Source: Comamonas odontotermitis
Lineage (GTDB): Bacteria; Pseudomonadota; Gammaproteobacteria; Burkholderiales; Burkholderiaceae_C
Direction of reading: 5' to 3'
NCBI RefSeq assembly: GCF_020080045.1
Contig: NZ_CP083451.1
Coordinates: 2,839,001-2,903,000, forward strand
DNA: 64,000 bases
Shown here piece after piece: positions 1 to 64,000 of the stretch. Within the stretch, counting starts at the first letter, position 1. Each line of letters begins with the position of its first letter. The notes beneath the pieces were generated by a model that was not told where the DNA came from, made no database searches, and was given only the letters and a program-made list of their open reading frames with translations. The position numbers were made by a program, and so were the translations under genes.

Positions 1-61
1 TGCAGCGCAGGTGGAAGTCACCGAAGAAGCCCGTACCCAACTGTTGGCCCGCCATGTCTAA
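1..61 (+). CDS. cyoB: Cytochrome bo ubiquinol oxidase subunit I, 3' end only
   Basis: Only the last 19 codons and the TAA stop (59-61) lie in the window, read in frame from base 2 (ending ...TQLLARHV). The identity is inferred from position: the frame overlaps the start of cyoC by 8 bases, as expected for the cyoABCD order. The residues themselves are too few to prove the family. Confidence 0.7.
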
Positions 62-677
62 TCACAATACCCTCGCCGGTGCGACCGGTACCCGCGACTA
101 CTTCCTCAAGGAAGAACCGCACGTCGAAAACGGCACTGCTCTGGGCTTCTGGCTCTACCTGATGAGCGACTGCCTCATCTTTGCAGCCCTGTTTGCCACC
201 TATGGCGCCCTGGGCCGCAACTATGCTGGCGGCCCTGGCGGCGCCGAGCTGTTTGACCTGACCCTGGTGGCGATCAACACGGCCTTGCTGCTGCTGTCGT
301 CCATTACCTTCGGCTTCGCCATGCTGGCCAAGCAAAAGGGCTCGGTCAAGGGCACGATCACCTGGCTGATCATCACCGCCCTCTTCGGTGCAGGCTTCCT
401 GGGTGTGGAACTCTATGAGTTCCACCACCTGATCCATGTGGGCGCCGGCCCGCGAAGCAGCGCTGCCATGTCGGCCTTCTTTGCACTAGTGGGCACCCAC
501 GGTCTGCACGTGACTTTCGGCCTGGTGTGGCTGGTGGTTTTGTTGCTGCAGATCGGCAAGCATGGTCTGACCCATGAAAACAACCGCCGCCTGATGTGCC
601 TGTCGATGTTCTGGCACTTTCTGGACGTGGTCTGGATCGGCGTCTTCTCCTTCGTATATTTGATGGGAGTGCTGTAA
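54..677 (+). CDS. cyoC: Cytochrome bo ubiquinol oxidase subunit III
   Basis: 207-residue membrane protein of the heme-copper oxidase subunit III family, the usual CyoC length, with about five hydrophobic helices. Typical features are the segment around residues 30-60 ([20 protein letters not shown]), the central ELYEFHHL segment, the [13 protein letters not shown] helix and the C-terminal [20 protein letters not shown] helix. Subunit III stabilises the quinol oxidase in the inner membrane, where the complex oxidises ubiquinol, reduces O2 to water and pumps protons. The ATG at 54 overlaps the cyoB stop by 8 bases and the TAA is followed at once by the cyoD ATG, indicating translational coupling in one operon. 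Assignment is firm. Confidence 0.96.
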
Positions 678-1097
678 ATGAGCGCACAACACAATCACGC
701 AGCACACGGCCACGATGACCACGGTCATGACGATGGCCCGCACAGCACCTTCTCGGGCTACATGATCGGTTTCTTCCTCTCGATCATCCTGACGGCAATC
801 CCCTTTGCCGTGGTGATGGGCGACGTGTTCGAGAACCGCACCACCACTGTGGTGGTGATTGCCTTCTTCGCTGTGGTGCAAATCATCGTTCACATGGTCT
901 ATTTCCTGCACATGAACGGCAAGATCGAAGGCGGCTGGACCTTGATGTCCACCATCTTCACCATCGTGTTCGTGGCAGTGACGCTGGCTGGTACCTTGTG
1001 GGTCATGTACCACATGAATGCCAACATGATGCCTGGCCACAAGCACACTGCGCCTGCAGCTGCTACGCAACCTGCACAGGACCACGCCAACCACTGA
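678..1097 (+). CDS. cyoD: Cytochrome bo ubiquinol oxidase subunit IV, histidine-rich termini
   Basis: 139-residue small subunit with three transmembrane helices (about residues 27-47, 54-75 and 88-108) and the family core HMVYFLHM. It helps assembly of the copper B site in subunit I. It is about 30 residues longer than the enterobacterial protein; the extra length is in both ends, which are unusually rich in histidine (near residues 5-22, HNHAAHGHDDHGHDD, and near 119-139). The tails could bind metal, but that is inference. The ATG abuts the cyoC stop with no gap. Confidence 0.95.
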   Translation: MSAQHNHAAHGHDDHGHDDGPHSTFSGYMIGFFLSIILTAIPFAVVMGDVFENRTTTVVVIAFFAVVQIIVHMVYFLHMNGKIEGGWTLMSTIFTIVFVAVTLAGTLWVMYHMNANMMPGHKHTAPAAATQPAQDHANH

Positions 1098-1103
1098 GCT
1101 GTT

Positions 1104-1943
1104 TTGACCAACGAAACGCAACGGAACGCGGATGTAAAGCCCCCGCGTTCCGCCCTCTTCCAGGCGATGCTTGCATGTGTAGGCATCGCCTTGTTTTTAG
1201 GCTTTTGCGCATTGGGCACCTGGCAGGTATACCGCCTGCAATGGAAGCTCGATCTGATCGACCGGGTGGAACGCCGCGTCCATAGCGCGCCCCAGGCCCC
1301 CCCTGCTCCATCCACCTGGCCCCGGCTGGATGCCAAGGCGCAGGAATACCAGCCCACTACCCTGCATGGCCAATGGCTGCCAGCCCAGACCGTGCTGACG
1401 CAGGCCACCACCGCACTGGGTGCAGGTTTTTGGGTGATGACACCGCTGCAGCAGCCTGACGGCACTCAGGTGCTCGTCAACCGCGGTTTCGTGCCTGACG
1501 GCCTGCGCAGCAACTGGAGCGATGCGGCGCAGCTGGCAGCGGCAACACCGACTGGCAACGTCACCGTCACCGGTCTTCTGCGCGCCACCGAGCCCAAAGG
1601 GGGCTTTCTGCGCAGCAATGATCCGGCAGGCAACCGCTGGTACTCACGCGACGTGCAGGCGATTGCACAGGCGCGCGGACTGGCGCAGGCTGCTCCGTTC
1701 TTTGTCGATGCAGGCCTGCCGGACGACGGCCCCACCGTGGTGGGCGAAACCAAACGCAGCAGCAGCGCAGATCTGCAAAGCCAGCAATGGCCGCAGACCG
1801 GGCTCACGCAGATCCGCTTTACCAACAACCACCTTGTCTATGCCCTGACCTGGTATGGCCTGGCCCTGATGGTGGCGGGTGCCGCGTGGCTGGTGGTGCG
1901 CCACCAGCGGCGTGCTGACAGCGGTCATGGAGGCGTGGATTAA
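1104..1943 (+). CDS. SURF1-family cytochrome oxidase assembly protein
   Basis: 279 residues from a TTG start 6 bases after cyoD; no ATG near the 5' end is in frame, so TTG is the best choice. The SURF1 signature is clear: an N-terminal helix (about 19-38) running into GTWQVYRLQWKLDLI, a periplasmic domain with VLVNRGFVP and GLLRATEPKGGFL, and a C-terminal helix (about 245-268, HLVYALTWYGLALMVAGAAWLVV). SURF1 proteins help insert heme into subunit I of heme-copper oxidases, which fits its place as last gene of the cyo operon. In many relatives a SURF1 paralog also sits with the aa3 oxidase genes, so this copy is probably dedicated to the bo enzyme. Confidence 0.93.
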   Translation: MTNETQRNADVKPPRSALFQAMLACVGIALFLGFCALGTWQVYRLQWKLDLIDRVERRVHSAPQAPPAPSTWPRLDAKAQEYQPTTLHGQWLPAQTVLTQATTALGAGFWVMTPLQQPDGTQVLVNRGFVPDGLRSNWSDAAQLAAATPTGNVTVTGLLRATEPKGGFLRSNDPAGNRWYSRDVQAIAQARGLAQAAPFFVDAGLPDDGPTVVGETKRSSSADLQSQQWPQTGLTQIRFTNNHLVYALTWYGLALMVAGAAWLVVRHQRRADSGHGGVD

Positions 1944-1944
1944 A

Positions 1945-2007
1945 AATTCATAGCATGCCACGCTACAGCTTGCTGCATTTCGGGCATAAATGCATTGAAA
2001 ATCCATC
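1945..2007 (+). repeat. 3'-end dispersed repeat, copy after SURF1
   Basis: Just behind the SURF1 stop lies an AT-richer stretch containing ttcatagcatg, agcttgctgca and a closing aaatccatcaaa. It resembles the stretches found just after other stop codons in this window (4022, 27358, 30693, 39768, 45787, 50508, 58026). Similarity was judged by eye, so the limits are approximate. Confidence 0.4.
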
Positions 2008-2035
2008 AAAGAGAGCGCATGCTGCTCTCTTTTTT
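2008..2035 (+). terminator. Rho-independent terminator of the cyo-SURF1 operon
   Basis: An aaagagag arm and a ctctctttttt arm enclose a short GC-rich loop, followed by a T run. It lies about 65 bases after the SURF1 stop and before regB. Confidence 0.7.
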
Positions 2036-2122
2036 ATTGCACCGGGGCGAAATGCAGCGGCGTTTCATGGTGCGGCCACCTGGGCGGCAGCTGTGACACC
2101 GGGGCTCAGGCACAATTGACGG

Positions 2123-3499
2123 GTGTCATTTCCTGCAGACTCCCTTTTCCGCGTCACCCATACCACCGACCGCCAGAACATGCAGTTGCTCATACAACTG
2201 CGCTGGCTGGCCGTAGTGGGCCAGGTGGTCACCATCTCGCTGGTGCACTGGGGCCTCGATATCCATTTGCCGCTCACCGAGATGCTCTCCGTTCTGGCGG
2301 GGCTGGTCATCATCAACCTCGCCTGCATCTGGTGGCTGCGCTGGCGCCAGCACGATATATCGTCAGCAGACCTGTTTGTGGCGCTGCTGGCCGATGTATC
2401 CGCGCTCAGCATGCAGCTGTACCTGAGTGGTGGCGCCAACAACCCCTTCATTACGCTGTTCCTGCTGCAGGTCACCTTGGGGGCCGTGCTGCTCAAGCCC
2501 TTCTATGCCTGGGCGATTGTCGGGGTCACGGCATGCTGTGCAGTGGCGCTGGCGTTCTTCTCCCTTCCGCTGCAGATCATGTCGAACCGGGGCGGCTCCA
2601 TGCACACGCTGTACCTGATCGGCCTGCTGATCAGCTTTGGGCTCAATGCCACTTTGCTGGTGGCATTCATCAACCGCATCATGGCCAATCTGCAATTGCG
2701 CGATGCGCGCCTGGCCGACCTGCGCCAGCGTGCCGCTGAAGAAGAGCACATCGTGCGCATGGGCCTGCTGGCGAGCGGCGCCGCGCATGAGCTGGGCACG
2801 CCGCTGTCCACGCTGGCCGTCATCCTGGGCGACTGGCAGCGCATGCCGGCCGTTTCCCAGGACAGCGAGTTGATGGACGACCTGCACGAAATGGAGCAAC
2901 AGGTGCAGCGCTGCAAGTCCATCGTCACCGGGGTACTGCTGTCTGCCGGCGAGACGCGGGGCGATGCGCCACAGACAACCAGCCTGGTGCGCTTTCTGGA
3001 CCGGGTGGTGGAACAGTGGCGCAGCCACCGCCAGCCCGCCAATTTCGAGTTCCGCAAACAGCTGGCGCGCGATGTGCCCATCATCTCGGATACCGCGCTG
3101 CAACAGATGATTTTCAATGTACTGGACAATGCACTGGAGGCATCGCCCGGCTTTGTGCAACTGTGGGCCACCTGCCCCGCAGATGGATCGGACGACGAGA
3201 ACGGCCACGCCCTGCTGGAGCTGGTGGTGACCGACAGTGGCCCGGGTTTTCGCAGCGACATCCTTGCCCAGCTGGGCAAGCCATACCAATCCACCAAGGG
3301 ACGGCCTGGCAGCGGTCTGGGCCTGTTTCTGGTGATGAATGTTGCCCGCTCGCTGGGCGGCCATATCGAAGCCCGTAACCGGGAGCAGCATCTGGGCGGC
3401 GGCGCTCTGGTACGTATCCGCCTGCCGCTGGCTGCCATTGCCCTGCATGACGAACAACACCATGACGCAAACGCAAGAACGCCTGTTACTGCTGGTTGA
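2123..3499 (+). CDS. regB: RegB/PrrB-type redox-sensing histidine kinase
   Basis: 458 residues from GTG at 2123; an ATG at 2180 (residue 20) is an alternative start. Six hydrophobic helices fill residues 20-185, followed by the kinase core. All RegB hallmarks are present: the quinone-binding motif GGANNPF at 103-109, the H-box AAHELGTPLST with phospho-acceptor His222, the redox-active cysteine in QRCKS at Cys264, and the ATP-binding N, G1 and G2 boxes (FNVLDNALEAS, DSGPGF, GSGLGLFLVMNVA). RegB reads the ubiquinone pool and cysteine redox state and phosphorylates RegA to control respiratory and other energy genes. Its 3' end overlaps regA, and the pair sits behind the cyo oxidase operon, a plausible target. 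Confidence 0.95.
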   Translation: MSFPADSLFRVTHTTDRQNMQLLIQLRWLAVVGQVVTISLVHWGLDIHLPLTEMLSVLAGLVIINLACIWWLRWRQHDISSADLFVALLADVSALSMQLYLSGGANNPFITLFLLQVTLGAVLLKPFYAWAIVGVTACCAVALAFFSLPLQIMSNRGGSMHTLYLIGLLISFGLNATLLVAFINRIMANLQLRDARLADLRQRAAEEEHIVRMGLLASGAAHELGTPLSTLAVILGDWQRMPAVSQDSELMDDLHEMEQQVQRCKSIVTGVLLSAGETRGDAPQTTSLVRFLDRVVEQWRSHRQPANFEFRKQLARDVPIISDTALQQMIFNVLDNALEASPGFVQLWATCPADGSDDENGHALLELVVTDSGPGFRSDILAQLGKPYQSTKGRPGSGLGLFLVMNVARSLGGHIEARNREQHLGGGALVRIRLPLAAIALHDEQHHDANARTPVTAG

Positions 3500-4004
3500 A
3501 GACGATGCAGCTTTTGCCCGCACCCTGCGCCGCTCGTTTGAGCGCCGCGGCTACCGCGTGCTGCACGCCAGCAGCGCCGATGAGGTGCAGGCCCTGCTGC
3601 AGACCGAGCAGCCCCAGTATGCGGTGATGGATCTGAAGCTGGCCGGCAATTCGTCGGGCCTCTCGTGCGTGCAGTTGCTGCATGCGCAGAATCCCGATGC
3701 ATTGATCGTGGTGCTGACCGGCTATGCCAGCATTGCCACTGCGGTGGAAGCCATCAAGCTGGGCGCCTGCCACTACCTGGCCAAGCCGTCGAACACCGAC
3801 GATATCGAAGCCGCATTCGGCCGCATTGAAGGCACGACCGAGGTCGATCTGCCCCAGGCAACCACGTCGATCAAGACGCTGGAGTGGGAAAAAATCCACG
3901 AGACCCTCGCCGAGACCGGCTTCAACATCTCGGAAACCGCACGGCGCCTGGGCATGCACCGGCGCACGCTGGCACGCAAGCTGGAAAAGCAGCATGTGCG
4001 GTAG
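3447..4004 (+). CDS. regA: RegA/PrrA-type redox response regulator
   Basis: 185 residues if started at ATG 3447; ATG 3462 (180 residues) is equally possible, since neither has a clear ribosome binding site. The N-terminal receiver domain has the acidic pair Asp19-Asp20, phospho-acceptor Asp62 (AVMDLKLAG), the T in VVLTGYAS and the K in YLAKPS. The C-terminus is a FIS-type helix-turn-helix ending GMHRRTLARKLEK, the near-invariant RegA DNA-recognition helix. It is the partner of the overlapping regB: the start lies 38-53 bases inside the regB 3' end, so translation is coupled. Confidence 0.95.
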   Translation: MTNNTMTQTQERLLLLVEDDAAFARTLRRSFERRGYRVLHASSADEVQALLQTEQPQYAVMDLKLAGNSSGLSCVQLLHAQNPDALIVVLTGYASIATAVEAIKLGACHYLAKPSNTDDIEAAFGRIEGTTEVDLPQATTSIKTLEWEKIHETLAETGFNISETARRLGMHRRTLARKLEKQHVR

Positions 4005-4021
4005 CGCTGCAGTGCTGGAAG

Positions 4022-4128
4022 CTGCTATCAAAAATCATAGCATGCTGCGCTTTCTGCTATTGGACTCTAGATAAAAAACCTCATAAGACTGGGCAACGCA
4101 AAGCGCTAGTAGCTCTGCAATTCATAGC
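4022..4128. repeat. 3'-end dispersed repeat between convergent regA and yeiE
   Basis: The interval between the regA stop and the yeiE stop is filled by gctatcaaaaatcatagc near 4023, a second piece tgctattggactctagat, and a third with agcgctagtagctc and ttcatagcatc near 4125. It is the clearest copy of the repeat discussed in the findings. No convincing terminator hairpin is visible here otherwise. Confidence 0.5.
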
Positions 4129-4129
4129 A

Positions 4130-5029
4130 TCACGCGGCATCCAGGCAGGCTTGCACCAGAGCCTGAAGCACGGGCGAGCGCTTCTTGCCACGACGCTGCA
4201 GCAGAGAAAACGGCCGCTGCATGGCAGGCAGCTCGGTCGCCAGTATCGCCAGCTCTCCCCGGTCCACCCAGGGCTGCGCAATCACCCGCGAGAGGCAGCT
4301 GATGCCTGCACCGCGCGCCACGGCCGTGCAAATCGCCTCCGAGCTCCCCAGCACTGCCACCACCGGCCATTCATGCAGGTGCGACAGCACGGCAAACTCC
4401 ACCGCCTCGCGCGTGCCCGAGCCCTCTTCGCGCAGCAGCCAGCGGCAGGCGCGCAGCTCCTGTACCGAGAGGGGCGCCTGCCGGGCGTGTTGCACCAGCG
4501 CATCGCCCGCAGCAGCAATCAGCACCAGTTCGTCGTCGCGCCAGGGCTGCACTTCCAGCTCCGTCCAGTGACTGGCTCCCTCGATGAAGCCCAGGTCCAC
4601 CCGCGCATCTGTCACCGACTGCGCCACCTCGCGCGTATTGCCGATCACCACATCAAACCGAACCTGCTCATAGCGCTGCATGAAGCCTGCCAGGATGGGC
4701 GGCAGCACATGGTTGGCAATGGTGGTGCTGGCCGCCAGCCGCAGCTGCACAGGGGCGGCAGGGGCCGTGGCCCGCGTCGCCTGCTCCAGCAACTGGGCCT
4801 GCTCCAGCAGCGCCTGTGCCTCGGGCCACAGGCTGCGGCCCAGGTCGTTCAGGACAAGACGCTTGCCCGTACGCGCAAACAACTGGGCGCCCATGCCGGT
4901 TTCAAGCTGCTGCAAGGCCGCACTGACTGCCGATTGTGAGAGCCCCACGGCATTCGCCGCAGCCACTGTGCTGCCGCTTTGGGCGATGGCGCAAAACACT
5001 TCCCATTGGCGCAGGCTGAGGTGAAGCAT
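4130..5029 (-). CDS. LysR-family regulator, YeiE-like
   Basis: 299 residues, standard LysR length. The winged helix-turn-helix is at residues 1-60 (LRQWEVFCAIAQSGSTVAAANAVGLSQSAVSAALQQLE), followed by a CysB/YeiE-type effector domain (about 90-290). The gene is divergent from a yeiH homolog, the same arrangement as the enterobacterial yeiE-yeiH pair, where YeiE responds to sulfite. Assigning the same ligand here is inference from context. A perfect inverted repeat lies in the shared promoter region (5112-5130). A CbbR- or CysB-like role cannot be excluded. Confidence 0.8.
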   Translation of the reverse strand: MLHLSLRQWEVFCAIAQSGSTVAAANAVGLSQSAVSAALQQLETGMGAQLFARTGKRLVLNDLGRSLWPEAQALLEQAQLLEQATRATAPAAPVQLRLAASTTIANHVLPPILAGFMQRYEQVRFDVVIGNTREVAQSVTDARVDLGFIEGASHWTELEVQPWRDDELVLIAAAGDALVQHARQAPLSVQELRACRWLLREEGSGTREAVEFAVLSHLHEWPVVAVLGSSEAICTAVARGAGISCLSRVIAQPWVDRGELAILATELPAMQRPFSLLQRRGKKRSPVLQALVQACLDAA

Positions 5030-5111
5030 GGATTCCTCGCAGGTGAACAGGGATCAGACACCGTTGCGTACCACCACGATGAACCAAAGCAACGGTTTAT
5101 TTTTGTGACAA

Positions 5112-5130
5112 TTACCTATTTTATAGGTAA
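5112..5130. promoter_or_regulatory. Probable LysR operator between yeiE-like gene and yeiH
   Basis: A perfect 19-base inverted repeat, TTACCTAT-TTT-ATAGGTAA, matches the T-N11-A layout of LysR-type boxes. It lies in the AT-rich 218-base gap between the divergent genes, about 80 bases from the regulator start and 120 from the yeiH start. Confidence 0.6.
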
Positions 5131-5247
5131 ATGATACATAAACAATTAGTTATACGAATATAAGAAAAATTTCTATAGTGGCGACATTCCCGCTCTGGCG
5201 GTGCCTGCTCGGGTCATCTTGAGACAGTACCGGCCTCGCCCCATTTC

Positions 5248-6366
5248 ATGTCACAAGCCACTTCCTCCCTCTCCCCAGCCGGCAGCCATTCGTGGTTGTC
5301 CGCCGGCAAACAACTGGTTCCCGGCCTGCTGCTGTGTGGAGCCATCACCTGGGTTGCCAGCGACCTTGCAGCCCTGCCCTGGTTCAGCAGCAAGGGCCTG
5401 TCTGCACTCACGATCGCCATCGTGATCGGCATGCTGATCGGTAACACCGTCTATGGCTGGGTACAGGCGCCCGCCGATGCTGGCGTAGGTCTTTCCAAAC
5501 AGAAACTGCTGCGCCTGGGCATCATCCTCTACGGGCTGCGGCTGACATTTCAGGACATTGGCGCGCTGGGCATCCATGGCGTGCTCATCGACGCCATCGT
5601 GCTGACCAGCACCTTTGTCCTGGCCCAATGGCTGGGCAAGCGCTGGCTGGGACTGGATCCACGCACGGCCATACTCGTGGGCGCGGGCAGCTCAATCTGT
5701 GGCGCTGCCGCTGTTCTGGCCACGGCCCCCGTGGCCAAGGCGCGTGCCGACGATGTGGCGGTTGCCGTTGCCACCGTGGTGGTGTTCGGCACCATTGGCA
5801 CCTTTCTCTACCCTGCCTTTTACCAATGGAACCTGACGGCGCAATGGTTGCCATTGCCTGAATCCACCTATGGTCTGTGGGTAGGCTCTACGGTACACGA
5901 GGTTGCGCAGGTGGTGGCTGCAGGCGAAGCCATCAGCAGCAGCGCTGCGGACATGGCCGTGGTGGCCAAGATGGTACGGGTGATGATGCTGGCACCGTTT
6001 CTCATCATCCTGTCAGCCTGGCTGGCCCGGCACGAGTCGGTAGCGCCAGCAGCACCAGGCAAACCCAGCATCGGCAGCACTGCAGATACCGAGAAAAAAC
6101 CATTGCTGGCGCGCATCACCATTCCCTGGTTTGCTCTGGGATTCATAGCGGTTGCAGGAATCCATTCGCTGGGCATCATCCCACAGGCGGCGCTCACCGC
6201 AGGTGTCCAGCTGGACAACGTTCTGCTCACCATGGCCATGGCGGCTCTGGGGCTCACCACCCATGTGCGCGCCGTCAAGGCGGCGGGTGTCAAGCCGCTG
6301 CTGCTGGCCCTCATCCTGTTTGTCTGGCTGGTGGGCGCAGGCCTGGCACTCAACAGCTGGCTGTAG
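5248..6366 (+). CDS. yeiH: YeiH family (UPF0324) putative sulfate/sulfite exporter
   Basis: 372 residues, with about ten to eleven hydrophobic helices spread over the whole chain. UPF0324 landmarks are visible: LRLGIILYGLRLTFQDIG (about 85-105), the GAGSSICGAAAVLATAPVAKA segment (about 150-170) and GLWVGSTVHEVAQVVAAG (about 210-228). Family members are inner-membrane proteins annotated as putative sulfate exporters; the substrate has not been shown for this protein. The divergent YeiE-like regulator and the downstream O-acetylhomoserine sulfhydrylase both point to inorganic sulfur handling. Confidence 0.88.
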   Translation: MSQATSSLSPAGSHSWLSAGKQLVPGLLLCGAITWVASDLAALPWFSSKGLSALTIAIVIGMLIGNTVYGWVQAPADAGVGLSKQKLLRLGIILYGLRLTFQDIGALGIHGVLIDAIVLTSTFVLAQWLGKRWLGLDPRTAILVGAGSSICGAAAVLATAPVAKARADDVAVAVATVVVFGTIGTFLYPAFYQWNLTAQWLPLPESTYGLWVGSTVHEVAQVVAAGEAISSSAADMAVVAKMVRVMMLAPFLIILSAWLARHESVAPAAPGKPSIGSTADTEKKPLLARITIPWFALGFIAVAGIHSLGIIPQAALTAGVQLDNVLLTMAMAALGLTTHVRAVKAAGVKPLLLALILFVWLVGAGLALNSWL

Positions 6367-6512
6367 CACGCATGCTTCATGCAGCCATGGCATCGCTCCA
6401 CACATACATGGAACCAATGGCTTCATAAGCAAATGCGAACAATGTATTTGCCCGCCTGGGCAAAGCTGTTACAACCATTGCTTTTGCCAAAACGATTCTG
6501 GAGCCACCCGCC

Positions 6513-7790
6513 ATGCGCATTGAAACCCTTGCCGTCCACGCCGGCTATTCGCCCGATCCCACGACCAAGGCTGTGGCCGTGCCCATTTACCAGACGGTAG
6601 CCTACGCGTTCGACAGTGCCCAGCATGGCGCCGACCTGTTCGACCTGAAGGTTCCAGGCAATATCTACACCCGCATCATGAATCCGACCACCGACGTGCT
6701 GGAAAAGCGCGTGGCGGCCTTGGAAGGCGGCATTGCCGCACTGGCCGTGGCATCGGGCATGGCGGCCATCACCGCCGCCATCCAGACGCTGGCCGAGGCG
6801 GGCGACAACATCATCAGCGCCAGCACGCTCTATGGCGGCACCTACAACCTGTTCGCACACACGTTCCCGCAGCAGGGCATTGAAGTGCGCTTTGCCGACC
6901 CGCGCGATCCCGCCAGCTTTGACAAGTTGATCGACGACAAGACCAAAGCCGTCTTCATCGAATCCATCGGCAACCCGCTGGGCAATGTGACCGATATTCG
7001 CGCTCTGGCCGATGTGGCCCACAAGCATGGCGTACCACTGATCGTGGACAACACCGTACCCTCCCCCTATCTGTTGCGGCCATTTGAATTTGGCGCCGAC
7101 ATCGTCGTGCACTCGCTCACCAAGTACCTGGGCGGCCATGGCACCAGCGTGGGTGGCGCCATCGTGGACAGCGGCAAGTTCCCCTGGGCAGAGCACAAGG
7201 CTCGCTTCAAGCGCCTGAACGAGCCAGACGTGAGCTACCACGGCGTGGTCTATACCGAGGCCCTGGGCCCTGCGGCCTTCATCGGTCGCGCCCGCGTGGT
7301 GCCGCTGCGCAATATGGGGGCAGCCATCTCGCCGCAGAATGCCTTCCAGATCCTGCAGGGCATCGAAACCCTGGCACTGCGCATGGACCGCATCTGCGAG
7401 AACACCCAGAAAATTGCCGAGGCCCTGCAAAACCATCCCAAGGTGGAATGGGTGCGCTACGCAGGCCTGAAAGACCATCCGGACCACGCCATCGTGCAGA
7501 AGCAATCGGGTGGCCGCGCCTCGGGCATTCTGTCATTCAGCCTCAAGGGCGATGAGGGACGAGCCGCCGGTGCGCGCTTTCTCGATGCGCTGCAACTGTT
7601 CACCCGCCTCGTGAACATCGGCGATGCCAAATCGCTGGCCACGCACCCCGCATCTACGACCCACCGACAGCTTGACGCGGCTGAACTGGCCAAGGCTGGC
7701 GTGACCGAAGGTATGGTGCGCCTGTCAGTCGGCATCGAACATATCGACGACCTGCTGGCTGATCTGCAGCAGGCGCTCGCCCAAGTTTAA
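6513..7790 (+). CDS. metY: O-acetylhomoserine sulfhydrylase
   Basis: 425 residues, normal for the MetY branch of the Cys/Met PLP enzymes (MetB/MetC are nearer 380-400). The cofactor lysine is Lys204 in HSLTKYLGGHGTS; the phosphate-binding ASGMAAITA, the NPLGNV segment and the aspartate in IVDNT are all present. It joins sulfide (or methanethiol) to O-acetylhomoserine, giving homocysteine (or methionine) in the cytosol. A GGAG ribosome binding site precedes the ATG. The 146 bases upstream hold no riboswitch that I recognise. The first terminal inverted repeat of a MITE-like element begins in the base after the TAA. Confidence 0.95.
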   Translation: MRIETLAVHAGYSPDPTTKAVAVPIYQTVAYAFDSAQHGADLFDLKVPGNIYTRIMNPTTDVLEKRVAALEGGIAALAVASGMAAITAAIQTLAEAGDNIISASTLYGGTYNLFAHTFPQQGIEVRFADPRDPASFDKLIDDKTKAVFIESIGNPLGNVTDIRALADVAHKHGVPLIVDNTVPSPYLLRPFEFGADIVVHSLTKYLGGHGTSVGGAIVDSGKFPWAEHKARFKRLNEPDVSYHGVVYTEALGPAAFIGRARVVPLRNMGAAISPQNAFQILQGIETLALRMDRICENTQKIAEALQNHPKVEWVRYAGLKDHPDHAIVQKQSGGRASGILSFSLKGDEGRAAGARFLDALQLFTRLVNIGDAKSLATHPASTTHRQLDAAELAKAGVTEGMVRLSVGIEHIDDLLADLQQALAQV

Positions 7791-8083
7791 GAACGTGTTT
7801 ACGATCTCCTCGCGCCGCGACAGCGGCTTTGCGGGAGTGGATGCTAGGCGCAGTGCGCAGCCAATAGCCAGCTATTGGCAAGCGCTGCAACGACGCAGAC
7901 CGTCCCTAGCCGGGCGCCCCTGACCGGGCGCCCCCAAACCCACTGTCCCTACGGGTTGGAGTGAAATCGGGCGATTTCTGTGCGCTGGCCCTTGCTTGCA
8001 CCCCGGTGCAAGCTGCGGCCCATCGCTCCGAACTCATCCCGATTGCACTCCAACGCGGCTGCGTAGAGATCGTAAACACGTTC
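7791..8083 (+). mobile_element. MITE-like element, copy 1 (293 bp)
   Basis: The element starts gaacgtgtttacgatctc and ends with its exact reverse complement (8066-8083), an 18-base perfect terminal inverted repeat. TAA flanks both sides (7788-7790 and 8084-8086), consistent with a 3-base target duplication. No open reading frame of note lies inside. It contains a perfect small palindrome ccaatagc-ca-gctattgg near 7863. A related 217-bp copy lies in opposite orientation at 19083-19299. Copy 1 carries about 75 extra bases (roughly 7836-7912) that copy 2 lacks. It insulates metY from whatever follows, and its palindromic structure could act in the 3' UTR. Confidence 0.8.
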
Positions 8084-8145
8084 TAAGACTCAAGGAAACC
8101 TGTAGCGCCCAACTGCAGAGCGCATTCAGCTACATTTTCCATAGT

Positions 8146-8177
8146 AAAAAGGCATGCCAATGATGGCATGCCTTTTT
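8146..8177. terminator. Bidirectional terminator between metY/MITE and ompW
   Basis: A perfect 14-base stem, aaaaaggcatgcca / tggcatgccttttt, with an atga loop. T runs on both strands allow it to serve the convergent ompW and metY transcripts. Confidence 0.88.
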
Positions 8178-8198
8178 GCATGGAAATAAAGGTGATGG

Positions 8199-8816
8199 TC
8201 AGAAGCGATAGCCTACGCCCACACCCACGAGCCAGGGATCCACCTTGAACGAGCCAACCTTTTTGCCAGTCGAGCTGACATCGGTCTTGATGTAGACCTT
8301 TTTCACATCAAAGTTGATCGACCAGTTCTTGTCGAGCATGTAGTCAAAGCCCACCTGCATGGCAGGGCCAAAACTGTTCTTCTTGATCGACGGATCGAGC
8401 GCCGCCTGTACGGCGGGGTCAAAGCGCACATTCGAAAAGCGCGTGTAGTTGATACCCGCGCCCACATAAGGCTTGAACGCGCCCATGCCGGTGAAGTGAT
8501 ACTGCGCCAGCAGTGTAGGAGGCAGGTGCTTGAGCGAACCGATCTTTGCGCCGTTGGAGCGCAGATCATGCTTCTGTGGGTATGTCAGCACCAGCTCTGC
8601 TGCGATATTGGGAGTGAAGAAGTAAGACACATCCAACTCAGGAATGGTCTTGTCATTGATCGACAGGCCAAGCCCGGTGGAGTCCTTGTTGGCGCTGTCC
8701 AGATTGACGGCACGCACGCGCACCATCCAGGGCCCTTCAGCCTGCTGCGCCATGGCCGTGCCGGCCGTCAGCGCACAAACAGCCAACGCTGCCATCATTG
8801 CTTTCTTCATCATCAT
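8199..8816 (-). CDS. ompW: OmpW-family outer membrane protein
   Basis: 205 residues from the first of three consecutive ATGs, chosen because an AAGG ribosome binding site lies 5 bases upstream and a good signal peptide follows (MMMKKAMMAALAVCALTAG, cleaved after AMA before QQAEG). The mature part alternates hydrophobic residues in the manner of an eight-strand beta barrel. It carries OmpW landmarks: GPWMVRVRAVNLD, PELDVSYFFTPNIAAELVLTYP, FKPYVGAGINYTRF and the closing VDPWLVGVGVGYRF with C-terminal Phe. OmpW proteins form small hydrophobic channels in the outer membrane. It has its own terminator. Confidence 0.93.
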   Translation of the reverse strand: MMMKKAMMAALAVCALTAGTAMAQQAEGPWMVRVRAVNLDSANKDSTGLGLSINDKTIPELDVSYFFTPNIAAELVLTYPQKHDLRSNGAKIGSLKHLPPTLLAQYHFTGMGAFKPYVGAGINYTRFSNVRFDPAVQAALDPSIKKNSFGPAMQVGFDYMLDKNWSINFDVKKVYIKTDVSSTGKKVGSFKVDPWLVGVGVGYRF

Positions 8817-8996
8817 TGCCTTCGCTGCGACTTCTGTCGCATAGATTGAGAATTGACTGAAAGCCCCGTGCACCGGCAGCACCCCGGAGAAAAAGTCCGC
8901 TGCCGAAATGGGGCGTTTCCATGGCAATAGATGATCACCAATTCTCGCATTGGCTGCTTTGACACAGATCAGGCCTCATGCCCGGCACCATCAAAA

Positions 8997-9018
8997 ACGG
9001 CCGGGAATCCCCGGCCGT
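8997..9018 (-). terminator. Terminator of the DUF808 gene
   Basis: A perfect 9-base stem acggccggg / cccggccgt with an aatc loop. On the minus strand it is followed by TTTTGA, so it fits the end of the DUF808 transcript 30 bases upstream. Confidence 0.8.
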
Positions 9019-9048
9019 ATCATCGTGAACCCAGGGTTCGCGCTCGCG

Positions 9049-10050
9049 TCAGTGACCGCGCAGCTTGTGCCACCCCTCCATGCACAGCACCACCACGCCG
9101 CCAATGATGGCGCCAACCACCATATGCACCAAGGTAGGACCGACAACTGCGGCGACCCCACCCAATGGTTCGATGCTGTCCTTGATCCAGTGCTCGATCG
9201 GGCCGATACCATGCACCAGCAGGCTGCCACCCACCATGAACATGGCAGCCGTGCCGACAATGGACAGCCCGCGCATCAGCCACGGCGTGAACGCGATCAT
9301 GCCGCGGCCAAAGGCCTGCGCTGCAGCGCTCTTCTTGGCCATCAGCCAGCTACCCACATCGTCCATCCGCACGATGCCGGCCACCAGGCCATAGACAAAC
9401 ACGGTGATGGCAATCGCCACGGTGACCAATACGGCAGCCTGCTCCCAGATGGGTTTGGTCGACACCGTGCCCAATGCGATGGCCATGATCTCTGCAGACA
9501 GAATGAAGTCAGTGCGGACCGCGCCCTTGACCTTCTGCTTCTCATACTCCTGCGGGTCCATCTGCTTTTCGTGCGCAGCACGCACGGACGAAGGTGCAAC
9601 ACCGGTCTTCTGCGCCTCGGCAGAATCGGCCAGCACCGTCTTCACATCGTGTTTTTTCTGCTTGTGGAAGATGTCCAGAATTTTCTCGACACCTTCAAAA
9701 CACAGGAAAGCCCCACCGACCATCAAGAGCGGTGTGATCAGCCATGGCGCAAAGGCACTGATCAGCAATGCTGCCGGTACCAGAATGGCCTTGTTCCACA
9801 GGGAGCCCTTGGCTACGGCCCACACCACGGGCAGTTCGCGGTTTGCCTTGACGCCGGTCACCTGCTCGGCATTGAGCGCCAGATCGTCCCCCAACACACC
9901 CGCCGTTTTTTGCACGGCTACTTTGGTCTGCGTGGCCACGTCATCGAGGATGGCCGTGCTCTTGCCCGCTGACGTTTTCGTCATCAGGGCGACATCGTCC
10001 AGCAGCGTGGCGATATCGTCCAGCAGCATCAATAGTCCAGCACCAGCCAT
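9049..10050 (-). CDS. DUF808 (YedI-like) membrane protein
   Basis: 333 residues. The N-terminal stretch (1-60) is the DUF808 signature, LLMLLDDIATLLDDVALMTK followed by STAILDD and LNAEQVTGV. About five hydrophobic helices follow (near 88-110, 200-225, 255-275 and 300-320), with a charged cytosolic loop at about 125-180. The family is widespread in proteobacteria and has no established function. Neighbours give little help: it is a single-gene unit with its own terminator, divergent from the 22-codon unit at 10236. Confidence 0.9.
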   Translation of the reverse strand: MAGAGLLMLLDDIATLLDDVALMTKTSAGKSTAILDDVATQTKVAVQKTAGVLGDDLALNAEQVTGVKANRELPVVWAVAKGSLWNKAILVPAALLISAFAPWLITPLLMVGGAFLCFEGVEKILDIFHKQKKHDVKTVLADSAEAQKTGVAPSSVRAAHEKQMDPQEYEKQKVKGAVRTDFILSAEIMAIALGTVSTKPIWEQAAVLVTVAIAITVFVYGLVAGIVRMDDVGSWLMAKKSAAAQAFGRGMIAFTPWLMRGLSIVGTAAMFMVGGSLLVHGIGPIEHWIKDSIEPLGGVAAVVGPTLVHMVVGAIIGGVVVLCMEGWHKLRGH

Positions 10051-10136
10051 TCAAGACTCCGTGTATGAAAAGGTGGCAAATCATAGCCATTTCGGCCATC
10101 GCTGCATTCACAAATCCCGCAGCTCTGTACGTTTTG

Positions 10137-10164
10137 TTGAACACTATTCACAAAACTTTATACA
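10137..10164 (+). promoter_or_regulatory. Sigma-70-like promoter of the mini-unit
   Basis: TTGAAC (10137-10142) and TATACA (10159-10164) are separated by 16 bases. They point toward the 22-codon reading frame at 10236, and no other plus-strand gene lies downstream before a terminator. Confidence 0.6.
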
Positions 10165-10235
10165 AGCCCCGTCAACCAACACGCCTGCCCACCCGTTGAA
10201 CACCCATCTCCACCAATCAGGTGAAAGGAAGTGAA

Positions 10236-10304
10236 ATGAATACCGTGTTTGCTGTATGGCCTGAAGACGAACGTGACCGCAAGCGTGCTCCTGCCCGTTT
10301 CTGA
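10236..10304 (+). CDS. 22-residue hypothetical peptide with its own promoter and terminator
   Basis: A 22-codon frame beginning MNTVFAVW and ending RAPARF, rich in charged residues in the middle (EDERDRKR). It has an excellent ribosome binding site (AAGGAA, 5 bases before the ATG), a promoter about 70 bases upstream and a terminator about 90 bases downstream. The layout suggests a real transcript of about 250 bases. I do not recognise the peptide. It could be a small protein, a regulatory leader, or the translated part of a dual-function small RNA; no gene lies on the same strand after the terminator, so a classic attenuator is unlikely. Confidence 0.5.
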   Translation: MNTVFAVWPEDERDRKRAPARF

Positions 10305-10394
10305 TTTTTCTATGTGTGTTGCTGGCAGGTGAGAATTCGTCTTAGAGCCATTTAGCTCCGATCTACCGCGAAGCCATCACACTTTCAAAAAACT

Positions 10395-10428
10395 AGTCCC
10401 GCAGCGCAAGCTGGCGGGACTTTGTTTT
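10395..10428 (+). terminator. Terminator of the 22-codon mini-unit
   Basis: agtcccgc / gcgggact stem (10395-10402 with 10414-10421) enclosing an 11-base loop, followed by ttgttttt. About 90 bases of unexplained sequence separate the peptide stop from this hairpin and could be a structured 3' UTR. Confidence 0.8.
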
Positions 10429-10500
10429 TGGCGTCCGATCTCTACAGACTGGAGGAGCAGAAGCCTTTGCGCTTCACCGTAGTCCAGTCGAGACGCCGGT

Positions 10501-12723
10501 TCAGTTCGGCAAGGTCACCATGGGGATCGATCCCGTCACTGTGATCGTGTCCCCTGCCCCCGGCGTGGCCTTGAGAGGCGGTACATTGCTTGCAGCAATC
10601 GGATTGGCTGCACCAGGTGTACCGCCTCGCGGCGTGGTACGCACCACCTGGCTGGCAGGCAAAGCGGTACCCTTGGTCACGTTGGCCCACACGGCATCCA
10701 TGGCCTGGTTGAAGTAGGTATGCAGTGGCACAAACCGCGTATCAAACCCCGCAAACGGCAGGAAGGCATCAAAGTGCTGGGCATTCGTCACTTCGATGTA
10801 GCGCAGCTTGCTCTGCGCCCCTTCGACACCACCGTTCAACGCTGTGTAGGCGCGCGCATTCACATTCACCGGAATCAGCGCATCGCTGCGCCCTGCCACG
10901 ATGATGGTGGGCTTGCCGCGCAAATTGCCGGTCACTTTCACTTCCTGCATGCCTGCACGCACCGCATCGCTTTGGGCTTGAGTGGGCACACTGGCAGCAG
11001 ACAGGGACTTGCCTGTCACCGGATCTTGCCCTGATGCAAGAGCATATTGGCACAGTGCGTTGTCCAGCCCCAGGTCCGCCTTGCCGGTCGACGGCGACAC
11101 CGTCATCAGCCATGAACGGGCCCCCCCGACCGAATCGTTGTACACCACGGTCGCAGGCGAGCCATTGGCTGTGCCGTTGGCCACCGCCGCACTCTGCGCC
11201 AGTGCTGCAGGCGTGGCAGCCATCACCTCGCCGGTTGCACTGGCAGCTGCAAAGCTGGTGTTGCACAGATTGGCATCTGCACCGAAGCGCCCGTACGCCA
11301 TGGTGTACATGGCAGAAAGTATCGGACCATTGCCCAGCCCATAGTGGGCGTTGTGCATCTGGTCATGCTCTTTGGTCCAGCCCTTGGCGTGCAGTTTGCT
11401 CAAGGCGTCTGCCGCGCGTTCTGCCGTGGTAGCGCCTGTCACCAGGCCTTTGGCAGCCAGCCCTTCGCAGCGCGCTTCGGCCCGCGTCTTCATCGCCGCA
11501 AGGCCGATGTAGTTGAAGATTGATGTCTCCGAGAGTGCTGCGGCGTCAGCCAGGGCGGCGCAAGGCTGGTAGAGATTGCCCCAGGTGGTGTACTCGGCCA
11601 GCGCGGTTCCACCCATGTTGTATGACGTGACGTTGTCGCTCTCCGTGCCTTGCCTCACATAGATGGGCTTTCCTGCCGGGATCTGCGTCACCGGCTCGCT
11701 TGCAACGACTCCGTCCACAAAACCGTCGCCGTCCAACTCTGCCGCCCTGAGGACTGCTGCGCCACCATTGGATGCAGAACCCGCAATCACTACCGTGTTG
11801 TTCCTGTCGAAAGGCACAGGATCATCCTTGGTGCCGTACTTGGCATTGAGCACGTACATCGCGTAATGGCCAGCCGCCAGCGTATCGCCGCCCCAGTCCT
11901 TCTCGGGATTCTGCTGCGAATGCGCATGCTTGATGGCGATGCGGTTGGGAAAGGCCACGTTGTACGCGGCACGCGCGGCATCGGTCAGGTTGGCCGCGAA
12001 GAAGGACAAGGCACCGGCATCCTTGCGTGCAGCGCGGGAGCCATCGACCTTGTTCACCGTGTCGTCGGCCAGATTGTGCAGTCCCACACCCTTGCCTGCA
12101 TCGGTCAGCGCCACGGCGCAGCCCTTCTTCAAACCCCACTCACCGGCCGTGCCAATGGCGCCATAGACGCCGCGCGAACCAGACGAAGGACCCAGCACCA
12201 GGCAGGGTTTGGATGCACTGAAGCTGTCAGGCACCATCACCGCAATCACAGTCTGCTTGCGGCCAGTTCCGTTGTCCAGCACCGCCAGGTATTCACTGCC
12301 AGGGATCAGACCTTCACCGGTTGTCACCGCACCGTCTGCGGTAATGTTGGGGCCATACAAGGAGCCATAACCACCGCCTGCGGTGTAATCCAGAATTCCC
12401 CGGTAGTTGGAGAACAGGGCATTGCGCCGCAGCTCCGCCACCGTCGGATTGGCCGGGTCGGCATATGCGGGCGCTGCAGCCGCACCCAGCCCGGTCTTGC
12501 CGAGGCCGCCCGTCAGCAGGTCCTGCATCGCTGCGGTGCTGCCGGCCCCTGCCGTGGTGGCCGGATAGCTTGTCTGGCTGATTTCCGTGATGCCCTGCGG
12601 CAATTCATTCCTGGCCGATGAACCACCACCTCCACCACACGCTGCCAGCGCAGCGCCCGCCAATGCAGTCATCGTCCAGCGCATGCTGCGGCACAATGCG
12701 CCCGTGCACCTTGTTCGGTCCAT
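10501..12723 (-). CDS. 3-hydroxybutyrate oligomer hydrolase, lipoprotein
   Basis: 740 residues from ATG 12723, chosen because AGAGGAGA sits just upstream and a lipoprotein signal follows: a short basic region, MTALAGAALAAC with the lipobox cysteine at about residue 29, then a glycine/serine linker. The remainder matches the D-(-)-3-hydroxybutyrate oligomer hydrolase family (about 700 residues). This includes the nucleophile region IAGSASNGGAAVL (about residue 310), the HAHSQQNPEKDWGGDTLAAGHYAMYVLNAKYG stretch nearby, and a C-terminal histidine region (EVTNAQHFDAFLPF). Such enzymes split oligomers from polyhydroxybutyrate breakdown. The lipobox predicts outer-membrane or periplasmic anchoring, so it would act on oligomers outside the cytosol. 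Confidence 0.9.
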   Translation of the reverse strand: MDRTRCTGALCRSMRWTMTALAGAALAACGGGGGSSARNELPQGITEISQTSYPATTAGAGSTAAMQDLLTGGLGKTGLGAAAAPAYADPANPTVAELRRNALFSNYRGILDYTAGGGYGSLYGPNITADGAVTTGEGLIPGSEYLAVLDNGTGRKQTVIAVMVPDSFSASKPCLVLGPSSGSRGVYGAIGTAGEWGLKKGCAVALTDAGKGVGLHNLADDTVNKVDGSRAARKDAGALSFFAANLTDAARAAYNVAFPNRIAIKHAHSQQNPEKDWGGDTLAAGHYAMYVLNAKYGTKDDPVPFDRNNTVVIAGSASNGGAAVLRAAELDGDGFVDGVVASEPVTQIPAGKPIYVRQGTESDNVTSYNMGGTALAEYTTWGNLYQPCAALADAAALSETSIFNYIGLAAMKTRAEARCEGLAAKGLVTGATTAERAADALSKLHAKGWTKEHDQMHNAHYGLGNGPILSAMYTMAYGRFGADANLCNTSFAAASATGEVMAATPAALAQSAAVANGTANGSPATVVYNDSVGGARSWLMTVSPSTGKADLGLDNALCQYALASGQDPVTGKSLSAASVPTQAQSDAVRAGMQEVKVTGNLRGKPTIIVAGRSDALIPVNVNARAYTALNGGVEGAQSKLRYIEVTNAQHFDAFLPFAGFDTRFVPLHTYFNQAMDAVWANVTKGTALPASQVVRTTPRGGTPGAANPIAASNVPPLKATPGAGDTITVTGSIPMVTLPN

Positions 12724-12906
12724 GTCGTCTCCTCTTGTTTGTTGTAGGCCGCCGATGTACCGCGTATGTGGCGATGCACACCAGCCCCGCAACACTAACG
12801 ACAGTGCCTCCAACCGACAAGGCCCACAGGCTAGGTGAAACACCAATAACGTGAAACTACTTACTGGTTTTCAAGCCTTGCCACAGAGCCGATTGCCGAG
12901 CACCAC

Positions 12907-13815
12907 TCAATGGAGGTCGTGGACGATGGCTCGGTTGCGGCCTGCATTCTTGGCCTGATAGAGGATTTCATCGCAGCGTTCAAGCAATTGCTCGGGCCGC
13001 CTGGCGCTGTCATGCCCGGCCACCACTCCACCGCAACTGATGGTGAGCATGGGACTGACCTCCGACTGCTCATGGGGAATGGCCAGCGCCTGTACGGCCT
13101 CACACAGCCGGTTCAGCACCAACTGCAACGCAATGCTGGAAGGCAGCATCAGCACGAACTCCTCCCCGCCGTAGCGCGCGATCATGTCATAAGGCCGCTG
13201 CGCCGCCTTGCCCAGGGTCTGCGCCACGCGGCGCAGCACGTCGTCACCGGCACCATGGCCATAGAGGTCGTTGAAGCGCTTGAAATAGTCCACGTCGATC
13301 ATCGCCAGACCCAGCGGCGTGCCATTGCGCACCGTATTGCCGCAGGCCCGCATGAAAGCCTGGTTGAAAGCGCGACGGTTGCTGATGCCTGTCAGCGCGT
13401 CCTGCAAGGACAGGCGCTCCAGCTCTTCGCGTTGGCGGGCCAGTTCCAGGTGGTTTCGCACGCGCGCCTTGACCAGGAGCGGCCGCACAGGCTTGGCGAT
13501 GTAGTCCAGCGCTCCCAGTAGCAGGCCGCGCTCCTCATGCGCCTCCTCGATCTGGCCAGTCACGAAGATCACACCGATGTTGGCGGTCTTTTCATTGGAT
13601 TTGAGGCGTCGCAATACCTCGTATCCGTCCATATCAGGCATTGAGGCATCGAGCAGGATCAGGCTGACCTGTTCCTCCGCCACGCGCTGCAGCGCGGAGA
13701 CGCCGTCCTTGGCCAAGACTACCCGGCATTCGTCCTTGAGCAGTTCGGCAAGCGCCGTGCGATTGATACGCTCATCATCCACGATCAACACCGTGGGCAG
13801 GTTGACCGTACTCAT
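12907..13815 (-). CDS. Response regulator diguanylate cyclase (REC-GGDEF)
   Basis: 302 residues. The receiver domain (1-120) has Asp13-Asp14, phospho-acceptor Asp56 in LLDASMPDMDG, and the Lys of YIAKPVRP. The cyclase domain (about 135-300) has the active-site motif RYGGEEF at about 213-219, so it should make cyclic di-GMP. An inhibitory site RPYD lies five residues upstream, allowing product feedback. The ATG overlaps the stop of the upstream hybrid kinase in an ATGA, so the two are coupled and the kinase HPt domain is the likely phosphodonor. Confidence 0.95.
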   Translation of the reverse strand: MSTVNLPTVLIVDDERINRTALAELLKDECRVVLAKDGVSALQRVAEEQVSLILLDASMPDMDGYEVLRRLKSNEKTANIGVIFVTGQIEEAHEERGLLLGALDYIAKPVRPLLVKARVRNHLELARQREELERLSLQDALTGISNRRAFNQAFMRACGNTVRNGTPLGLAMIDVDYFKRFNDLYGHGAGDDVLRRVAQTLGKAAQRPYDMIARYGGEEFVLMLPSSIALQLVLNRLCEAVQALAIPHEQSEVSPMLTISCGGVVAGHDSARRPEQLLERCDEILYQAKNAGRNRAIVHDLH

Positions 13816-16800
13816 CCCTGATCCTCCACTGCGGCATCTTTCGCGAGGCCCAATAGCTGGCGCAACTGCCCCATGGCCGTCAATGCATCGATCAATTCAA
13901 TATCCTCGTATAGCACCCGCGCCTCTTCGAGCTTGGCGGATGCAGGGTGGCCTTGCAGTTCATGGGCCAGATCGGTCAACAGCGCTGTGGCGGCATAGTC
14001 GCCCCTGCGCATCAATGGCTCGGCCTTGTCGATCAGGGCCAGTGTCTTCTGAGCATCGGTGCCTGCCACTGGCTGGAACTGCTTGGCAGCCGCATCGGCC
14101 AATCGCCTGAGGCGATCACTGATGGCTTCAAGCACAGCAGTCAGGTCGGCGCGGAAGGTAAAAGCCAGGCGCTCCATGGCAGCGGCATCTCCACGGCCGG
14201 CCTGCCGCTCCAATGCGTCTGCCGAATGGGTCAGCGCCTTGGCCTGCACGTAGCCTGCTGCTCCCTTGACCAGATGGGCCAGCGCCTCCAGATTTTTGTG
14301 GTCCTGCGCAGCCACCGCAGCATCGAGCCGCTGCGGCACATCGGCAAAGTCACGCAGGAAACCATGCAACAGGCGCCGCATGCGTTCGGGGTTGTCGCCC
14401 ATCCGGTGCAGCGCTGCATCAAAATCCACGGGCCCTTGCTGCGACAACGCATGGCGGATAGACACAATTTCTCCGCCCGATCCTTGCGAGCGCGCCAACT
14501 TGCCGACGTGGGAGTGATCGCCGGTGAAAATATCGACCAAGGTCTGGTAGAGCAGATGCTCCTCGATCGGCTTGGACAGGTGCGAAGTCATGCCCGCTCG
14601 AATCGTCGCTTCACGGTCCTCGGTGCGTGCCTGCGCTGTCAGCGCGATGATGGGCAACGCCTGCCAGGCAGGATTGCGGCGGATTTCGCGCGTGGCGGTC
14701 ACGCCATCCATCTCCGGCATATGCATATCCATCAGCACGGCGTCATAGGCCTTCATCTCCAGCAGGCGGATGGCCTGCAGACCATTGACAGCCGTGTCTA
14801 CCTGCACGCCGGCCAATACGAGAAAATCGGTAGCCACTTCGAGATTGAGCGCGTTGTCGTCCACCACCAGTACCTGTTTGCCATTGAGCATGCGGCGCAT
14901 CGATGGCGTGAGCACGCTGCGCACCTGCCTTGAAGTACTGAAATGCTGGGCATGCATGCGCGGGCCCGCCAACACATCCTGCACGGTATCGAACATCACA
15001 GACTCAGTCACCGGTTTGACCAGAATTCCTTGCAAATCCGCCGATGTGACCTGGTTCAGTATTTCGTCGCGTCCGTACGCCGTGACCATCAGCACCGCAG
15101 GCACGTGCTCCTGCCCCCTTTCCTGCCGTATGCGGCGCGTGGCTTCAATGCCGTCCATCTCGGGCATCTGCCAGTCCATCAGCACAAGGTCATAGGATTT
15201 GCCCTCCTGCGCCACCGCTTCAATGCGCGCCAGCGCATGCAACCCGGAATCGACACAGTCGGCCTGCATGCCGAAACTGCTGATCATGCCTCCCAGGCTT
15301 TCGCGCGATGTGGCGTTGTCATCCACCACCAGCACACGATAGCCATGCAGCGACTTGGCACGCAGCGCCATGTCGCTCGACGGCAGCCCAAGGGCCACCG
15401 TGAACGAGAACAGGCTGCCTCGCCCTGGCTCGCTTTCCGCACGGATGCCTCCACTCATCTTCTCCACCAGCTGCTTGCAGATGGTCAGGCCCAGGCCCGT
15501 TCCTCCATAACGGCGCGAGATTCCGCCATCTGCCTGGTGGAAAGGCACGAAGAGGCGACCCAGCGCCTCCTGGCTCAGGCCAATACCGGTATCACGCACA
15601 CTGAACTGCACCAGATCGCTGCCATCTTCGCGCGATTCCAGCACATTGGCGGACACGACTACCTCGCCGGCATCGGTGAACTTGACGGCATTGCCCACCA
15701 GGTTGATCAGCACCTGCGACAGGCGCAGCGGATCGCCACGGAAGGCGCGTGGTACGTCCGGCGCTATTGCATAGACAACCTCCAACCCCTTTTCGTCAGC
15801 ACGCAGCGAGGTGGCGTTCGAGACCGCTTCGAGCACCTGCTCCAGGGCAAAGTCCGTATCATCGAGTTCGAATCCGCCGGCTTCTATCTTCGAAAAATCC
15901 AGAATGTCGTTGATGATGGCCAGCAGCGCACGGGTGGAAATATCGATCTTCTCGAGATAGTTCTTCTGGCGTGGTGACAGATCAGTCTGCAGCGCCAATC
16001 GCGTCATGCCCAACACCGAATTCATCGGCGTGCGGATTTCATGGCTCATGTTGGCCAGAAAGTCAGCCTTGGCCCGCTCTGCCCGCTCTGCTGCATCCTT
16101 GGCCTGGCGCAGCGCCGACTCCACTTCATGCTGGCGCGTGATGTCGAGGATGATGCCGTCCCATATCCAGCCACCCTTGACCTTGCGCGGTGCCGAGCGG
16201 ATACGCAGCCAGATCAGCGAGCCATCCGGTCGGCGCAGGCGAAAGTCGCACTCAAACAGGCTATGGGTCGCACTGGCGTCGCGCGAGGCACTCAAAAATG
16301 GAGCCCGATCCTCCTCGTGCACCGCGTTGAACAGCAAGCCAGGATTCTCCTGTAGCTGTTGCGCCGAGATGCCAATCAGTGCTTCGATACCCCCGCTGAT
16401 GTAATTGAGATGCAGATCTCCTCCATCGACAGGGCCAGCAAGACCCAGCTCGGGGTTGACATAGCTCAGTTGATAGAGCGCGCCGCTGGGCAGGCGATCC
16501 GCCAGCGAGGCCAGTTGCGCACGCGCTTCTTCGCGTTCGCTCACATCCTGCACGGTACCCGTCACGCTTACCACCTGGCCGCTGTCGTCCCGGATACCCT
16601 GTGCCCGCACTTCAGCAGCAAAGGTGCTGCCATCGGTACGGTAGTGCTCAAACGCCATGGTAAACGCGCTGCCATTGGCAACACAGTCTTCCAGCCCGGC
16701 CTTGACTTTCTGATAGTTCTCTTCCGACATCACCGAAGTAAGACGGCTGAGCGATACCTCTTCATCGCAGGAAAATCCCACGATCTCCCGCAGCATGTCG

Positions 16801-18572
16801 GAGACCGCGAAAACCTGCCGTTGAATGTCCAGGGTCCAGGAGCCCATGCGCGACAGACGCTCGGCCTGCTGCAGGCTCTCAAAGCTGTTCTTGAGCTTGC
16901 GTTCGGCCTGATGGCTTTCGGTCACATCCACCATGACGCACACCAATCGATCAGAAACCTGCCCCTGACCAGCCACAAAACGCGCGGCAGCCGACACCCA
17001 GCGCACGGCGCCATCCGGCTGGACGACACGCAGTTGCACCCGCTGCGGGCCAGCACCCGAGCGAACCTCATTCAGATGGTTGTCCCAGGCGGTCCGGTCC
17101 TGCACATGAATGAGCCGGTTCACAAGCCCCAGCGCCAACCCATCGCCCCCCTGCAGGCCAAGAATCTCCAATCCCTGCGCATTGCAGAGCACCGCATCTG
17201 TGTCCAGGTTGACGTCCAACACCCCCAGAGCCCCCACGTCGATCGCCAGGGCCATGCGCTGGCGCTGCAACTGCAGCTCCAGCTCCACCTGCTTTCGCTC
17301 GGTGATGTCATGGGCCACGCCCATCACCGCGTGAATACGGCCATGCTCGTCACGCAATGGGCTGCGGGTCGTCAGCATGGTGCGCACACCCTGCGCCGAA
17401 AGCACCTTTTCTTCCAACGTCAGACTGTCCTGCGCCTGCAGCACCTGCTGGGTTGCACGCATGAAGACCGCAGCCATTTCTGGTGGAAACAAATCCGAAT
17501 CGGTGCAGCCGATCACCTCGTCCGCACTGCGCCCCAGGAAGCGCTCGCCCGCTGGATTGAACAGCAGGTAACGCCCGCCCAGATCCTTCACAAAGATGAT
17601 GTCCGCCGCGCTGTTCAACACCCCTTGCAGCTTGCCCGAGAGATCCTGCAGCTCCGCGGTACGCAAGGCGACGCGGCGCTCCAGGTCGGCATTGACCTCG
17701 CGCACCATCCGCTCTGCCCGCTCGCGCTCGGTGATGTCGCGCGCCAGCCCCATGAACAGCTTGCGCCCATCGATTTCCACGCAGGTGATCACCACCTCGA
17801 CCGGAAACATGCTGCCGTCCTTGCGGCGATGGTGGCTTTTGACCACCTGGGAGCTGCCCGGCGAGGCGTCCCGGAACAGCTGGTGCCGCTGATCCGCCGT
17901 CACGCCGAAGGCCACATCCCCCACTTCCATGGTGAGCAGCTCGGCTTGTGAATAGCCCAGGCTGCGGCAGGCGCGCTCATTCACGTCGATGAAACGGCCC
18001 TGGTCATCATGCAGAAAATAGTCGTCGCCAGCGTTTTCCACCAGCAGGCGAAATCGCTCCTCACTGGCCTGCAGGCGCTCGCGCGTCTCGTGGTTGGTTA
18101 CCAGGTCTGCGCGGTTGCCATGCAGCAGCACAAGGTGATCCTCGATGTCATCGCGGATCTGCACCAACAGACGCCGCTCGGCGTCGGTGAACTCCCTGGG
18201 AGCATCGTTGAGCGCATCCAGAACACCGAACAGACTGCCGCTGGGCCAGTAGACCGGTATGCCGACGTAGCTCTGCGCGATGTGCTTTCGGTCTTGATGT
18301 TTCAAGATGAAAGTAACATCGCTCAATGATTCACGACATACCAGCCTCTGGGCGACCACCAATTCGCCCGCAAACGGCGGCTCCTGCGTGACCACCGGAC
18401 CGTTCTCCAGGCGATCGGCTGCCGGGCCTGCAGCCGACATCAGATGCCAGACCCCATGCTGCAGACGCAGTACCCGCGCTACGGACAAGTGCAACAGATC
18501 GGCATAGTTCCGCAACAGCCCGTGCCATCGGTCCAGCAGGCCCGAAGGGATTTCTGGAAAATCTTCGTGCAT
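13812..18572 (-). CDS. Giant hybrid histidine kinase (GAF, five PAS, HisKA, two REC, HPt)
   Basis: 1586 residues with no transmembrane segment, so cytosolic. Order of domains: GAF-like (about 20-150), five PAS/PAC units (about 168-285, 305-425, 430-550, 565-680, 700-815, four of the five ending in DITER/DVTES/DVSER-type boxes), HisKA with His844 (SHEIRTPMN), and HATPase (N box near 957, DTGIGLS near 994, GGTGLGL near 1023). These are followed by two receivers with phospho-acceptors Asp1133 (LMDWQMPEMDG) and Asp1282 (LMDMHMPEMDG), and an HPt domain with His1433 (AHLVKGAAG). This is a BarA-style phosphorelay on one chain. An AGGAG site precedes the ATG. The stop overlaps the diguanylate cyclase, so the relay probably tunes cyclic di-GMP. 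The signal is unknown. Confidence 0.95.
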   Translation of the reverse strand: MHEDFPEIPSGLLDRWHGLLRNYADLLHLSVARVLRLQHGVWHLMSAAGPAADRLENGPVVTQEPPFAGELVVAQRLVCRESLSDVTFILKHQDRKHIAQSYVGIPVYWPSGSLFGVLDALNDAPREFTDAERRLLVQIRDDIEDHLVLLHGNRADLVTNHETRERLQASEERFRLLVENAGDDYFLHDDQGRFIDVNERACRSLGYSQAELLTMEVGDVAFGVTADQRHQLFRDASPGSSQVVKSHHRRKDGSMFPVEVVITCVEIDGRKLFMGLARDITERERAERMVREVNADLERRVALRTAELQDLSGKLQGVLNSAADIIFVKDLGGRYLLFNPAGERFLGRSADEVIGCTDSDLFPPEMAAVFMRATQQVLQAQDSLTLEEKVLSAQGVRTMLTTRSPLRDEHGRIHAVMGVAHDITERKQVELELQLQRQRMALAIDVGALGVLDVNLDTDAVLCNAQGLEILGLQGGDGLALGLVNRLIHVQDRTAWDNHLNEVRSGAGPQRVQLRVVQPDGAVRWVSAAARFVAGQGQVSDRLVCVMVDVTESHQAERKLKNSFESLQQAERLSRMGSWTLDIQRQVFAVSDMLREIVGFSCDEEVSLSRLTSVMSEENYQKVKAGLEDCVANGSAFTMAFEHYRTDGSTFAAEVRAQGIRDDSGQVVSVTGTVQDVSEREEARAQLASLADRLPSGALYQLSYVNPELGLAGPVDGGDLHLNYISGGIEALIGISAQQLQENPGLLFNAVHEEDRAPFLSASRDASATHSLFECDFRLRRPDGSLIWLRIRSAPRKVKGGWIWDGIILDITRQHEVESALRQAKDAAERAERAKADFLANMSHEIRTPMNSVLGMTRLALQTDLSPRQKNYLEKIDISTRALLAIINDILDFSKIEAGGFELDDTDFALEQVLEAVSNATSLRADEKGLEVVYAIAPDVPRAFRGDPLRLSQVLINLVGNAVKFTDAGEVVVSANVLESREDGSDLVQFSVRDTGIGLSQEALGRLFVPFHQADGGISRRYGGTGLGLTICKQLVEKMSGGIRAESEPGRGSLFSFTVALGLPSSDMALRAKSLHGYRVLVVDDNATSRESLGGMISSFGMQADCVDSGLHALARIEAVAQEGKSYDLVLMDWQMPEMDGIEATRRIRQERGQEHVPAVLMVTAYGRDEILNQVTSADLQGILVKPVTESVMFDTVQDVLAGPRMHAQHFSTSRQVRSVLTPSMRRMLNGKQVLVVDDNALNLEVATDFLVLAGVQVDTAVNGLQAIRLLEMKAYDAVLMDMHMPEMDGVTATREIRRNPAWQALPIIALTAQARTEDREATIRAGMTSHLSKPIEEHLLYQTLVDIFTGDHSHVGKLARSQGSGGEIVSIRHALSQQGPVDFDAALHRMGDNPERMRRLLHGFLRDFADVPQRLDAAVAAQDHKNLEALAHLVKGAAGYVQAKALTHSADALERQAGRGDAAAMERLAFTFRADLTAVLEAISDRLRRLADAAAKQFQPVAGTDAQKTLALIDKAEPLMRRGDYAATALLTDLAHELQGHPASAKLEEARVLYEDIELIDALTAMGQLRQLLGLAKDAAVEDQG

Positions 18573-19082
18573 GCATCAACTCCTGGATAACAGTGAAATA
18601 GCCGCGAGCCAGCGACAGCAGCACATCACCGCCTTCATGCATCTCTCCACCGAATATGTGAATTTATAGCGCGATTTGATACATATATATACACTATCAG
18701 GTGCGCAATTTATGAAGAATTTTAAAAAAGGTAATTTTTGGTATCGATACCACATTCAAGCCTTTGGAGATGCAGACAATGACGCCCGGGTCCCCGCCTG
18801 GCAAGTGATGTGGATACTTAAATTCCCCTCTTCTACGCCTTCATTCGCGCAGCATTGCCACTTTGTGTCGCCAGAGCGGAAATGGCATCGACCTGCGAGA
18901 CACCCAGAGCCCCTCCGCCCAACGCTCGAAAGCACCGGCAGTGGCATTCATTAGGTTTGAGACCCCCTCAAGAACCCACGGGAAAACAGGACCGGGGACG
19001 GAAACAGAAGCGAAGGGCTGATCCATGCCCCTCAAGAAAGATTGGGCCTGGAGGAGCGACACGACAGACTCGCACAATGCTA
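18573..19082. other. Gene-free stretch upstream of the hybrid kinase
   Basis: The part next to the kinase (to about 18760) is AT-rich, with tatatata near 18680, and probably carries its promoter on the minus strand. From about 18770 to 19082 I see no convincing gene: the only long frames overlap the MITE-like element and resemble no family I know. Decayed coding sequence is possible. Confidence 0.4.
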
Positions 19083-19299
19083 GAACGTGTTTACGATCTC
19101 TACGCAGTCGCGTTGGAGTGCAGTCGAAATGAGTTCGAAGCGAGGGTCCGCAGCTCGCACCGGGGTGCAAGCAAGGGCTAGCGTGCAGAAATCGCCCGAT
19201 TTCACTCCACCCCGTGGGGACAGTGGGTTTGGGGGGGTGCCCGGTCAGGAGCGCCCTGCAAAGCCGCTTTCGCGGTGCGAGGAGATCGTGAACACGTTC
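19083..19299 (-). mobile_element. MITE-like element, copy 2 (217 bp, inverted)
   Basis: It begins gaacgtgtttacgatctc (19083) and ends with its reverse complement carrying one change (19282-19299). Read on the minus strand it follows copy 1 (7791-8083) almost base for base, except for a block of about 75 bases present only in copy 1 and scattered substitutions. Flanks (cta / ttg) show no clear target duplication, so this copy may be older. No coding capacity. Confidence 0.8.
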
Positions 19300-19501
19300 T
19301 TGAGGCAAACGCAGCAGTTGCCTGCCCATGAGGGAGGCGATTCCCTGGAGGCAACGGCTATTGGATGGAGGGGAGTGCTGCCAGGCACGCACCGATCCGA
19401 GCTTTCGCTTCATCCACCGCACTTGAAGTGCAGTGGAATCACTGGTGCGTTCATAAAACTGGCGGCCAAAGCGGGCCTCTGGCCGGAAAATTGACAGCAA
19501 C

Positions 19502-19534
19502 CGATACCGCAGCAGCAGATGCACTGCGGTATCG
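19502..19534 (-). terminator. Hairpin at the end of purL
   Basis: An 11-base stem cgataccgcag / ctgcggtatcg with an 11-base loop lies 23 bases after the purL stop. The following minus-strand sequence has only a weak T run (CAATTTTCC), so termination may be inefficient. Confidence 0.55.
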
Positions 19535-19556
19535 ATTGCTGAACCAGCCTAGGGCA

Positions 19557-22500
19557 TCAACCCAGCCACTTGCGCGCATTGCGCCAGACGCGCATCCAGG
19601 GGCTGAATTCAGACTTGCCGCCCACCTTCTCGTAGTCCACCCAGCTCATCTGCACATTGCGGAACATACGCTCGGGGTGCGGCATCATGGCCGTGAAGCG
19701 TCCGTCGGCGGTGGTGACGGCAGTCAGGCCGCCAGCCGAGCCGTTCGGGTTGAACGGGTACTGCTCGGTAGGCTGGCCATGGTTGTCCACAAAACGCATG
19801 GCCTTGACCACCTGCGCTTCATTGCCACGGAACCTGAAGTTGGCATAGCCCTCGCCGTGTGCCACGGCAATCGGCAGACGGCTGCCAGCCATGCCTTGCA
19901 GGAAGATGGAGGGCGACTCCAGCACCTCGACCATCGACAGGCGTGCTTCAAAGCGGTTGCTCTGGTTCTGCGTGAAGCGTGGCCAGTCCTGCGCGCCGGG
20001 AATGATGTCTGCCAACTCGGCAAACATCTGGCAGCCGTTGCAAACGCCCAGACCGAAGGTATCCGTGCGCCCGAAGAACTGCTGGAACTGCTCGGACAGG
20101 CGATCATTGAAGGTGATGGAGCGTGCCCAGCCAATACCGGCACCCAGGGTGTCGCCGTAGCTGAAGCCGCCGCAGGCCACCACGCCCGCAAAGTCCTTGA
20201 GCTGTGCGCGGCCCGTCTGCAGGTCCGTCATGTGCACATCCACCGCATCAAAGCCTGCCTCGGCAAATGCATAGGCCATTTCCACATGCGAGTTCACGCC
20301 CTGCTCGCGCAGCACTGCCACGCGAGGCTTGGCCGCCACGTTGAGGAAAGGTGCTGCCACGTTGTCCTGCGGATCGAACGAAAGCTGAACGTGCATGCCT
20401 GGGTCGGCAGGTTCACCGGCTGCGGCATGTTCGCTGTCGGCGCTGGCAGGATTGTCACGCTGCTGGACGATCTTCCAGCTCACTGCGTCCCAGACCTGGT
20501 GCAGATCGGAGAGCGTTGCGCCAAATACCTTCTTGGCATCCCGCCAGACCTGCAGTTCGCCCTTGCCCATGTCCATGGTGGACGACTCGGGCCGGGTCTT
20601 GCCGATGATATGGCTGCAGGTGGCCAGGCCGTGTTCGCGCAGAATCTGCAGAACCTCGTCGCGGTCGCCGGTGCGAATCTGGAGTACAGCGCCCAGCTCC
20701 TCGTTGAAGAGCGCACGCAAGGTCAGGTCTTCGCGGCGTCCCGACACCTGGGTGCCCCAGTTCTTGCCTTCGCCACTGTCCATGCGGCTGTCGGAGATAC
20801 CGTCTCCTTCGGTGACCAGCATGTCCACATTCAGCGCCACACCCACATGGCCAGCAAAAGCCATCTCGGCCACGGTCGCCAGCAGGCCGCCGTCGCCCTT
20901 GTCGTGGTAGGCCAGGATCTGGCCCTTGGCACGCAACGCATTCACGGCGTCCACCAGGGCAATCAGGTCCTTGGCATCGTCGAGATCAGGGGTCTCATTG
21001 CCGCTTTGCCCCAGCACCTGGCCCAGAATGGAGCCACCCATGCGCATCTTGCCCCGGCCCAGGTCCACCAGCACCAGTGTGCTGTCGTCCTCCTTGGCGT
21101 CGAGCTGCGGCGTGAGCGTGCTGCGCACATCGTCGATCGACGCAAAGCCGGTGATGATCAGGCTCACCGGCGAGGTGACTTTCTTCACCTCGCCACCCTC
21201 GCTCCACTGCGTGCGCATGGACAGCGAATCCTTGCCCACGGGAATCGAGATGTTCAGCTGCGGGCACAGCTCCATGCCCACGGCCTTGACCGTTGCATAC
21301 AGCGCGGCGTCTTCGCCTGCTTCGCCGCAGGCCGCCATCCAGTTGGCCGACATCTTGACCTTGGAGAGTGCAATGGGCGCCGCCAGCATATTGGTAATGG
21401 CTTCTGCCACAGCCATGCGGCCCGAGGCCGGGGCGTTGATGGCGGCCAGCGGCGTGCGCTCGCCCATGGCCATGGCCTCACCGGCAAAGCCCTTGAAGTC
21501 TGCCAGGGTCACGGCCACATCGGCCACGGGCACCTGCCAGGGGCCGACCATCTGGTCGCGGTGGGTGAGGCCGCCCACTGTGCGGTCACCAATGGTGATC
21601 AGGAAGCGCTTGGAGGCCACGGTGGGGTGGGCCAGCACATCGATCACCGCCTTCTCCAGCGGCACGCCGGTCAGGTCGATGGCAGGCAGCTCACGCGTGA
21701 CGGTGGCCACATCCTTGTTCATCTTGGGCGGCTTGCCCAGCAACACATCCATGGGCATGTCCACGGGGAACTTCTGGTCTCCCGACGCGACAGCCGTGTC
21801 CTCCAACACCAGTTGGCGCTCACCGGTGGCGGTGCCGATCACGGCAAATGGGCAGCGCTCGCGCTCACAGAACGCCGTGAACTGTGCCAGCGACTCAGGC
21901 GCGATGGCCAACACGTAGCGTTCCTGGCTTTCGTTGGACCAGATTTCCTTGGGGGCGAGGCCAGACTCCTCCAGCTTGACGGCCCGCAGGTCAAAGCGCG
22001 CGCCACGGCCCGCATCGTTGGTCAGCTCGGGGAAGGCATTGGAGAGGCCGCCAGCACCCACGTCGTGAATCGCCAGGATCGGGTTGCCCGCGCCTTGCTG
22101 CCAGCAATGGTTGATGACTTCCTGCGCACGGCGCTCGATCTCGGGGTTGCCACGCTGCACCGAATCAAAATCTAGCTCGGCGGCATTCGTGCCGCTGGCC
22201 ATGGAGCTGGCGGCGCCGCCGCCCATACCGATGCGCATGCCGGGGCCACCCAGCTGGATCAGCAGCGTACCTGCGGGAAATTCAATCTTCTTGGTCAGCT
22301 CGGAATCGATGATGCCCAGGCCGCCGGCGATCATGATGGGCTTGTGATAGCCGCGGGTGATGTCACCCACCTGCTGCTCGTACTCGCGGAAATAACCCGT
22401 CAGGTTGGGACGACCGAACTCGTTGTTGAATGCAGCGCCACCCAGCGGGCCTTCAATCATGATCTGCAGCGGGCTGGCAATGTGCTCGGGCTTGCCCACT

Positions 22501-23579
22501 TCGCTGCCCCAGAGCTTGGAGACGGTAAAACCGGTCAGACCCGCCTTGGGTTTGGAGCCCCGGCCGGTGGCGCCTTCATCGCGGATCTCGCCGCCTGCAC
22601 CGGTCGAGGCGCCTGGGAAGGGAGAGATGGCCGTCGGGTGGTTGTGCGTTTCCACCTTCATCAGCACATGGTTGATGGCGCTATTTTTTTGATAGCTTGG
22701 TGCGCCTTCTGTTCCGGCACTTGCATCGAATTTCGCCACAAAACGCTCGACAGCGTGGCCTTCCATGATGGAGGCATTGTCGGCATAGGCCACAATGGTG
22801 TGCTGGGGCGAGACCTGCTCGGTGTTGCGGATCATGCCAAAGAGCGATTTCTCCTGCGCCACGCCATCGATGGTGAAGCTGGCGTTGAAGATCTTGTGGC
22901 GGCAGTGCTCGGAGTTCGCCTGAGCGAACATCATCAGCTCCACGTCGGTAGGGTTGCGTCCCAGGCCATTGAAGGCCTTGACCAGGTACTCGATCTCGTC
23001 ATCGGCCAGAGCCAGGCCCCATTGCTTGTTGGCAGCCTCCAGCGCGGCCGCGCCGCCACCCAGCACATCCACAAACTCCATGGGCTGCGCCTGCAGCGCA
23101 GAAAACAGTTGCTCGGCCTCGGCGCGGGAGGCAAAGACCGATTCGGTCATGCGGTCATGCAGCAGCGCGGCGATCTGGGCGGATTGCTCTGCATTCAGCT
23201 CTGGCGCGCCGCCCAGCAGGCCGGATTTGAGGCTCACCCGGTATTCGGTGATGCGCTCCACGCGGAACACGTCCAGGCCGCAGTTGCGCGCGATATCGGT
23301 CGCCTTCGACGCCCAGGGCGAGATCGTACCCAGGCGCGGCGTAACGACAAAAGCCAGGCCTTCGTCATTGCCTGCGTAGGGGTCGCCATAGGTCAGCAGG
23401 GCCGCCACGCGCTGTGCATCTGCACCAGCCAAGGGCTGATTGGTGGCCACCAGATGTACAAAACGGGCAGCAATGCCCGTTATTTTTGGATGGATTGCCG
23501 TCAATGCGGTCAGCAGTTGTTGGGCGCGGAAGGAGCTCAGGGCGTTACCGCCGGCTAGCTGGGTCAGGTGCAGTGTCAC
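19557..23579 (-). CDS. purL: Phosphoribosylformylglycinamidine synthase
   Basis: 1340 residues, the large single-chain PurL of proteobacteria. It makes FGAM from FGAR, glutamine and ATP, the fourth step of purine synthesis. Visible parts: the N-terminal PurS-like region, the substrate/ATP domain with ALMKV-type motif [23 protein letters not shown] (about 302-324), and the C-terminal class I glutaminase with the nucleophile Cys1180 in [11 protein letters not shown]. Final His/Glu residues are in AVAHGEGY and MPHPERMF. Residues of about 285-300 ([11 protein letters not shown]) are encoded by a stretch like the dispersed 3'-end repeat. It is a single-gene unit on the minus strand. Confidence 0.97.
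22679..22700 (-). repeat. Repeat-like segment inside purL
   Basis: On the minus strand this reads agctatcaaaaaaatagcgc, close to the gctatcaaaaatcatagc core seen after stop codons elsewhere (for example 4023). It is in frame and adds a few residues in a variable linker just before the conserved VETHNHPT motif. Derivation from the repeat is a hypothesis. Confidence 0.35.
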
Positions 23580-23759
23580 GTGGCAGCCTATGTGGGACTA
23601 GGAGGATGGAGGAAAGCACACATGCGCCTTGCTCGCACCACAGGCTGGCTGCAGCAACGGATGCAAGGGCGGGGTTAACCCGGGATTTTACTGTGCGTTG
23701 ACAGGGTACGTAGCCGCATGGTCAACAGGCCAATGGGTGCAGTGGGATAATCATGGGCT

Positions 23760-24575
23760 ATGACCATCAAAATCAATACCGAAGAAGACATTGCACAGAT
23801 GCGCATCGCAGGCCGCCTGGCCTCGGAGGTTTTGGACTACATCACCCCCCACATCCAGCCAGGCATCACCACCAAGCAGATCGACCTGCTGTGCGCCGAA
23901 GCCATGGAAAAGCAAGGCACCAAATCCGCCTGCCTGGGCTACCAGCCCCCCGGCATGACACCCTACCCCGCCTACGTCTGCACCTCGGTCAACCATGTGG
24001 TATGCCACGGCATTCCCAATGACAAGCCCCTCAAGAAGGGCGATATCGTCAACGTGGACGTGACCATCATCACGCCAGAGGGCTACTTTGGCGACAACAG
24101 CCGCATGTTCATCATCGGCGAGGGCACCATCGCCGGCAAACGCCTGTGCCAGCTCACCTTCGAGGCCATGTGGCACGGTATCGTGCAGGTCAGGAACGGC
24201 GCACACCTGGGCGATGTCGGCCACGCGATTCAGAAGTTTGCCGAAGGCCACGGCCTGTCGGTGGTGCGCGAATACTGCGGCCACGGCATCGGCAAGGTCT
24301 TCCACGACGAGCCTCAGGTGCTGCACTATGGCCGTCCTGGTACAGGCGTGGAACTGAAGACCGGCATGATCTTCACCATCGAGCCCATGCTCAACCTCGG
24401 CAAGAAGGACATCAAGGACCTGGGCAACGACGGCTGGACCGTGATCACCAAGGACCACAGCCTCTCCGCCCAGTGGGAAGTGGAAGTGCTGGTGACCGAC
24501 ACCGGCTACGAGGTGCTGACCCTGTCCGATGGATCCCCCGCGCTGCCCGACTTCGTCAAGACGACCAAATGCTGA
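23760..24575 (+). CDS. map: Methionine aminopeptidase type I
   Basis: 271 residues, typical for MetAP-I. It removes the N-terminal methionine from nascent proteins. The five metal ligands are recognisable: the two Asp in NVDVTIITPEGYFGDNS (about residues 98-110), His in HGIGKVFHDEP (about 172), Glu in TIEPML (about 206) and Glu in AQWEVEVLVT (about 238). The N-terminal GRLASEVLDYI and the Cys-containing LGYQPPGMTPYPAYVCTSVNHVVCHG substrate region are standard. Upstream of glnD, as in many proteobacteria (rpsB-tsf-map-glnD neighbourhood), but a terminator separates them here. Confidence 0.97.
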   Translation: MTIKINTEEDIAQMRIAGRLASEVLDYITPHIQPGITTKQIDLLCAEAMEKQGTKSACLGYQPPGMTPYPAYVCTSVNHVVCHGIPNDKPLKKGDIVNVDVTIITPEGYFGDNSRMFIIGEGTIAGKRLCQLTFEAMWHGIVQVRNGAHLGDVGHAIQKFAEGHGLSVVREYCGHGIGKVFHDEPQVLHYGRPGTGVELKTGMIFTIEPMLNLGKKDIKDLGNDGWTVITKDHSLSAQWEVEVLVTDTGYEVLTLSDGSPALPDFVKTTKC

Positions 24576-24599
24576 GAGGTTAACCCTGCGCTCTCACCC

Positions 24600-24632
24600 A
24601 GGCGGCACTGCGCACAGCATGCCGCCTTTTTC
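24600..24632 (+). terminator. Terminator after map
   Basis: aggcggca / tgccgcct stem (24600-24607 with 24620-24627), 12-base loop, then ttttc. It lies 25 bases after the map stop and implies that glnD has its own promoter in 24633-24742. Confidence 0.85.
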
Positions 24633-24742
24633 TTTGCCATCGGGCTCTGGCGGCAGCAGATGAAGGCTGGCACAGCACATGCTTATGGGAATCACTGGTT
24701 TTCCGCTATGGCACACTGCCATGGACCGCTTTGACTTGCACC

Positions 24743-27346
24743 ATGAACGATCCCCGCATTCCGCAGCTGCGCGAGCAGTACCAGGCCCGGCGCGCCACCC
24801 TGTTCGAGGCCATCATGGCCGGAGGCAGCAGCACGCGCGGCATCCAGACGCAGCTGCGCAAGCTGTCGAACCTGGCCGATGACCTGCTGCGCGACCTGTG
24901 GCATCTGGCCGGCCTGCCCGACCACCTCAGCCTCGTCGCCGTAGGCGGCTTTGGCCGGGGCAAGCTGTTTCCGCATTCCGATATCGACGTGCTGGTGCTG
25001 CTGCCCGATGGCACCGATCTGGAGCATGAGGCCCCCTTGCGCACCAGAATCGAGCATTTCATCGGGTCATGCTGGGATGCGGGACTGGAAATCGGCTCCA
25101 GTGTGCGCACCGTGGTGCAGTGCATCACGGAAGCCAGGGCCGACGTCACCGTGCAGACAGCGATGCTGGAGTCGCGCCGCATCACCGGCTCTGCGCCGCT
25201 GTACAGGCAGTTCCAGAGCGCGCTGGACCAGGCCATCAGCCCGGATGCCTTTGTGGTGGCCAAGGTGCTGGAGATGCAGCAGCGCCACAACAAGTACGAA
25301 AACACCGCCTATTCCCTGGAGCCCAACTGCAAGGAATCACCCGGCGGCCTGCGCGATCTGCAGACCATCATCTGGCTGGGCCGTGCCACGGGCCTGGGCG
25401 ACAGCTGGAAGGCGCTCGCCGGCAAGGGCTTGGCCACCATCTACGAAGTGCGCAACCTGCAGCGCAATGAAGACCTGATCTGCCTCATCCGCGCGCGGCT
25501 GCACATTGTGGCCCGGCGACGCGAAGACCGCCTGGTGTTCGACCTGCAGACACCAGTGGCCGAATCCTTCGGCTTCAAAACGGAAACACCGGCCGGACAC
25601 CGTTTCCCCAAGCGCGCCAGCGAGGAGCTGATGAAGCGCTACTACTGGGCGGCCAAGGCGGTGGCGCAATTGACGCAGATTCTGCTGCTCAACATCGACG
25701 AGCGCCTGCACCCGGGCAGCCACGCGCTGCGCCGCATCGATGATGAGTTTTACGAGAAGGCAGGCCTCATTGAAGTCGCCGACGACGAAGTGTATCTGCG
25801 CAACCCGCACGCCATCCTGCGCACTTTCCTGCTGTATGAAACAGAGCCTGGCCTCACCGATCTGTCGGCCCGCACCTTCCGCGCGCTTTACCATGCACGC
25901 CGGGTGATGACAGCCGGTTTCCGCCAGGATCCCGTCAACCGCGCCACCTTCATGCAGATCCTGCAGCAACCGCAGGGCATCACCCATGCCATGCGTCTGA
26001 TGAACCAGACCTCGGTACTCGGCCGCTACCTATGGCCCTTCCGCCGCATCGTGGGGCAAATGCAGCACGACCTGTTCCATGTCTACACCGTCGATCAGCA
26101 TATCCTGATGGTGCTGCGCAATGTGCGGCGTTTCTTCATGGCAGAGCATGCCCATGAGTACCCCTATTGCTCACAACTGGCTGCGGGCTGGGACAAGCCG
26201 TGGATTCTGTATCTGGCAGCGCTCTTTCACGACATCGGCAAAGGGCGCGGCGGCGATCACTCGGAAATTGGCGCCGCCGAGGTCAAGCGCTTTTGCCGCG
26301 ACCACCGGGTTGCCAGGGAAGACGCCCTGCTGGTGGAGTTTTTAGTGCGCGAGCACCTCACCATGAGCCAGGTGGCGCAAAAGCAGGACACGTCCGATCC
26401 CGAGGTGATAGCAGTCTTTGCCAAGCGCGTGCACAACGAACGCTACCTCACGGCCCTCTACCTGCTGACCGTAGCCGATATCCGCGGCACCAGCCCCAAG
26501 GTGTGGAACGGCTGGAAGGGCAAGCTGCTGGAAGACCTGTACCGCGCCACCCTGCGCATGCTGGGCGGGCGGGCGCCCGACCTGGCGGCGCAGGCCGAAA
26601 TCCGCAAGCGCGAAGCCCTGGTGATGCTCGCGCTCTCGGCCCAGCCGCACGAGTCGCACAAGGCCCTGTGGGACACCCTGGGGGTGGATTACTTCATGCG
26701 ACAGGAGGCAGCCGACATTGCATGGCACACCCGTCACCTCTCGCGCCATGTGGGGAGCAGCACGCCCATCGTGCGCGCCCGCCAATCGCTCGCTGGCGAA
26801 GGCCTGCAGGTCATGGTGTATGCGCCCGACCAGCCCGACCTGTTCGCCCGCATCTGCGGCTACTTCGACCGCGCCGGCTTCTCGATCCTGGATGCCCGGG
26901 TGCACACAGCGCTCAACCGCTATGCGCTCGACACCTTCCAGGTGATCGCCACCAATGCACCGCAAAGCTACCGTGAACTGATCAATCTGGTGGAGAGCGA
27001 ACTGAGCCGCACGCTGGCGGAAGCCAAGCCACTGCCCGAGCCGGTGCAGCGCCGCGTTTCGCGCCGCGTCAAGAGCTTTCCGGTTGCGCCGCGCGTGCTG
27101 CTGCGGCCCGATGACAAAGGCCAGCGCTGGCTGCTGTCCATTTCTGCCGCCGACCGTGCAGGCCTTTTGTACACCGTGGCACGCGTCCTGGCCCGCCACC
27201 AGCTGAGCGTGGAGCTGGCCAAGATCAGCACCCTGGGGGAGCGGGTGGAAGACAGCTTTCTGCTGCAAGGCCCGGAGTTGCAGAACAATGTGAGCCAGAT
27301 TGCCATCGAAACCGAACTGCTGTGGGCGCTGGCCGCTCCGGCGTAA
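24743..27346 (+). CDS. glnD: PII uridylyltransferase / uridylyl-removing enzyme
   Basis: 867 residues from ATG 24743; a TTG four codons earlier is possible but less likely. Domains in order: nucleotidyltransferase with [20 protein letters not shown] (about 70-95), a helical linker with [18 protein letters not shown], an HD phosphohydrolase domain with [13 protein letters not shown] (about 496-508), and two C-terminal ACT domains (about 685-755 and 795-860). GlnD attaches UMP to PII when glutamine is low and removes it when glutamine is high. Its substrate GlnB is encoded at 50680-51018 in this same window. Confidence 0.96.
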
Positions 27347-27357
27347 GCAGTTACTGG

Positions 27358-27417
27358 CTATAAAAACCAGTTCCTGGGCTTTTCCATCAAGCGCCGATTG
27401 CTATTATTTTTGATTAA
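27358..27417. repeat. 3'-end dispersed repeat between convergent glnD and def
   Basis: Contains ggctataaaaacc close to the glnD stop and, in inverted sense, tgctattatttttgatta reaching the def stop. The two ends resemble the gctatcaaaaa core in opposite orientations, so the whole could fold as one imperfect hairpin and serve as a shared 3' end. Confidence 0.45.
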
Positions 27418-27953
27418 TCGTCTTCGGCCGCGCTGATATCGGGAAACAGCACCTCGGTAAAACCGAACTGCGTGAAGTCGCGCATCCGCATGGGATAGAG
27501 CTTGCCCCACAGGTGATCGCACTCATGCTGCACCACGCGGGCATGGAAGCCCTCGGCCACGCGGTCGATCGGATCGCCATACTGGTCGAAACCGGTGTAG
27601 CGGATCTTCTGCCAGCGCGGCACCAGCCCTCGCATACCGGGCACGGACAGACATCCCTCCCAGTCACTGGCTTCTTCATCCGACAAGGGTGTGATGACCG
27701 GGTTGATCAGCACCGTTGGCGGCACCAGGGGGCGATCGGGGTAGCGCGGGTTGCGCTCGCTGGAGCCAAAAAACACCACCTGCTGGTCAACCCCAATCTG
27801 CGGCGCCGCCAGTCCTGCCCCCTGCGCAGCGCGCATGGTATCGAGCAGGTCCTGCACCAGTTGGTGCAGCGCGTCGGTGTCGAATGCAGCGACGGGCTGC
27901 GCCGTGCGCAAAAGCCGCGCATCGCCCATTTTCAAGATTGGATGAATTGCCAT
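27414..27953 (-). CDS. def: Peptide deformylase
   Basis: 179 residues from ATG 27953; a longer frame exists but lacks support because the conserved [14 protein letters not shown] begins here. Three deformylase motifs are intact: [18 protein letters not shown] (Cys metal ligand) and QHECDHLWG (two His ligands plus catalytic Glu). It removes the formyl group from nascent protein N-termini in the cytosol. The stop lies within a shared 3' repeat with glnD. Some relatives carry two deformylases; this longer form with the MRDFTQFGF tail is the type common in betaproteobacteria. Confidence 0.95.
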
Positions 27954-28060
27954 GTCGGCATGGTAGCGCAGTGCGTACCGGCTCGGTAGCGCCCCCTCTC
28001 TCCCAATATCACTTGCCCGGCATCTGCACATTGTCTTGCTGGCAGATGCACAATGGCGCC

Positions 28061-28528
28061 ATGCCCGAGCCCCGTGCGCCCGCCCCGCCCCTGCATGGCA
28101 ATGCGCCTCCTGTGTACTGCCCTATCCGCAGCCCGCTGCTGCGATGGCTGCTGCTGCTTGGCGCGGTGGCCAGCCTGTGCATGGGCGTTGTGGGCATCTT
28201 TGTTCCCGGGCTGCCCACGACCGTATTCATCCTGATTGCCGGGGCCTGCGCCGCGCGCAGCTCGGAACGCCTGCATGGCTGGCTGTGGCGGCACAGGCTG
28301 TTTGGCGGCATGCTGCGCAACTGGGCTGCAGGCGGCTTTGTGAGCCGCCGGGCCAAATGGAGCGCAACGGCCACCATGGCGGTCTGCGCCCTCATCATGC
28401 TGGCGGTACCCGCACCGGTGTGGGCCAAGGCCTTGTCCATCGGCTGCATGGCCTGCGTCCTTGCGTGGCTGTGGTACCGGCCGGAACCGGCCAGCGACGA
28501 AGCCCAGGCCCGAAATCCCAAAAAATGA
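28061..28528 (+). CDS. DUF454 (YbaN-like) small membrane protein
   Basis: 155 residues from ATG 28061 (ATG 28046, five codons earlier, is an alternative; neither has a clear ribosome binding site). The family signature is [37 protein letters not shown], two helices at about 25-65, followed by [14 protein letters not shown] and two further helices near 108-140. Function unknown; inner membrane by topology. It is divergent from def and its 3' end runs directly into the tRNA-Asn promoter region. Confidence 0.85.
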
Positions 28529-28538
28529 CTGCTTCACT

Positions 28539-28566
28539 TTTTGAAGTCTGAAATTCGTTCTATAAT
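28539..28566 (+). promoter_or_regulatory. Promoter of the tRNA-Asn cluster
   Basis: A TTTTGA -35 element (28539-28544), 16-base spacing and a consensus TATAAT -10 (28561-28566), 11 bases before the first tRNA. A GC-containing discriminator (tgcggtc) follows, typical of stable RNA promoters. Confidence 0.75.
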
Positions 28567-28577
28567 TGCGGTCTTGT

Positions 28578-28653
28578 TCCTCAATAGCTCAGTTGGTAGA
28601 GCGCCGGACTGTTAATCCGTAGGTCCCTGGTTCGAGCCCAGGTTGAGGAGCCA
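28578..28653 (+). tRNA. tRNA-Asn (GTT), copy 1
   Basis: 76 bases including the encoded CCA. Cloverleaf: acceptor tcctcaa / ttgagga, D arm gctcagttggtagagc, anticodon arm ccgga-ctGTTaa-tccgt (last pair weak), T arm cctgg-ttcgagc-ccagg. Anticodon GTT reads AAC and AAT. First of four identical genes on one transcript. Confidence 0.98.
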
Positions 28654-28700
28654 AAGATTTTTTCGGCTTTGCAATCGAACAAAGCCTTGTTGACCGATAT

Positions 28701-28776
28701 TCCTCAATAGCTCAGTTGGTAGAGCGCCGGACTGTTAATCCGTAGGTCCCTGGTTCGAGCCCAGGTTGAGGAGCCA
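28701..28776 (+). tRNA. tRNA-Asn (GTT), copy 2
   Basis: Identical in all 76 bases to copy 1, 47 bases downstream of it. The spacer carries an unrelated sequence, so the array has arisen by duplication with free drift of the spacers. Confidence 0.98.
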
Positions 28777-28825
28777 TCACACAACGCCCTGCAATCGCTC
28801 AGGGCACACTGTCAAACCGACATAT

Positions 28826-28901
28826 TCCTCAATAGCTCAGTTGGTAGAGCGCCGGACTGTTAATCCGTAGGTCCCTGGTTCGAGCCCAGGTTGAGGAGCC
28901 A
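28826..28901 (+). tRNA. tRNA-Asn (GTT), copy 3
   Basis: Identical to copies 1 and 2; spacer from copy 2 is 49 bases. The five bases ahead of it (catat, then tcctcaa) resemble those ahead of copies 2 and 4 (atat), hinting at a short duplicated leader. Confidence 0.98.
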
Positions 28902-28955
28902 AGACAGGGCACCTTGCAATTGCACAAGGCCGCCGCCAAAAATTTGTACCAATAT

Positions 28956-29031
28956 TCCTCAATAGCTCAGTTGGTAGAGCGCCGGACTGTTAATCCGTAG
29001 GTCCCTGGTTCGAGCCCAGGTTGAGGAGCCA
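28956..29031 (+). tRNA. tRNA-Asn (GTT), copy 4
   Basis: Identical to the other three; spacer from copy 3 is 54 bases. The gene is followed 4 bases later by the cluster terminator. Confidence 0.98.
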
Positions 29032-29035
29032 GATC

Positions 29036-29067
29036 AAAACCCATATGCCATGGCATATGGGTTTTTT
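29036..29067 (+). terminator. Terminator of the tRNA-Asn cluster
   Basis: A fully palindromic cccatatgcca / tggcatatggg stem with a preceding A run and a following six-T run. It overlaps the first ATG of the aat frame, which argues that aat starts further downstream. Confidence 0.9.
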
Positions 29068-29166
29068 CTTTGTGGGCTGTGCGCCATCAAAAGCCAATCC
29101 AAGGCTGTACCCGAGGCCGATTTCCCGCACAATGCAGTGAGATTTTTTCATCGAGAGACTGCCAAC

Positions 29167-29955
29167 GTGCCGCGCCCCTTGCCGCCACTGCCCTGGCTGG
29201 AGCCAGACGACCCCTTCCCCCCAGTGGAGCAAGCCTGGGGAGCCAACACCCCCCATCCCGGCCTGCTGGCCGCTGGCGGCAGGCTTGACAGCCGCCATCT
29301 ACAGCGCGCTTACCGGCATGGCATCTTTCCCTGGTTCAGCGGAGATTCACCGATCCTCTGGTGGTCCACCGATCCGCGCATGGTGCTGCAGCCCGCGCAC
29401 TTTCGCCTGCACCGCTCGCTCAGGCAAGCCATCCGCAAGGCCATGGCAACGCCGGGTTTTGCACTGCGCATAGACAGCGATTTCCCGGCCGTGATCCGCG
29501 CCTGCAGCCAGATCAGCAGGGACGGGCAGAACGGCACCTGGATCGTGGACGACATCCAGGCTGCCTACACCCAACTCCACCGCGACGGCTTTGCCCACAG
29601 CGTCGAGGTATGGATGAATGGAGAGCTGATGGCAGGACTGTACTGCGTAACCATAGGCCACGCCGTATTTGGCGAATCCATGTTCACCACCATCAGCAAT
29701 GGCTCCAAGATCGCCCTTGCCGCACTGGTGGCGCTGTGCCGGCGCGAAGGTGTGACAATGATCGATTGCCAGCAGAACACCGGCCATCTGGCCTTCATGG
29801 GAGCGGCGGAAATCCCCCGTGCGCAATTCGTGGCCCATGTCGCAGAGCAGACGCAGCAGCCTGCAATGTGCTGGGAGTTTGCAGCAAGCGATTGGGCTGA
29901 CATAATCCCACTATCTGAAACGACATTTCCACATACGGCACATACGGATGAGTAG
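29167..29955 (+). CDS. aat: Leucyl/phenylalanyl-tRNA--protein transferase
   Basis: 262 residues from GTG 29167. This start is chosen because an upstream ATG at 29050 lies inside the tRNA terminator and the conserved N-terminus ([16 protein letters not shown]) begins here; GTG 29137 is another option. Family motifs: [51 protein letters not shown], and the C-terminal FGESMFT and [15 protein letters not shown]. The enzyme adds Leu or Phe to proteins with N-terminal Lys or Arg, marking them for ClpAP. The 3' end overlaps bpt by 8 bases, so both N-degron transferases are made together. Confidence 0.94.
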
Positions 29956-30709
29956 GCTCAACGAACTTCCGTTGCATTCCCTGCAGTTCTATGCAACGGC
30001 ACCCTACCCATGCAGCTACCTGAGCGAGCGCATGGCGCGCTCGCAGGTGGCCACGCCCAGCCATGCGATTCAGAACGATGTGTATTCGGAGCTGATCCAG
30101 CAGGGCTTTCGCCGCAGCGGCCTGTTCACCTACCGCCCCTACTGCGACGGCTGTCAGGCCTGCGTGCCACTGCGCGTAGCGGCGCTTGACTTCAAGCCCA
30201 AGCGCCACCAGCGCCGCGCCCTCAAGCAGCACCAGAGTCTCGAAGTTCGCGTACTCCCCCTGGGCTTTCTGCGCGAGCATTACGAGCTGTACCTGCGCTA
30301 TCAGGCTGCACGCCACACGGGCGGCGGCATGGACGAGGACAGTGTCGAGCAGTACTCGCAGTTCATGCTGCAAAGCCGCGTCAACAGCCGCCTGGTGGAG
30401 TTCCGGGCGCCCAGTACCGAACCCCAGCAGCCCGGCGCGCTCAAGATGGTGTCGATCATCGACATCCTCAACGACGGGCTCTCCGCCGTCTACACCTTCT
30501 ACGAACCCGAACCCCACACCAGCTACGGCACCTACAACGTGCTGTGGCAGATTGCACAGTGCCGCACCATGGGCCTGCCCTACCTGTACCTGGGCTACTG
30601 GATCGAGGAAAGCCGCAAGATGCAATACAAGGCCGACTACCAGCCCTATGAGGTCTATGTGGACCAGCGCTGGCAACCTGCCCGTTTTGCTATACATTCT
30701 GCAGCTTGA
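29948..30709 (+). CDS. bpt: Aspartate/glutamate leucyltransferase
   Basis: 253 residues, the bacterial Bpt form of the arginyltransferase (ATE) family; it adds Leu to N-terminal Asp or Glu. Motifs: the N-terminal [12 protein letters not shown], the Cys-containing [17 protein letters not shown] (about 57-73), [10 protein letters not shown], and the acyltransferase core [12 protein letters not shown] through [24 protein letters not shown]. It overlaps aat (ATG inside the aat tail). The last codons (FAIHSAA) and stop come from sequence like the dispersed 3'-end repeat, suggesting that the natural C-terminus was altered by it. Confidence 0.95.
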
Positions 30710-30765
30710 TGCGCCTGTCCATCAGGAGCTGCATTCTATTTTTGCCTTTGCCCTTACACCGCCAC
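30693..30765 (+). repeat. 3'-end dispersed repeat overlapping the end of bpt
   Basis: ttgctatacattctgcagctt...gcgc and the returning agctgcattctatttttg form an imperfect inverted pair around ctgtccatcagg. The first arm encodes the last residues of Bpt. Boundaries are approximate. Confidence 0.4.
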
Positions 30766-30772
30766 CCGACGC

Positions 30773-31570
30773 ATGACCAAACCACAACACGACACCGCCG
30801 CCAAACCCAGCGTGCAAGTGCTAGAGCGCATGTTCACACTGCTGGATGTACTCGCCTCGCGCGAGGAGGCGGTGTCGCTGAAAGAGCTGAGCGAAATCAC
30901 CGGCCTGCACCCATCCACGACACACCGCATCCTCAATGACCTGACCATCGGCCGCTTTGTGGACCGACCCGAATCGGGCAGCTACCGCCTGGGCATGCGC
31001 CTCTTGGAGCTGGGCAACCTTGTGAAAGCCCGCATCAACGTGCGCGAAGTAGCCCTGCTGCCGATGCGCCGCCTGCATCTGGCCACGCAGCAGGCCATCA
31101 ATCTGAGCATGCGCCAGGGCGACGAGATCGTGTACGTAGAGCGCAGCTTTTCCGAGCGTTCGGGCATGCAGGTGGTGCGCGCCATCGGCGGCCATGCACC
31201 GCTGCACCTCACCTCCACCGGCAAGCTCTTTCTGGCGGCCGAAGAGCCCGAACGCGTTCGCGCCTACGCCATGCGCACGGGTCTGGCCGGCAACACCAAG
31301 AACAGCATCACCAATCTCGCCGTGCTGGAGCGCGAGCTCTCCAAAACCCGCCAATATGGCCTCGCGCGTGACAACGAGGAGCTGGAACTGGGCGTGCGCT
31401 GCATGGCAGCGGGCATTTACGACGACCAGGGCCGCCTGGTTGCTGGCCTGTCCGTCTCAGCCCCTGCAGACCGGCTGGACGACAACTGGACGAGCAAGCT
31501 GCAGGCTACTGCCACCGAAATCTCTGCTGCGCTGGGCTTCGAAGAGCGCAAATCGGCGGCGACCCGCTGA
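30773..31570 (+). CDS. IclR-family transcriptional regulator
   Basis: 265 residues, normal IclR length. N-terminal winged helix (about 13-75: VQVLERMFTLLDVLASREEAVSLKELSEITGLHPSTTHRILNDL) and the C-terminal effector domain (about 85-258) with the typical RLGMRLLELG, SERSGMQVVRAIGGHAPLHLTSTGKLFLA, RQYGLARDNEELELGVRCMAAGIYD and AGLSVSAP. No divergent or downstream metabolic gene is linked to it, so the target is unknown. It ends 32 bases before its own terminator. Confidence 0.93.
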   Translation: MTKPQHDTAAKPSVQVLERMFTLLDVLASREEAVSLKELSEITGLHPSTTHRILNDLTIGRFVDRPESGSYRLGMRLLELGNLVKARINVREVALLPMRRLHLATQQAINLSMRQGDEIVYVERSFSERSGMQVVRAIGGHAPLHLTSTGKLFLAAEEPERVRAYAMRTGLAGNTKNSITNLAVLERELSKTRQYGLARDNEELELGVRCMAAGIYDDQGRLVAGLSVSAPADRLDDNWTSKLQATATEISAALGFEERKSAATR

Positions 31571-31602
31571 ATCTCCAGCACCGCCTCTCTCGTCCTCTCC
31601 AT

Positions 31603-31631
31603 AAAAAAACCTGCCGCTGGCAGGTTTTTTT
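31603..31631. terminator. Bidirectional terminator between IclR gene and pbpG-like gene
   Basis: aaaaaaacctgcc / ggcaggttttttt stem with a gct loop; T runs on both strands suit the convergent genes. Confidence 0.92.
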
Positions 31632-31680
31632 GAGCAGTGGATTGCCGGCGTATAGGCAATCCATGGGCAATCCGCAGCAA

Positions 31681-32874
31681 TCAGTGCTTGGCCAGCAGCC
31701 GCCCGCCCGAGCCTTCCACCCAGTGGCGCACGCGCTCGGCATCCGCCAGACGACTGAAGCGGCCTGCCGAATCCAGGAACACCATGATCAGCTTGCGGCC
31801 GGATACCTGGGCCTGCAGCACCAGGCAGCGGCCCGCTTCCGAGATATAGCCCGTCTTTTGCAGGCCGATGTTCCAATCAGGGTTGTGAACCAGGCGATTG
31901 GTATTGTTGAACTGCACGGTGCGCGCACCCACTTCGACCTGGTACGAGGGCGAGGTGGTCAGCTCGCGCAGCAAGGGATCGGAGTGCGCCACATTCACCA
32001 GGGTCGCCAGATCATGCGCGCTGGATTGGTTGGAACTGGACAGCCCGGTAGGCTCCACATAGCGGGTATCGGCCATGCCCAGCATCTTGGCCTTCATGTT
32101 CATCTGGCCCACGAACGTCGGCATGCCACCGGGGAACGTGCGGCCCAGTGCATGGGCAGCGCGGTTTTCGCTGGACATCAGCGCCAGATGCAGCAACTCG
32201 CCGCGCATCAAGGTGGTGCCGACGCGCAGGCGCGAGCTGCTGTGCTTTTCAGTGTCCACATCGTCCTGCGTGATGGTGATCTCTTCATCCATCGGCAAAT
32301 TGGCCTGGGAAATGATCAGACCCGTCATCAGCTTGGTGAGCGAGGCAATCGGCAGCACCGCATGGTCGTTCTTGGACAGCAGCACTTCATGCGTGTCCTG
32401 GTCCAGCACCAGCGCTACGCTGGACTTGAGTGCCAACGGGTCCATGACATCGTGCAGTCCGGCCATCTGGCCAAAGGACTGGCGAGCTGGAGCAGCTTCC
32501 ACAGCCACCAGTGCCGCCGCCGCTGCTGCAGCGGCGCGCGCATGGCGCCTGCCACCCTTGTCGGCCTTCTCCGCCTTGCCAGCCTTGGCTACTACCGTCT
32601 TGCCCTTGGCACCCTTGCCCGCCGATTTGTCTGCTACCTTTTTGGAAGCACCCTTGGAGGCAACTACCTCTTTGTGCGCGCGGCCATTGCGCTCACCCTT
32701 TTGGACAGCAGCAGCTTGCTTCTTGCCAGCCTTGGCTTCGACATGGGCCTTGGCAGGGGCAGCTTTCTTTTTGGTAGCGGCGTAGGCATGCGGCATGCCG
32801 ACACCAATTGCCAACGCACAGATTGCAAAAATGTGTGAAAAACGACGCAAAACACTGCGGTTGGATGGCGCCAT
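31681..32874 (-). CDS. PBP7-type D-alanyl-D-alanine endopeptidase with Lys/Ala-rich linker
   Basis: 397 residues. A signal peptide (1-32) is followed by a low-complexity segment (about 33-130) almost wholly Ala, Lys and Gly, and then an S11 peptidase domain. Catalytic motifs: Ser178-x-x-Lys181 (ASLTK), Ser235-Glu-Asn237 and Lys340-Thr-Gly342. It should cleave D-Ala-meso-DAP cross-links in the periplasm. PBP7/PbpG proteins are usually near 310 residues, so the linker accounts for the extra length. The basic stretch might bind cell-wall polyanions or DNA; that is speculation. It has its own promoter region (32875-32991). Confidence 0.92.
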   Translation of the reverse strand: MAPSNRSVLRRFSHIFAICALAIGVGMPHAYAATKKKAAPAKAHVEAKAGKKQAAAVQKGERNGRAHKEVVASKGASKKVADKSAGKGAKGKTVVAKAGKAEKADKGGRRHARAAAAAAAALVAVEAAPARQSFGQMAGLHDVMDPLALKSSVALVLDQDTHEVLLSKNDHAVLPIASLTKLMTGLIISQANLPMDEEITITQDDVDTEKHSSSRLRVGTTLMRGELLHLALMSSENRAAHALGRTFPGGMPTFVGQMNMKAKMLGMADTRYVEPTGLSSSNQSSAHDLATLVNVAHSDPLLRELTTSPSYQVEVGARTVQFNNTNRLVHNPDWNIGLQKTGYISEAGRCLVLQAQVSGRKLIMVFLDSAGRFSRLADAERVRHWVEGSGGRLLAKH

Positions 32875-32991
32875 TATTCTGCTCCCTACAAAAACGATAG
32901 CTGAGGATGAAATTCGAAATTTAAAAAATCGCGCAATATCATTGACTTACGCGATTCTTCAATTATTTAAGTGAAATTATATTCCGAAGCC

Positions 32992-34530
32992 TCATCCTTG
33001 TGCAGCCACCTTCTCTGTAGGATTTTGTAACTTGTTGAGTGCAGCGATGTAAGCTTTCGCTGACGCGACCACGATATCCGGGTCAGCGCCCACACCATTG
33101 ACGATACGGCCGCCCTGCTGCAAGCGCACGGTCACCTCGCCCTGACTCTCGGTGGAACCACTGATGGCGTTGACCGCATAGAGCACCATTTCGGCGCCAC
33201 TCTTGGCCTGCGATTCGATGGCCTTCATTGAGGCATCCACCGGGCCGTTACCCGTGGATTCGCCCTTGACTTCCTTGCCGTGGGCCATCAGCACCACAGT
33301 CGCCTTGGGCTGCTCACCGGTCTCGCTTGCCTGGGCCAGCGAAACAAAGCGGAAAGCCTCGTGGTTGCTGTGACCGCCTTCGGTATTGACCAGCGCGAGG
33401 ATATCCTCGTCGAAGATCTCGCTCTTGCGGTCCGCCAGATCCTTGAAGCGGGCAAAGGCGGCATTGATGTCGCTCTCGCTCTCCATCACCACGCCCAGCT
33501 CCTGCAGGCGCTGCTTGAAGGCATTGCGGCCCGACAGCTTGCCCAGCACGATCTTGTTGGCGCTCCAGCCCACGTCTTCCGCGCGCATGATTTCGTAGGT
33601 GTCGCGTGCCTTCAGAACGCCATCCTGGTGAATGCCGGAGGCGTGGGCAAACGCATTGGCGCCCACCACGGCCTTGTTGGGCTGCACGACAAAGCCGGTG
33701 GTCTGGCTTACCATCTTGCTGGCAGCAACAATATGTTGCGTATCGATATTGACATCCAGCCCAAAGTAGTCACGGCGCGTCTTGACGGCCATCACTACTT
33801 CTTCGAGCGAGCAATTGCCCGCGCGCTCGCCCAGGCCATTGATGGTGCATTCCACCTGGCGCGCGCCGCCAATCTTGACGCCTGCCAGCGAATTGGCGAC
33901 CGCCATGCCCAGGTCATTGTGGCAGTGCACCGACCAGACCGCCTTGTCGCTGTTGGGAATGCGCTCGCGCAGGTTCTTGATGAAGTTGCCGTACAGCTCA
34001 GGAATGGCGTAGCCCACGGTGTCAGGCACGTTGATGGTAGTAGCGCCTTCGGCAATCACCGCCTCGATCACGCGGCAGAGAAAATCAGGGTCGCTGCGGT
34101 AGCCGTCTTCCGGGCTGAATTCGATATCGCCCACCAGATTGCGGGCAAAGCGCACCGACATCTTGGCCTGCTCGAACACCTCGTCAGGCGACATGCGCAG
34201 CTTTTTCTCCATGTGCAGCGGGCTGGTTGCAATGAAGGTGTGGATACGCGCGCGGTTGGCAGGCTTGAGCGCCTCTGCAGCACGAGCGATGTCACGGTCG
34301 TTGGCACGGGCCAGCGAGCACACGGTGGAATCCTTGATGATCGACGCAATGCTCTGCACACAGTCGAAATCACCATTGGAGCTGGCTGCAAAGCCCGCCT
34401 CGATCACATCCACCTTCAGGCGTTCAAGCTGGCGGGCAATGCGCAGCTTCTCGTCCTTGGTCATCGACGCGCCAGGCGATTGTTCGCCGTCACGCAAGGT
34501 GGTGTCAAAAATAATCAGTTGATCGCTCAT
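32992..34530 (-). CDS. leuA: 2-isopropylmalate synthase, short (proteobacterial) form
   Basis: 512 residues from ATG 34530, with GGAG six bases upstream; ATG 34542 is an alternative. The TIM-barrel catalytic domain starts [19 protein letters not shown] and carries the metal-site [13 protein letters not shown] (about 200) and [17 protein letters not shown]. The C-terminal LeuA dimer/allosteric domain is present (about 390-500), so leucine feedback is expected. It condenses 2-ketoisovalerate with acetyl-CoA. It follows a second, longer leuA on the same strand, 118 bases away. One of the two could serve another acyl substrate (for example citramalate-like chemistry), but motifs fit isopropylmalate synthase. 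Confidence 0.93.
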
Positions 34531-34648
34531 CGTGTTCTCCATGGCATGGGTTTGCAGGCAGCGCTTGTGGCGCCACCTCTGTTATTCAATGCGCAGCACG
34601 TCGCAGCCGGGCTCAACCTGACAGTGTACGTGCTTTGCCTGCATTTGC

Positions 34649-36388
34649 TTACGCGGCAACCGTGTCGCCCGCTGGCGTATTCACACGGGTGACAGCACCG
34701 CTGCGCGCCAGGGCGCTCATCACGGCGCGGAAGGCCGCCTGGGTGATGTTGCTGTCCATGCCTGCACCGTACAGGGTCTGACTCTCATTTACCCGCAACT
34801 CCACATAGGCTGCAGCCTTGGCGTTGGCACCATTTTGGCCTCCGGCACCCACCCCAAAAGCGCCATCAGCTACGGAATGCATAGCATGCTCGCTGTAATC
34901 CAACACCCGCACCGGCACGCCGGTGGCGCTGCTGATGGCGTGGACAAAGGCGTCGATAGGTCCGTTGCCCTGCCCTTGCAGCGAAATGGACTGGCCCGCA
35001 ATCTGTACCTTGCCGGACACCCGCACCTCACCATCGTTGCTGCCCGCAGGCTCCACGCGGCATTGGGCGACGGCATAGTTGGCGTCCAGCTGGTATTCGC
35101 GCTCAAAGATCCGCCACAGGTCTGGCGCTGTGAACTCAGTGCCCGCCACATCCATGGCGCGCTGCACCACCTGGCTGAACTCGATCTGCAGGCGCCGCGG
35201 CATGGTGAGTCCGTATTCCTCTTCGAGCAGATACGAGATACCGCCCTTGCCCGACTGGCTGTTGACGCGGATCACCGCTTCGTAGCTGCGCCCCAGGTCC
35301 TTGGGGTCGATGGGCAGGTACGGCATCTCCCACACATCGCCTTCGTTGCGCGCTGCAAAGGCTTTCTTGATGGCGTCCTGGTGCGAGCCCGAGAACGAGG
35401 TATAGACCAGATCGCCTGCGTAAGGATGGCGGGCAGGTACGGGCAACTGGTTGCAGTGCTCGACCTCGGCACGGACCGCGTCGATATCCGAGAAATCAAG
35501 CCCGGGCGACACACCCTGCACATACATGTTGAGCGCCACGTTGACGATGTCGAGGTTGCCGGTGCGTTCGCCATTGCCGAACAGGCACCCTTCCACACGG
35601 TGCGCCCCTGCCAGCAGCGCCATTTCGGCGCTGGCGGTGCCAGTGCCACGGTCGTTGTGCGGGTGCACGGACACCACGACTTCCGGGCGCCCCTTGAACT
35701 GGCGCACCATCCACTCGATCTGGTCTGCAAACACATTGGGGGTGGTGTTTTCCACCGTGGTGGGCAGGTTCAGGATGATGTCGCGGCCCGCACCCCAGGC
35801 GGCGATCGCGGTTTCGCAGGCCTGCAGCGACACATCCAGCTCTGCCAGCGAGAAAGTCTCGGGCGAATACTGCAAGATCCACTCGGTGCCGGGCTGGGCG
35901 TCGGTCAAGGCCTTCAGGTGGGCCACCTGCGATTGCACGAGCTCCATCACCTCGGGCACGCTCATGCCAAACACCACCTTGCGCCACACCGGAGCCACCG
36001 CGTTGTAGATGTGAACGATGGCGCGCGGAGCGCCTTGCAGGGCTTCGACGGTGCGGGTGATGAGCTCGGGGCGGGCCGGGGTCATGACCTGGATCGTCAC
36101 ATCGGCGGGAATCCGCTTTTCCTCAATCAACTGGCGCACGAAATCGAATTCGATCTGCGACGAGGCCGGAAAGCCGACTTCGATCTCCTTGAAGCCGATC
36201 TTGACCAGCATGTCGAACATCCGCAGCTTGCGCGCCAAGTCCATGGGCTCGATCAGGGCCTGGTTGCCGTCGCGCAGATCGGTGGACAGCCAGATGGGCG
36301 CCTGGGTGATCTGGGCATCGGGCCAGGTGCGGTCCTGCAACTGAACGGCTGGAAAGGCGCGGTACTTGCTGGCGGGGTTCTTCAACAT
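34649..36388 (-). CDS. leuA: 2-isopropylmalate synthase, long form
   Basis: 579 residues from ATG 36388, where the conserved MLKNPASKYRAFPAV begins. This is the longer LeuA class (550-600 residues) shared with actinobacteria and yeast. Landmarks: WLSTDLRDGNQALIEPM (metal/catalytic start of the barrel), FPASSQIEFDFVRQLIEE, VHPHNDRGTGTASAEM (metal His pair) and GCLFGNGERTGNLDIV, followed by a C-terminal allosteric domain (about 425-565). It makes 2-isopropylmalate, the first step of leucine synthesis. A leucine-rich leader peptide and an attenuator precede it, so it is probably induced when charged tRNA-Leu is scarce. Confidence 0.95.
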   Translation of the reverse strand: MLKNPASKYRAFPAVQLQDRTWPDAQITQAPIWLSTDLRDGNQALIEPMDLARKLRMFDMLVKIGFKEIEVGFPASSQIEFDFVRQLIEEKRIPADVTIQVMTPARPELITRTVEALQGAPRAIVHIYNAVAPVWRKVVFGMSVPEVMELVQSQVAHLKALTDAQPGTEWILQYSPETFSLAELDVSLQACETAIAAWGAGRDIILNLPTTVENTTPNVFADQIEWMVRQFKGRPEVVVSVHPHNDRGTGTASAEMALLAGAHRVEGCLFGNGERTGNLDIVNVALNMYVQGVSPGLDFSDIDAVRAEVEHCNQLPVPARHPYAGDLVYTSFSGSHQDAIKKAFAARNEGDVWEMPYLPIDPKDLGRSYEAVIRVNSQSGKGGISYLLEEEYGLTMPRRLQIEFSQVVQRAMDVAGTEFTAPDLWRIFEREYQLDANYAVAQCRVEPAGSNDGEVRVSGKVQIAGQSISLQGQGNGPIDAFVHAISSATGVPVRVLDYSEHAMHSVADGAFGVGAGGQNGANAKAAAYVELRVNESQTLYGAGMDSNITQAAFRAVMSALARSGAVTRVNTPAGDTVAA

Positions 36389-36446
36389 GGTTGTCTGGTC
36401 TTTCTCATCGAAACAAAAAGTTCGGGGGGTGGAAACCAGCAACCTG

Positions 36447-36487
36447 CAAAAACAGAATCGGCCCGTTGCTGGTGCAAACGGGCCGAT
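36447..36487 (-). terminator. Attenuator terminator in front of leuA
   Basis: On the minus strand an 11-base perfect stem ATCGGCCCGTT / AACGGGCCGAT (36487-36477 and 36467-36457) with a 9-base loop is followed by TCTGTTTTT. It lies 26 bases after the leader peptide stop and about 60 before the leuA start. Its 5' arm GCCCGTT can instead pair with AACGGGC inside the leader frame (36530-36524), forming a competing antiterminator. Confidence 0.85.
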
Positions 36488-36512
36488 GGATGTAGGGTGA
36501 AAACTGTGCGCG

Positions 36513-36566
36513 CTACTCTACCTGCCCGTTGGACATTAGTAGTAGAGCTAGGGACAGGTTTTGCAT
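36513..36566 (-). CDS. leuA leader peptide (leucine attenuation)
   Basis: A 17-residue frame, MQNLSLALLLMSNGQVE, with five leucine codons at positions 4, 6, 8, 9 and 10: one CTG followed by four CTA. CTA should be a rare codon in such a GC-rich genome, which makes a ribosome sensitive to low Leu-tRNA. The stop is followed by a strong intrinsic terminator. Stalling at the CTA run would leave the downstream AACGGGC free to pair with the terminator 5' arm and so let RNA polymerase read on into leuA. The family logic is that of enteric leuL; I do not know of this exact peptide. The ribosome binding site is weak (GAG, about 9 bases upstream). Confidence 0.82.
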   Translation of the reverse strand: MQNLSLALLLMSNGQVE

Positions 36567-36611
36567 GTGGGCTACTCTAACACAGGTTTTTCGGCCTGTG
36601 CAACAGATTCT

Positions 36612-37499
36612 TCAATCGTGGTGCAGGCCGCGCTCGTCAGGCTCGTCGGTCGAAGTGGCCACAATCGAGACCTGCTGGCCCTTGGCGCGGCGCCATGCAT
36701 AGATGATGTAGCCCGAGACGGAGTAGGCCACGAAGATGAGGAACAGCATGGTCGCAGGCTCAATGCTCACCAGCGCCAGCACCAGCACCACCACCACCAG
36801 CGAGATGAACGGCACGCTCTTGGCCATGCCCGCATCCTTGAAGCTGTAGTACGGGATGTTCGTCACCATGGTCAGGCCCGCAAACAGAGTGATGGCGAAC
36901 ATGATCCACGACAGGTCTTCACGGCTCGCCGGGTGGCCGCCGAACAAGGCGATCACCTCGCCAAAGATCGGCACATCGCGGTGCGACACCAGCAGCGCGC
37001 TGGTCAGCCAGATGAAGCCCGCCACCAGGGCCGCAGCCGCCGGCGAAGGCATGCCCTGGAAGTAGCGCTTGTCCACCACGCCCGTATTGACGTTGAAGCG
37101 CGCCAGACGCAGTGCGGCGCACGAGCAGTAGACGAATGCCGCAATCCAGCCCCAGCGGCCCAGCGGGCGCAGGGCCCACTCGTAGGCGATGAGCGCAGGC
37201 GCCGCGCCGAAGGACACCATGTCCGAGAGCGAATCCATCTGCTCGCCAAAAGCGCTCTGGGTGTGCGTCATACGGGCCACGCGGCCGTCCAGGCTGTCGA
37301 GCACCATGGCGCAGAATACGCCCACGGCAGCGGCTTCAAAGCGGCCGTTCATCGCCATCACAATGGCGTAGAACCCACCAAACAGCGCCGCCAGGGTGAA
37401 GGAGTTGGGCAGCACATAAATGCCTTTGCGCCACCTGCGTTGCGCAGCGGCCGGGCCTTCTGCGCCCTGCCTGGGCTTGGTTTCGTTGTTATCCAGCAT
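36612..37499 (-). CDS. pssA: CDP-diacylglycerol--serine O-phosphatidyltransferase
   Basis: 295 residues, membrane-bound CDP-alcohol phosphatidyltransferase. The active-site motif is complete: DSLDGRVARMTHTQSAFGEQMDSLSD (about residues 67-92), followed by the PssA-type SFGAAPALIAYEWAL. About eight hydrophobic helices follow. It makes phosphatidylserine, precursor of phosphatidylethanolamine, in the inner membrane. Its place between ilvC and leuA is conserved in many betaproteobacteria although the pathway is unrelated. The leuA leader begins 46 bases after its stop. Confidence 0.95.
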   Translation of the reverse strand: MLDNNETKPRQGAEGPAAAQRRWRKGIYVLPNSFTLAALFGGFYAIVMAMNGRFEAAAVGVFCAMVLDSLDGRVARMTHTQSAFGEQMDSLSDMVSFGAAPALIAYEWALRPLGRWGWIAAFVYCSCAALRLARFNVNTGVVDKRYFQGMPSPAAAALVAGFIWLTSALLVSHRDVPIFGEVIALFGGHPASREDLSWIMFAITLFAGLTMVTNIPYYSFKDAGMAKSVPFISLVVVVLVLALVSIEPATMLFLIFVAYSVSGYIIYAWRRAKGQQVSIVATSTDEPDERGLHHD

Positions 37500-37740
37500 T
37501 CAATTGAACTCCAGCGCTTGCTACAACAGCGCAATCAGCTATTCATTTTATAGTTCTCGACAAGGCCAGCGCCTTGTAACGCAAGGTTCACAGTGTACCT
37601 TTACCGGTATGGCGTCCGGCCCAAGAAAACACCGCGCCAGCGTATGCGCAGGCGGGATACCTGCCGCTCAATGCCCCCAGGCTTCATCGCGCACGCAACC
37701 AACTGTCAGAGGGCGCTTTCGCGTCCACCCCGACCCACAA
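37500..37740. other. Intergenic region between pssA and ilvC
   Basis: Apart from the ilvC terminator at its far end I see no gene here. A short AT-rich patch near 37540-37555 may hold the pssA promoter on the minus strand, which would separate pssA from the ilvBHC transcript. Confidence 0.4.
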
Positions 37741-37768
37741 TAAAAAAGGACTGCCGAAGCAGTCCTTT
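37741..37768 (-). terminator. Terminator of the ilvBHC operon
   Basis: aaaggactgc / gcagtccttt stem with a cgaa tetraloop, followed on the minus strand by a six-T run. It lies 47 bases after the ilvC stop. Confidence 0.9.
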
Positions 37769-37814
37769 GGGAGCACAGACTGCAGCCGCCTGCGCGGCCG
37801 CAGCCATACACCGA

Positions 37815-38852
<1,038 letters not shown>

Positions 38853-38883
38853 TCAAAAAATCAGAAATTCAAACAACCACTTG

Positions 38884-39186
38884 TCAAGAATCTGCATCGT
38901 CAGGGGGCCTTGCGGTGTTTCCTGAAGCCAGCAAATAAGCTCCCGCTACAAAAGCGCCCAATCCTACTATGAGTACTAGCCAGGGGTTGGTACGCTGTGA
39001 AGCGTTTTCGTCGGGCTCGCCAGAGGCGCCATCACACAAACGTTGCTGCGTGAAAAGGTCTTGGTACAAGCTGCAATCCGGGTCATCCGTCTGCACCCAT
39101 GCCACCACCAGCACAAGCCCCACCAGCAACAACCCCATGCCCGCAATCTGGCGGGAATGGCGCCGCAGCCGGTGCCACCAGCGCAT
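38884..39186 (-). CDS. Small two-helix membrane protein embedded in the ilv operon
   Basis: 100 residues with two clear hydrophobic helices (about 13-31 and 69-88) flanking a short loop with two cysteines (DPDCSLYQDLFTQQRLCDG), probably periplasmic and able to form a disulfide. The ATG shares one base with the ilvH stop (TAATG), so it is translated with ilvH. I do not recognise the family. Its insertion between ilvH and ilvC is unusual, and a link to branched-chain synthesis is not evident; it may be a passenger. Confidence 0.75.
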   Translation of the reverse strand: MRWWHRLRRHSRQIAGMGLLLVGLVLVVAWVQTDDPDCSLYQDLFTQQRLCDGASGEPDENASQRTNPWLVLIVGLGAFVAGAYLLASGNTARPPDDADS

Positions 39187-39677
39187 TACACGCGCAAGAT
39201 GCGTTCGCCACGACCGATGCCACTGGCACCGGTGCGGACGGTTTCGAGAATGGCCGAGCGGTCAATCGCGCTGAGGAACGCATCGTTCTTCGATTGGTCG
39301 CCGGTCATCTCGATGGTGTAGCTCTTCTCGGTCACGTCGATGATGCGGCCACGGAAGATGTCCGCCATGCGCTTCATCTCCTCACGCTCCTTGCCCACAG
39401 CGCGCACCTTCACCATCATGAGCTCACGCTCGGTGTAGGCGCCCTCGGTCAGGTCGACCACCTTCACCACCTCGATCAGGCGGTTGAGGTGCTTGGTGAT
39501 CTGCTCGATCACGTCATCCGAGCCCGCCGTGGTGATGGTCATGCGCGAGAGCGATGCGTCTTCGGTCGGCGCCACGGTGAGCGACTCGATGTTATAGCCA
39601 CGGGCCGAGAACAGGCCCACCACGCGTGACAAGGCGCCTGGTTCGTTCTCCAGGAGAACCGCAATGATGTGTTTCAT
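39186..39677 (-). CDS. ilvH: Acetolactate synthase small subunit
   Basis: 163 residues, the usual IlvH/IlvN length. The N-terminal ACT domain (LLENEPGALSRVVGLFSARGYNIESLTVAPTED, about 7-39) binds valine for feedback; the C-terminal half (about 80-160) has VKAVGKEREEMKRMADIFRGRIIDV. It activates and regulates the IlvB catalytic subunit encoded 143 bases upstream. Translation of the next gene is coupled by a one-base overlap. Confidence 0.97.
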   Translation of the reverse strand: MKHIIAVLLENEPGALSRVVGLFSARGYNIESLTVAPTEDASLSRMTITTAGSDDVIEQITKHLNRLIEVVKVVDLTEGAYTERELMMVKVRAVGKEREEMKRMADIFRGRIIDVTEKSYTIEMTGDQSKNDAFLSAIDRSAILETVRTGASGIGRGERILRV

Positions 39678-39767
39678 GGGATGAGATTCCTCTTTTCGCT
39701 GCCCTCCCCCTGCACCGGTAAGTGCAGGGCTCGGCAGTCAATAGATTCGTCAATAAGGGGATAAGCT

Positions 39768-39825
39768 ATAAAAAAATGAGCTAACGGCGCACTGTAGGTG
39801 TGCGCTAATACGCAAATTTCCTATA
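39768..39825. repeat. 3'-end dispersed repeat between ilvB and ilvH
   Basis: aagctataaaaaaatgagctaacggcgcac and gtgtgcgctaatacgc, ending at the ilvB stop (ctatag). The GCGCAC / GTGTGCGC arms can form a hairpin. Here the repeat lies within an operon. Confidence 0.4.
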
Positions 39826-41614
39826 GATCTTCAGCGCCCAGCAGCATTTCGGTAATACCTTTACCGGCCTGCACCATGGGGAAGACGTTTTCGGTCGGGT
39901 CCGTGCGGAAATCGATGAACACGCTCTTGCGCTCTTCACGCGCAATGCGGCGTGCTTCGCGCAACGCGGGCTCCACGTCTTCGGGCTTTTCGACCAGAAT
40001 GCCGGCGTGACCAAAGGCCTCGGCCAGCTTCACAAAGTCGGGCAGCGAATCCATGTAGCTGTGGCTGTAGCGACCGGAGTATTCGATCTCCTGCCACTGG
40101 CGCACCATGCCCAGGAAGCGGTTGTTGAGCGCGCAGATGATGATCGGCGTCTCGTACTGGCGGCAGGTGGCCAGCTCCTGGATGTTCATCTGCACCGAAC
40201 CTTCGCCGGTGATGCAGAACACTTCGGCATCGGGCTTGGCCAGCTTGATGCCCATGGCGTACGGAATGCCAACGCCCATGGTACCCAGGCCGCCCGAGTT
40301 GATCCAGCGGCGCGACTCCTCAAAACGGTAGTACTGCGCAGCCCACATCTGGTGCTGGCCTACGTCGGAGGTGATGTAGCAGTCCGCATTCCGGGTCATA
40401 TTCCACAGGGTTTCGACCACGTACTGCGGCTTGATGACTTCCTTGTTGTCGCGGTCGTAGCGCAGGCAGTCGCGGCTGCGCCAGCCTTCAATCGTCTTCC
40501 ACCAGGCTTCCAGCGCGGCGGCATCAGGCTTGGTCTGGGCTTCGCGAACCATGGCAATGAGCTCGGTCAGCACTTCCTTGCAGTCGCCCACGATAGGCAC
40601 ATCGACCTTGACGCGCTTGGAAATGGACGATGGATCGATGTCGATATGGATGATCTTGCGGTCGGCCACCGACATGAAGTGCTTGGGATTGCCGATCACG
40701 CGGTCATCAAAGCGCGCACCCACCGCCAGCAACACATCGCAGTTCTGCATGGTGTTGTTGGCTTCAATCGTGCCGTGCATGCCCAGCATGCCCAGGTATT
40801 TCTTGTCGCTGGCCGGATAGGCGCCCAGCCCCAGCAGGGTGTGGGTGACGGGGTAGCCCAGCAAGTCGACGAGCGTACGCAACTCCTGCTCGGCACCGCT
40901 CAGCAGCACACCGCCGCCGGTATAGATATAGGGGCGCTTGGCAGCTAGCAGCAACTGCAGTGCCTTGCGAATCTGGCCGCTGTGGCCCTTCTTGACCGGG
41001 TTGTATGAGCGCATTTCCACGGTCTGTGGATAGCCGCTGTACGCCACCTTCTTGAAGGACACATCCTTGGGAATATCAACCACCACGGGGCCTGGTCGGC
41101 CGGTGCGGGCGATGTGGAAGGCCTTTTTCATCGTCATCGCCAGATCGCGCACATCCTTCACGAGGAAGTTGTGCTTGACGATGGGACGGGTGATACCGAC
41201 GGTGTCGCATTCCTGGAACGCATCGGAGCCGATGGCCGTGGTCGAGGTCTGCCCCGAGATCACCACGATGGGAATGCTGTCGGTGTAGGCGGTGGCAATG
41301 CCGGTCACCGCATTGGTCAGGCCCGGGCCGGATGTGACCAGCGCCACGCCTACTTCGCCCGTGGCGCGTGCATAGCCGTCAGCGGCGTGCACGGCAGCCT
41401 GTTCGTGGCGAACCAATACGTGGTTGATGGTGTCTTGTTTGTAGAGCGCGTCGTAGATGTACAGAACAGCGCCGCCTGGGTATCCCCACAGCTGCTGAAC
41501 GCCTTCCGCCTGCAGTGCCTTGACCAGCACTTCGGCGCCCATGAGATCTTGTGCTTTTTGTGCGGACTGATTGGCCGCTTGTGCCGAGTTTTGTTCGGCC
41601 TTGGACATTTCCAT
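39821..41614 (-). CDS. ilvB: Acetolactate synthase large subunit
   Basis: 597 residues from ATG 41614 (AAAGG six bases upstream; a TTG two codons earlier is possible). A hydrophilic Gln/Ala-rich N-terminal tail of about 20 residues precedes the three ThDP-enzyme domains. The catalytic Glu lies in RHEQAAVHAADGYAR, the FAD-domain GARFDDRV is present, and the ThDP metal motif reads GEGS...NN where many enzymes have GDGS. The Glu form is, from memory, common in betaproteobacterial IlvB. It condenses two pyruvates, or pyruvate and 2-ketobutyrate. First gene of the ilv run. Confidence 0.96.
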   Translation of the reverse strand: MEMSKAEQNSAQAANQSAQKAQDLMGAEVLVKALQAEGVQQLWGYPGGAVLYIYDALYKQDTINHVLVRHEQAAVHAADGYARATGEVGVALVTSGPGLTNAVTGIATAYTDSIPIVVISGQTSTTAIGSDAFQECDTVGITRPIVKHNFLVKDVRDLAMTMKKAFHIARTGRPGPVVVDIPKDVSFKKVAYSGYPQTVEMRSYNPVKKGHSGQIRKALQLLLAAKRPYIYTGGGVLLSGAEQELRTLVDLLGYPVTHTLLGLGAYPASDKKYLGMLGMHGTIEANNTMQNCDVLLAVGARFDDRVIGNPKHFMSVADRKIIHIDIDPSSISKRVKVDVPIVGDCKEVLTELIAMVREAQTKPDAAALEAWWKTIEGWRSRDCLRYDRDNKEVIKPQYVVETLWNMTRNADCYITSDVGQHQMWAAQYYRFEESRRWINSGGLGTMGVGIPYAMGIKLAKPDAEVFCITGEGSVQMNIQELATCRQYETPIIICALNNRFLGMVRQWQEIEYSGRYSHSYMDSLPDFVKLAEAFGHAGILVEKPEDVEPALREARRIAREERKSVFIDFRTDPTENVFPMVQAGKGITEMLLGAEDL

Positions 41615-41922
41615 GATCAACCTTTGCGAATTTCTCTAACGAAAAACCTCTGGTGCCCCTTGCCCAGCTCTTGTGGAGCCTGCTCGGAACTTGAGGCCAA
41701 CGGACATGGGCGAGATGCTTGCGACGCCGGACCGTGACCCTTTTGCCTTGATGTGACTTGAAAACATTATCGCACTGCAACATTGGTTTGCGACAAAGCG
41801 CAGAAAAAAATTGCATACGATGCGATAATCCTGCGTTTAGCGCGGTGTTTTTTGCCACACGACAGGGTTTACCCAGGTATAAACCACCTGATTGCGCGAA
41901 TAACCATGGTGTTGGGTACGAT
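41615..41922. other. Divergent promoter region between ilvB and the sigma factor gene
   Basis: About 308 bases with an AT-rich centre (41755-41830). Several gataat-like -10 candidates occur on both strands (for example near 41771 and 41823), but I cannot pair any with a good -35. I looked for a branched-chain leader peptide on the minus strand before ilvB and found none. Confidence 0.45.
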
Positions 41923-42489
41923 TTGGCAACAGAACGAGAACTGTCCGATTTTCTGAAAAGCGTTGAAAAGCGAGCTTTCAAGCGCTCGCTTTTTCATGTG
42001 CGCGACGAAGAAGCGGCCCTCGACATCGTGCAGGACAGCATGATGAAGCTGGCTGAACATTACGGCGACAAACCCATTACCGAACTGCCCATGCTGTTCC
42101 AGCGTATCCTGTCCAACAGTACGCTGGATTGGTTTCGCCGCCAGAAGACCCGCAACGCGCTCTTTACCAATATGAGCGCCTTCGAGGGCCCTGACGACGA
42201 AGGCGGCGATTTCGACCTCCTGGAAACCTACAACGCCCAGCAAGGCGAGTCCGAACAGAGCGCCGAAGACCACACCAACCGCAAACAAACACTTGCATTG
42301 ATAGAAAAAGAGATACAAGAGTTGCCCGCGCGTCAACGCGAAGCGTTTTTGATGCGTTATTGGGAAGAGATGGACATTGCAGAGACTGCAGCGGCCATGG
42401 GTTGCTCGGAAGGCAGCGTGAAAACCCATTGCTTCCGAGCCATCCAAACCTTGAGCAAAGTGCTCAAGGCCAAAGGAATCGTGCTATGA
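41923..42489 (+). CDS. ECF-like RNA polymerase sigma factor
   Basis: 188 residues from TTG 41923, chosen because homologous proteins begin with an ATERELSDFL-type N-terminus; longer in-frame starts add an unlikely, Cys-rich leader. Sigma region 2 spans about 15-85 (VRDEEAALDIVQDSMMKLAEHYG, LFQRILSNSTLDWFRRQK) and region 4 about 125-185 (IQELPARQREAFLMRYWEEMDIAETAAAMGCSEGSVKTHCFRAIQTL). It is the first gene of a four-gene operon with DUF3619, DUF3106 and RDD proteins. The DUF3619 product has one membrane helix and could be its anti-sigma factor. Confidence 0.9.
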   Translation: MATERELSDFLKSVEKRAFKRSLFHVRDEEAALDIVQDSMMKLAEHYGDKPITELPMLFQRILSNSTLDWFRRQKTRNALFTNMSAFEGPDDEGGDFDLLETYNAQQGESEQSAEDHTNRKQTLALIEKEIQELPARQREAFLMRYWEEMDIAETAAAMGCSEGSVKTHCFRAIQTLSKVLKAKGIVL

Positions 42490-42935
42490 ACCGCCCAAAC
42501 ACCGCCCAACAAGTTGCCCACGCCGAAATCTTTGCCCGCCGCGTCACCGCCCGGCTGAGCGAAGCTGAGGCCGATCTGGACTATGACATCACCGAGCGCC
42601 TGCGCGCTGCGCGTGAACAGGCACTGGCGCGTCGCAAGGTGGTAGCCACCCCGGCAATTGCCCGTCACCCCGAGCAGGAATCTGCCGCTGCGGCTGCCTC
42701 TTCCGGTAAACGCAACTGGTGGCGAGCGGTGGTGTCTGCGGTTCCCCTGAGCGCCATGGTAGCTGGCCTGACTTTCTTCAATGGCGTGCAGGCAGACGAA
42801 GGCGCGACAGAAATGGCCGAGTACGACGCCACCCTGTTGGCTGACGAATTGCCGCCAACCGCCTATACTGATCCTGGTTTTACCCAGTATCTGAAGATCG
42901 CTGCCCAACAAAAGCAGCCCACCGACAAGCATTGA
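42486..42935 (+). CDS. DUF3619 single-pass membrane protein, possible anti-sigma factor
   Basis: 149 residues. The N-terminal part (1-75) is charged and matches DUF3619 (AEIFARRVTARLSEAEADLDYDITERLRAAREQALARRK); one hydrophobic helix lies at about 80-100, followed by a short acidic tail probably in the periplasm. ATGA overlap with the sigma gene. A cytosolic N-terminus, one helix and linkage to a sigma factor are the layout of anti-sigma factors; that role is inferred, not shown for the family. Confidence 0.85.
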   Translation: MNRPNTAQQVAHAEIFARRVTARLSEAEADLDYDITERLRAAREQALARRKVVATPAIARHPEQESAAAAASSGKRNWWRAVVSAVPLSAMVAGLTFFNGVQADEGATEMAEYDATLLADELPPTAYTDPGFTQYLKIAAQQKQPTDKH

Positions 42936-43867
42936 GACACGATCACGACTTTGACGAGGTGGCCGCCAAGGCGCCCACCTCCTCCCTCCCCACTCTCGCA
43001 GCCAGCATTTTGCTGGCTGCTTTTGCTGTAACTGGTATCTACGCCAGCACCCAGGCCCGCAATGTGTACGGTAGCGCGCCCAGCGATCTGGTCAGTGCCG
43101 GCGGCAATACGCGCACCGTTACACCACGTAATGAAGGCCCCAACTGGGACAGTCTCGATACCGACCAGCAGACCACACTGGCTCCGCTGCAGGAGCAATG
43201 GTCCTGGCTGACGGAGCAGCAAAAGCGCCGCTGGCTCCTGATTGCCGATAGTTTTGACGATTTTTCGCCCGACGAGCAGTACCGCATCGGCGAACACATG
43301 AAGGAATGGGCCAAGTTCAGCCTGGTGGACCAGAGCCAGGCGCGCCTGAACTACTCCAACACCAGCAATCTGTCTGCCGAGGAAAAGCGCCAGCTCTGGG
43401 AGGATTACCAGGCCCTGAGCGCCCGCGAGCGCAAACGGCTGGCCCAGGGCGGCGCCCTGCGCCCCGGAGGCGTTGCCCTGGCCCTACGCCCCAACAGCAA
43501 GACCAGCGGACGCCTGGTCAAGGTACCGGCTGCGGCGGTCAACCCCAACCGCGCCAACCCGCCCAAGATTCTGCCGCCGCCCGAGATTCGCGTGCAGTCG
43601 CGCGGCGTGGTGACGCCTGTAGAAGTCGGCCCGCTGCAAGGCCCTTCTGCAAACCCCAACAACGTGCCCGGCCCAGGCGGTGTGAGCCCCACCAGCATCA
43701 CGCCCCCTCCAGCGACAACCCCCCCGGCAGAGACCGCGCCGGTGCAGGTGCCTTCGCCAGTCACCTCATCGCCCCTGCCGCCATTGGACAGCCGCCCGGC
43801 CCCGGTTGCGCCCGCCGGTGAGCCACAGTCGCGCCTGGGCGATAGCCCGGTCCATCCGCCTGCCTGA
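42932..43867 (+). CDS. DUF3106 protein with proline-rich C-terminus
   Basis: 311 residues from TTG, overlapping the DUF3619 stop in a TTGA. One helix near 22-39 anchors it; the DUF3106 core is at about 70-165 (LAPLQEQWSWLTEQQKRRWLLIADSFDDFSPDEQYRIGEHMKEWAKFS and the repeated EEKRQLWEDYQALSARERKRL). The last 120 residues are low complexity, rich in Pro, Ala and Thr. Function unknown; the topology predicts a periplasmic protein held at the inner membrane. Part of the sigma factor operon. Confidence 0.85.
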   Translation: MRHDHDFDEVAAKAPTSSLPTLAASILLAAFAVTGIYASTQARNVYGSAPSDLVSAGGNTRTVTPRNEGPNWDSLDTDQQTTLAPLQEQWSWLTEQQKRRWLLIADSFDDFSPDEQYRIGEHMKEWAKFSLVDQSQARLNYSNTSNLSAEEKRQLWEDYQALSARERKRLAQGGALRPGGVALALRPNSKTSGRLVKVPAAAVNPNRANPPKILPPPEIRVQSRGVVTPVEVGPLQGPSANPNNVPGPGGVSPTSITPPPATTPPAETAPVQVPSPVTSSPLPPLDSRPAPVAPAGEPQSRLGDSPVHPPA

Positions 43868-43877
43868 CACCGGCACC

Positions 43878-44438
43878 ATGACTGGCAACATGCCTTCCTC
43901 ACACGCCACCACTGCCCCCGATCAGCCTGCCCCAGCCCCCCTTTTACAGGCACCCACCCTCCGAAGGCGCATGGCATGCTGGCTGTACGAGGGCATGCTG
44001 ATGTTCGGCGTGGTCTTTATCTCGGGCTATCTCTACAGCACCCTGAGCCAGACCCGCAATGCGCTGGACAACCGGCATGGACTGCAATTGTTCCTTTTCA
44101 TCATCTTTGGCATCTACTTTGTGTGGTTTTGGTACAAAGGCCAGACCCTGGCGATGAAGACTTGGCACATCCGTGTGGTGGATGCCATGGGCCAGCCATT
44201 GAGCCAGCGCCGCGCGCTCGTGCGCTATGCCTGCAGCTGGCTGTGGTTTCTGCCACCACTGGTCGCTACCCTACCGTTCCACCTTCCGGTGACAGAGGTT
44301 TTGGTGCTGCTGACAGGCTGGATCGCCGTCTGGGCCCTGGCCAGCCGCCTGCACCCGCAAAAACAGTTCTGGCATGACGCACTGGCTGGTACACGCCTGA
44401 TCAGTAGCGAGCCCCCCGCGACGCGCAACAAGGCCTGA
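43878..44438 (+). CDS. RDD-family membrane protein
   Basis: 186 residues from ATG 43878 (ATG 43890 also possible). The RDD domain begins at about 30 (LRRRMACWLYEGMLMFGVVFISGYLYS) with further helices at about 70-90, 120-140 and 145-165. The typical GQTLAMKTWHIRVVDAMGQPLSQRRALVRY loop and a C-terminal QKQFWHDALAGTRLI are present. RDD proteins are membrane proteins without one fixed role. Last gene of the sigma factor operon, 10 bases after DUF3106. Confidence 0.9.
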   Translation: MTGNMPSSHATTAPDQPAPAPLLQAPTLRRRMACWLYEGMLMFGVVFISGYLYSTLSQTRNALDNRHGLQLFLFIIFGIYFVWFWYKGQTLAMKTWHIRVVDAMGQPLSQRRALVRYACSWLWFLPPLVATLPFHLPVTEVLVLLTGWIAVWALASRLHPQKQFWHDALAGTRLISSEPPATRNKA

Positions 44439-44674
44439 GCGGGCAGGATCAGCGCGCCTGGGCAGAAAACCATGTCCATCGCAAGACTGCCATGCGCCAT
44501 CAGCTCTGTTTTGCATAGCAAATACAAGCGTGCTGTGAACCCATTCCTGCATCGCTTCCCCGGCCTGCTGCAGTGCAATATGGTTATAGTGACGGCTTGC
44601 GCTGCCCCCTTGCCTGGGCCACACGCAGATAGCCTGCTCCCAGATCTCACCCCCGCTCACCATTGGCCCGCTCC

Positions 44675-45148
44675 ATGACCGAACCGCTTGCACCACGCCC
44701 CCGGCAAGAATCCGCTCCGACGCAACAGGCGCAGCAAGCGCACCAGGACCCGGCCTCAGAGGCCTTTCTGCAGATCAACCCCCACAAGGCGCGCAGCGGT
44801 TTCAGCCGGTTGAGGCATGCAGCCGGCTACTCGCTGCAGGGCCTGCGCGCTGGCTGGGGGGAAAAGGCCTTCCGCATGGAAGCCTTGCTGGCTCTGGTGC
44901 TGCTGCCTGCCGCCTGCTGGCTGGCAAGGGACTGGCGCGAATGGGCACTGCTGATCCTGCCCGTGTTTCTGGTGCTGATCACCGAATTGCTCAACAGCGC
45001 CATTGAAGCGGCCATTGACCGCTTTGGCCCCGAATGGCACCTGCTGTCCAAAAAGGCCAAGGACATGGGCAGTGCTGCCGTGTTTCTGGCCCTGGTATTG
45101 TGCGCCGCCGTATGGCTGGCGGCGCTGTATGAAAGATGGTTGAAATGA
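44675..45148 (+). CDS. dgkA: Diacylglycerol kinase (DgkA-like)
   Basis: 157 residues from ATG 44675, with an N-terminal tail of about 38 residues (Gln/Ala rich) absent from the 122-residue enteric enzyme. Three helices (about 68-85, 90-107 and 133-153) and the conserved catalytic stretch ITELLNSAIEAAIDRFGPEWHLLSKKAKDMGSAAVF are intact. It phosphorylates diacylglycerol in the inner membrane to recycle lipid. The stop overlaps the next gene (ATGA). Confidence 0.93.
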   Translation: MTEPLAPRPRQESAPTQQAQQAHQDPASEAFLQINPHKARSGFSRLRHAAGYSLQGLRAGWGEKAFRMEALLALVLLPAACWLARDWREWALLILPVFLVLITELLNSAIEAAIDRFGPEWHLLSKKAKDMGSAAVFLALVLCAAVWLAALYERWLK

Positions 45149-45744
45149 CGATGACTTCCCCTGCTTTTTCGATGTGTGTGTACTGCGGCTCGCGCCCAGG
45201 CAAGGATGAGGCCTTTGCTGCCACGGCAGAGGCCGTGGGCACCTGGATTGGCCGCCACGGAGGCCAACTGGTCTATGGCGGCGGCAAATCGGGGCTGATG
45301 GGCATGGTGGCGCGCGCCACCCGCGAGGCGGGCGGTCGGGTGGTCGGCGTCATTCCCAAGGCGCTGGTCGATCGCGAACTGGCCAACGAACTGTGCGACG
45401 AATTGCACGTGGTGACCACCATGCACGAGCGCAAGGCGATGATGGCAGAGCGCAGCAACGCCTTTGTCGCCATCCCCGGTGGCATCGGCACGTTTGAAGA
45501 GCTGTACGAGATCTGGACCTGGCGCCAGCTGGGCTACCACGACAAGCCCATCGGCATCCTCAACACCCAAGGCTATTACGACGGCATGCTGCAGTTTCTG
45601 CAGCAGTGCGTGGGCCAGGGCTTCATGGACGAGTGGCAGATGGGCCTGGTGCAAAGCGGAAACGACCACACCACACTGCTGGCCCGGCTGGTGGAAGAAG
45701 CCGGTCTCTCGCGCCAGAAGGATGCCCTGCGGGACGTGATCTGA
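45145..45744 (+). CDS. LOG-family (TIGR00730) cytokinin riboside phosphoribohydrolase-like
   Basis: 199 residues from ATG 45145, which overlaps the dgkA stop; ATGs at 45136 and 45151 are alternatives. Rossmann-like fold with CVYCGSRPG, LVYGGGKSGLMG and the catalytic/nucleotide motif PGGIGTFEELYEIWTW. Members hydrolyse nucleoside 5'-monophosphates at the N-glycosidic bond. Bacterial housekeeping copies probably act on AMP or damaged nucleotides; a cytokinin role is not implied by context here. Confidence 0.92.
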   Translation: MTMTSPAFSMCVYCGSRPGKDEAFAATAEAVGTWIGRHGGQLVYGGGKSGLMGMVARATREAGGRVVGVIPKALVDRELANELCDELHVVTTMHERKAMMAERSNAFVAIPGGIGTFEELYEIWTWRQLGYHDKPIGILNTQGYYDGMLQFLQQCVGQGFMDEWQMGLVQSGNDHTTLLARLVEEAGLSRQKDALRDVI

Positions 45745-45786
45745 ACGCGCAGCCTGCCAGGCCGTTTTCGGTACCGATCAAACGGC

Positions 45787-45896
45787 CATCAAAAATATGA
45801 GCACAGAGCGCAAGCCACCGTTTAACTGCAGATTACTTTTAATCTGAATACCAATACCCGACGGCGCATATCGCTTCCGTTTTGATAGCAAACAAG
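45787..45896 (+). repeat. 3'-end dispersed repeat, adjoining the IS3 element
   Basis: ggccatcaaaaatatgagc...gcgc at one end and gcgcatatcgcttccgttttgatagc at the other form a long imperfect inverted pair. The stretch follows the LOG gene stop, and the IS3 element is inserted at or in its right edge (after aacaag). Confidence 0.45.
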
Positions 45897-45922
45897 TGAC
45901 TCGTCCTGTCATAGGTTGACAC

Positions 45923-46759
45923 CTATTCGCGACTAATCTCCAGCCCAAGCTGGTTGGCGAGAGACGCCCGATGTACTGCATCGGGCGTTTTGTATTTTAG
46001 GGACAGGTGCGGCCGGCGCTCGTTGTACAGCCGTACCGATTCGCCCACCATGGTGCGGGCCTGCGAGAGATCGGCAGGTCGTTGCAACAAGTATTCCATC
46101 TTGAGGATTCCATTGACCCGCTCAGCCAGAGCGTTTTGGTAGCAATCGTAGCCATCGGTCATGGAGCAGGTGATGCGGTGGCGTGCATGGATGCGCTGGT
46201 ATTGAGCCGAGCAGTACTGAACACCTCTATCAGAGTGGTGTACGAGCGGCTGATCTGTTCGCCGCTGACGCAGTGCCATCTTCAACGCTTGGCTGACCTG
46301 CTTGGTCTCCAGACTATCGTGCACGTGCCAGCCCACGATCTTGCGCGAGTAGGCATCGGTCACCAGGCTCAGATAGGCAGTCTTCTCCTTGGTGGGTAGA
46401 TACGTGATGTCAGCGACCCATAGCTGCTCACAACCACTTGCCACTGTTTTGGTCGGGCCCTCCTTGAGTAGATTGGGGTGCCTGCGGTAGTGATGATGGC
46501 TATTGGTGGTCTTGTGGTACGCATGCCGTGGCAGCACCAGCATGCGTGCTTGGCGCAGGACAACGAACAGTGCATCGCGCCCGATCTGGATTCCCGCCTG
46601 TTCAAGCGGCGGCTTGAGCAAGTGCAGCAGTTTGCGCGTGCCAATGCGTGGCTGATGGCGCCTCTCTTCACTGGCCAACTCCACCACCGCCTTGTCCCGC
46701 TCGCTGCGTGCACGCTGGCAGACCAGGCGCTTGTAGTGCGCTTGGCGGCTGATTCCCAT
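45923..46759 (-). CDS. IS3-family transposase OrfB (catalytic part)
   Basis: 278 residues counted from ATG 46759, but the frame is open further upstream (ACGQVLTQKLVKGLSVTRACRYMG) to the slip site at 46825-46831. In nature it is therefore probably made mainly as the OrfAB fusion. Integrase core DDE: Asp in VADITYLP, Asp in HHSDRGVQY, Glu in NALAERVNGILK. HTH_21-type N-terminal region (SRQAHYKRL). C-terminus YNERRPHLSLKYKTPDAVHR is typical. Confidence 0.95.
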   Translation of the reverse strand: MGISRQAHYKRLVCQRARSERDKAVVELASEERRHQPRIGTRKLLHLLKPPLEQAGIQIGRDALFVVLRQARMLVLPRHAYHKTTNSHHHYRRHPNLLKEGPTKTVASGCEQLWVADITYLPTKEKTAYLSLVTDAYSRKIVGWHVHDSLETKQVSQALKMALRQRRTDQPLVHHSDRGVQYCSAQYQRIHARHRITCSMTDGYDCYQNALAERVNGILKMEYLLQRPADLSQARTMVGESVRLYNERRPHLSLKYKTPDAVHRASLANQLGLEISRE

Positions 46760-46782
46760 GTAGCGGCAAGCCCTCGTGACGC

Positions 46783-47181
46783 TTAACCCTTTGACGAGCT
46801 TTTGCGTGAGGACTTGCCCGCAGGCTTTTTTGTGACTTGGACTCCGTAGTCGCGCTTGAGCACGTTCACTACCGCTTCAAAGAAGGCCGCTTTCTCGCGG
46901 GCTTCTTTCAGCTGCACTTCCAGCTCCTTGATGCGCTGCTCTGGAGTCAGCAGCTTGGGCGATTCAGGCATCTTCTGTAATCCTTTGCCCCTTGATGATG
47001 CAGCTTTCCAGTCCTGCCGTCCGTGCTTGCGAAGCCACACCAGTACAGTTGAGGCGCCCTGGATTCCGTACCGCTCATGGGCCTGCCGGTAGGTCAGCTC
47101 ACCTCTTTCTACTTGATCGACTACTGCGAGTTTAAAAGCCAGCGTGTAGTCCCGTTGCGTTCTCTTAACCCACTGTTCCAT
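46783..47181 (-). CDS. IS3-family transposase OrfA
   Basis: 132 residues. A helix-turn-helix (about 10-60: YTLAFKLAVVDQVERGELTYRQAHERYGIQGASTVLVWLRKHG) binds the IS ends, and a leucine-zipper-like coil (about 78-110: LTPEQRIKELEVQLKEAREKAAFFEAVVNVL) allows multimers. The frame runs past the A6G slip site to a Lys/Ser-rich tail. ATG start just inside the right terminal repeat. Confidence 0.94.
   Translation of the reverse strand: MEQWVKRTQRDYTLAFKLAVVDQVERGELTYRQAHERYGIQGASTVLVWLRKHGRQDWKAASSRGKGLQKMPESPKLLTPEQRIKELEVQLKEAREKAAFFEAVVNVLKRDYGVQVTKKPAGKSSRKSSSKG
46825..46831 (-). promoter_or_regulatory. Programmed -1 frameshift site (A AAA AAG) of the IS3 element
   Basis: Minus-strand AAAAAAG falls as A-AAA-AAG in the orfA frame (codons of VTKK). 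A -1 slip joins orfA to the open orfB frame, giving ...KKACGQVLTQKLVKG. This is the classic IS3-family slippery heptamer. Confidence 0.85.
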
Positions 47182-47244
47182 TTGACTTTCCTTTCTGTTC
47201 TTCAGAAAGGTGTCAACCCAATTCAGGACGGGTCAAAGTGACAA

Positions 47245-47280
47245 AAAAAGGCGACTGCTCTTACCAGCAGTCGCCTTTTT
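47245..47280. terminator. Terminator of the MHS transporter gene
   Basis: aaaaaggcgactgct / agcagtcgccttttt stem with a cttacc loop just outside the IS element; symmetrical T runs. It serves the minus-strand transporter gene and would also stop plus-strand readthrough. Confidence 0.92.
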
Positions 47281-47314
47281 GCTTCCGGGTCGCGCCCGGA
47301 CGCGTACCAAGGTG

Positions 47315-48610
47315 TCAGTCGTTGTCTGCCACGGTCTTGGCAAAGGCGATGCCGATCAGCGAAATCACCGCCGTGCCAACGATGTACCAGGCCACGGGCA
47401 CCCACGAGCCGTCATAAGTCTTGAGCAGCCAGGTGGCCAACAGCGGAGCCGTGCCGCCCGCCAGGGCTGCGCCGATCTGGTAGCCCAAAGTGATGCCGGT
47501 GTAGCGCACGCGGGTCGAGAAAATCTCCGAGAACAGGGTTCCCAGCACGGCCGTGATCGGCGCCCACACGAGGCCCAGGCCGATGACGGTGGCAATTACC
47601 AGGGTCGCGGTGGTGCGCTGCTCCAGCAGCATGAAGTACGGGAAGGTGAATACCGCCATGATGACCGTGCCCGCCACAAACATGCGCTTGCGGCCCACCG
47701 TGTCGGAGATGCGACCCATGATCGGGATCATCAGGGTCGTCACCAGGGTGGCCAGCGTCACGGCATTGAGCACCGAGATACGGTCAAAGCCCAGGCTGCT
47801 GGTGGCATAGCTGACGATGAAGGTCGAGAAGATGTAGAACGGCGCCGTTTCGACGAACTTGATCGCCACCGCCACCAGCACGGCGCGCCAGTGGTAGCGC
47901 AGGGTTTCCACGAGCGGCATCTTGGCCACATTGCCGCTGGCCTTGGCCTGCTTGAAGGCGGGCGTCTCGTCAATGCCCTTGCGAATCCACAGACCCAGGA
48001 ACACCAGCACCGCGCTCAGCAGGAAAGGCACGCGCCAGCCCCAGGCGAGGAACTGCTCATCCGGCAAGGTGCTCATCACCGTGATGGCCAGGGTTGCGAG
48101 CAGCATGCCGATGGTCACACCCATCTGCGGCACGCTGCCGAACAGGCCCTTGCGGTTTTGCGGCGCGTATTCGTAGGCCAGCAGCAAGGCACCGCCCCAC
48201 TCTCCGCCGATGCCCAGGCCCTGGATCAGGCGCAGCACGATCAGCAGGATGGGCGCCCAGATGCCAATCTGGTCATAGCCGGGCAGCAGGCCGATGAGCA
48301 CCGTGGCACCACCCATCAGCGACAGGGTGATTACCAGGGTCTTCTTGCGCCCGATGCGATCACCGATGTGCGAGAAGATGAAGCCGCCCAGCGGACGGAT
48401 GAAGAAGGTCAGCGAAAACGTCAGGTACGACAGCATCAGCCCGACGACCGGGTCGCTGGTGGGAAAAAACACCTTGCTGAACACCAGTGCAGCCGTGGTG
48501 GCATACAGGAAGTAGTCGAACCACTCGATGGAGCTGCCCATGAGGCTGGCCATCAGTACGCGCTTGTTCGTGGCCGCGCTCGCCGCGGGCATGGTTGGGG
48601 TTGGGCTCAT
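47315..48610 (-). CDS. MHS-type major facilitator transporter
   Basis: 431 residues from ATG 48610, with twelve predicted helices. It belongs to the metabolite:H+ symporter group (ShiA/ProP/KgtP-like): N-terminal ASLMGSSIEWFDYFLYATTAALVF, the loop motif GDRIGRKKTLVITLSLMG, and RLIQGLGIGGEWGGALLLAYEYAP. Substrate cannot be told; relatives carry shikimate, alpha-ketoglutarate, proline/betaine or aromatic acids. It ends toward the IS and may be co-transcribed with the ornithine cyclodeaminase-family gene upstream (117 bases apart). Confidence 0.92.
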   Translation of the reverse strand: MSPTPTMPAASAATNKRVLMASLMGSSIEWFDYFLYATTAALVFSKVFFPTSDPVVGLMLSYLTFSLTFFIRPLGGFIFSHIGDRIGRKKTLVITLSLMGGATVLIGLLPGYDQIGIWAPILLIVLRLIQGLGIGGEWGGALLLAYEYAPQNRKGLFGSVPQMGVTIGMLLATLAITVMSTLPDEQFLAWGWRVPFLLSAVLVFLGLWIRKGIDETPAFKQAKASGNVAKMPLVETLRYHWRAVLVAVAIKFVETAPFYIFSTFIVSYATSSLGFDRISVLNAVTLATLVTTLMIPIMGRISDTVGRKRMFVAGTVIMAVFTFPYFMLLEQRTTATLVIATVIGLGLVWAPITAVLGTLFSEIFSTRVRYTGITLGYQIGAALAGGTAPLLATWLLKTYDGSWVPVAWYIVGTAVISLIGIAFAKTVADND

Positions 48611-48727
48611 GAAAAGAGAGGGGGATGAGGTTGTAGAAAACAGCCCAAGCCGCCCGCGCAACACCTTGGAGGGCGGCTGCACGGGCAGAAAGGATGTCAG
48701 AAAGTCATGAAACGATGGTGGGCGTAA

Positions 48728-49675
48728 TCAGGCAGTTGCCATGAACGCGTCATAGGCGAGCGATGCCGCGGCCACATCTTCGAGCGCCGTGCCCACAGCC
48801 TTGTAGACCGTGATTTCTTCTGCGCTGCTGCGGCCAGCGTGCTTGCCTCGGCACAGGTCTTCCAGGGTAGCGGCCAGGCGCGCCGCCTCCCAGGCACCGC
48901 TGGCAATCGGCTCCAGAATATCGCCCGATTTCATCAGCGCTTCGCTGGTATCGACAAACACCGTGCCGCGCGCAAAGCAGGCATCGTCACTCTCGCGCAT
49001 GGCAGGCGTAAAGCCGCCGATCAGATCCAGGTGCGTGCCCGGCTGCAGCCACTCGCCGCGAATCAGGGGCGCCGTGGACAAGGTGGCGCAGCTGATGATG
49101 TCCGCCGCGCGTGCCGCCTGCTCCAGATCAGTCGCCACACTGGCATCCACCCCCTGCCCCTGCAGGCGCTCCACCATGGCTTGCGCCGCCTCCGGGCGAA
49201 TATCCCACACCTGCACGCGGGTGATGTCACGCACGCAGCGGTAGGCGCCGGGCAGCAGGCTGGCGACGCGGCCTGCGCCCACCACCAGCAGCCTGCGCGC
49301 ATCGGGGCGGCTGAGCCAGCGCGCCGCCAATGCCGATGCAGCCACCGTGCGGCGCGAGGTGATCGTGTCGCCGTCCAACACCGCCAGCGGCACGCCGGTG
49401 GTCGCGTCGTACAGGATGAACACCGAATGCAGCCCCGGCAGGCCCTTGGCCTGGTTGCCCGGGAAGATGGAAACGGTCTTGATGCCGATGCGCTTGCCAC
49501 TCTGCCATGCAGGCATCAGCAGCACGATGCCATCTTCAGCAGGCGTGCTGCCCGCAATCTTGTGGTTGTGGCGCAGCGGCACTTCGCAGCCTTCGATGAA
49601 CATCTGCTCCAGGCTGTCGATCAAGGGCCCAAAAGGCAGGTGCTGTACGGTGGTGGTCTGGTCAAGTATCTGCAT
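48728..49675 (-). CDS. Ornithine cyclodeaminase / mu-crystallin family protein
   Basis: 315 residues. The NAD-binding core has RRLLVVGAGRVASLLPGAYRCVRDITRVQVWD (about 127-158), preceded by the substrate-side GIKTVSIFPGN (Lys near 66) and LAVLDGDTITSRRTVAASALAARWLS (about 97-122). The family includes ornithine cyclodeaminase, ketimine and pyrroline-2-carboxylate reductases. The strict ornithine motif is not evident, so a reductase of cyclic imino acids is equally likely. Divergent from an XRE-cupin regulator that probably controls it. Confidence 0.88.
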   Translation of the reverse strand: MQILDQTTTVQHLPFGPLIDSLEQMFIEGCEVPLRHNHKIAGSTPAEDGIVLLMPAWQSGKRIGIKTVSIFPGNQAKGLPGLHSVFILYDATTGVPLAVLDGDTITSRRTVAASALAARWLSRPDARRLLVVGAGRVASLLPGAYRCVRDITRVQVWDIRPEAAQAMVERLQGQGVDASVATDLEQAARAADIISCATLSTAPLIRGEWLQPGTHLDLIGGFTPAMRESDDACFARGTVFVDTSEALMKSGDILEPIASGAWEAARLAATLEDLCRGKHAGRSSAEEITVYKAVGTALEDVAAASLAYDAFMATA

Positions 49676-49713
49676 GCGGGTACGGGTGTTTCAAAAATCT
49701 ACTAAAGAGGAAT

Positions 49714-49733
49714 AAATTTCGTATAGGAAATTT
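49714..49733. promoter_or_regulatory. Palindromic operator between ocd-like gene and XRE-cupin regulator
   Basis: A perfect inverted repeat AAATTTC-GTATAG-GAAATTT sits in the only AT-rich patch of the divergent gap, about 40 bases from the start of the cyclodeaminase-family gene. XRE regulators bind such palindromes, so it is the likely site of autoregulation and of control of the enzyme/transporter pair. Confidence 0.6.
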
Positions 49734-49881
49734 TATGTAGAATTGTTCACGGGTTTTCCCGAGCGGCACCGGTTTTTTCCTAGGGTTTACCCCTGTGAAC
49801 GGAAAGATAGATGACCTGCGCCTGCGCTCCAAAGGCGCGTGCCGGGCCCTACACTTGCTGGCGCCCAGAAGAACACGAGAC

Positions 49882-50511
49882 ATGCCCCATTCCACGACCG
49901 CCACCCCTGCCCCACCCCAAGGCAGTGCCAATGCCGACGCCACCACCGATGTGCTGGCCCACAAGCTGCGCCTGCTGCGGCGCAATGCGGGGCTGACCTT
50001 GCAGCAGCTCAGCCAGCGCTGCGGCATCTCGGCCTCGGCGCTGTCGAAGGTGGAGCACGGCCAGCTCTCGCCCACCTACGAAAAGATCGCGGCACTGGCG
50101 CGGGGACTGGAGGTCGATGTGGGCGAGCTGTTCAGCCCTGTGCAACAGCCTGCGCTGCGGGCGCGCCGCAGTGTGACGCGCGCGGGCGACGGCCTCGCGC
50201 ACCGCACGCCGCAGTATGCATACGAATTGCTGCATGCCGATCTGGCGGACAAGCGCTTCATTCCCCTGCTCACCACTATCAAGGCGCGAGAGCGCACGGA
50301 GTTCCCACAACTGCTGAGCCACGACGGGGAGGAGATGGTCTACGTGCTGCAAGGCAAGGTGGTGATCCATACCGACTGCTATGCGCCACTGGAGCTGGCG
50401 GCCGGTGACTCCTGCTACTTCGACAGCGCCATGGGCCATGCCTGCATCTCCGGCGGCGACAAGGACGCGCAGGTGCTGTGGATCTGCTCTCACATCACCA
50501 TCAAACCATAG
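49882..50511 (+). CDS. XRE-family regulator with cupin domain
   Basis: 209 residues from ATG 49882; an upstream GTG at 49795 would add 29 unlikely residues. The helix-turn-helix is at about 25-78 (LRLLRRNAGLTLQQLSQRCGISASALSKVEHGQLSPTYEKIAALARGLEV). The cupin (about 125-200) has a sensor pocket with EEMVYVLQGKVVIHTD and LELAAGDSCYFDSAMGHACIS. Such proteins sense small metabolites (amino acids, polyamines). The target is probably the divergent cyclodeaminase-family gene and MHS transporter. Confidence 0.92.
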   Translation: MPHSTTATPAPPQGSANADATTDVLAHKLRLLRRNAGLTLQQLSQRCGISASALSKVEHGQLSPTYEKIAALARGLEVDVGELFSPVQQPALRARRSVTRAGDGLAHRTPQYAYELLHADLADKRFIPLLTTIKARERTEFPQLLSHDGEEMVYVLQGKVVIHTDCYAPLELAAGDSCYFDSAMGHACISGGDKDAQVLWICSHITIKP

Positions 50512-50605
50512 CTACAGGCGCCCGGCCCGCGCCATTTTCAGATAAAGACTGATCTGAAGAGCGCACGAAGTAAGCGCTAAGCACTTCTATTTTCATAGCA
50601 TCCGC
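50508..50605. repeat. 3'-end dispersed repeat between XRE gene and glnB
   Basis: It starts within the XRE stop region (catagctacaggcgcc) and ends ttctattttcatagcatcc, with internal arms cagataaagactgatctg and gcgcacgaagtaagcgc. Inverted ends atagc / gctat are shared with other copies. Confidence 0.45.
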
Positions 50606-50609
50606 CAAT

Positions 50610-50637
50610 AAAAAAGCGCCTTGCAAGCAAGGCGCCT
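50610..50637 (-). terminator. Terminator of glnB
   Basis: On the minus strand GGCGCCTTGC-TT-GCAAGGCGC is followed by TTTTTTA. It lies about 45 bases after the glnB stop. Confidence 0.9.
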
Positions 50638-50679
50638 TTCACTTCACGGTGCAGCCAAAGGGTCAGTTGCGCATGCGCA

Positions 50680-51021
<342 letters not shown>

Positions 51022-51121
51022 TCACTCCTCGGATCGGCCAAACATACACCGCGTGTCACGGCCACACGGCAACTGCAGCTATTGTGCGTCAAGAACTCCG
51101 CGCCCACATGGGCGGGCAGAT

Positions 51122-52777
51122 TCAACCGCGAAAACCGTTCGTGATCGGGTAGCGCCAGTCGCGGCCAAAGCCCCGTGCCGACAGGCGTGGCCCCACGGCA
51201 GCCTGGCGGCGCTTGTATTCGTTGACGCGGATGAGCCGCACCACGCGCTCCACATCGGCACGCGCGTAGCCAGCGGCCACGATGCTGTCGATATCGGCGT
51301 CCTGCTCCATGTAACGCACGATGATCGCATCGAGCACCTCATAAGGTGGCAGGCTGTCCTGGTCCTTCTGATCGGGACGCAGCTCGGCGCTGGGCGGGCG
51401 GGTGATGATGCGCTCAGGAATCGGCTCGCGCCCCGTGCCGAAGGGATCGTTCGCATTGCGCCAGCGTGCCAGCTCGAACACGCGGGTCTTGAGCACATCG
51501 CGGATCACGGCAAAGCCGCCTGCCATGTCGCCATACAGGGTGCAGTAGCCAGTGGCCATTTCGCTCTTGTTGCCGGTGGTCAGAACGATGGAGCCGAACT
51601 TGTTGGACAGCGCCATCAGCAAGGTGCCGCGAATGCGCGCCTGCAGGTTTTCCTCGGTCGTGTCCTCGGGGCGACCCGCAAAATCCTGCGCCAGCGCCGC
51701 CTTGAAGCTCTCGAACATCGGCGCGATCGAAATCTCTTCGTACTGCACGCCCAGCCGCCTGGCCATGTCGCACGCATCAATCCAGCTGATGTCAGCGGTA
51801 TAGGGAGAAGGCATCATCACCGTGCGCACCTTGTCCGCGCCGATGGCATCCACCGCAATGGCCAGCACCAGCGCCGAATCAATGCCGCCGGACAGGCCCA
51901 ACACCGCACCGGGGAAGCCGCTCTTGCCCAGGTAATCACGCACCGCCAGCACCAGTGCATGCCACAACTGCTGGTTGGTATCGCCCTGCGGAGCGATTTC
52001 ACCAGACAATTTGATAGCAGGCCCCGAAGTATCGACAGTGGTGAGCAGCAGTTTTTCGTCAAAACCCGGCGCGCGTGCCGCCACGCTGCCATCGGCATTC
52101 ATCGCAAACGAATGGCCGTCAAACACCAGTTCGTCCTGCCCGCCAATCAGGTGCGTGTACACCAGCGGCAAACCGGTTTCGCGCACACGCTCGGCCACCA
52201 CCTGCTCGCGCTGGCCTACCTTGTCCATCTGGAAGGGCGATGCATTGATGACCACCAGTACCTGCGCGCCTGCTGCCCGGGCAGCGCGTGCGGGCTGGCT
52301 GGCCCAGGCGTCTTCGCAGATCAGGAGACCCACCTGGGTGCCCGCCACGTCGAACACGCAGGTCTGCGCGCCTTCGACAAAATAGCGCGTCTCGTCGAAC
52401 TCGCGGTAATTGGGCAACAGCTGCTTGCGGTAGCTGGCCAGCAACTGACCGCCGCGCACCACGCTGGCGACGTTGTAGCAGCGGCCATGCGGCGCATGCA
52501 GGGCGGCCTTGGGGTGGCCCACGACGATCGTCAGCTCCGGCCACTGGCTGGAGGCATCCACCACCGTCTGCAGCGCCACTTCACAGGCAGCCAGGAACGA
52601 GGGGCGTTGGAACAGGTCTTCGGCCGCATAACCGCAAATGGCCAGCTCGGGTGTCAGCAACAGCTGCGCACCCTGGGCCACGGCCTCGGCTGCCGCGTCA
52701 ATGATCTTGCGGGCGTTGCCCTGCATATCGCCCACAACGAAATTGAGCTGGGCGCTGGCGATGGAAAAGTTGGACAT
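51122..52777 (-). CDS. nadE: Glutamine-dependent NAD+ synthetase
   Basis: 551 residues: an N-terminal nitrilase-type glutaminase (about 1-260) with Glu in TPELAICG, Lys in YRKQLLPNYREFDE and nucleophile Cys in GLLICEDAW, and a C-terminal synthetase (about 270-540) with the P-loop LGLSGGIDSALVLAIAVDA and LLTTGNKSEMATGY-like signature (VLTTGNKSEMATGYCTLYGDMAGGFAVI). It makes NAD+ from deamido-NAD+, ATP and glutamine. A short DTSGPAIKLSGEIAP linker between the domains is encoded by sequence mildly like the dispersed repeat (cctgctatcaaattg). Confidence 0.97.
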   Translation of the reverse strand: MSNFSIASAQLNFVVGDMQGNARKIIDAAAEAVAQGAQLLLTPELAICGYAAEDLFQRPSFLAACEVALQTVVDASSQWPELTIVVGHPKAALHAPHGRCYNVASVVRGGQLLASYRKQLLPNYREFDETRYFVEGAQTCVFDVAGTQVGLLICEDAWASQPARAARAAGAQVLVVINASPFQMDKVGQREQVVAERVRETGLPLVYTHLIGGQDELVFDGHSFAMNADGSVAARAPGFDEKLLLTTVDTSGPAIKLSGEIAPQGDTNQQLWHALVLAVRDYLGKSGFPGAVLGLSGGIDSALVLAIAVDAIGADKVRTVMMPSPYTADISWIDACDMARRLGVQYEEISIAPMFESFKAALAQDFAGRPEDTTEENLQARIRGTLLMALSNKFGSIVLTTGNKSEMATGYCTLYGDMAGGFAVIRDVLKTRVFELARWRNANDPFGTGREPIPERIITRPPSAELRPDQKDQDSLPPYEVLDAIIVRYMEQDADIDSIVAAGYARADVERVVRLIRVNEYKRRQAAVGPRLSARGFGRDWRYPITNGFRG

Positions 52778-53012
52778 GGTGCTTTATGAACCTGGTGCAG
52801 CGAATAACGTGCCTGCCTGTCTCCGCGCCGCCGCATTCGCGTTGCGGCGCGATGAGAGCATTGATATGTTCTATGAGTCTAGCGCGAAAACCAGTCGCAA
52901 CCTGGCTCGTTGGCTGCAGTCAGGCAAATCAGCCAAGGCAGGCCTGTCAGGCAGGTGCGCCCCGAAATGGGTTTACCCAGGCAAAATCACAGCCTTCCCC
53001 GGCAAAACCCTG

Positions 53013-54080
53013 ATGACAATGAACTTTGGCAGCGACAACCAGGCCGGCGTCTCCCCGGCCATCCTGCAGACCCTGGTGCAGGCCGCGAGCGGCATCCAGT
53101 CCGCCTATGGCAACGACGACTGGTGCGCGCGCGCCGAGCAGATGCTGTGTGAGGCCTTCGACACACCACTGAAAGCCTTTTTCGTCGCCACCGGCACCGC
53201 CGCCAACTGCCTGGCGCTCTCTACCATCGCCCAGCCCTGGAACGCGGTGGTCTGCCACGACATGGCCCATATCGCGGTAGATGAGAACAGTGCGCCCGAA
53301 TGGTTTACCGGCGGCGCCCGCCTCCTGCCGCTCGCCACCGGCAGCGGCAAGGTTCTGGCTGACGATCTGGACCGCTTTCTGACCAGCTACCCGGCCAGCC
53401 CGCCGCACAACATGCTGCCCAGCGCAGTGAGCATTTCGCAGGTGTCGGAAAACGGCTTGGTCTACCGGCCGCACGAGGTGGCCGCCCTTGCCGCCAGCGC
53501 CCACACCAAGGGCCTGCGCCTGCACATGGACGGTGCACGCCTGGCCAATGCGGTGGCCGCCCTGGGCTGTCACCCGGCGGACATCACCTGCAAGGCAGGG
53601 GTGGATGTGCTCAGCCTGGGGGCCTCGAAAAATGGCGCGCTGATGGCCGAAGCCGTGGTGTTTTTTGACGACGCGCTGGCCGAGCATTTCCGCATCCGCC
53701 AGAAACGCGCCGGGCAACTGGTGTCCAAAAGCCGGCTGATCGGAGCGCAATACTGCGCCTGGCTGCAGGACGGCCATTGGCTGCAGTTGGCCCGCCAGGC
53801 CAATGCCTCTGCGCGCAGCCTGGCCGATGCCCTGATGGCAACCCAGGCGGCGCGCCTGGCCTGGCCCGCCGAGGCCAACGAGGTGTTTGCCATTCTGCCG
53901 CGCGCGCTGCATGCACAACTGGTCTCCCACGGCGTGCGCTGCGCCGACTGGTACGACACCAGCGTTCCGCCCGGCACGGCCCTGGCGACCGACGAGATGG
54001 TGGTGCGCTTTGTTGCATCGTGGTCGTCCACCAGCGACGAGGTACAGGCGCTGGCAGACCTGGTGCGGCGCCTCGCCTGA
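53013..54080 (+). CDS. Low-specificity L-threonine aldolase family enzyme
   Basis: 355 residues from ATG 53013, where the conserved NFGSDNQAGVSPAIL begins; ATG 53019 is also possible. PLP fold type I beta-eliminating lyase family. The cofactor Lys206 is in LSLGASKNGAL; HMDGARLANAVAALG carries the PLP-binding Asp and Arg. Family members cleave threonine/allothreonine to glycine and acetaldehyde or act on related beta-hydroxy amino acids. It is divergent from nadE and precedes a FemAB/GNAT-like gene by 46 bases, probably in one operon. Confidence 0.9.
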   Translation: MTMNFGSDNQAGVSPAILQTLVQAASGIQSAYGNDDWCARAEQMLCEAFDTPLKAFFVATGTAANCLALSTIAQPWNAVVCHDMAHIAVDENSAPEWFTGGARLLPLATGSGKVLADDLDRFLTSYPASPPHNMLPSAVSISQVSENGLVYRPHEVAALAASAHTKGLRLHMDGARLANAVAALGCHPADITCKAGVDVLSLGASKNGALMAEAVVFFDDALAEHFRIRQKRAGQLVSKSRLIGAQYCAWLQDGHWLQLARQANASARSLADALMATQAARLAWPAEANEVFAILPRALHAQLVSHGVRCADWYDTSVPPGTALATDEMVVRFVASWSSTSDEVQALADLVRRLA

Positions 54081-54126
54081 TTTCCGCACCCCGGCGCAGG
54101 CACAGCACAGCCGCCACAATCGGGCC

Positions 54127-55356
54127 ATGACCCTTTCTTCGCCCGCTTCCCTGCAACTGAAAGTGCTGCACCAGATGGCCGATGTGGATGCCGCCGCCTG
54201 GGATGGCCTGCTGGCCCTGCAGGCCCGGCCCACCCCCTTCATGCGCCACGCCTATCTGCAGGCGCTGGAGGACAGCGGCAGCGCCACGACGGAAACAGGC
54301 TGGCAGCCCTGCCACATCACTCTGTGGGAAGGTGACGCCCTCGTAGCCGCCTGCCCGCTGTACGCCAAAACCCACTCCTACGGCGAGTACGTGTTTGACT
54401 TCGCCTGGGCGCGGGCCTATGCCGACCACGGCCTGCACTACTACCCCAAGGCCGTGGCTGCGGTGCCCTTCACCCCGGTACCCGGCAGCCGCTTGCTGGT
54501 GGTACGCCCTGCGCTGCGTGCCACGTTGCTGCACGCGGCGACTGCCTGGTGCCGCGAGCAAGGCCTGTCTTCCCTGCACCTGCTGTTTGCCGATGCCGCC
54601 GATCTGCAGGCCGCGCAGCAGGCAGGCCTGATGCAGCGCGAGACCGTGCAGTTCCACTGGCACAACCGCCATGCACGCAACGCGCAAAATGACGGCGCTG
54701 CGCCCTATGCCGATTTCGACGACTTTCTGGCGGAGCTGCAGCAGGAAAAGCGCAAGAAAATCCGCCAGGAGCGGCGCAAGGTGCGCGACGCCGGCGTAAC
54801 GTTCCGCCACGCAACGGGCCGCCAGATCACTGCCGCCGACTGGGCATTCTTCTACGAATGCTATGAGCGAACCTACTTGGAACACGGCAACGCGCCCTAC
54901 CTGACCCCCGCCTTCTTTGAAGCGATGCGCAATGCCATGCCCGAGCATTGGCTGCTGTTCGTCGCCGAACGCGACAACCGGGCCATCGCCTGCAGCCTGG
55001 TCGCCATCAGCGGGCTGCAAGGCTGCACCAGCGGGCCGCTGGAGCCTACCGCCTATGGCCGCTACTGGGGAGCCATCGAGCGCGTGGACAACCTGCATTT
55101 CGAGGCCTGCTACTACCAGCCGCTCGAATGGTGCATTGCCAATGGCTATCTTCACTTTGAAGGCGGCGCCCAGGGCGAGCACAAGATGGCACGCGCGCTG
55201 TTGCCACTCTCAACGCCCAGCGCGCACTGGGTGGCTGAGCCGCAGTTTGCCCGCGCCATTGCCCATTACCTGCAGCAGGAATCCGCCCACCTGCAGGCCT
55301 ACCAGCAAGTGCTGCAGAGCCACAGCCCGCTCAAGTGCAATTCGCCACCCGCGTGA
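54127..55356 (+). CDS. DUF482 (PF04339) FemAB/GNAT-like acyltransferase
   Basis: 409 residues from ATG 54127. Sequence landmarks of the family: PTPFMRHAYLQALEDSGSA (about 35-53), YGEYVFDFAWARAYADHGLHYYPKAVAAVPFTPVPGSRLL (about 88-127), LQQEKRKKIRQERRKV (about 205-220, basic), and YYQPLEWCIANGYLHFEGGAQGEHKMARALLP (about 337-370). Members look like peptidoglycan-bridge (FemAB/MprF-type) aminoacyltransferases, but no substrate has been shown that I know of. Cytosolic, no signal peptide. Follows the aldolase-like gene closely. Confidence 0.88.
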   Translation: MTLSSPASLQLKVLHQMADVDAAAWDGLLALQARPTPFMRHAYLQALEDSGSATTETGWQPCHITLWEGDALVAACPLYAKTHSYGEYVFDFAWARAYADHGLHYYPKAVAAVPFTPVPGSRLLVVRPALRATLLHAATAWCREQGLSSLHLLFADAADLQAAQQAGLMQRETVQFHWHNRHARNAQNDGAAPYADFDDFLAELQQEKRKKIRQERRKVRDAGVTFRHATGRQITAADWAFFYECYERTYLEHGNAPYLTPAFFEAMRNAMPEHWLLFVAERDNRAIACSLVAISGLQGCTSGPLEPTAYGRYWGAIERVDNLHFEACYYQPLEWCIANGYLHFEGGAQGEHKMARALLPLSTPSAHWVAEPQFARAIAHYLQQESAHLQAYQQVLQSHSPLKCNSPPA

Positions 55357-55498
55357 AAGGCTCCGCGCCCGCCCCATTTGTAATTAGTTTTAACGATGTC
55401 GGCCATCCCGCACAGCCATGTGTTGGCATGGCTGACATGGCCTGCGCCCCCGCCAACCCACAATGCAATCCATCCCCAACGCATCTGAAGGAGTTTGC

Positions 55499-55696
55499 AT
55501 GAACAAGGATCAAGTGGTCGGCAAGATCAAGGATTTGGCGGGCGAAGCACAGGCTGGCATTGGCAAGGCCATCAACAGCCCAGAGCAGATTGCCAAAGGC
55601 AAGGCACTGGAGACCGAAGGTGAACTGCAGAAGGCCGCAGGCGATGTGAAGCAGGCCGCCAAGGATGCCGTCAAGGAAGTGAAAAAGAACCTCTGA
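55499..55696 (+). CDS. CsbD-family stress protein
   Basis: 65 residues with a strong AAGGAG site five bases before ATG 55499. The CsbD pattern is clear: NKDQVVGKIKDLAGEAQAGIGKAI, then two heptad-like stretches rich in Lys, Ala and Glu. These small hydrophilic proteins rise under general stress; their molecular role is unknown. Stands alone between two unlinked genes. Confidence 0.93.
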   Translation: MNKDQVVGKIKDLAGEAQAGIGKAINSPEQIAKGKALETEGELQKAAGDVKQAAKDAVKEVKKNL

Positions 55697-55926
55697 TAGT
55701 CAGCCTCCTCGCTTGTAACAGCCAAGCAAACGATAGTCACCAACTTAAACAAATTTGGCTGCACTGCCCTGCCGATTTCGGGCATCATGCCTTCATCGGT
55801 TTTCACAGAACCCCTCCTTGGCCAGCCTCAGTGCTGGCATTTTTTTGCCCGCATCTGTGGTGCCACCGAGCCTCGGGCAGGCATGCCATACAGCAGCGCT
55901 TGCATACCCTGGCGCTGGCAGGGCGC
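55697..55926. other. Intergenic region between CsbD gene and icd terminator
   Basis: No gene or RNA recognised. The 3' end of csbD is followed by an AT-containing patch (near 55736-55756) and a gccagcctcagtgctggc hairpin near 55819-55836 without a T run except tttttt at 55838, which could terminate the csbD transcript. Confidence 0.4.
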
Positions 55927-55959
55927 AAAAAAAAGACGCCCGCTGCGTGTGCGGGCGCC
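55927..55959 (-). terminator. Terminator of icd
   Basis: On the minus strand GGCGCCCGC-acacgca-GCGGGCGTC is followed by eight T. It lies about 60 bases after the icd stop. Confidence 0.88.
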
Positions 55960-56018
55960 TTTGGTTCTTCAAGCTGGCTCACAGGGGCACATGGCGAAGG
56001 CGCTCGCTACCCCATCCC

Positions 56019-57275
56019 TCACATATTGGCAATCATCTCATCGCCAAAGCGCGAGGTGCTCACCTGCGTGGCGCCATCCATCAGGCGCGCGAAGTCATAG
56101 GTCACGCGCTTGGACTCGATGGTGGCCTCCATCGAGCGGATGATGAGATCGGCAGCTTCGGTCCAGCCGATGTGGCGCAGCATCATCTCGGCCGACAGAA
56201 TCATCGAACCGGGGTTCACATAGTCCTTGCCCGCATACTTGGGCGCCGTGCCGTGGGTCGCTTCGAACACGGCGACGCTGTCCGACATATTGGCGCCCGG
56301 CGCAATGCCGATGCCGCCAACCTGCGCCGCCACTGCGTCCGAGATGTAGTCGCCATTCAGATTCAAGGTGGCGATCACCGAGTAATCGGCCGGGCGCAGC
56401 AGCACCTGCTGCAGGAAGGCATCGGCAATCACGTCCTTGACGATGATCTCCTTGCCGTTTTTGGGGTTCTTCAGCCGCAGCCAGGGGCCGCCGTCGATGG
56501 GCTCGGCACCGAACTCCTTCTGCGCCAGTGCATAGCCCCAGTCGCGGAAGGCCCCTTCAGTGAATTTCATGATGTTGCCCTTGTGCACCAGGGTGACGCT
56601 GGGCTTGTCATGGTCGATGGCGTACTGGATGGCCTTGCGCACCAGGCGCTCGCTGCCTTCGCGCGAGACGGGTTTGATGCCGATGCCCGAGGTCTCGGGA
56701 AAACGGATCTTCTGGCTACCCACCTCCTTGCGCAGGAACTCGATCAGCTTGACGGCCACGTCCGAGCCTGCGGCAAACTCGATGCCAGCGTAGATATCCT
56801 CCGAGTTCTCGCGGAAGATGACCATGTCGGTCTTCTCGGGCTCGCGCACCGGCGACGGCACGCCCGCAAAATAGCGCACCGGGCGCAGGCAGACGTAGAG
56901 GTCCAGCGTCTGGCGCAAGGTGACATTGAGCGAGCGGATGCCGCCGCCCACCGGCGTGTTCAGCGGGCCCTTGATGGCAACGAGGTACTGGCCGATGGCG
57001 TCCAGCGTCTCCTGCGGCATCCATTGGTCTGCACCGTACACCTGCGTCGCCTTCTCGCCTGCGAACACCTCCATCCATGCAATGCGGCGGGCTTCGCCAT
57101 AGGTCTTGGCCACTGCAGCGTCGACCACCTTGCGCATCACCGGGGTGACATCACGGCCCACGCCGTCGCCTTCGATGAACGGAATGATGGGCTGCGGCGG
57201 CACCTGCAGCGCATGGCCCTCGCGCGCAGTGATGGGCTGGCCGCCGTCAGGCAGGCGGATGTGTTGGTAAGACAT
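56019..57275 (-). CDS. icd: NADP-dependent isocitrate dehydrogenase, homodimeric
   Basis: 418 residues from ATG 57275 (GAGAGG seven bases upstream). Standard enteric-type [18 protein letters not shown], the phosphorylatable Ser region [34 protein letters not shown], the catalytic Tyr in [14 protein letters not shown], Lys in [17 protein letters not shown], Asp pairs in [16 protein letters not shown], and the cofactor loop [16 protein letters not shown] that favours NADP. It makes 2-ketoglutarate in the TCA cycle. A second, unrelated monomeric IDH is encoded 0.9 kb away. Confidence 0.97.
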
Positions 57276-57488
57276 GGAACCTCTCTCCAGAATCATCAGG
57301 AACCGTGAAGCGCTGCATGCCATGGCGCACATGCAGCGGCGTTGCTGCGATGGATTCTATCGACAATGGCCACCTCTGCTGTCGCGCACATCGGGCCTGC
57401 GCATCTCGTTCAACGATGCAGCCAGATCGTGTATAAAACCCCCACGGCGCCTTGCGCTGCCCGTTTTTTGAGAAGGCCCTGTTTCCCT

Positions 57489-57965
57489 ATGTCCTGCCTG
57501 AATTTTCTTGCCCGCACCTCCACCGTCGCCCTGGCCCTGGGTCTGTCGGCACTCAGCTTTTCCGCCACGGCCCAGACGGCTGGCGAGCCGCAGATGAATC
57601 TGCAGCGTACCGAGTTGTCGGCCGGCATGCACCGCATCCATGCCCAGGTAGCCCAGACCCCTCGCCAGCGCGAAGTGGGCTTGATGCATCGCAAGGAAAT
57701 GCCTGCCGCCGAAGGCATGTTGTTCGTGTTCGAACAGCCCGCCATGCAGTGCTTCTGGATGAAGAACACCTTGCTGCCACTGACCGCCGCCTTTGTGGCC
57801 GACGACGGCACCATCGTCAACCTCGCCGACATGCAGCCCATGACCGAAGACTCGCACTGCTCGCGCAAGCCGGTGCGTTACGTGCTGGAGATGAACCAGG
57901 GCTGGTTCAAGCAGAAAGGCATTGCCGAAGGCGCGCAACTGCGGGGCAAGCCGTTCAGCCAGTAA
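57489..57965 (+). CDS. DUF192 exported protein
   Basis: 158 residues from ATG 57489. A signal peptide (about 1-29, ending SATAQTAG) leads into the DUF192 core: RIHAQVAQTPRQREVGLMHRKEMPAAEGMLFVFEQPAMQCFWMKNTLLPLTAAFVADDGTIVNLADMQPMT. Predicted periplasmic. The family is of unknown function. Divergent from icd and convergent with the monomeric icd. The two Cys (FWMKN side and SHCSRK) may pair. Confidence 0.92.
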   Translation: MSCLNFLARTSTVALALGLSALSFSATAQTAGEPQMNLQRTELSAGMHRIHAQVAQTPRQREVGLMHRKEMPAAEGMLFVFEQPAMQCFWMKNTLLPLTAAFVADDGTIVNLADMQPMTEDSHCSRKPVRYVLEMNQGWFKQKGIAEGAQLRGKPFSQ

Positions 57966-58025
57966 GGGCTCGGGCGCTGCAAGTTTGGCGGGCGCCAGCC
58001 TCCGCATACCCATAGATGAAATACC

Positions 58026-58080
58026 TGTAGCGCCTGATGGTAGAGCGTCAATCGCTATAGAAAATATAGCGAAAAGAAAC
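58026..58080. repeat. 3'-end dispersed repeat after the DUF192 gene
   Basis: ctgtagcgcctgatggtagagcgtcaat followed by a perfect hairpin cgctata-gaaaa-tatagcg (near 58052-58070). It shares the atagc/gctat arms and gcgcc box of the other copies. Confidence 0.45.
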
Positions 58081-58109
58081 ACTTTACCCACTTCAATGGC
58101 TGAGTGCAT

Positions 58110-58143
58110 AAAAAAACCGCAGTCCGAAAACTGCGGTTTTTTT
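58110..58143. terminator. Bidirectional terminator between DUF192 gene and monomeric icd
   Basis: aaaaaaaccgcag / ctgcggttttttt stem with a tccgaaaa loop; T runs on both strands. Confidence 0.93.
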
Positions 58144-58199
58144 ATGGAGGCCCCTGCCTTGTGCAGGACACGGGGCTTGTCAGACCTTATTCACAGGTC

Positions 58200-60431
<2,232 letters not shown>

Positions 60432-60770
60432 CTGGTCTTTCAAGTGGCAAAAGTTCAGGGGAGCGTTGCTGCTGAAGGCAGTGGTCTCGTCTGCCTCTAT
60501 ATACGTAAACGCCCGCGTGAAGCCATCTTATGACGCGCACCGCAACCAGCTCTGGGTAATCCCATAAATGGCGCAATGCAATATCACAATACGGAATTCA
60601 ACAGGAAAGGATTGTCGCTGGTTTTTAAGTCTTATACAAGAGTTGACCCAGCGAATTGATCGCCCAAGGCGTCCGCATGTGCACACCCCTGTGCTGTCAC
60701 AAACCACGCCGCCTTCATAATGCACGCTGCCTGCTGCACATTTGTGAATCCCCACAACGACACACCCACC
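60432..60770. other. Divergent promoter region between monomeric icd and arfB
   Basis: 339 bases without a gene. The centre (60560-60660) is AT-richer and should hold both promoters. A tcttatacaag box near 60631 is a plausible -10 for arfB but has no clear -35 partner. Confidence 0.4.
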
Positions 60771-61187
60771 ATGACCAACCCACGCCCCGCTGCACTTGAG
60801 CTGCTCGAGTCCGATGTGCAGTGGACCGCCGTGCGTGCTCAGGGGCCAGGGGGACAGAACGTCAACAAGGTGAGCAGCGCCGTGCACCTGCGCTTTGACA
60901 TCCGGGCATCGCGCCTGCCCGAGGATGTGCAACAACGCCTGCTGGCCTTGAGCGATAGCCGCATCACGACCGAAGGCGTGATCGTCATCAAGGCCCAGCA
61001 GTACCGCACGCAGGAACACAACCTGTGGGATGCCCTGCAGCGCCTCAACGCCCTGGTCGCGCAGGCTGCTGCCGTGCCCCGCAAGCGCCGCGCCACCAAG
61101 CCCACATGGGGGTCTCAGCAGCGCCGCCTGCAGGGCAAAAGCCTGCGCGCCAATGTGAAGGCGCTGCGCGGCAAGGTGGTGGACTAG
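60771..61187 (+). CDS. arfB: Alternative ribosome-rescue factor (peptidyl-tRNA hydrolase)
   Basis: 138 residues from ATG 60771. The GGQ motif (RAQGPGGQNVNKVSSAVHLRFD, about 22-43) is followed by a short release-factor domain and a basic C-terminal tail (KRRATKPTWGSQQRRLQGKSLRANVKALRGKVVD) that enters the mRNA channel, the ArfB/YaeJ pattern. It frees ribosomes stalled on mRNAs lacking a stop codon. RF1/RF2 are excluded by the small size and missing codon-recognition domain. Confidence 0.95.
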   Translation: MTNPRPAALELLESDVQWTAVRAQGPGGQNVNKVSSAVHLRFDIRASRLPEDVQQRLLALSDSRITTEGVIVIKAQQYRTQEHNLWDALQRLNALVAQAAAVPRKRRATKPTWGSQQRRLQGKSLRANVKALRGKVVD

Positions 61188-61208
61188 AACGTAGAACGCA
61201 CCCGAAGC

Positions 61209-62225
<1,017 letters not shown>

Positions 62226-62321
62226 TTCAGATCCTTTCAATGAAACGGACCCAGTGTGCGACAGCAGACTGTATTTGATAATCCATATAATATTTAATGA
62301 ATCATTGAGCAAAATTCATAA

Positions 62322-63230
62322 ATGAAAAATCTCTCGGAGACCGGCGAAGCCAGCCTCGACGCCCTTGCCGCCTTCGTGCGGGTGGCCCAGCTGTGCAGCT
62401 TCAGCAAGGCGGCCCGCCAGTTGGGGGTGACGCCATCGGCCCTCAGCCACAGCCTTCGGCAGGTCGAAGAAGTGCTGGGCACGCGCCTGCTCAACCGAAC
62501 GACGCGCAGCGTGACGCCAACCGATGCGGGGCAACTGCTGCTGCAGCGGCTCTCCCCCGCGCTGCAGGACATCCAGGGAGCGCTGCGCGAGGTGCGCGAG
62601 CTGGGGGGCACGCCATCGGGTACGCTGCGGCTCAATGTTCCCAGGCAGGCGGCCCGTCTGGTGCTGGCGCCGCTGCTGGCGGCGTTCCACGCGCGCTGCC
62701 CCAAGGTGCTGCTTGAGATCGTCACGGACGACCGCATGGTGGATATCGTGCGGGACGGGTTTGATGCCGGCATCCGCTTCGGCGGGCGTGTGGCAGCAGA
62801 CATGGTGGCACTGCCGCTGCGGCCTGCACCCCGCTTTCTGGTGGTGGCCACGCCCGCTTACCTTGATCTCCATGGTCGCCCCAAGCACCCACGCGACCTG
62901 GCGGCACATGCCTGCATCAACCGCCGCTTTCCCGGCAGCGCCCCCTACGCATGGGAGTTCGCCAAAAAAGGACAGTCCATGGAAGTCCCCGTGAACGGCC
63001 CCTTGACGCTGGACGACGACCAACTGGTTCTGCAGGCCGCACTGGACGGCATGGGTCTGGCCTATGTCTATGACGGCATGGTGGGCGAAGCACTGTCGTC
63101 GGGCCGGCTGGAATGCGTCCTGCAGGACTGGTGTCCGCAGACCGAGGGGTTTTACCTCTACTATTCAAGCCGCCGCCATGTGCCCGCTGCACTGCGCGAG
63201 CTGATACGCCTGCTGCAGGCATCGTCCTGA
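62322..63230 (+). CDS. LysR-family regulator
   Basis: 302 residues. DNA-binding part: LDALAAFVRVAQLCSFSKAARQLGVTPSALSHSLRQVEEVLGTRLLNRTTRSVTPTDAG (about 9-68). The effector domain is of the DhlR/CrgA-like clade (RDGFDAGIRFGGRVAADMVALPL; FLVVATPAYLDLHGRPKHPRDLAAHACINRRF). Regulators of this clade often control a divergent oxidoreductase, here the aldo/keto reductase. Stop lies 24 bases before the sodB terminator. Confidence 0.94.
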   Translation: MKNLSETGEASLDALAAFVRVAQLCSFSKAARQLGVTPSALSHSLRQVEEVLGTRLLNRTTRSVTPTDAGQLLLQRLSPALQDIQGALREVRELGGTPSGTLRLNVPRQAARLVLAPLLAAFHARCPKVLLEIVTDDRMVDIVRDGFDAGIRFGGRVAADMVALPLRPAPRFLVVATPAYLDLHGRPKHPRDLAAHACINRRFPGSAPYAWEFAKKGQSMEVPVNGPLTLDDDQLVLQAALDGMGLAYVYDGMVGEALSSGRLECVLQDWCPQTEGFYLYYSSRRHVPAALRELIRLLQASS

Positions 63231-63254
63231 AGCGCCTGCCCGTCATTGAAAGGG

Positions 63255-63286
63255 GCAAAAAGAAAACGCCTCCTTGCGGAGGCGTT
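63255..63286 (-). terminator. Terminator of sodB (shared 3' end with LysR gene)
   Basis: aacgcctcc / ggaggcgtt stem with a ttgc loop; on the minus strand followed by TTTTCTTTTTGCC. Confidence 0.87.
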
Positions 63287-63324
63287 CGTGCTTGCCGGAA
63301 AGCAAGCCGCTGTGCGCCGGACGA

Positions 63325-63906
63325 TCAGGCGAAATTGGCTTCGGCAAACTTCCAGTTCACCAGGCTTGCCAGGAAGGTCTCGACAAACTTGGGACGCAGG
63401 TTGCGGTAGTCGATGTAGTAGGCGTGTTCCCACACGTCCACCGTCAGCAGGGCCTTGTCGGCGGTGGTCAGCGGCGTGCCTGCGGCACCGGTGTTGACGA
63501 TGTCGACCGAACCGTCAGCCTTCTTCACCAGCCAGGTCCAGCCCGAGCCGAAATTGCCCACGGCCGATGCCTGGAAGGCCTTCTTGAATTCGTCGAAGCT
63601 GCCCCACTTCTTGTTGATGGCATCTGCCAGCGCGCCGCTTGGAGCACCGCCGCCATTGGGGGCCATGCAGTTCCAGAAAAAGGTATGGTTCCAGATCTGG
63701 GCTGCGTTGTTGTAGATACCGCCGGAAGACTTCTTGACCACGTCTTCCAGTTCCATGTTTTCGAACTCGGTGCCCTTTTGCAGGTTGTTCAGGTTCACCA
63801 CATAAGCGTTGTGGTGCTTGCCATAGTGGTACTCCATGGTTTCCTTGCTGTAGGCAGGGGCCAGGGCGTCAAGCGCGTAAGGCAGGGGTGGCAGAGTGCG
63901 TTCCAT
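63325..63906 (-). CDS. sodB: Iron superoxide dismutase
   Basis: 193 residues from ATG 63906 (GAGGAAACGACG upstream). Fe/Mn SOD fold with the Fe-type signatures: metal ligands His in [11 protein letters not shown], His in [11 protein letters not shown], and Asp/His in [14 protein letters not shown]. The Gln that marks Fe forms ([11 protein letters not shown], second-shell) is present, so iron is the likely metal. Cytosolic removal of superoxide. The gene upstream lies beyond the window edge. Confidence 0.95.
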
Positions 63907-64000
63907 CGTCGTTTCCTCGTGGTTGGTATGGTTGCAAAATGGGCAGCAGCGTGCGCTCCGCAAAGGGCGCCGCGCTTTCGCTGGCATCGGTCGATTGTAG

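Follow-up and report, generated by a model that had tools for sequence, protein, structure and literature searches.

A probable leucine attenuator ahead of leuA in Comamonas odontotermitis and a conserved pairing strand downstream of its terminator

The window analysed here, a stretch of 64,000 nucleotides from Comamonas odontotermitis, comprises on its minus strand the genes ilvB, ilvH, ilvC and pssA together with a long and a short leuA, all named by NCBIfam. The end of pssA lies at 36612, just 5' of the element described here, and is followed on the same strand by a candidate promoter, an open reading frame of 17 codons, a terminator hairpin and the long leuA (34649 to 36388, minus strand, 579 aa), which encodes a 2-isopropylmalate synthase of the PRK03739 or leuA_yeast type (NF002991 with 815 bits, TIGR00970 above the cut-off). 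The short leuA is of the bacterial type, and the genes for both types of 2-isopropylmalate synthase stand in tandem at 32992 to 36388 (minus strand), the long one first, with 106 bp between them. A covariance model (see below) found one such element in this genome, ahead of the long leuA. Furthermore, the window contains a match to the ilvH RNA (RF02993, 93.9 bits) at 39684 to 39751 (minus strand), directly 5' of ilvH, and a tandem of four tRNA matches with identical scores at 28578 to 29028 (plus strand).

The leader ORF (MQNLSLALLLMSNGQVE, 36513 to 36566, minus strand) runs from the ATG at 36566 to the TAG at 36513. Direct reading of the minus strand showed that the coordinates given in an earlier note for leader, antiterminator and terminator are correct, as is its count of 17 codons with five for Leu, four of them CTA (CTG at 36557-55; CTA at 36551-49, 36545-43, 36542-40 and 36539-37). 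The stretch with the four CTA codons (CTA GCT CTA CTA CTA, 36537 to 36551, minus strand) represents the putative control codons and at the same time region 1 of the pairings discussed below. Upstream of the leader, an extended -10 (TGtTAGAGT, 36574 to 36582, minus strand) ends 7 nt 5' of the ATG, and a candidate -35 (TTGCAC, 36598 to 36603, minus strand), proposed from the sequence alone, is separated from it by a spacer of 18 nt. A strict consensus scan was silent on this -35 and reported neither a promoter nor a terminator at the element, its loop limit being 8 and the loop here comprising 9 nt.

Region 2 (AACGGGC, 36524 to 36530, minus strand), the 5' strand of the antiterminator, lies at the end of the leader ORF and is complementary to GCCCGTT (36483-36477) within the 5' arm of the terminator, just as the earlier note had described. 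This 5' arm is region 3 (ATCGGCCCGTT, 36477 to 36487, minus strand); it is followed by the loop TGCACCAGC of 9 nt and by the 3' arm (AACGGGCCGAT, 36457 to 36467, minus strand), which forms the lower part of region 4. The stem is perfect over 11 bp, as had been claimed, but the T run claimed with it is interrupted, being present as a T-rich tail (TCTGTTTTT, 36448 to 36456, minus strand). Folding of the terminator stretch resulted in a z of -3.9, which was equalled by none of 200 shuffles.

For the comparison, the window was combined with 80 of 488 genome loci and with 100 stretches drawn from the 104 matches to a long leuA that were listed for 200 genomes of the same family. These 181 stretches yielded 93 non-redundant rows matching a regular expression for the terminator, of which 90 were retained as class-1 rows, since L202 and L049 were spurious and L146 offered too little downstream sequence. 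Alignment A1 comprises 50 and alignment A2 23 of the 90 rows; the remaining 17, which had hard-to-align loop types or were near-duplicates, were omitted. The element is not universal: among the window and the 100 same-family stretches, 71 matched the terminator expression (one of them, L202, spuriously), 12 carried another leader class, and 18 of the 101 fell into neither class. Scans with the covariance model, which was built on A1, located the element at E<=1e-6 in 127 of 200 genomes from the same family. At E<=1e-3 it was matched in 10 of 61 genomes from a different family, nine of which belong to a single genus, and at E<=0.01 in 28 of 300 genomes across the order, many of the matches in this last scan being weak. 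Rfam gave no match at E<=1 for 36360-36660 of the window and none above gathering in the 20 loci scanned out of the 80.

A lack of conservation in related genomes had been named in the earlier note as an observation that would speak against its reading. Instead, the 90 rows have retained the frame of the leader with its CTA codons, the strand of the antiterminator and the terminator itself. Each of the 90 leaders comprises at least one CTA, and CTA accounts for 232 of their 389 Leu codons (60%). The frequency of this codon, which the note had suggested determining genome-wide, is low within the window, where 37 ORFs of high GC3 contain 23 CTA among 1614 Leu codons (1.4%). Among the 806 ATG mini-ORFs of the window with 8 to 40 codons, the leader is the only one with at least three CTA codons.

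A TANNNT hexamer ends 6-10 nt 5' of the leader start in all 90 rows, in 47 of them at 7 nt, and is preceded by TG in 85, the leader starts having been selected among candidates with this motif in mind. As a control, TANNNT at 4-11 nt was found in 162 of 1800 shuffled upstream sequences and at 43 of 2297 window ATGs. Since transcription starting 6-8 nt past the -10 would begin on or beside the start codon, the leader is probably leaderless, with transcription predicted to begin no more than about 3 nt away from the ATG. Both this start and a pairing partner located past the terminator (36443-36435) had been overlooked by the earlier note.

The 2:3 helix comprises at least 6 bp in 74 and at least 5 bp in 86 of the 90 rows. 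The CGGG motif of the leaders is found in differing codon frames (48, 30 and 5 rows; absent in 7), which indicates that the RNA rather than the peptide is conserved. In the window, the antiterminator match is moderately unlikely to have arisen by chance (6 of 200 synonymous recodings were equal), and 2:3 beats 95% of the synonymous recodings in 40 of 90 rows only. For the terminator stem, 96.3% of the cells in A1 and 98.8% in A2 are paired. With regard to compensatory changes, which the earlier note had proposed to look for, complementarity is kept, but the covariation of 2:3 and 1:2 is nearly nil, which can be explained by alignment columns that hardly vary. The note had further described CTCTAC/GTAGAG and CCTGTCC/GGGCAGG as alternating, mutually exclusive pairs within the leader. 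Both occur, and since they are interleaved, only a pseudoknot would allow them to form together; GTAGAG, though, occurs in only 7 of the 50 A1 rows, four of them Comamonas rows with the motif at the place described and three with it starting at the stop codon. What A1 retains of the 1:2 pairing is CTAC with the GTAG of the stop-codon region. This region is part of a block comprising the leader stop and GTAGAGTAGCGC (36510 to 36521, minus strand), which pairs with the Leu codons and whose conservation is otherwise unexplained. The TAGCGCGC block at and after the leader stop (36515-36508, minus strand; A1 columns 57-68) is likewise strongly conserved, beyond the needs of the 1:2 pairing.

The locus thus comprises an ORF with multiple Leu codons ahead of a biosynthetic gene and an intrinsic terminator between leader and gene. 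To this is added an exclusive antiterminator strand near the leader end, recognised by its complementarity and without support from covariation, which a ribosome at the stop codon would cover and a ribosome stalled at the Leu codons would not. We assign a probability of roughly 85% to the reading that the element controls leuA as a ribosome-mediated attenuator responding to leucine; the earlier note's interpretation, that all parts of a ribosome-stalling switch are present and that its function can be inferred from them, is supported by the conservation in 90 rows. Transcription would start at or near the leader ATG, and the 17 codons would be translated as a leaderless mRNA. As long as charged tRNA-Leu for CUA is present, the ribosome would reach the stop codon and cover region 2, the terminator (3:4) would fold and a short RNA would be released. 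When leucine is short, the ribosome would stall on the CTA codons, region 2 would capture the 5' arm of the terminator (2:3) and leuA would be transcribed. Stalling and termination are predicted here from the arrangement of the parts.

In addition to the parts of the attenuator, a strand past its U-tract was found to be complementary to the hairpin. This region 5 (GTTGCTGGT, 36435 to 36443, minus strand) starts 13 nt past the terminator stem and matches 36473-36465, where the region 4 strand of the additional helix (ACCAGCAAC, 36465 to 36473, minus strand) comprises the apical loop and the 3' side of the terminator. In a permutation test with 91 rows (L146 included), 44 loop types combined with their own downstream sequences reached a total of -843.5 kcal/mol, compared to a mean of -691.7 (sd 17.8) and a best value of -753.5 in 5000 permutations. 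In the shuffles of single rows, based on the same 91 rows, 65 beat at least 95 of 100 shuffles. The downstream sequence of the window was short of its last C in these tests, as it was in the permutations, recodings and opening costs given below for region 5 and leuA. A contiguous 4:5 helix of at least 8 bp is present in 75 of the 90 long-leuA rows, and one of less than 7 bp in 5.

In A1, pairing holds for 96.9% of the 4:5 cells, and double changes were counted in 24 cells, compared to 5.2 in the shuffles (0 of 500 as high) and to only 4 in the terminator stem. The two measures that are least prone to relatedness are both weaker, namely the double-changed pairs (4 vs 2.0; 22 of 500 shuffles as high) and the further pair types (7 vs 7.0; 352 of 500 as high). 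In 10 of the 50 rows, the bases of 121:165, the outermost pair, do not match. In A2 (23 rows), 90.2% of the 4:5 cells are paired and the covariation score was reached by 4 of 500 shuffles; the counts of double changes were unexceptional, with 154 and 140 of 500 shuffles as high. On a LeuA tree of 38 rows, the three varying 4:5 pairs changed 6, 1 and 2 times, always jointly (at least 9 changes in total), where the bases were coded as G or not and C or not and one mismatched row (TT at 128:158) was scored as unchanged. The starred branches leave 3, 1 and 1 independent pairs, all of them concordant and too few for significance. The upper terminator pair 117:127 is broken with 4:5 kept in 13 of the 50 A1 rows, and the reverse was seen twice, at column 129. 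Altogether, the existence of the 4:5 pairing is strongly supported by the comparison of sequences.

The element is also found ahead of the short leuA, whose product is about 25% identical to that of the long one. At least five further places aside, 60 places matched by the covariance model away from a long leuA were fetched, and the short leuA follows the element in all 60 of these loci as well as in L220, L221 and L224. The resulting set comprises 66 loci, 59 of them with a terminator matching the expression, of which 56 lie before the short leuA. In these rows, 36 loop types reached -544.1 for 4:5, compared to -453.6 (sd 12.5) after permutation, and none of 5000 permutations was as good. The helix comprises at least 8 bp in 39 and less than 7 bp in 15 of the 56 rows, so that at least 8 bp are reached in 69.6% of the own pairings, compared to 30.5% of those with foreign downstream sequences.

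Two further leader classes were observed in the sample. A second class of 38 loci upstream of the long leuA (including L041, L060, L073 and L180; 21 aligned) shows a CTA-bearing leader, an extended -10 just 5' of the leader in 32 of the 38 loci, and within the leader a near-invariant GGCCGGGGTC, complementary to a downstream GA(C/T)CCCGGCC. No intrinsic terminator was seen in this class, and Rfam gave no match in the members scanned. A third class from Cupriavidus and Collimonas (24 loci including L029, L040 and L053; 17 aligned) shows a CTA leader ending in GATCGGTTGCC(G/T)GGCC, the downstream partner of which mostly differs in step (TCGGCAGCC or CAGGCAACC), with no clear U-tract terminator. 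Finally, the covariance model matched L226 (1480-1700), a locus of another family, ahead of an ORF that, judged by its motif, would be DAHP-synthase-like. Its leader is MYFHATLYFWYYFSKPRAEKG, and GGGCGGAGA..GGTAGCGCGC is common to L226 and the leucine leaders.

Since region 5 is made only after the U-tract, it should, based on the established mechanism, not influence the termination decision. Several roles for it were considered and rejected. One was a nested 4:5 helix that would displace the terminator and so lock antitermination; in 85 rows this helix was never the better of the two, with a median disadvantage of 11 kcal/mol. A second terminator would need a T run after region 5, which was seen by eye in some rows only. 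Pairing between region 5 and the sequence preceding leuA does not stand out as conserved, 121 of 2000 permutations being as good.

The most likely role of region 5, which we put forward tentatively, is the formation of an H-type pseudoknot with the terminator stem in the read-through leuA mRNA, which would set the stability or the translation of this mRNA. The loop lengths, with 2-11 nt for L1 and 11-34 nt for L3, fit this geometry in most rows, judged by lengths only. The GGGCC core is largely spared by 4:5 (at most one core base used in 80 of 90 rows), and the helix abuts the GGGCC arm without a gap in 53 and overlaps it in 7 of 85 rows. For the read-through mRNAs of the SAM-II riboswitch of S. 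meliloti, too, a pseudoknot has been discussed, which lies in the 5' UTR and would stabilise the mRNA against RNase E (PMC9373788). The candidate pseudoknot described here shares its position in such a 5' UTR, but the SAM-II element is a ligand-bound riboswitch and not ribosome-mediated, and no homology is claimed.

The data on co-evolution would fit a pairing in trans as well as one in cis. According to this explanation, which we regard as possible but rather doubtful, the leader RNA released by termination would act as an attenuator-derived small RNA, pairing by its terminator loop with region 5 and thereby repressing the leuA mRNA. The median distance from the end of region 5 to the leuA ATG is 28 nt (range 20-55), and a precedent is given by rnTrpL from the trpLE(G) attenuator of S. 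meliloti, an RNA that begins at the leader ATG, is freed by termination and reportedly has trpDC mRNA as its target in trans (PMC7298713). As far as that report describes it, this system resembles the element in where its attenuator RNA begins and in how this RNA is released, both of which are predicted for the element, but rnTrpL belongs to tryptophan and to Alphaproteobacteria, and the action in trans reported there is only a possibility here. G044 is a genome that carries the element twice, and there both loops prefer the region 5 of their own element (-18.3 and -18.5 vs -12.3 and -14.0); however, this is a single genome and the values fit pairing in cis equally. Against an action in trans, the same loop sits in cis on the mRNA and should win by proximity, and no region-5-like site (GGTTGCTGGT, at most one mismatch) was found just 5' of the short leuA of the window.

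An improbable alternative is a relay of the pairings 1:2, 2:3, 3:4, 4:5 and 5:6, in which a formed terminator would leave region 5 free to close the leuA start (region 6), whereas after antitermination region 4 would take region 5 and the start would open. In the window, ACCAGACAACC (36389 to 36399, minus strand) lies beside the leuA ATG; apart from one bulge it is the complement of region 5, to which it is bound in the predicted fold. This stretch is a candidate for region 6 in Comamonas loci, and none was seen by eye beyond close relatives. Own region 5 with own first leuA codons reached -1266.2, compared to -1154.7 (sd 21.9) after permutation (0 of 2000 as good), but this test is open to relatedness, and synonymous recodings were exceeded in 14 of 90 rows only (mean z of -0.55). 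The cost of opening the leuA start was 10.9 kcal/mol on average without and 8.4 kcal/mol with region 4, the former being higher in 71 of 90 rows, and the own loop was better than a foreign one in 83 of 90. When region 5 was shuffled 40 times, no more than 2 shuffles closed the start to the same extent in 28 of 85 rows, the window among them, although only 55 of 85 rows exceeded the shuffle mean. Furthermore, region 5 is retained ahead of the short leuA as well, a gene with a different coding start, and the nested 4:5 loses to the terminator as given above. The pairing of region 5 with leuA codons was thus rejected as its conserved purpose; a relay that acts on the leuA start finds some support, mostly in the clade of the window, and is unlikely in such a general role.

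It is very improbable that regions 4 and 5 represent a DNA inverted repeat bound by a protein. The arms of 9 bp, about 21 bp apart in the window, would suit such a dyad, but the sequence varies widely (ACCAGCAAC, CTCGCAGC, ATTCGCAAC) with complementarity including G-U kept, and this argues against a protein site, which would be expected to keep its sequence. That the hairpin simply terminates the upstream ilv-pssA genes, as the end of pssA just upstream on the same strand might suggest, with a fortuitous Leu-rich ORF beside it, is scarcely credible, since leader, CTA bias and -10 spacing are kept in 90 of 90 rows, which also rules out a fortuitous hairpin at the pssA end, and in other genomes the element is located ahead of the short leuA.

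In the enteric leu attenuator (leuL; Salmonella and E. coli), a leader ORF, alternative hairpins and an intrinsic terminator lie ahead of leuA, and the element described here shares this arrangement, including a short leader ORF with CUA as control codon. It differs in its apparently leaderless leader, in a leuA of the PRK03739/yeast type and in the extra pairing of region 5; we know of no downstream strand like region 5 in the enteric leu leader. For S. typhimurium, replacement of CUA by CUG in the leu leader has been reported to lower sensitivity (PMC1183508). The actinobacterial LEU element comprises a Leu-codon leader and a pseudoknot before leuA; its Leu codons are reported to base-pair with the Shine-Dalgarno of leuA, and the remaining components of an attenuator to be absent (PMC1262725). 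The element of the window is similar in its Leu-codon leader and its candidate pseudoknot ahead of leuA, but differs from that description by its intrinsic terminator. A pairing of the LEU type between the CTA run and the 22 nt before leuA was sought, and the longest contiguous helix comprised 3 bp in the window, with at least 5 bp in 8 of 90 rows.

The name leuA does not occur in the main text of PMC2965389, PMC8632094 and PMC4833913. No description of the element was found in the literature searched, with most subscription journals outside its coverage, and its absence from print is not claimed. Attenuators of leuA in Betaproteobacteria may be listed by Vitreschak 2004 and Lopatovskaya 2010.

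The logic of the attenuator is already known; the new conserved part, as judged by the comparison of sequences, is the strand past the terminator that co-evolves with it. Textbook attenuation stops at the U-tract. A strand that is made later, and whose co-evolution with the terminator loop is clearer than that of the two stem arms with each other, implies a further use of the hairpin. The probable leaderless leader would extend to leucine a design reported for an alphaproteobacterial trp attenuator. Depending on the genome, the element precedes either the long or the short leuA, which helps to tell which isozyme is leucine-responsive. We see an even chance that the attenuator still regulates after the termination decision, in that its terminator loop would dock to region 5, be it as a pseudoknot in cis or in trans, and this would add a post-transcriptional layer tied to leucine in a large group of Burkholderiales.
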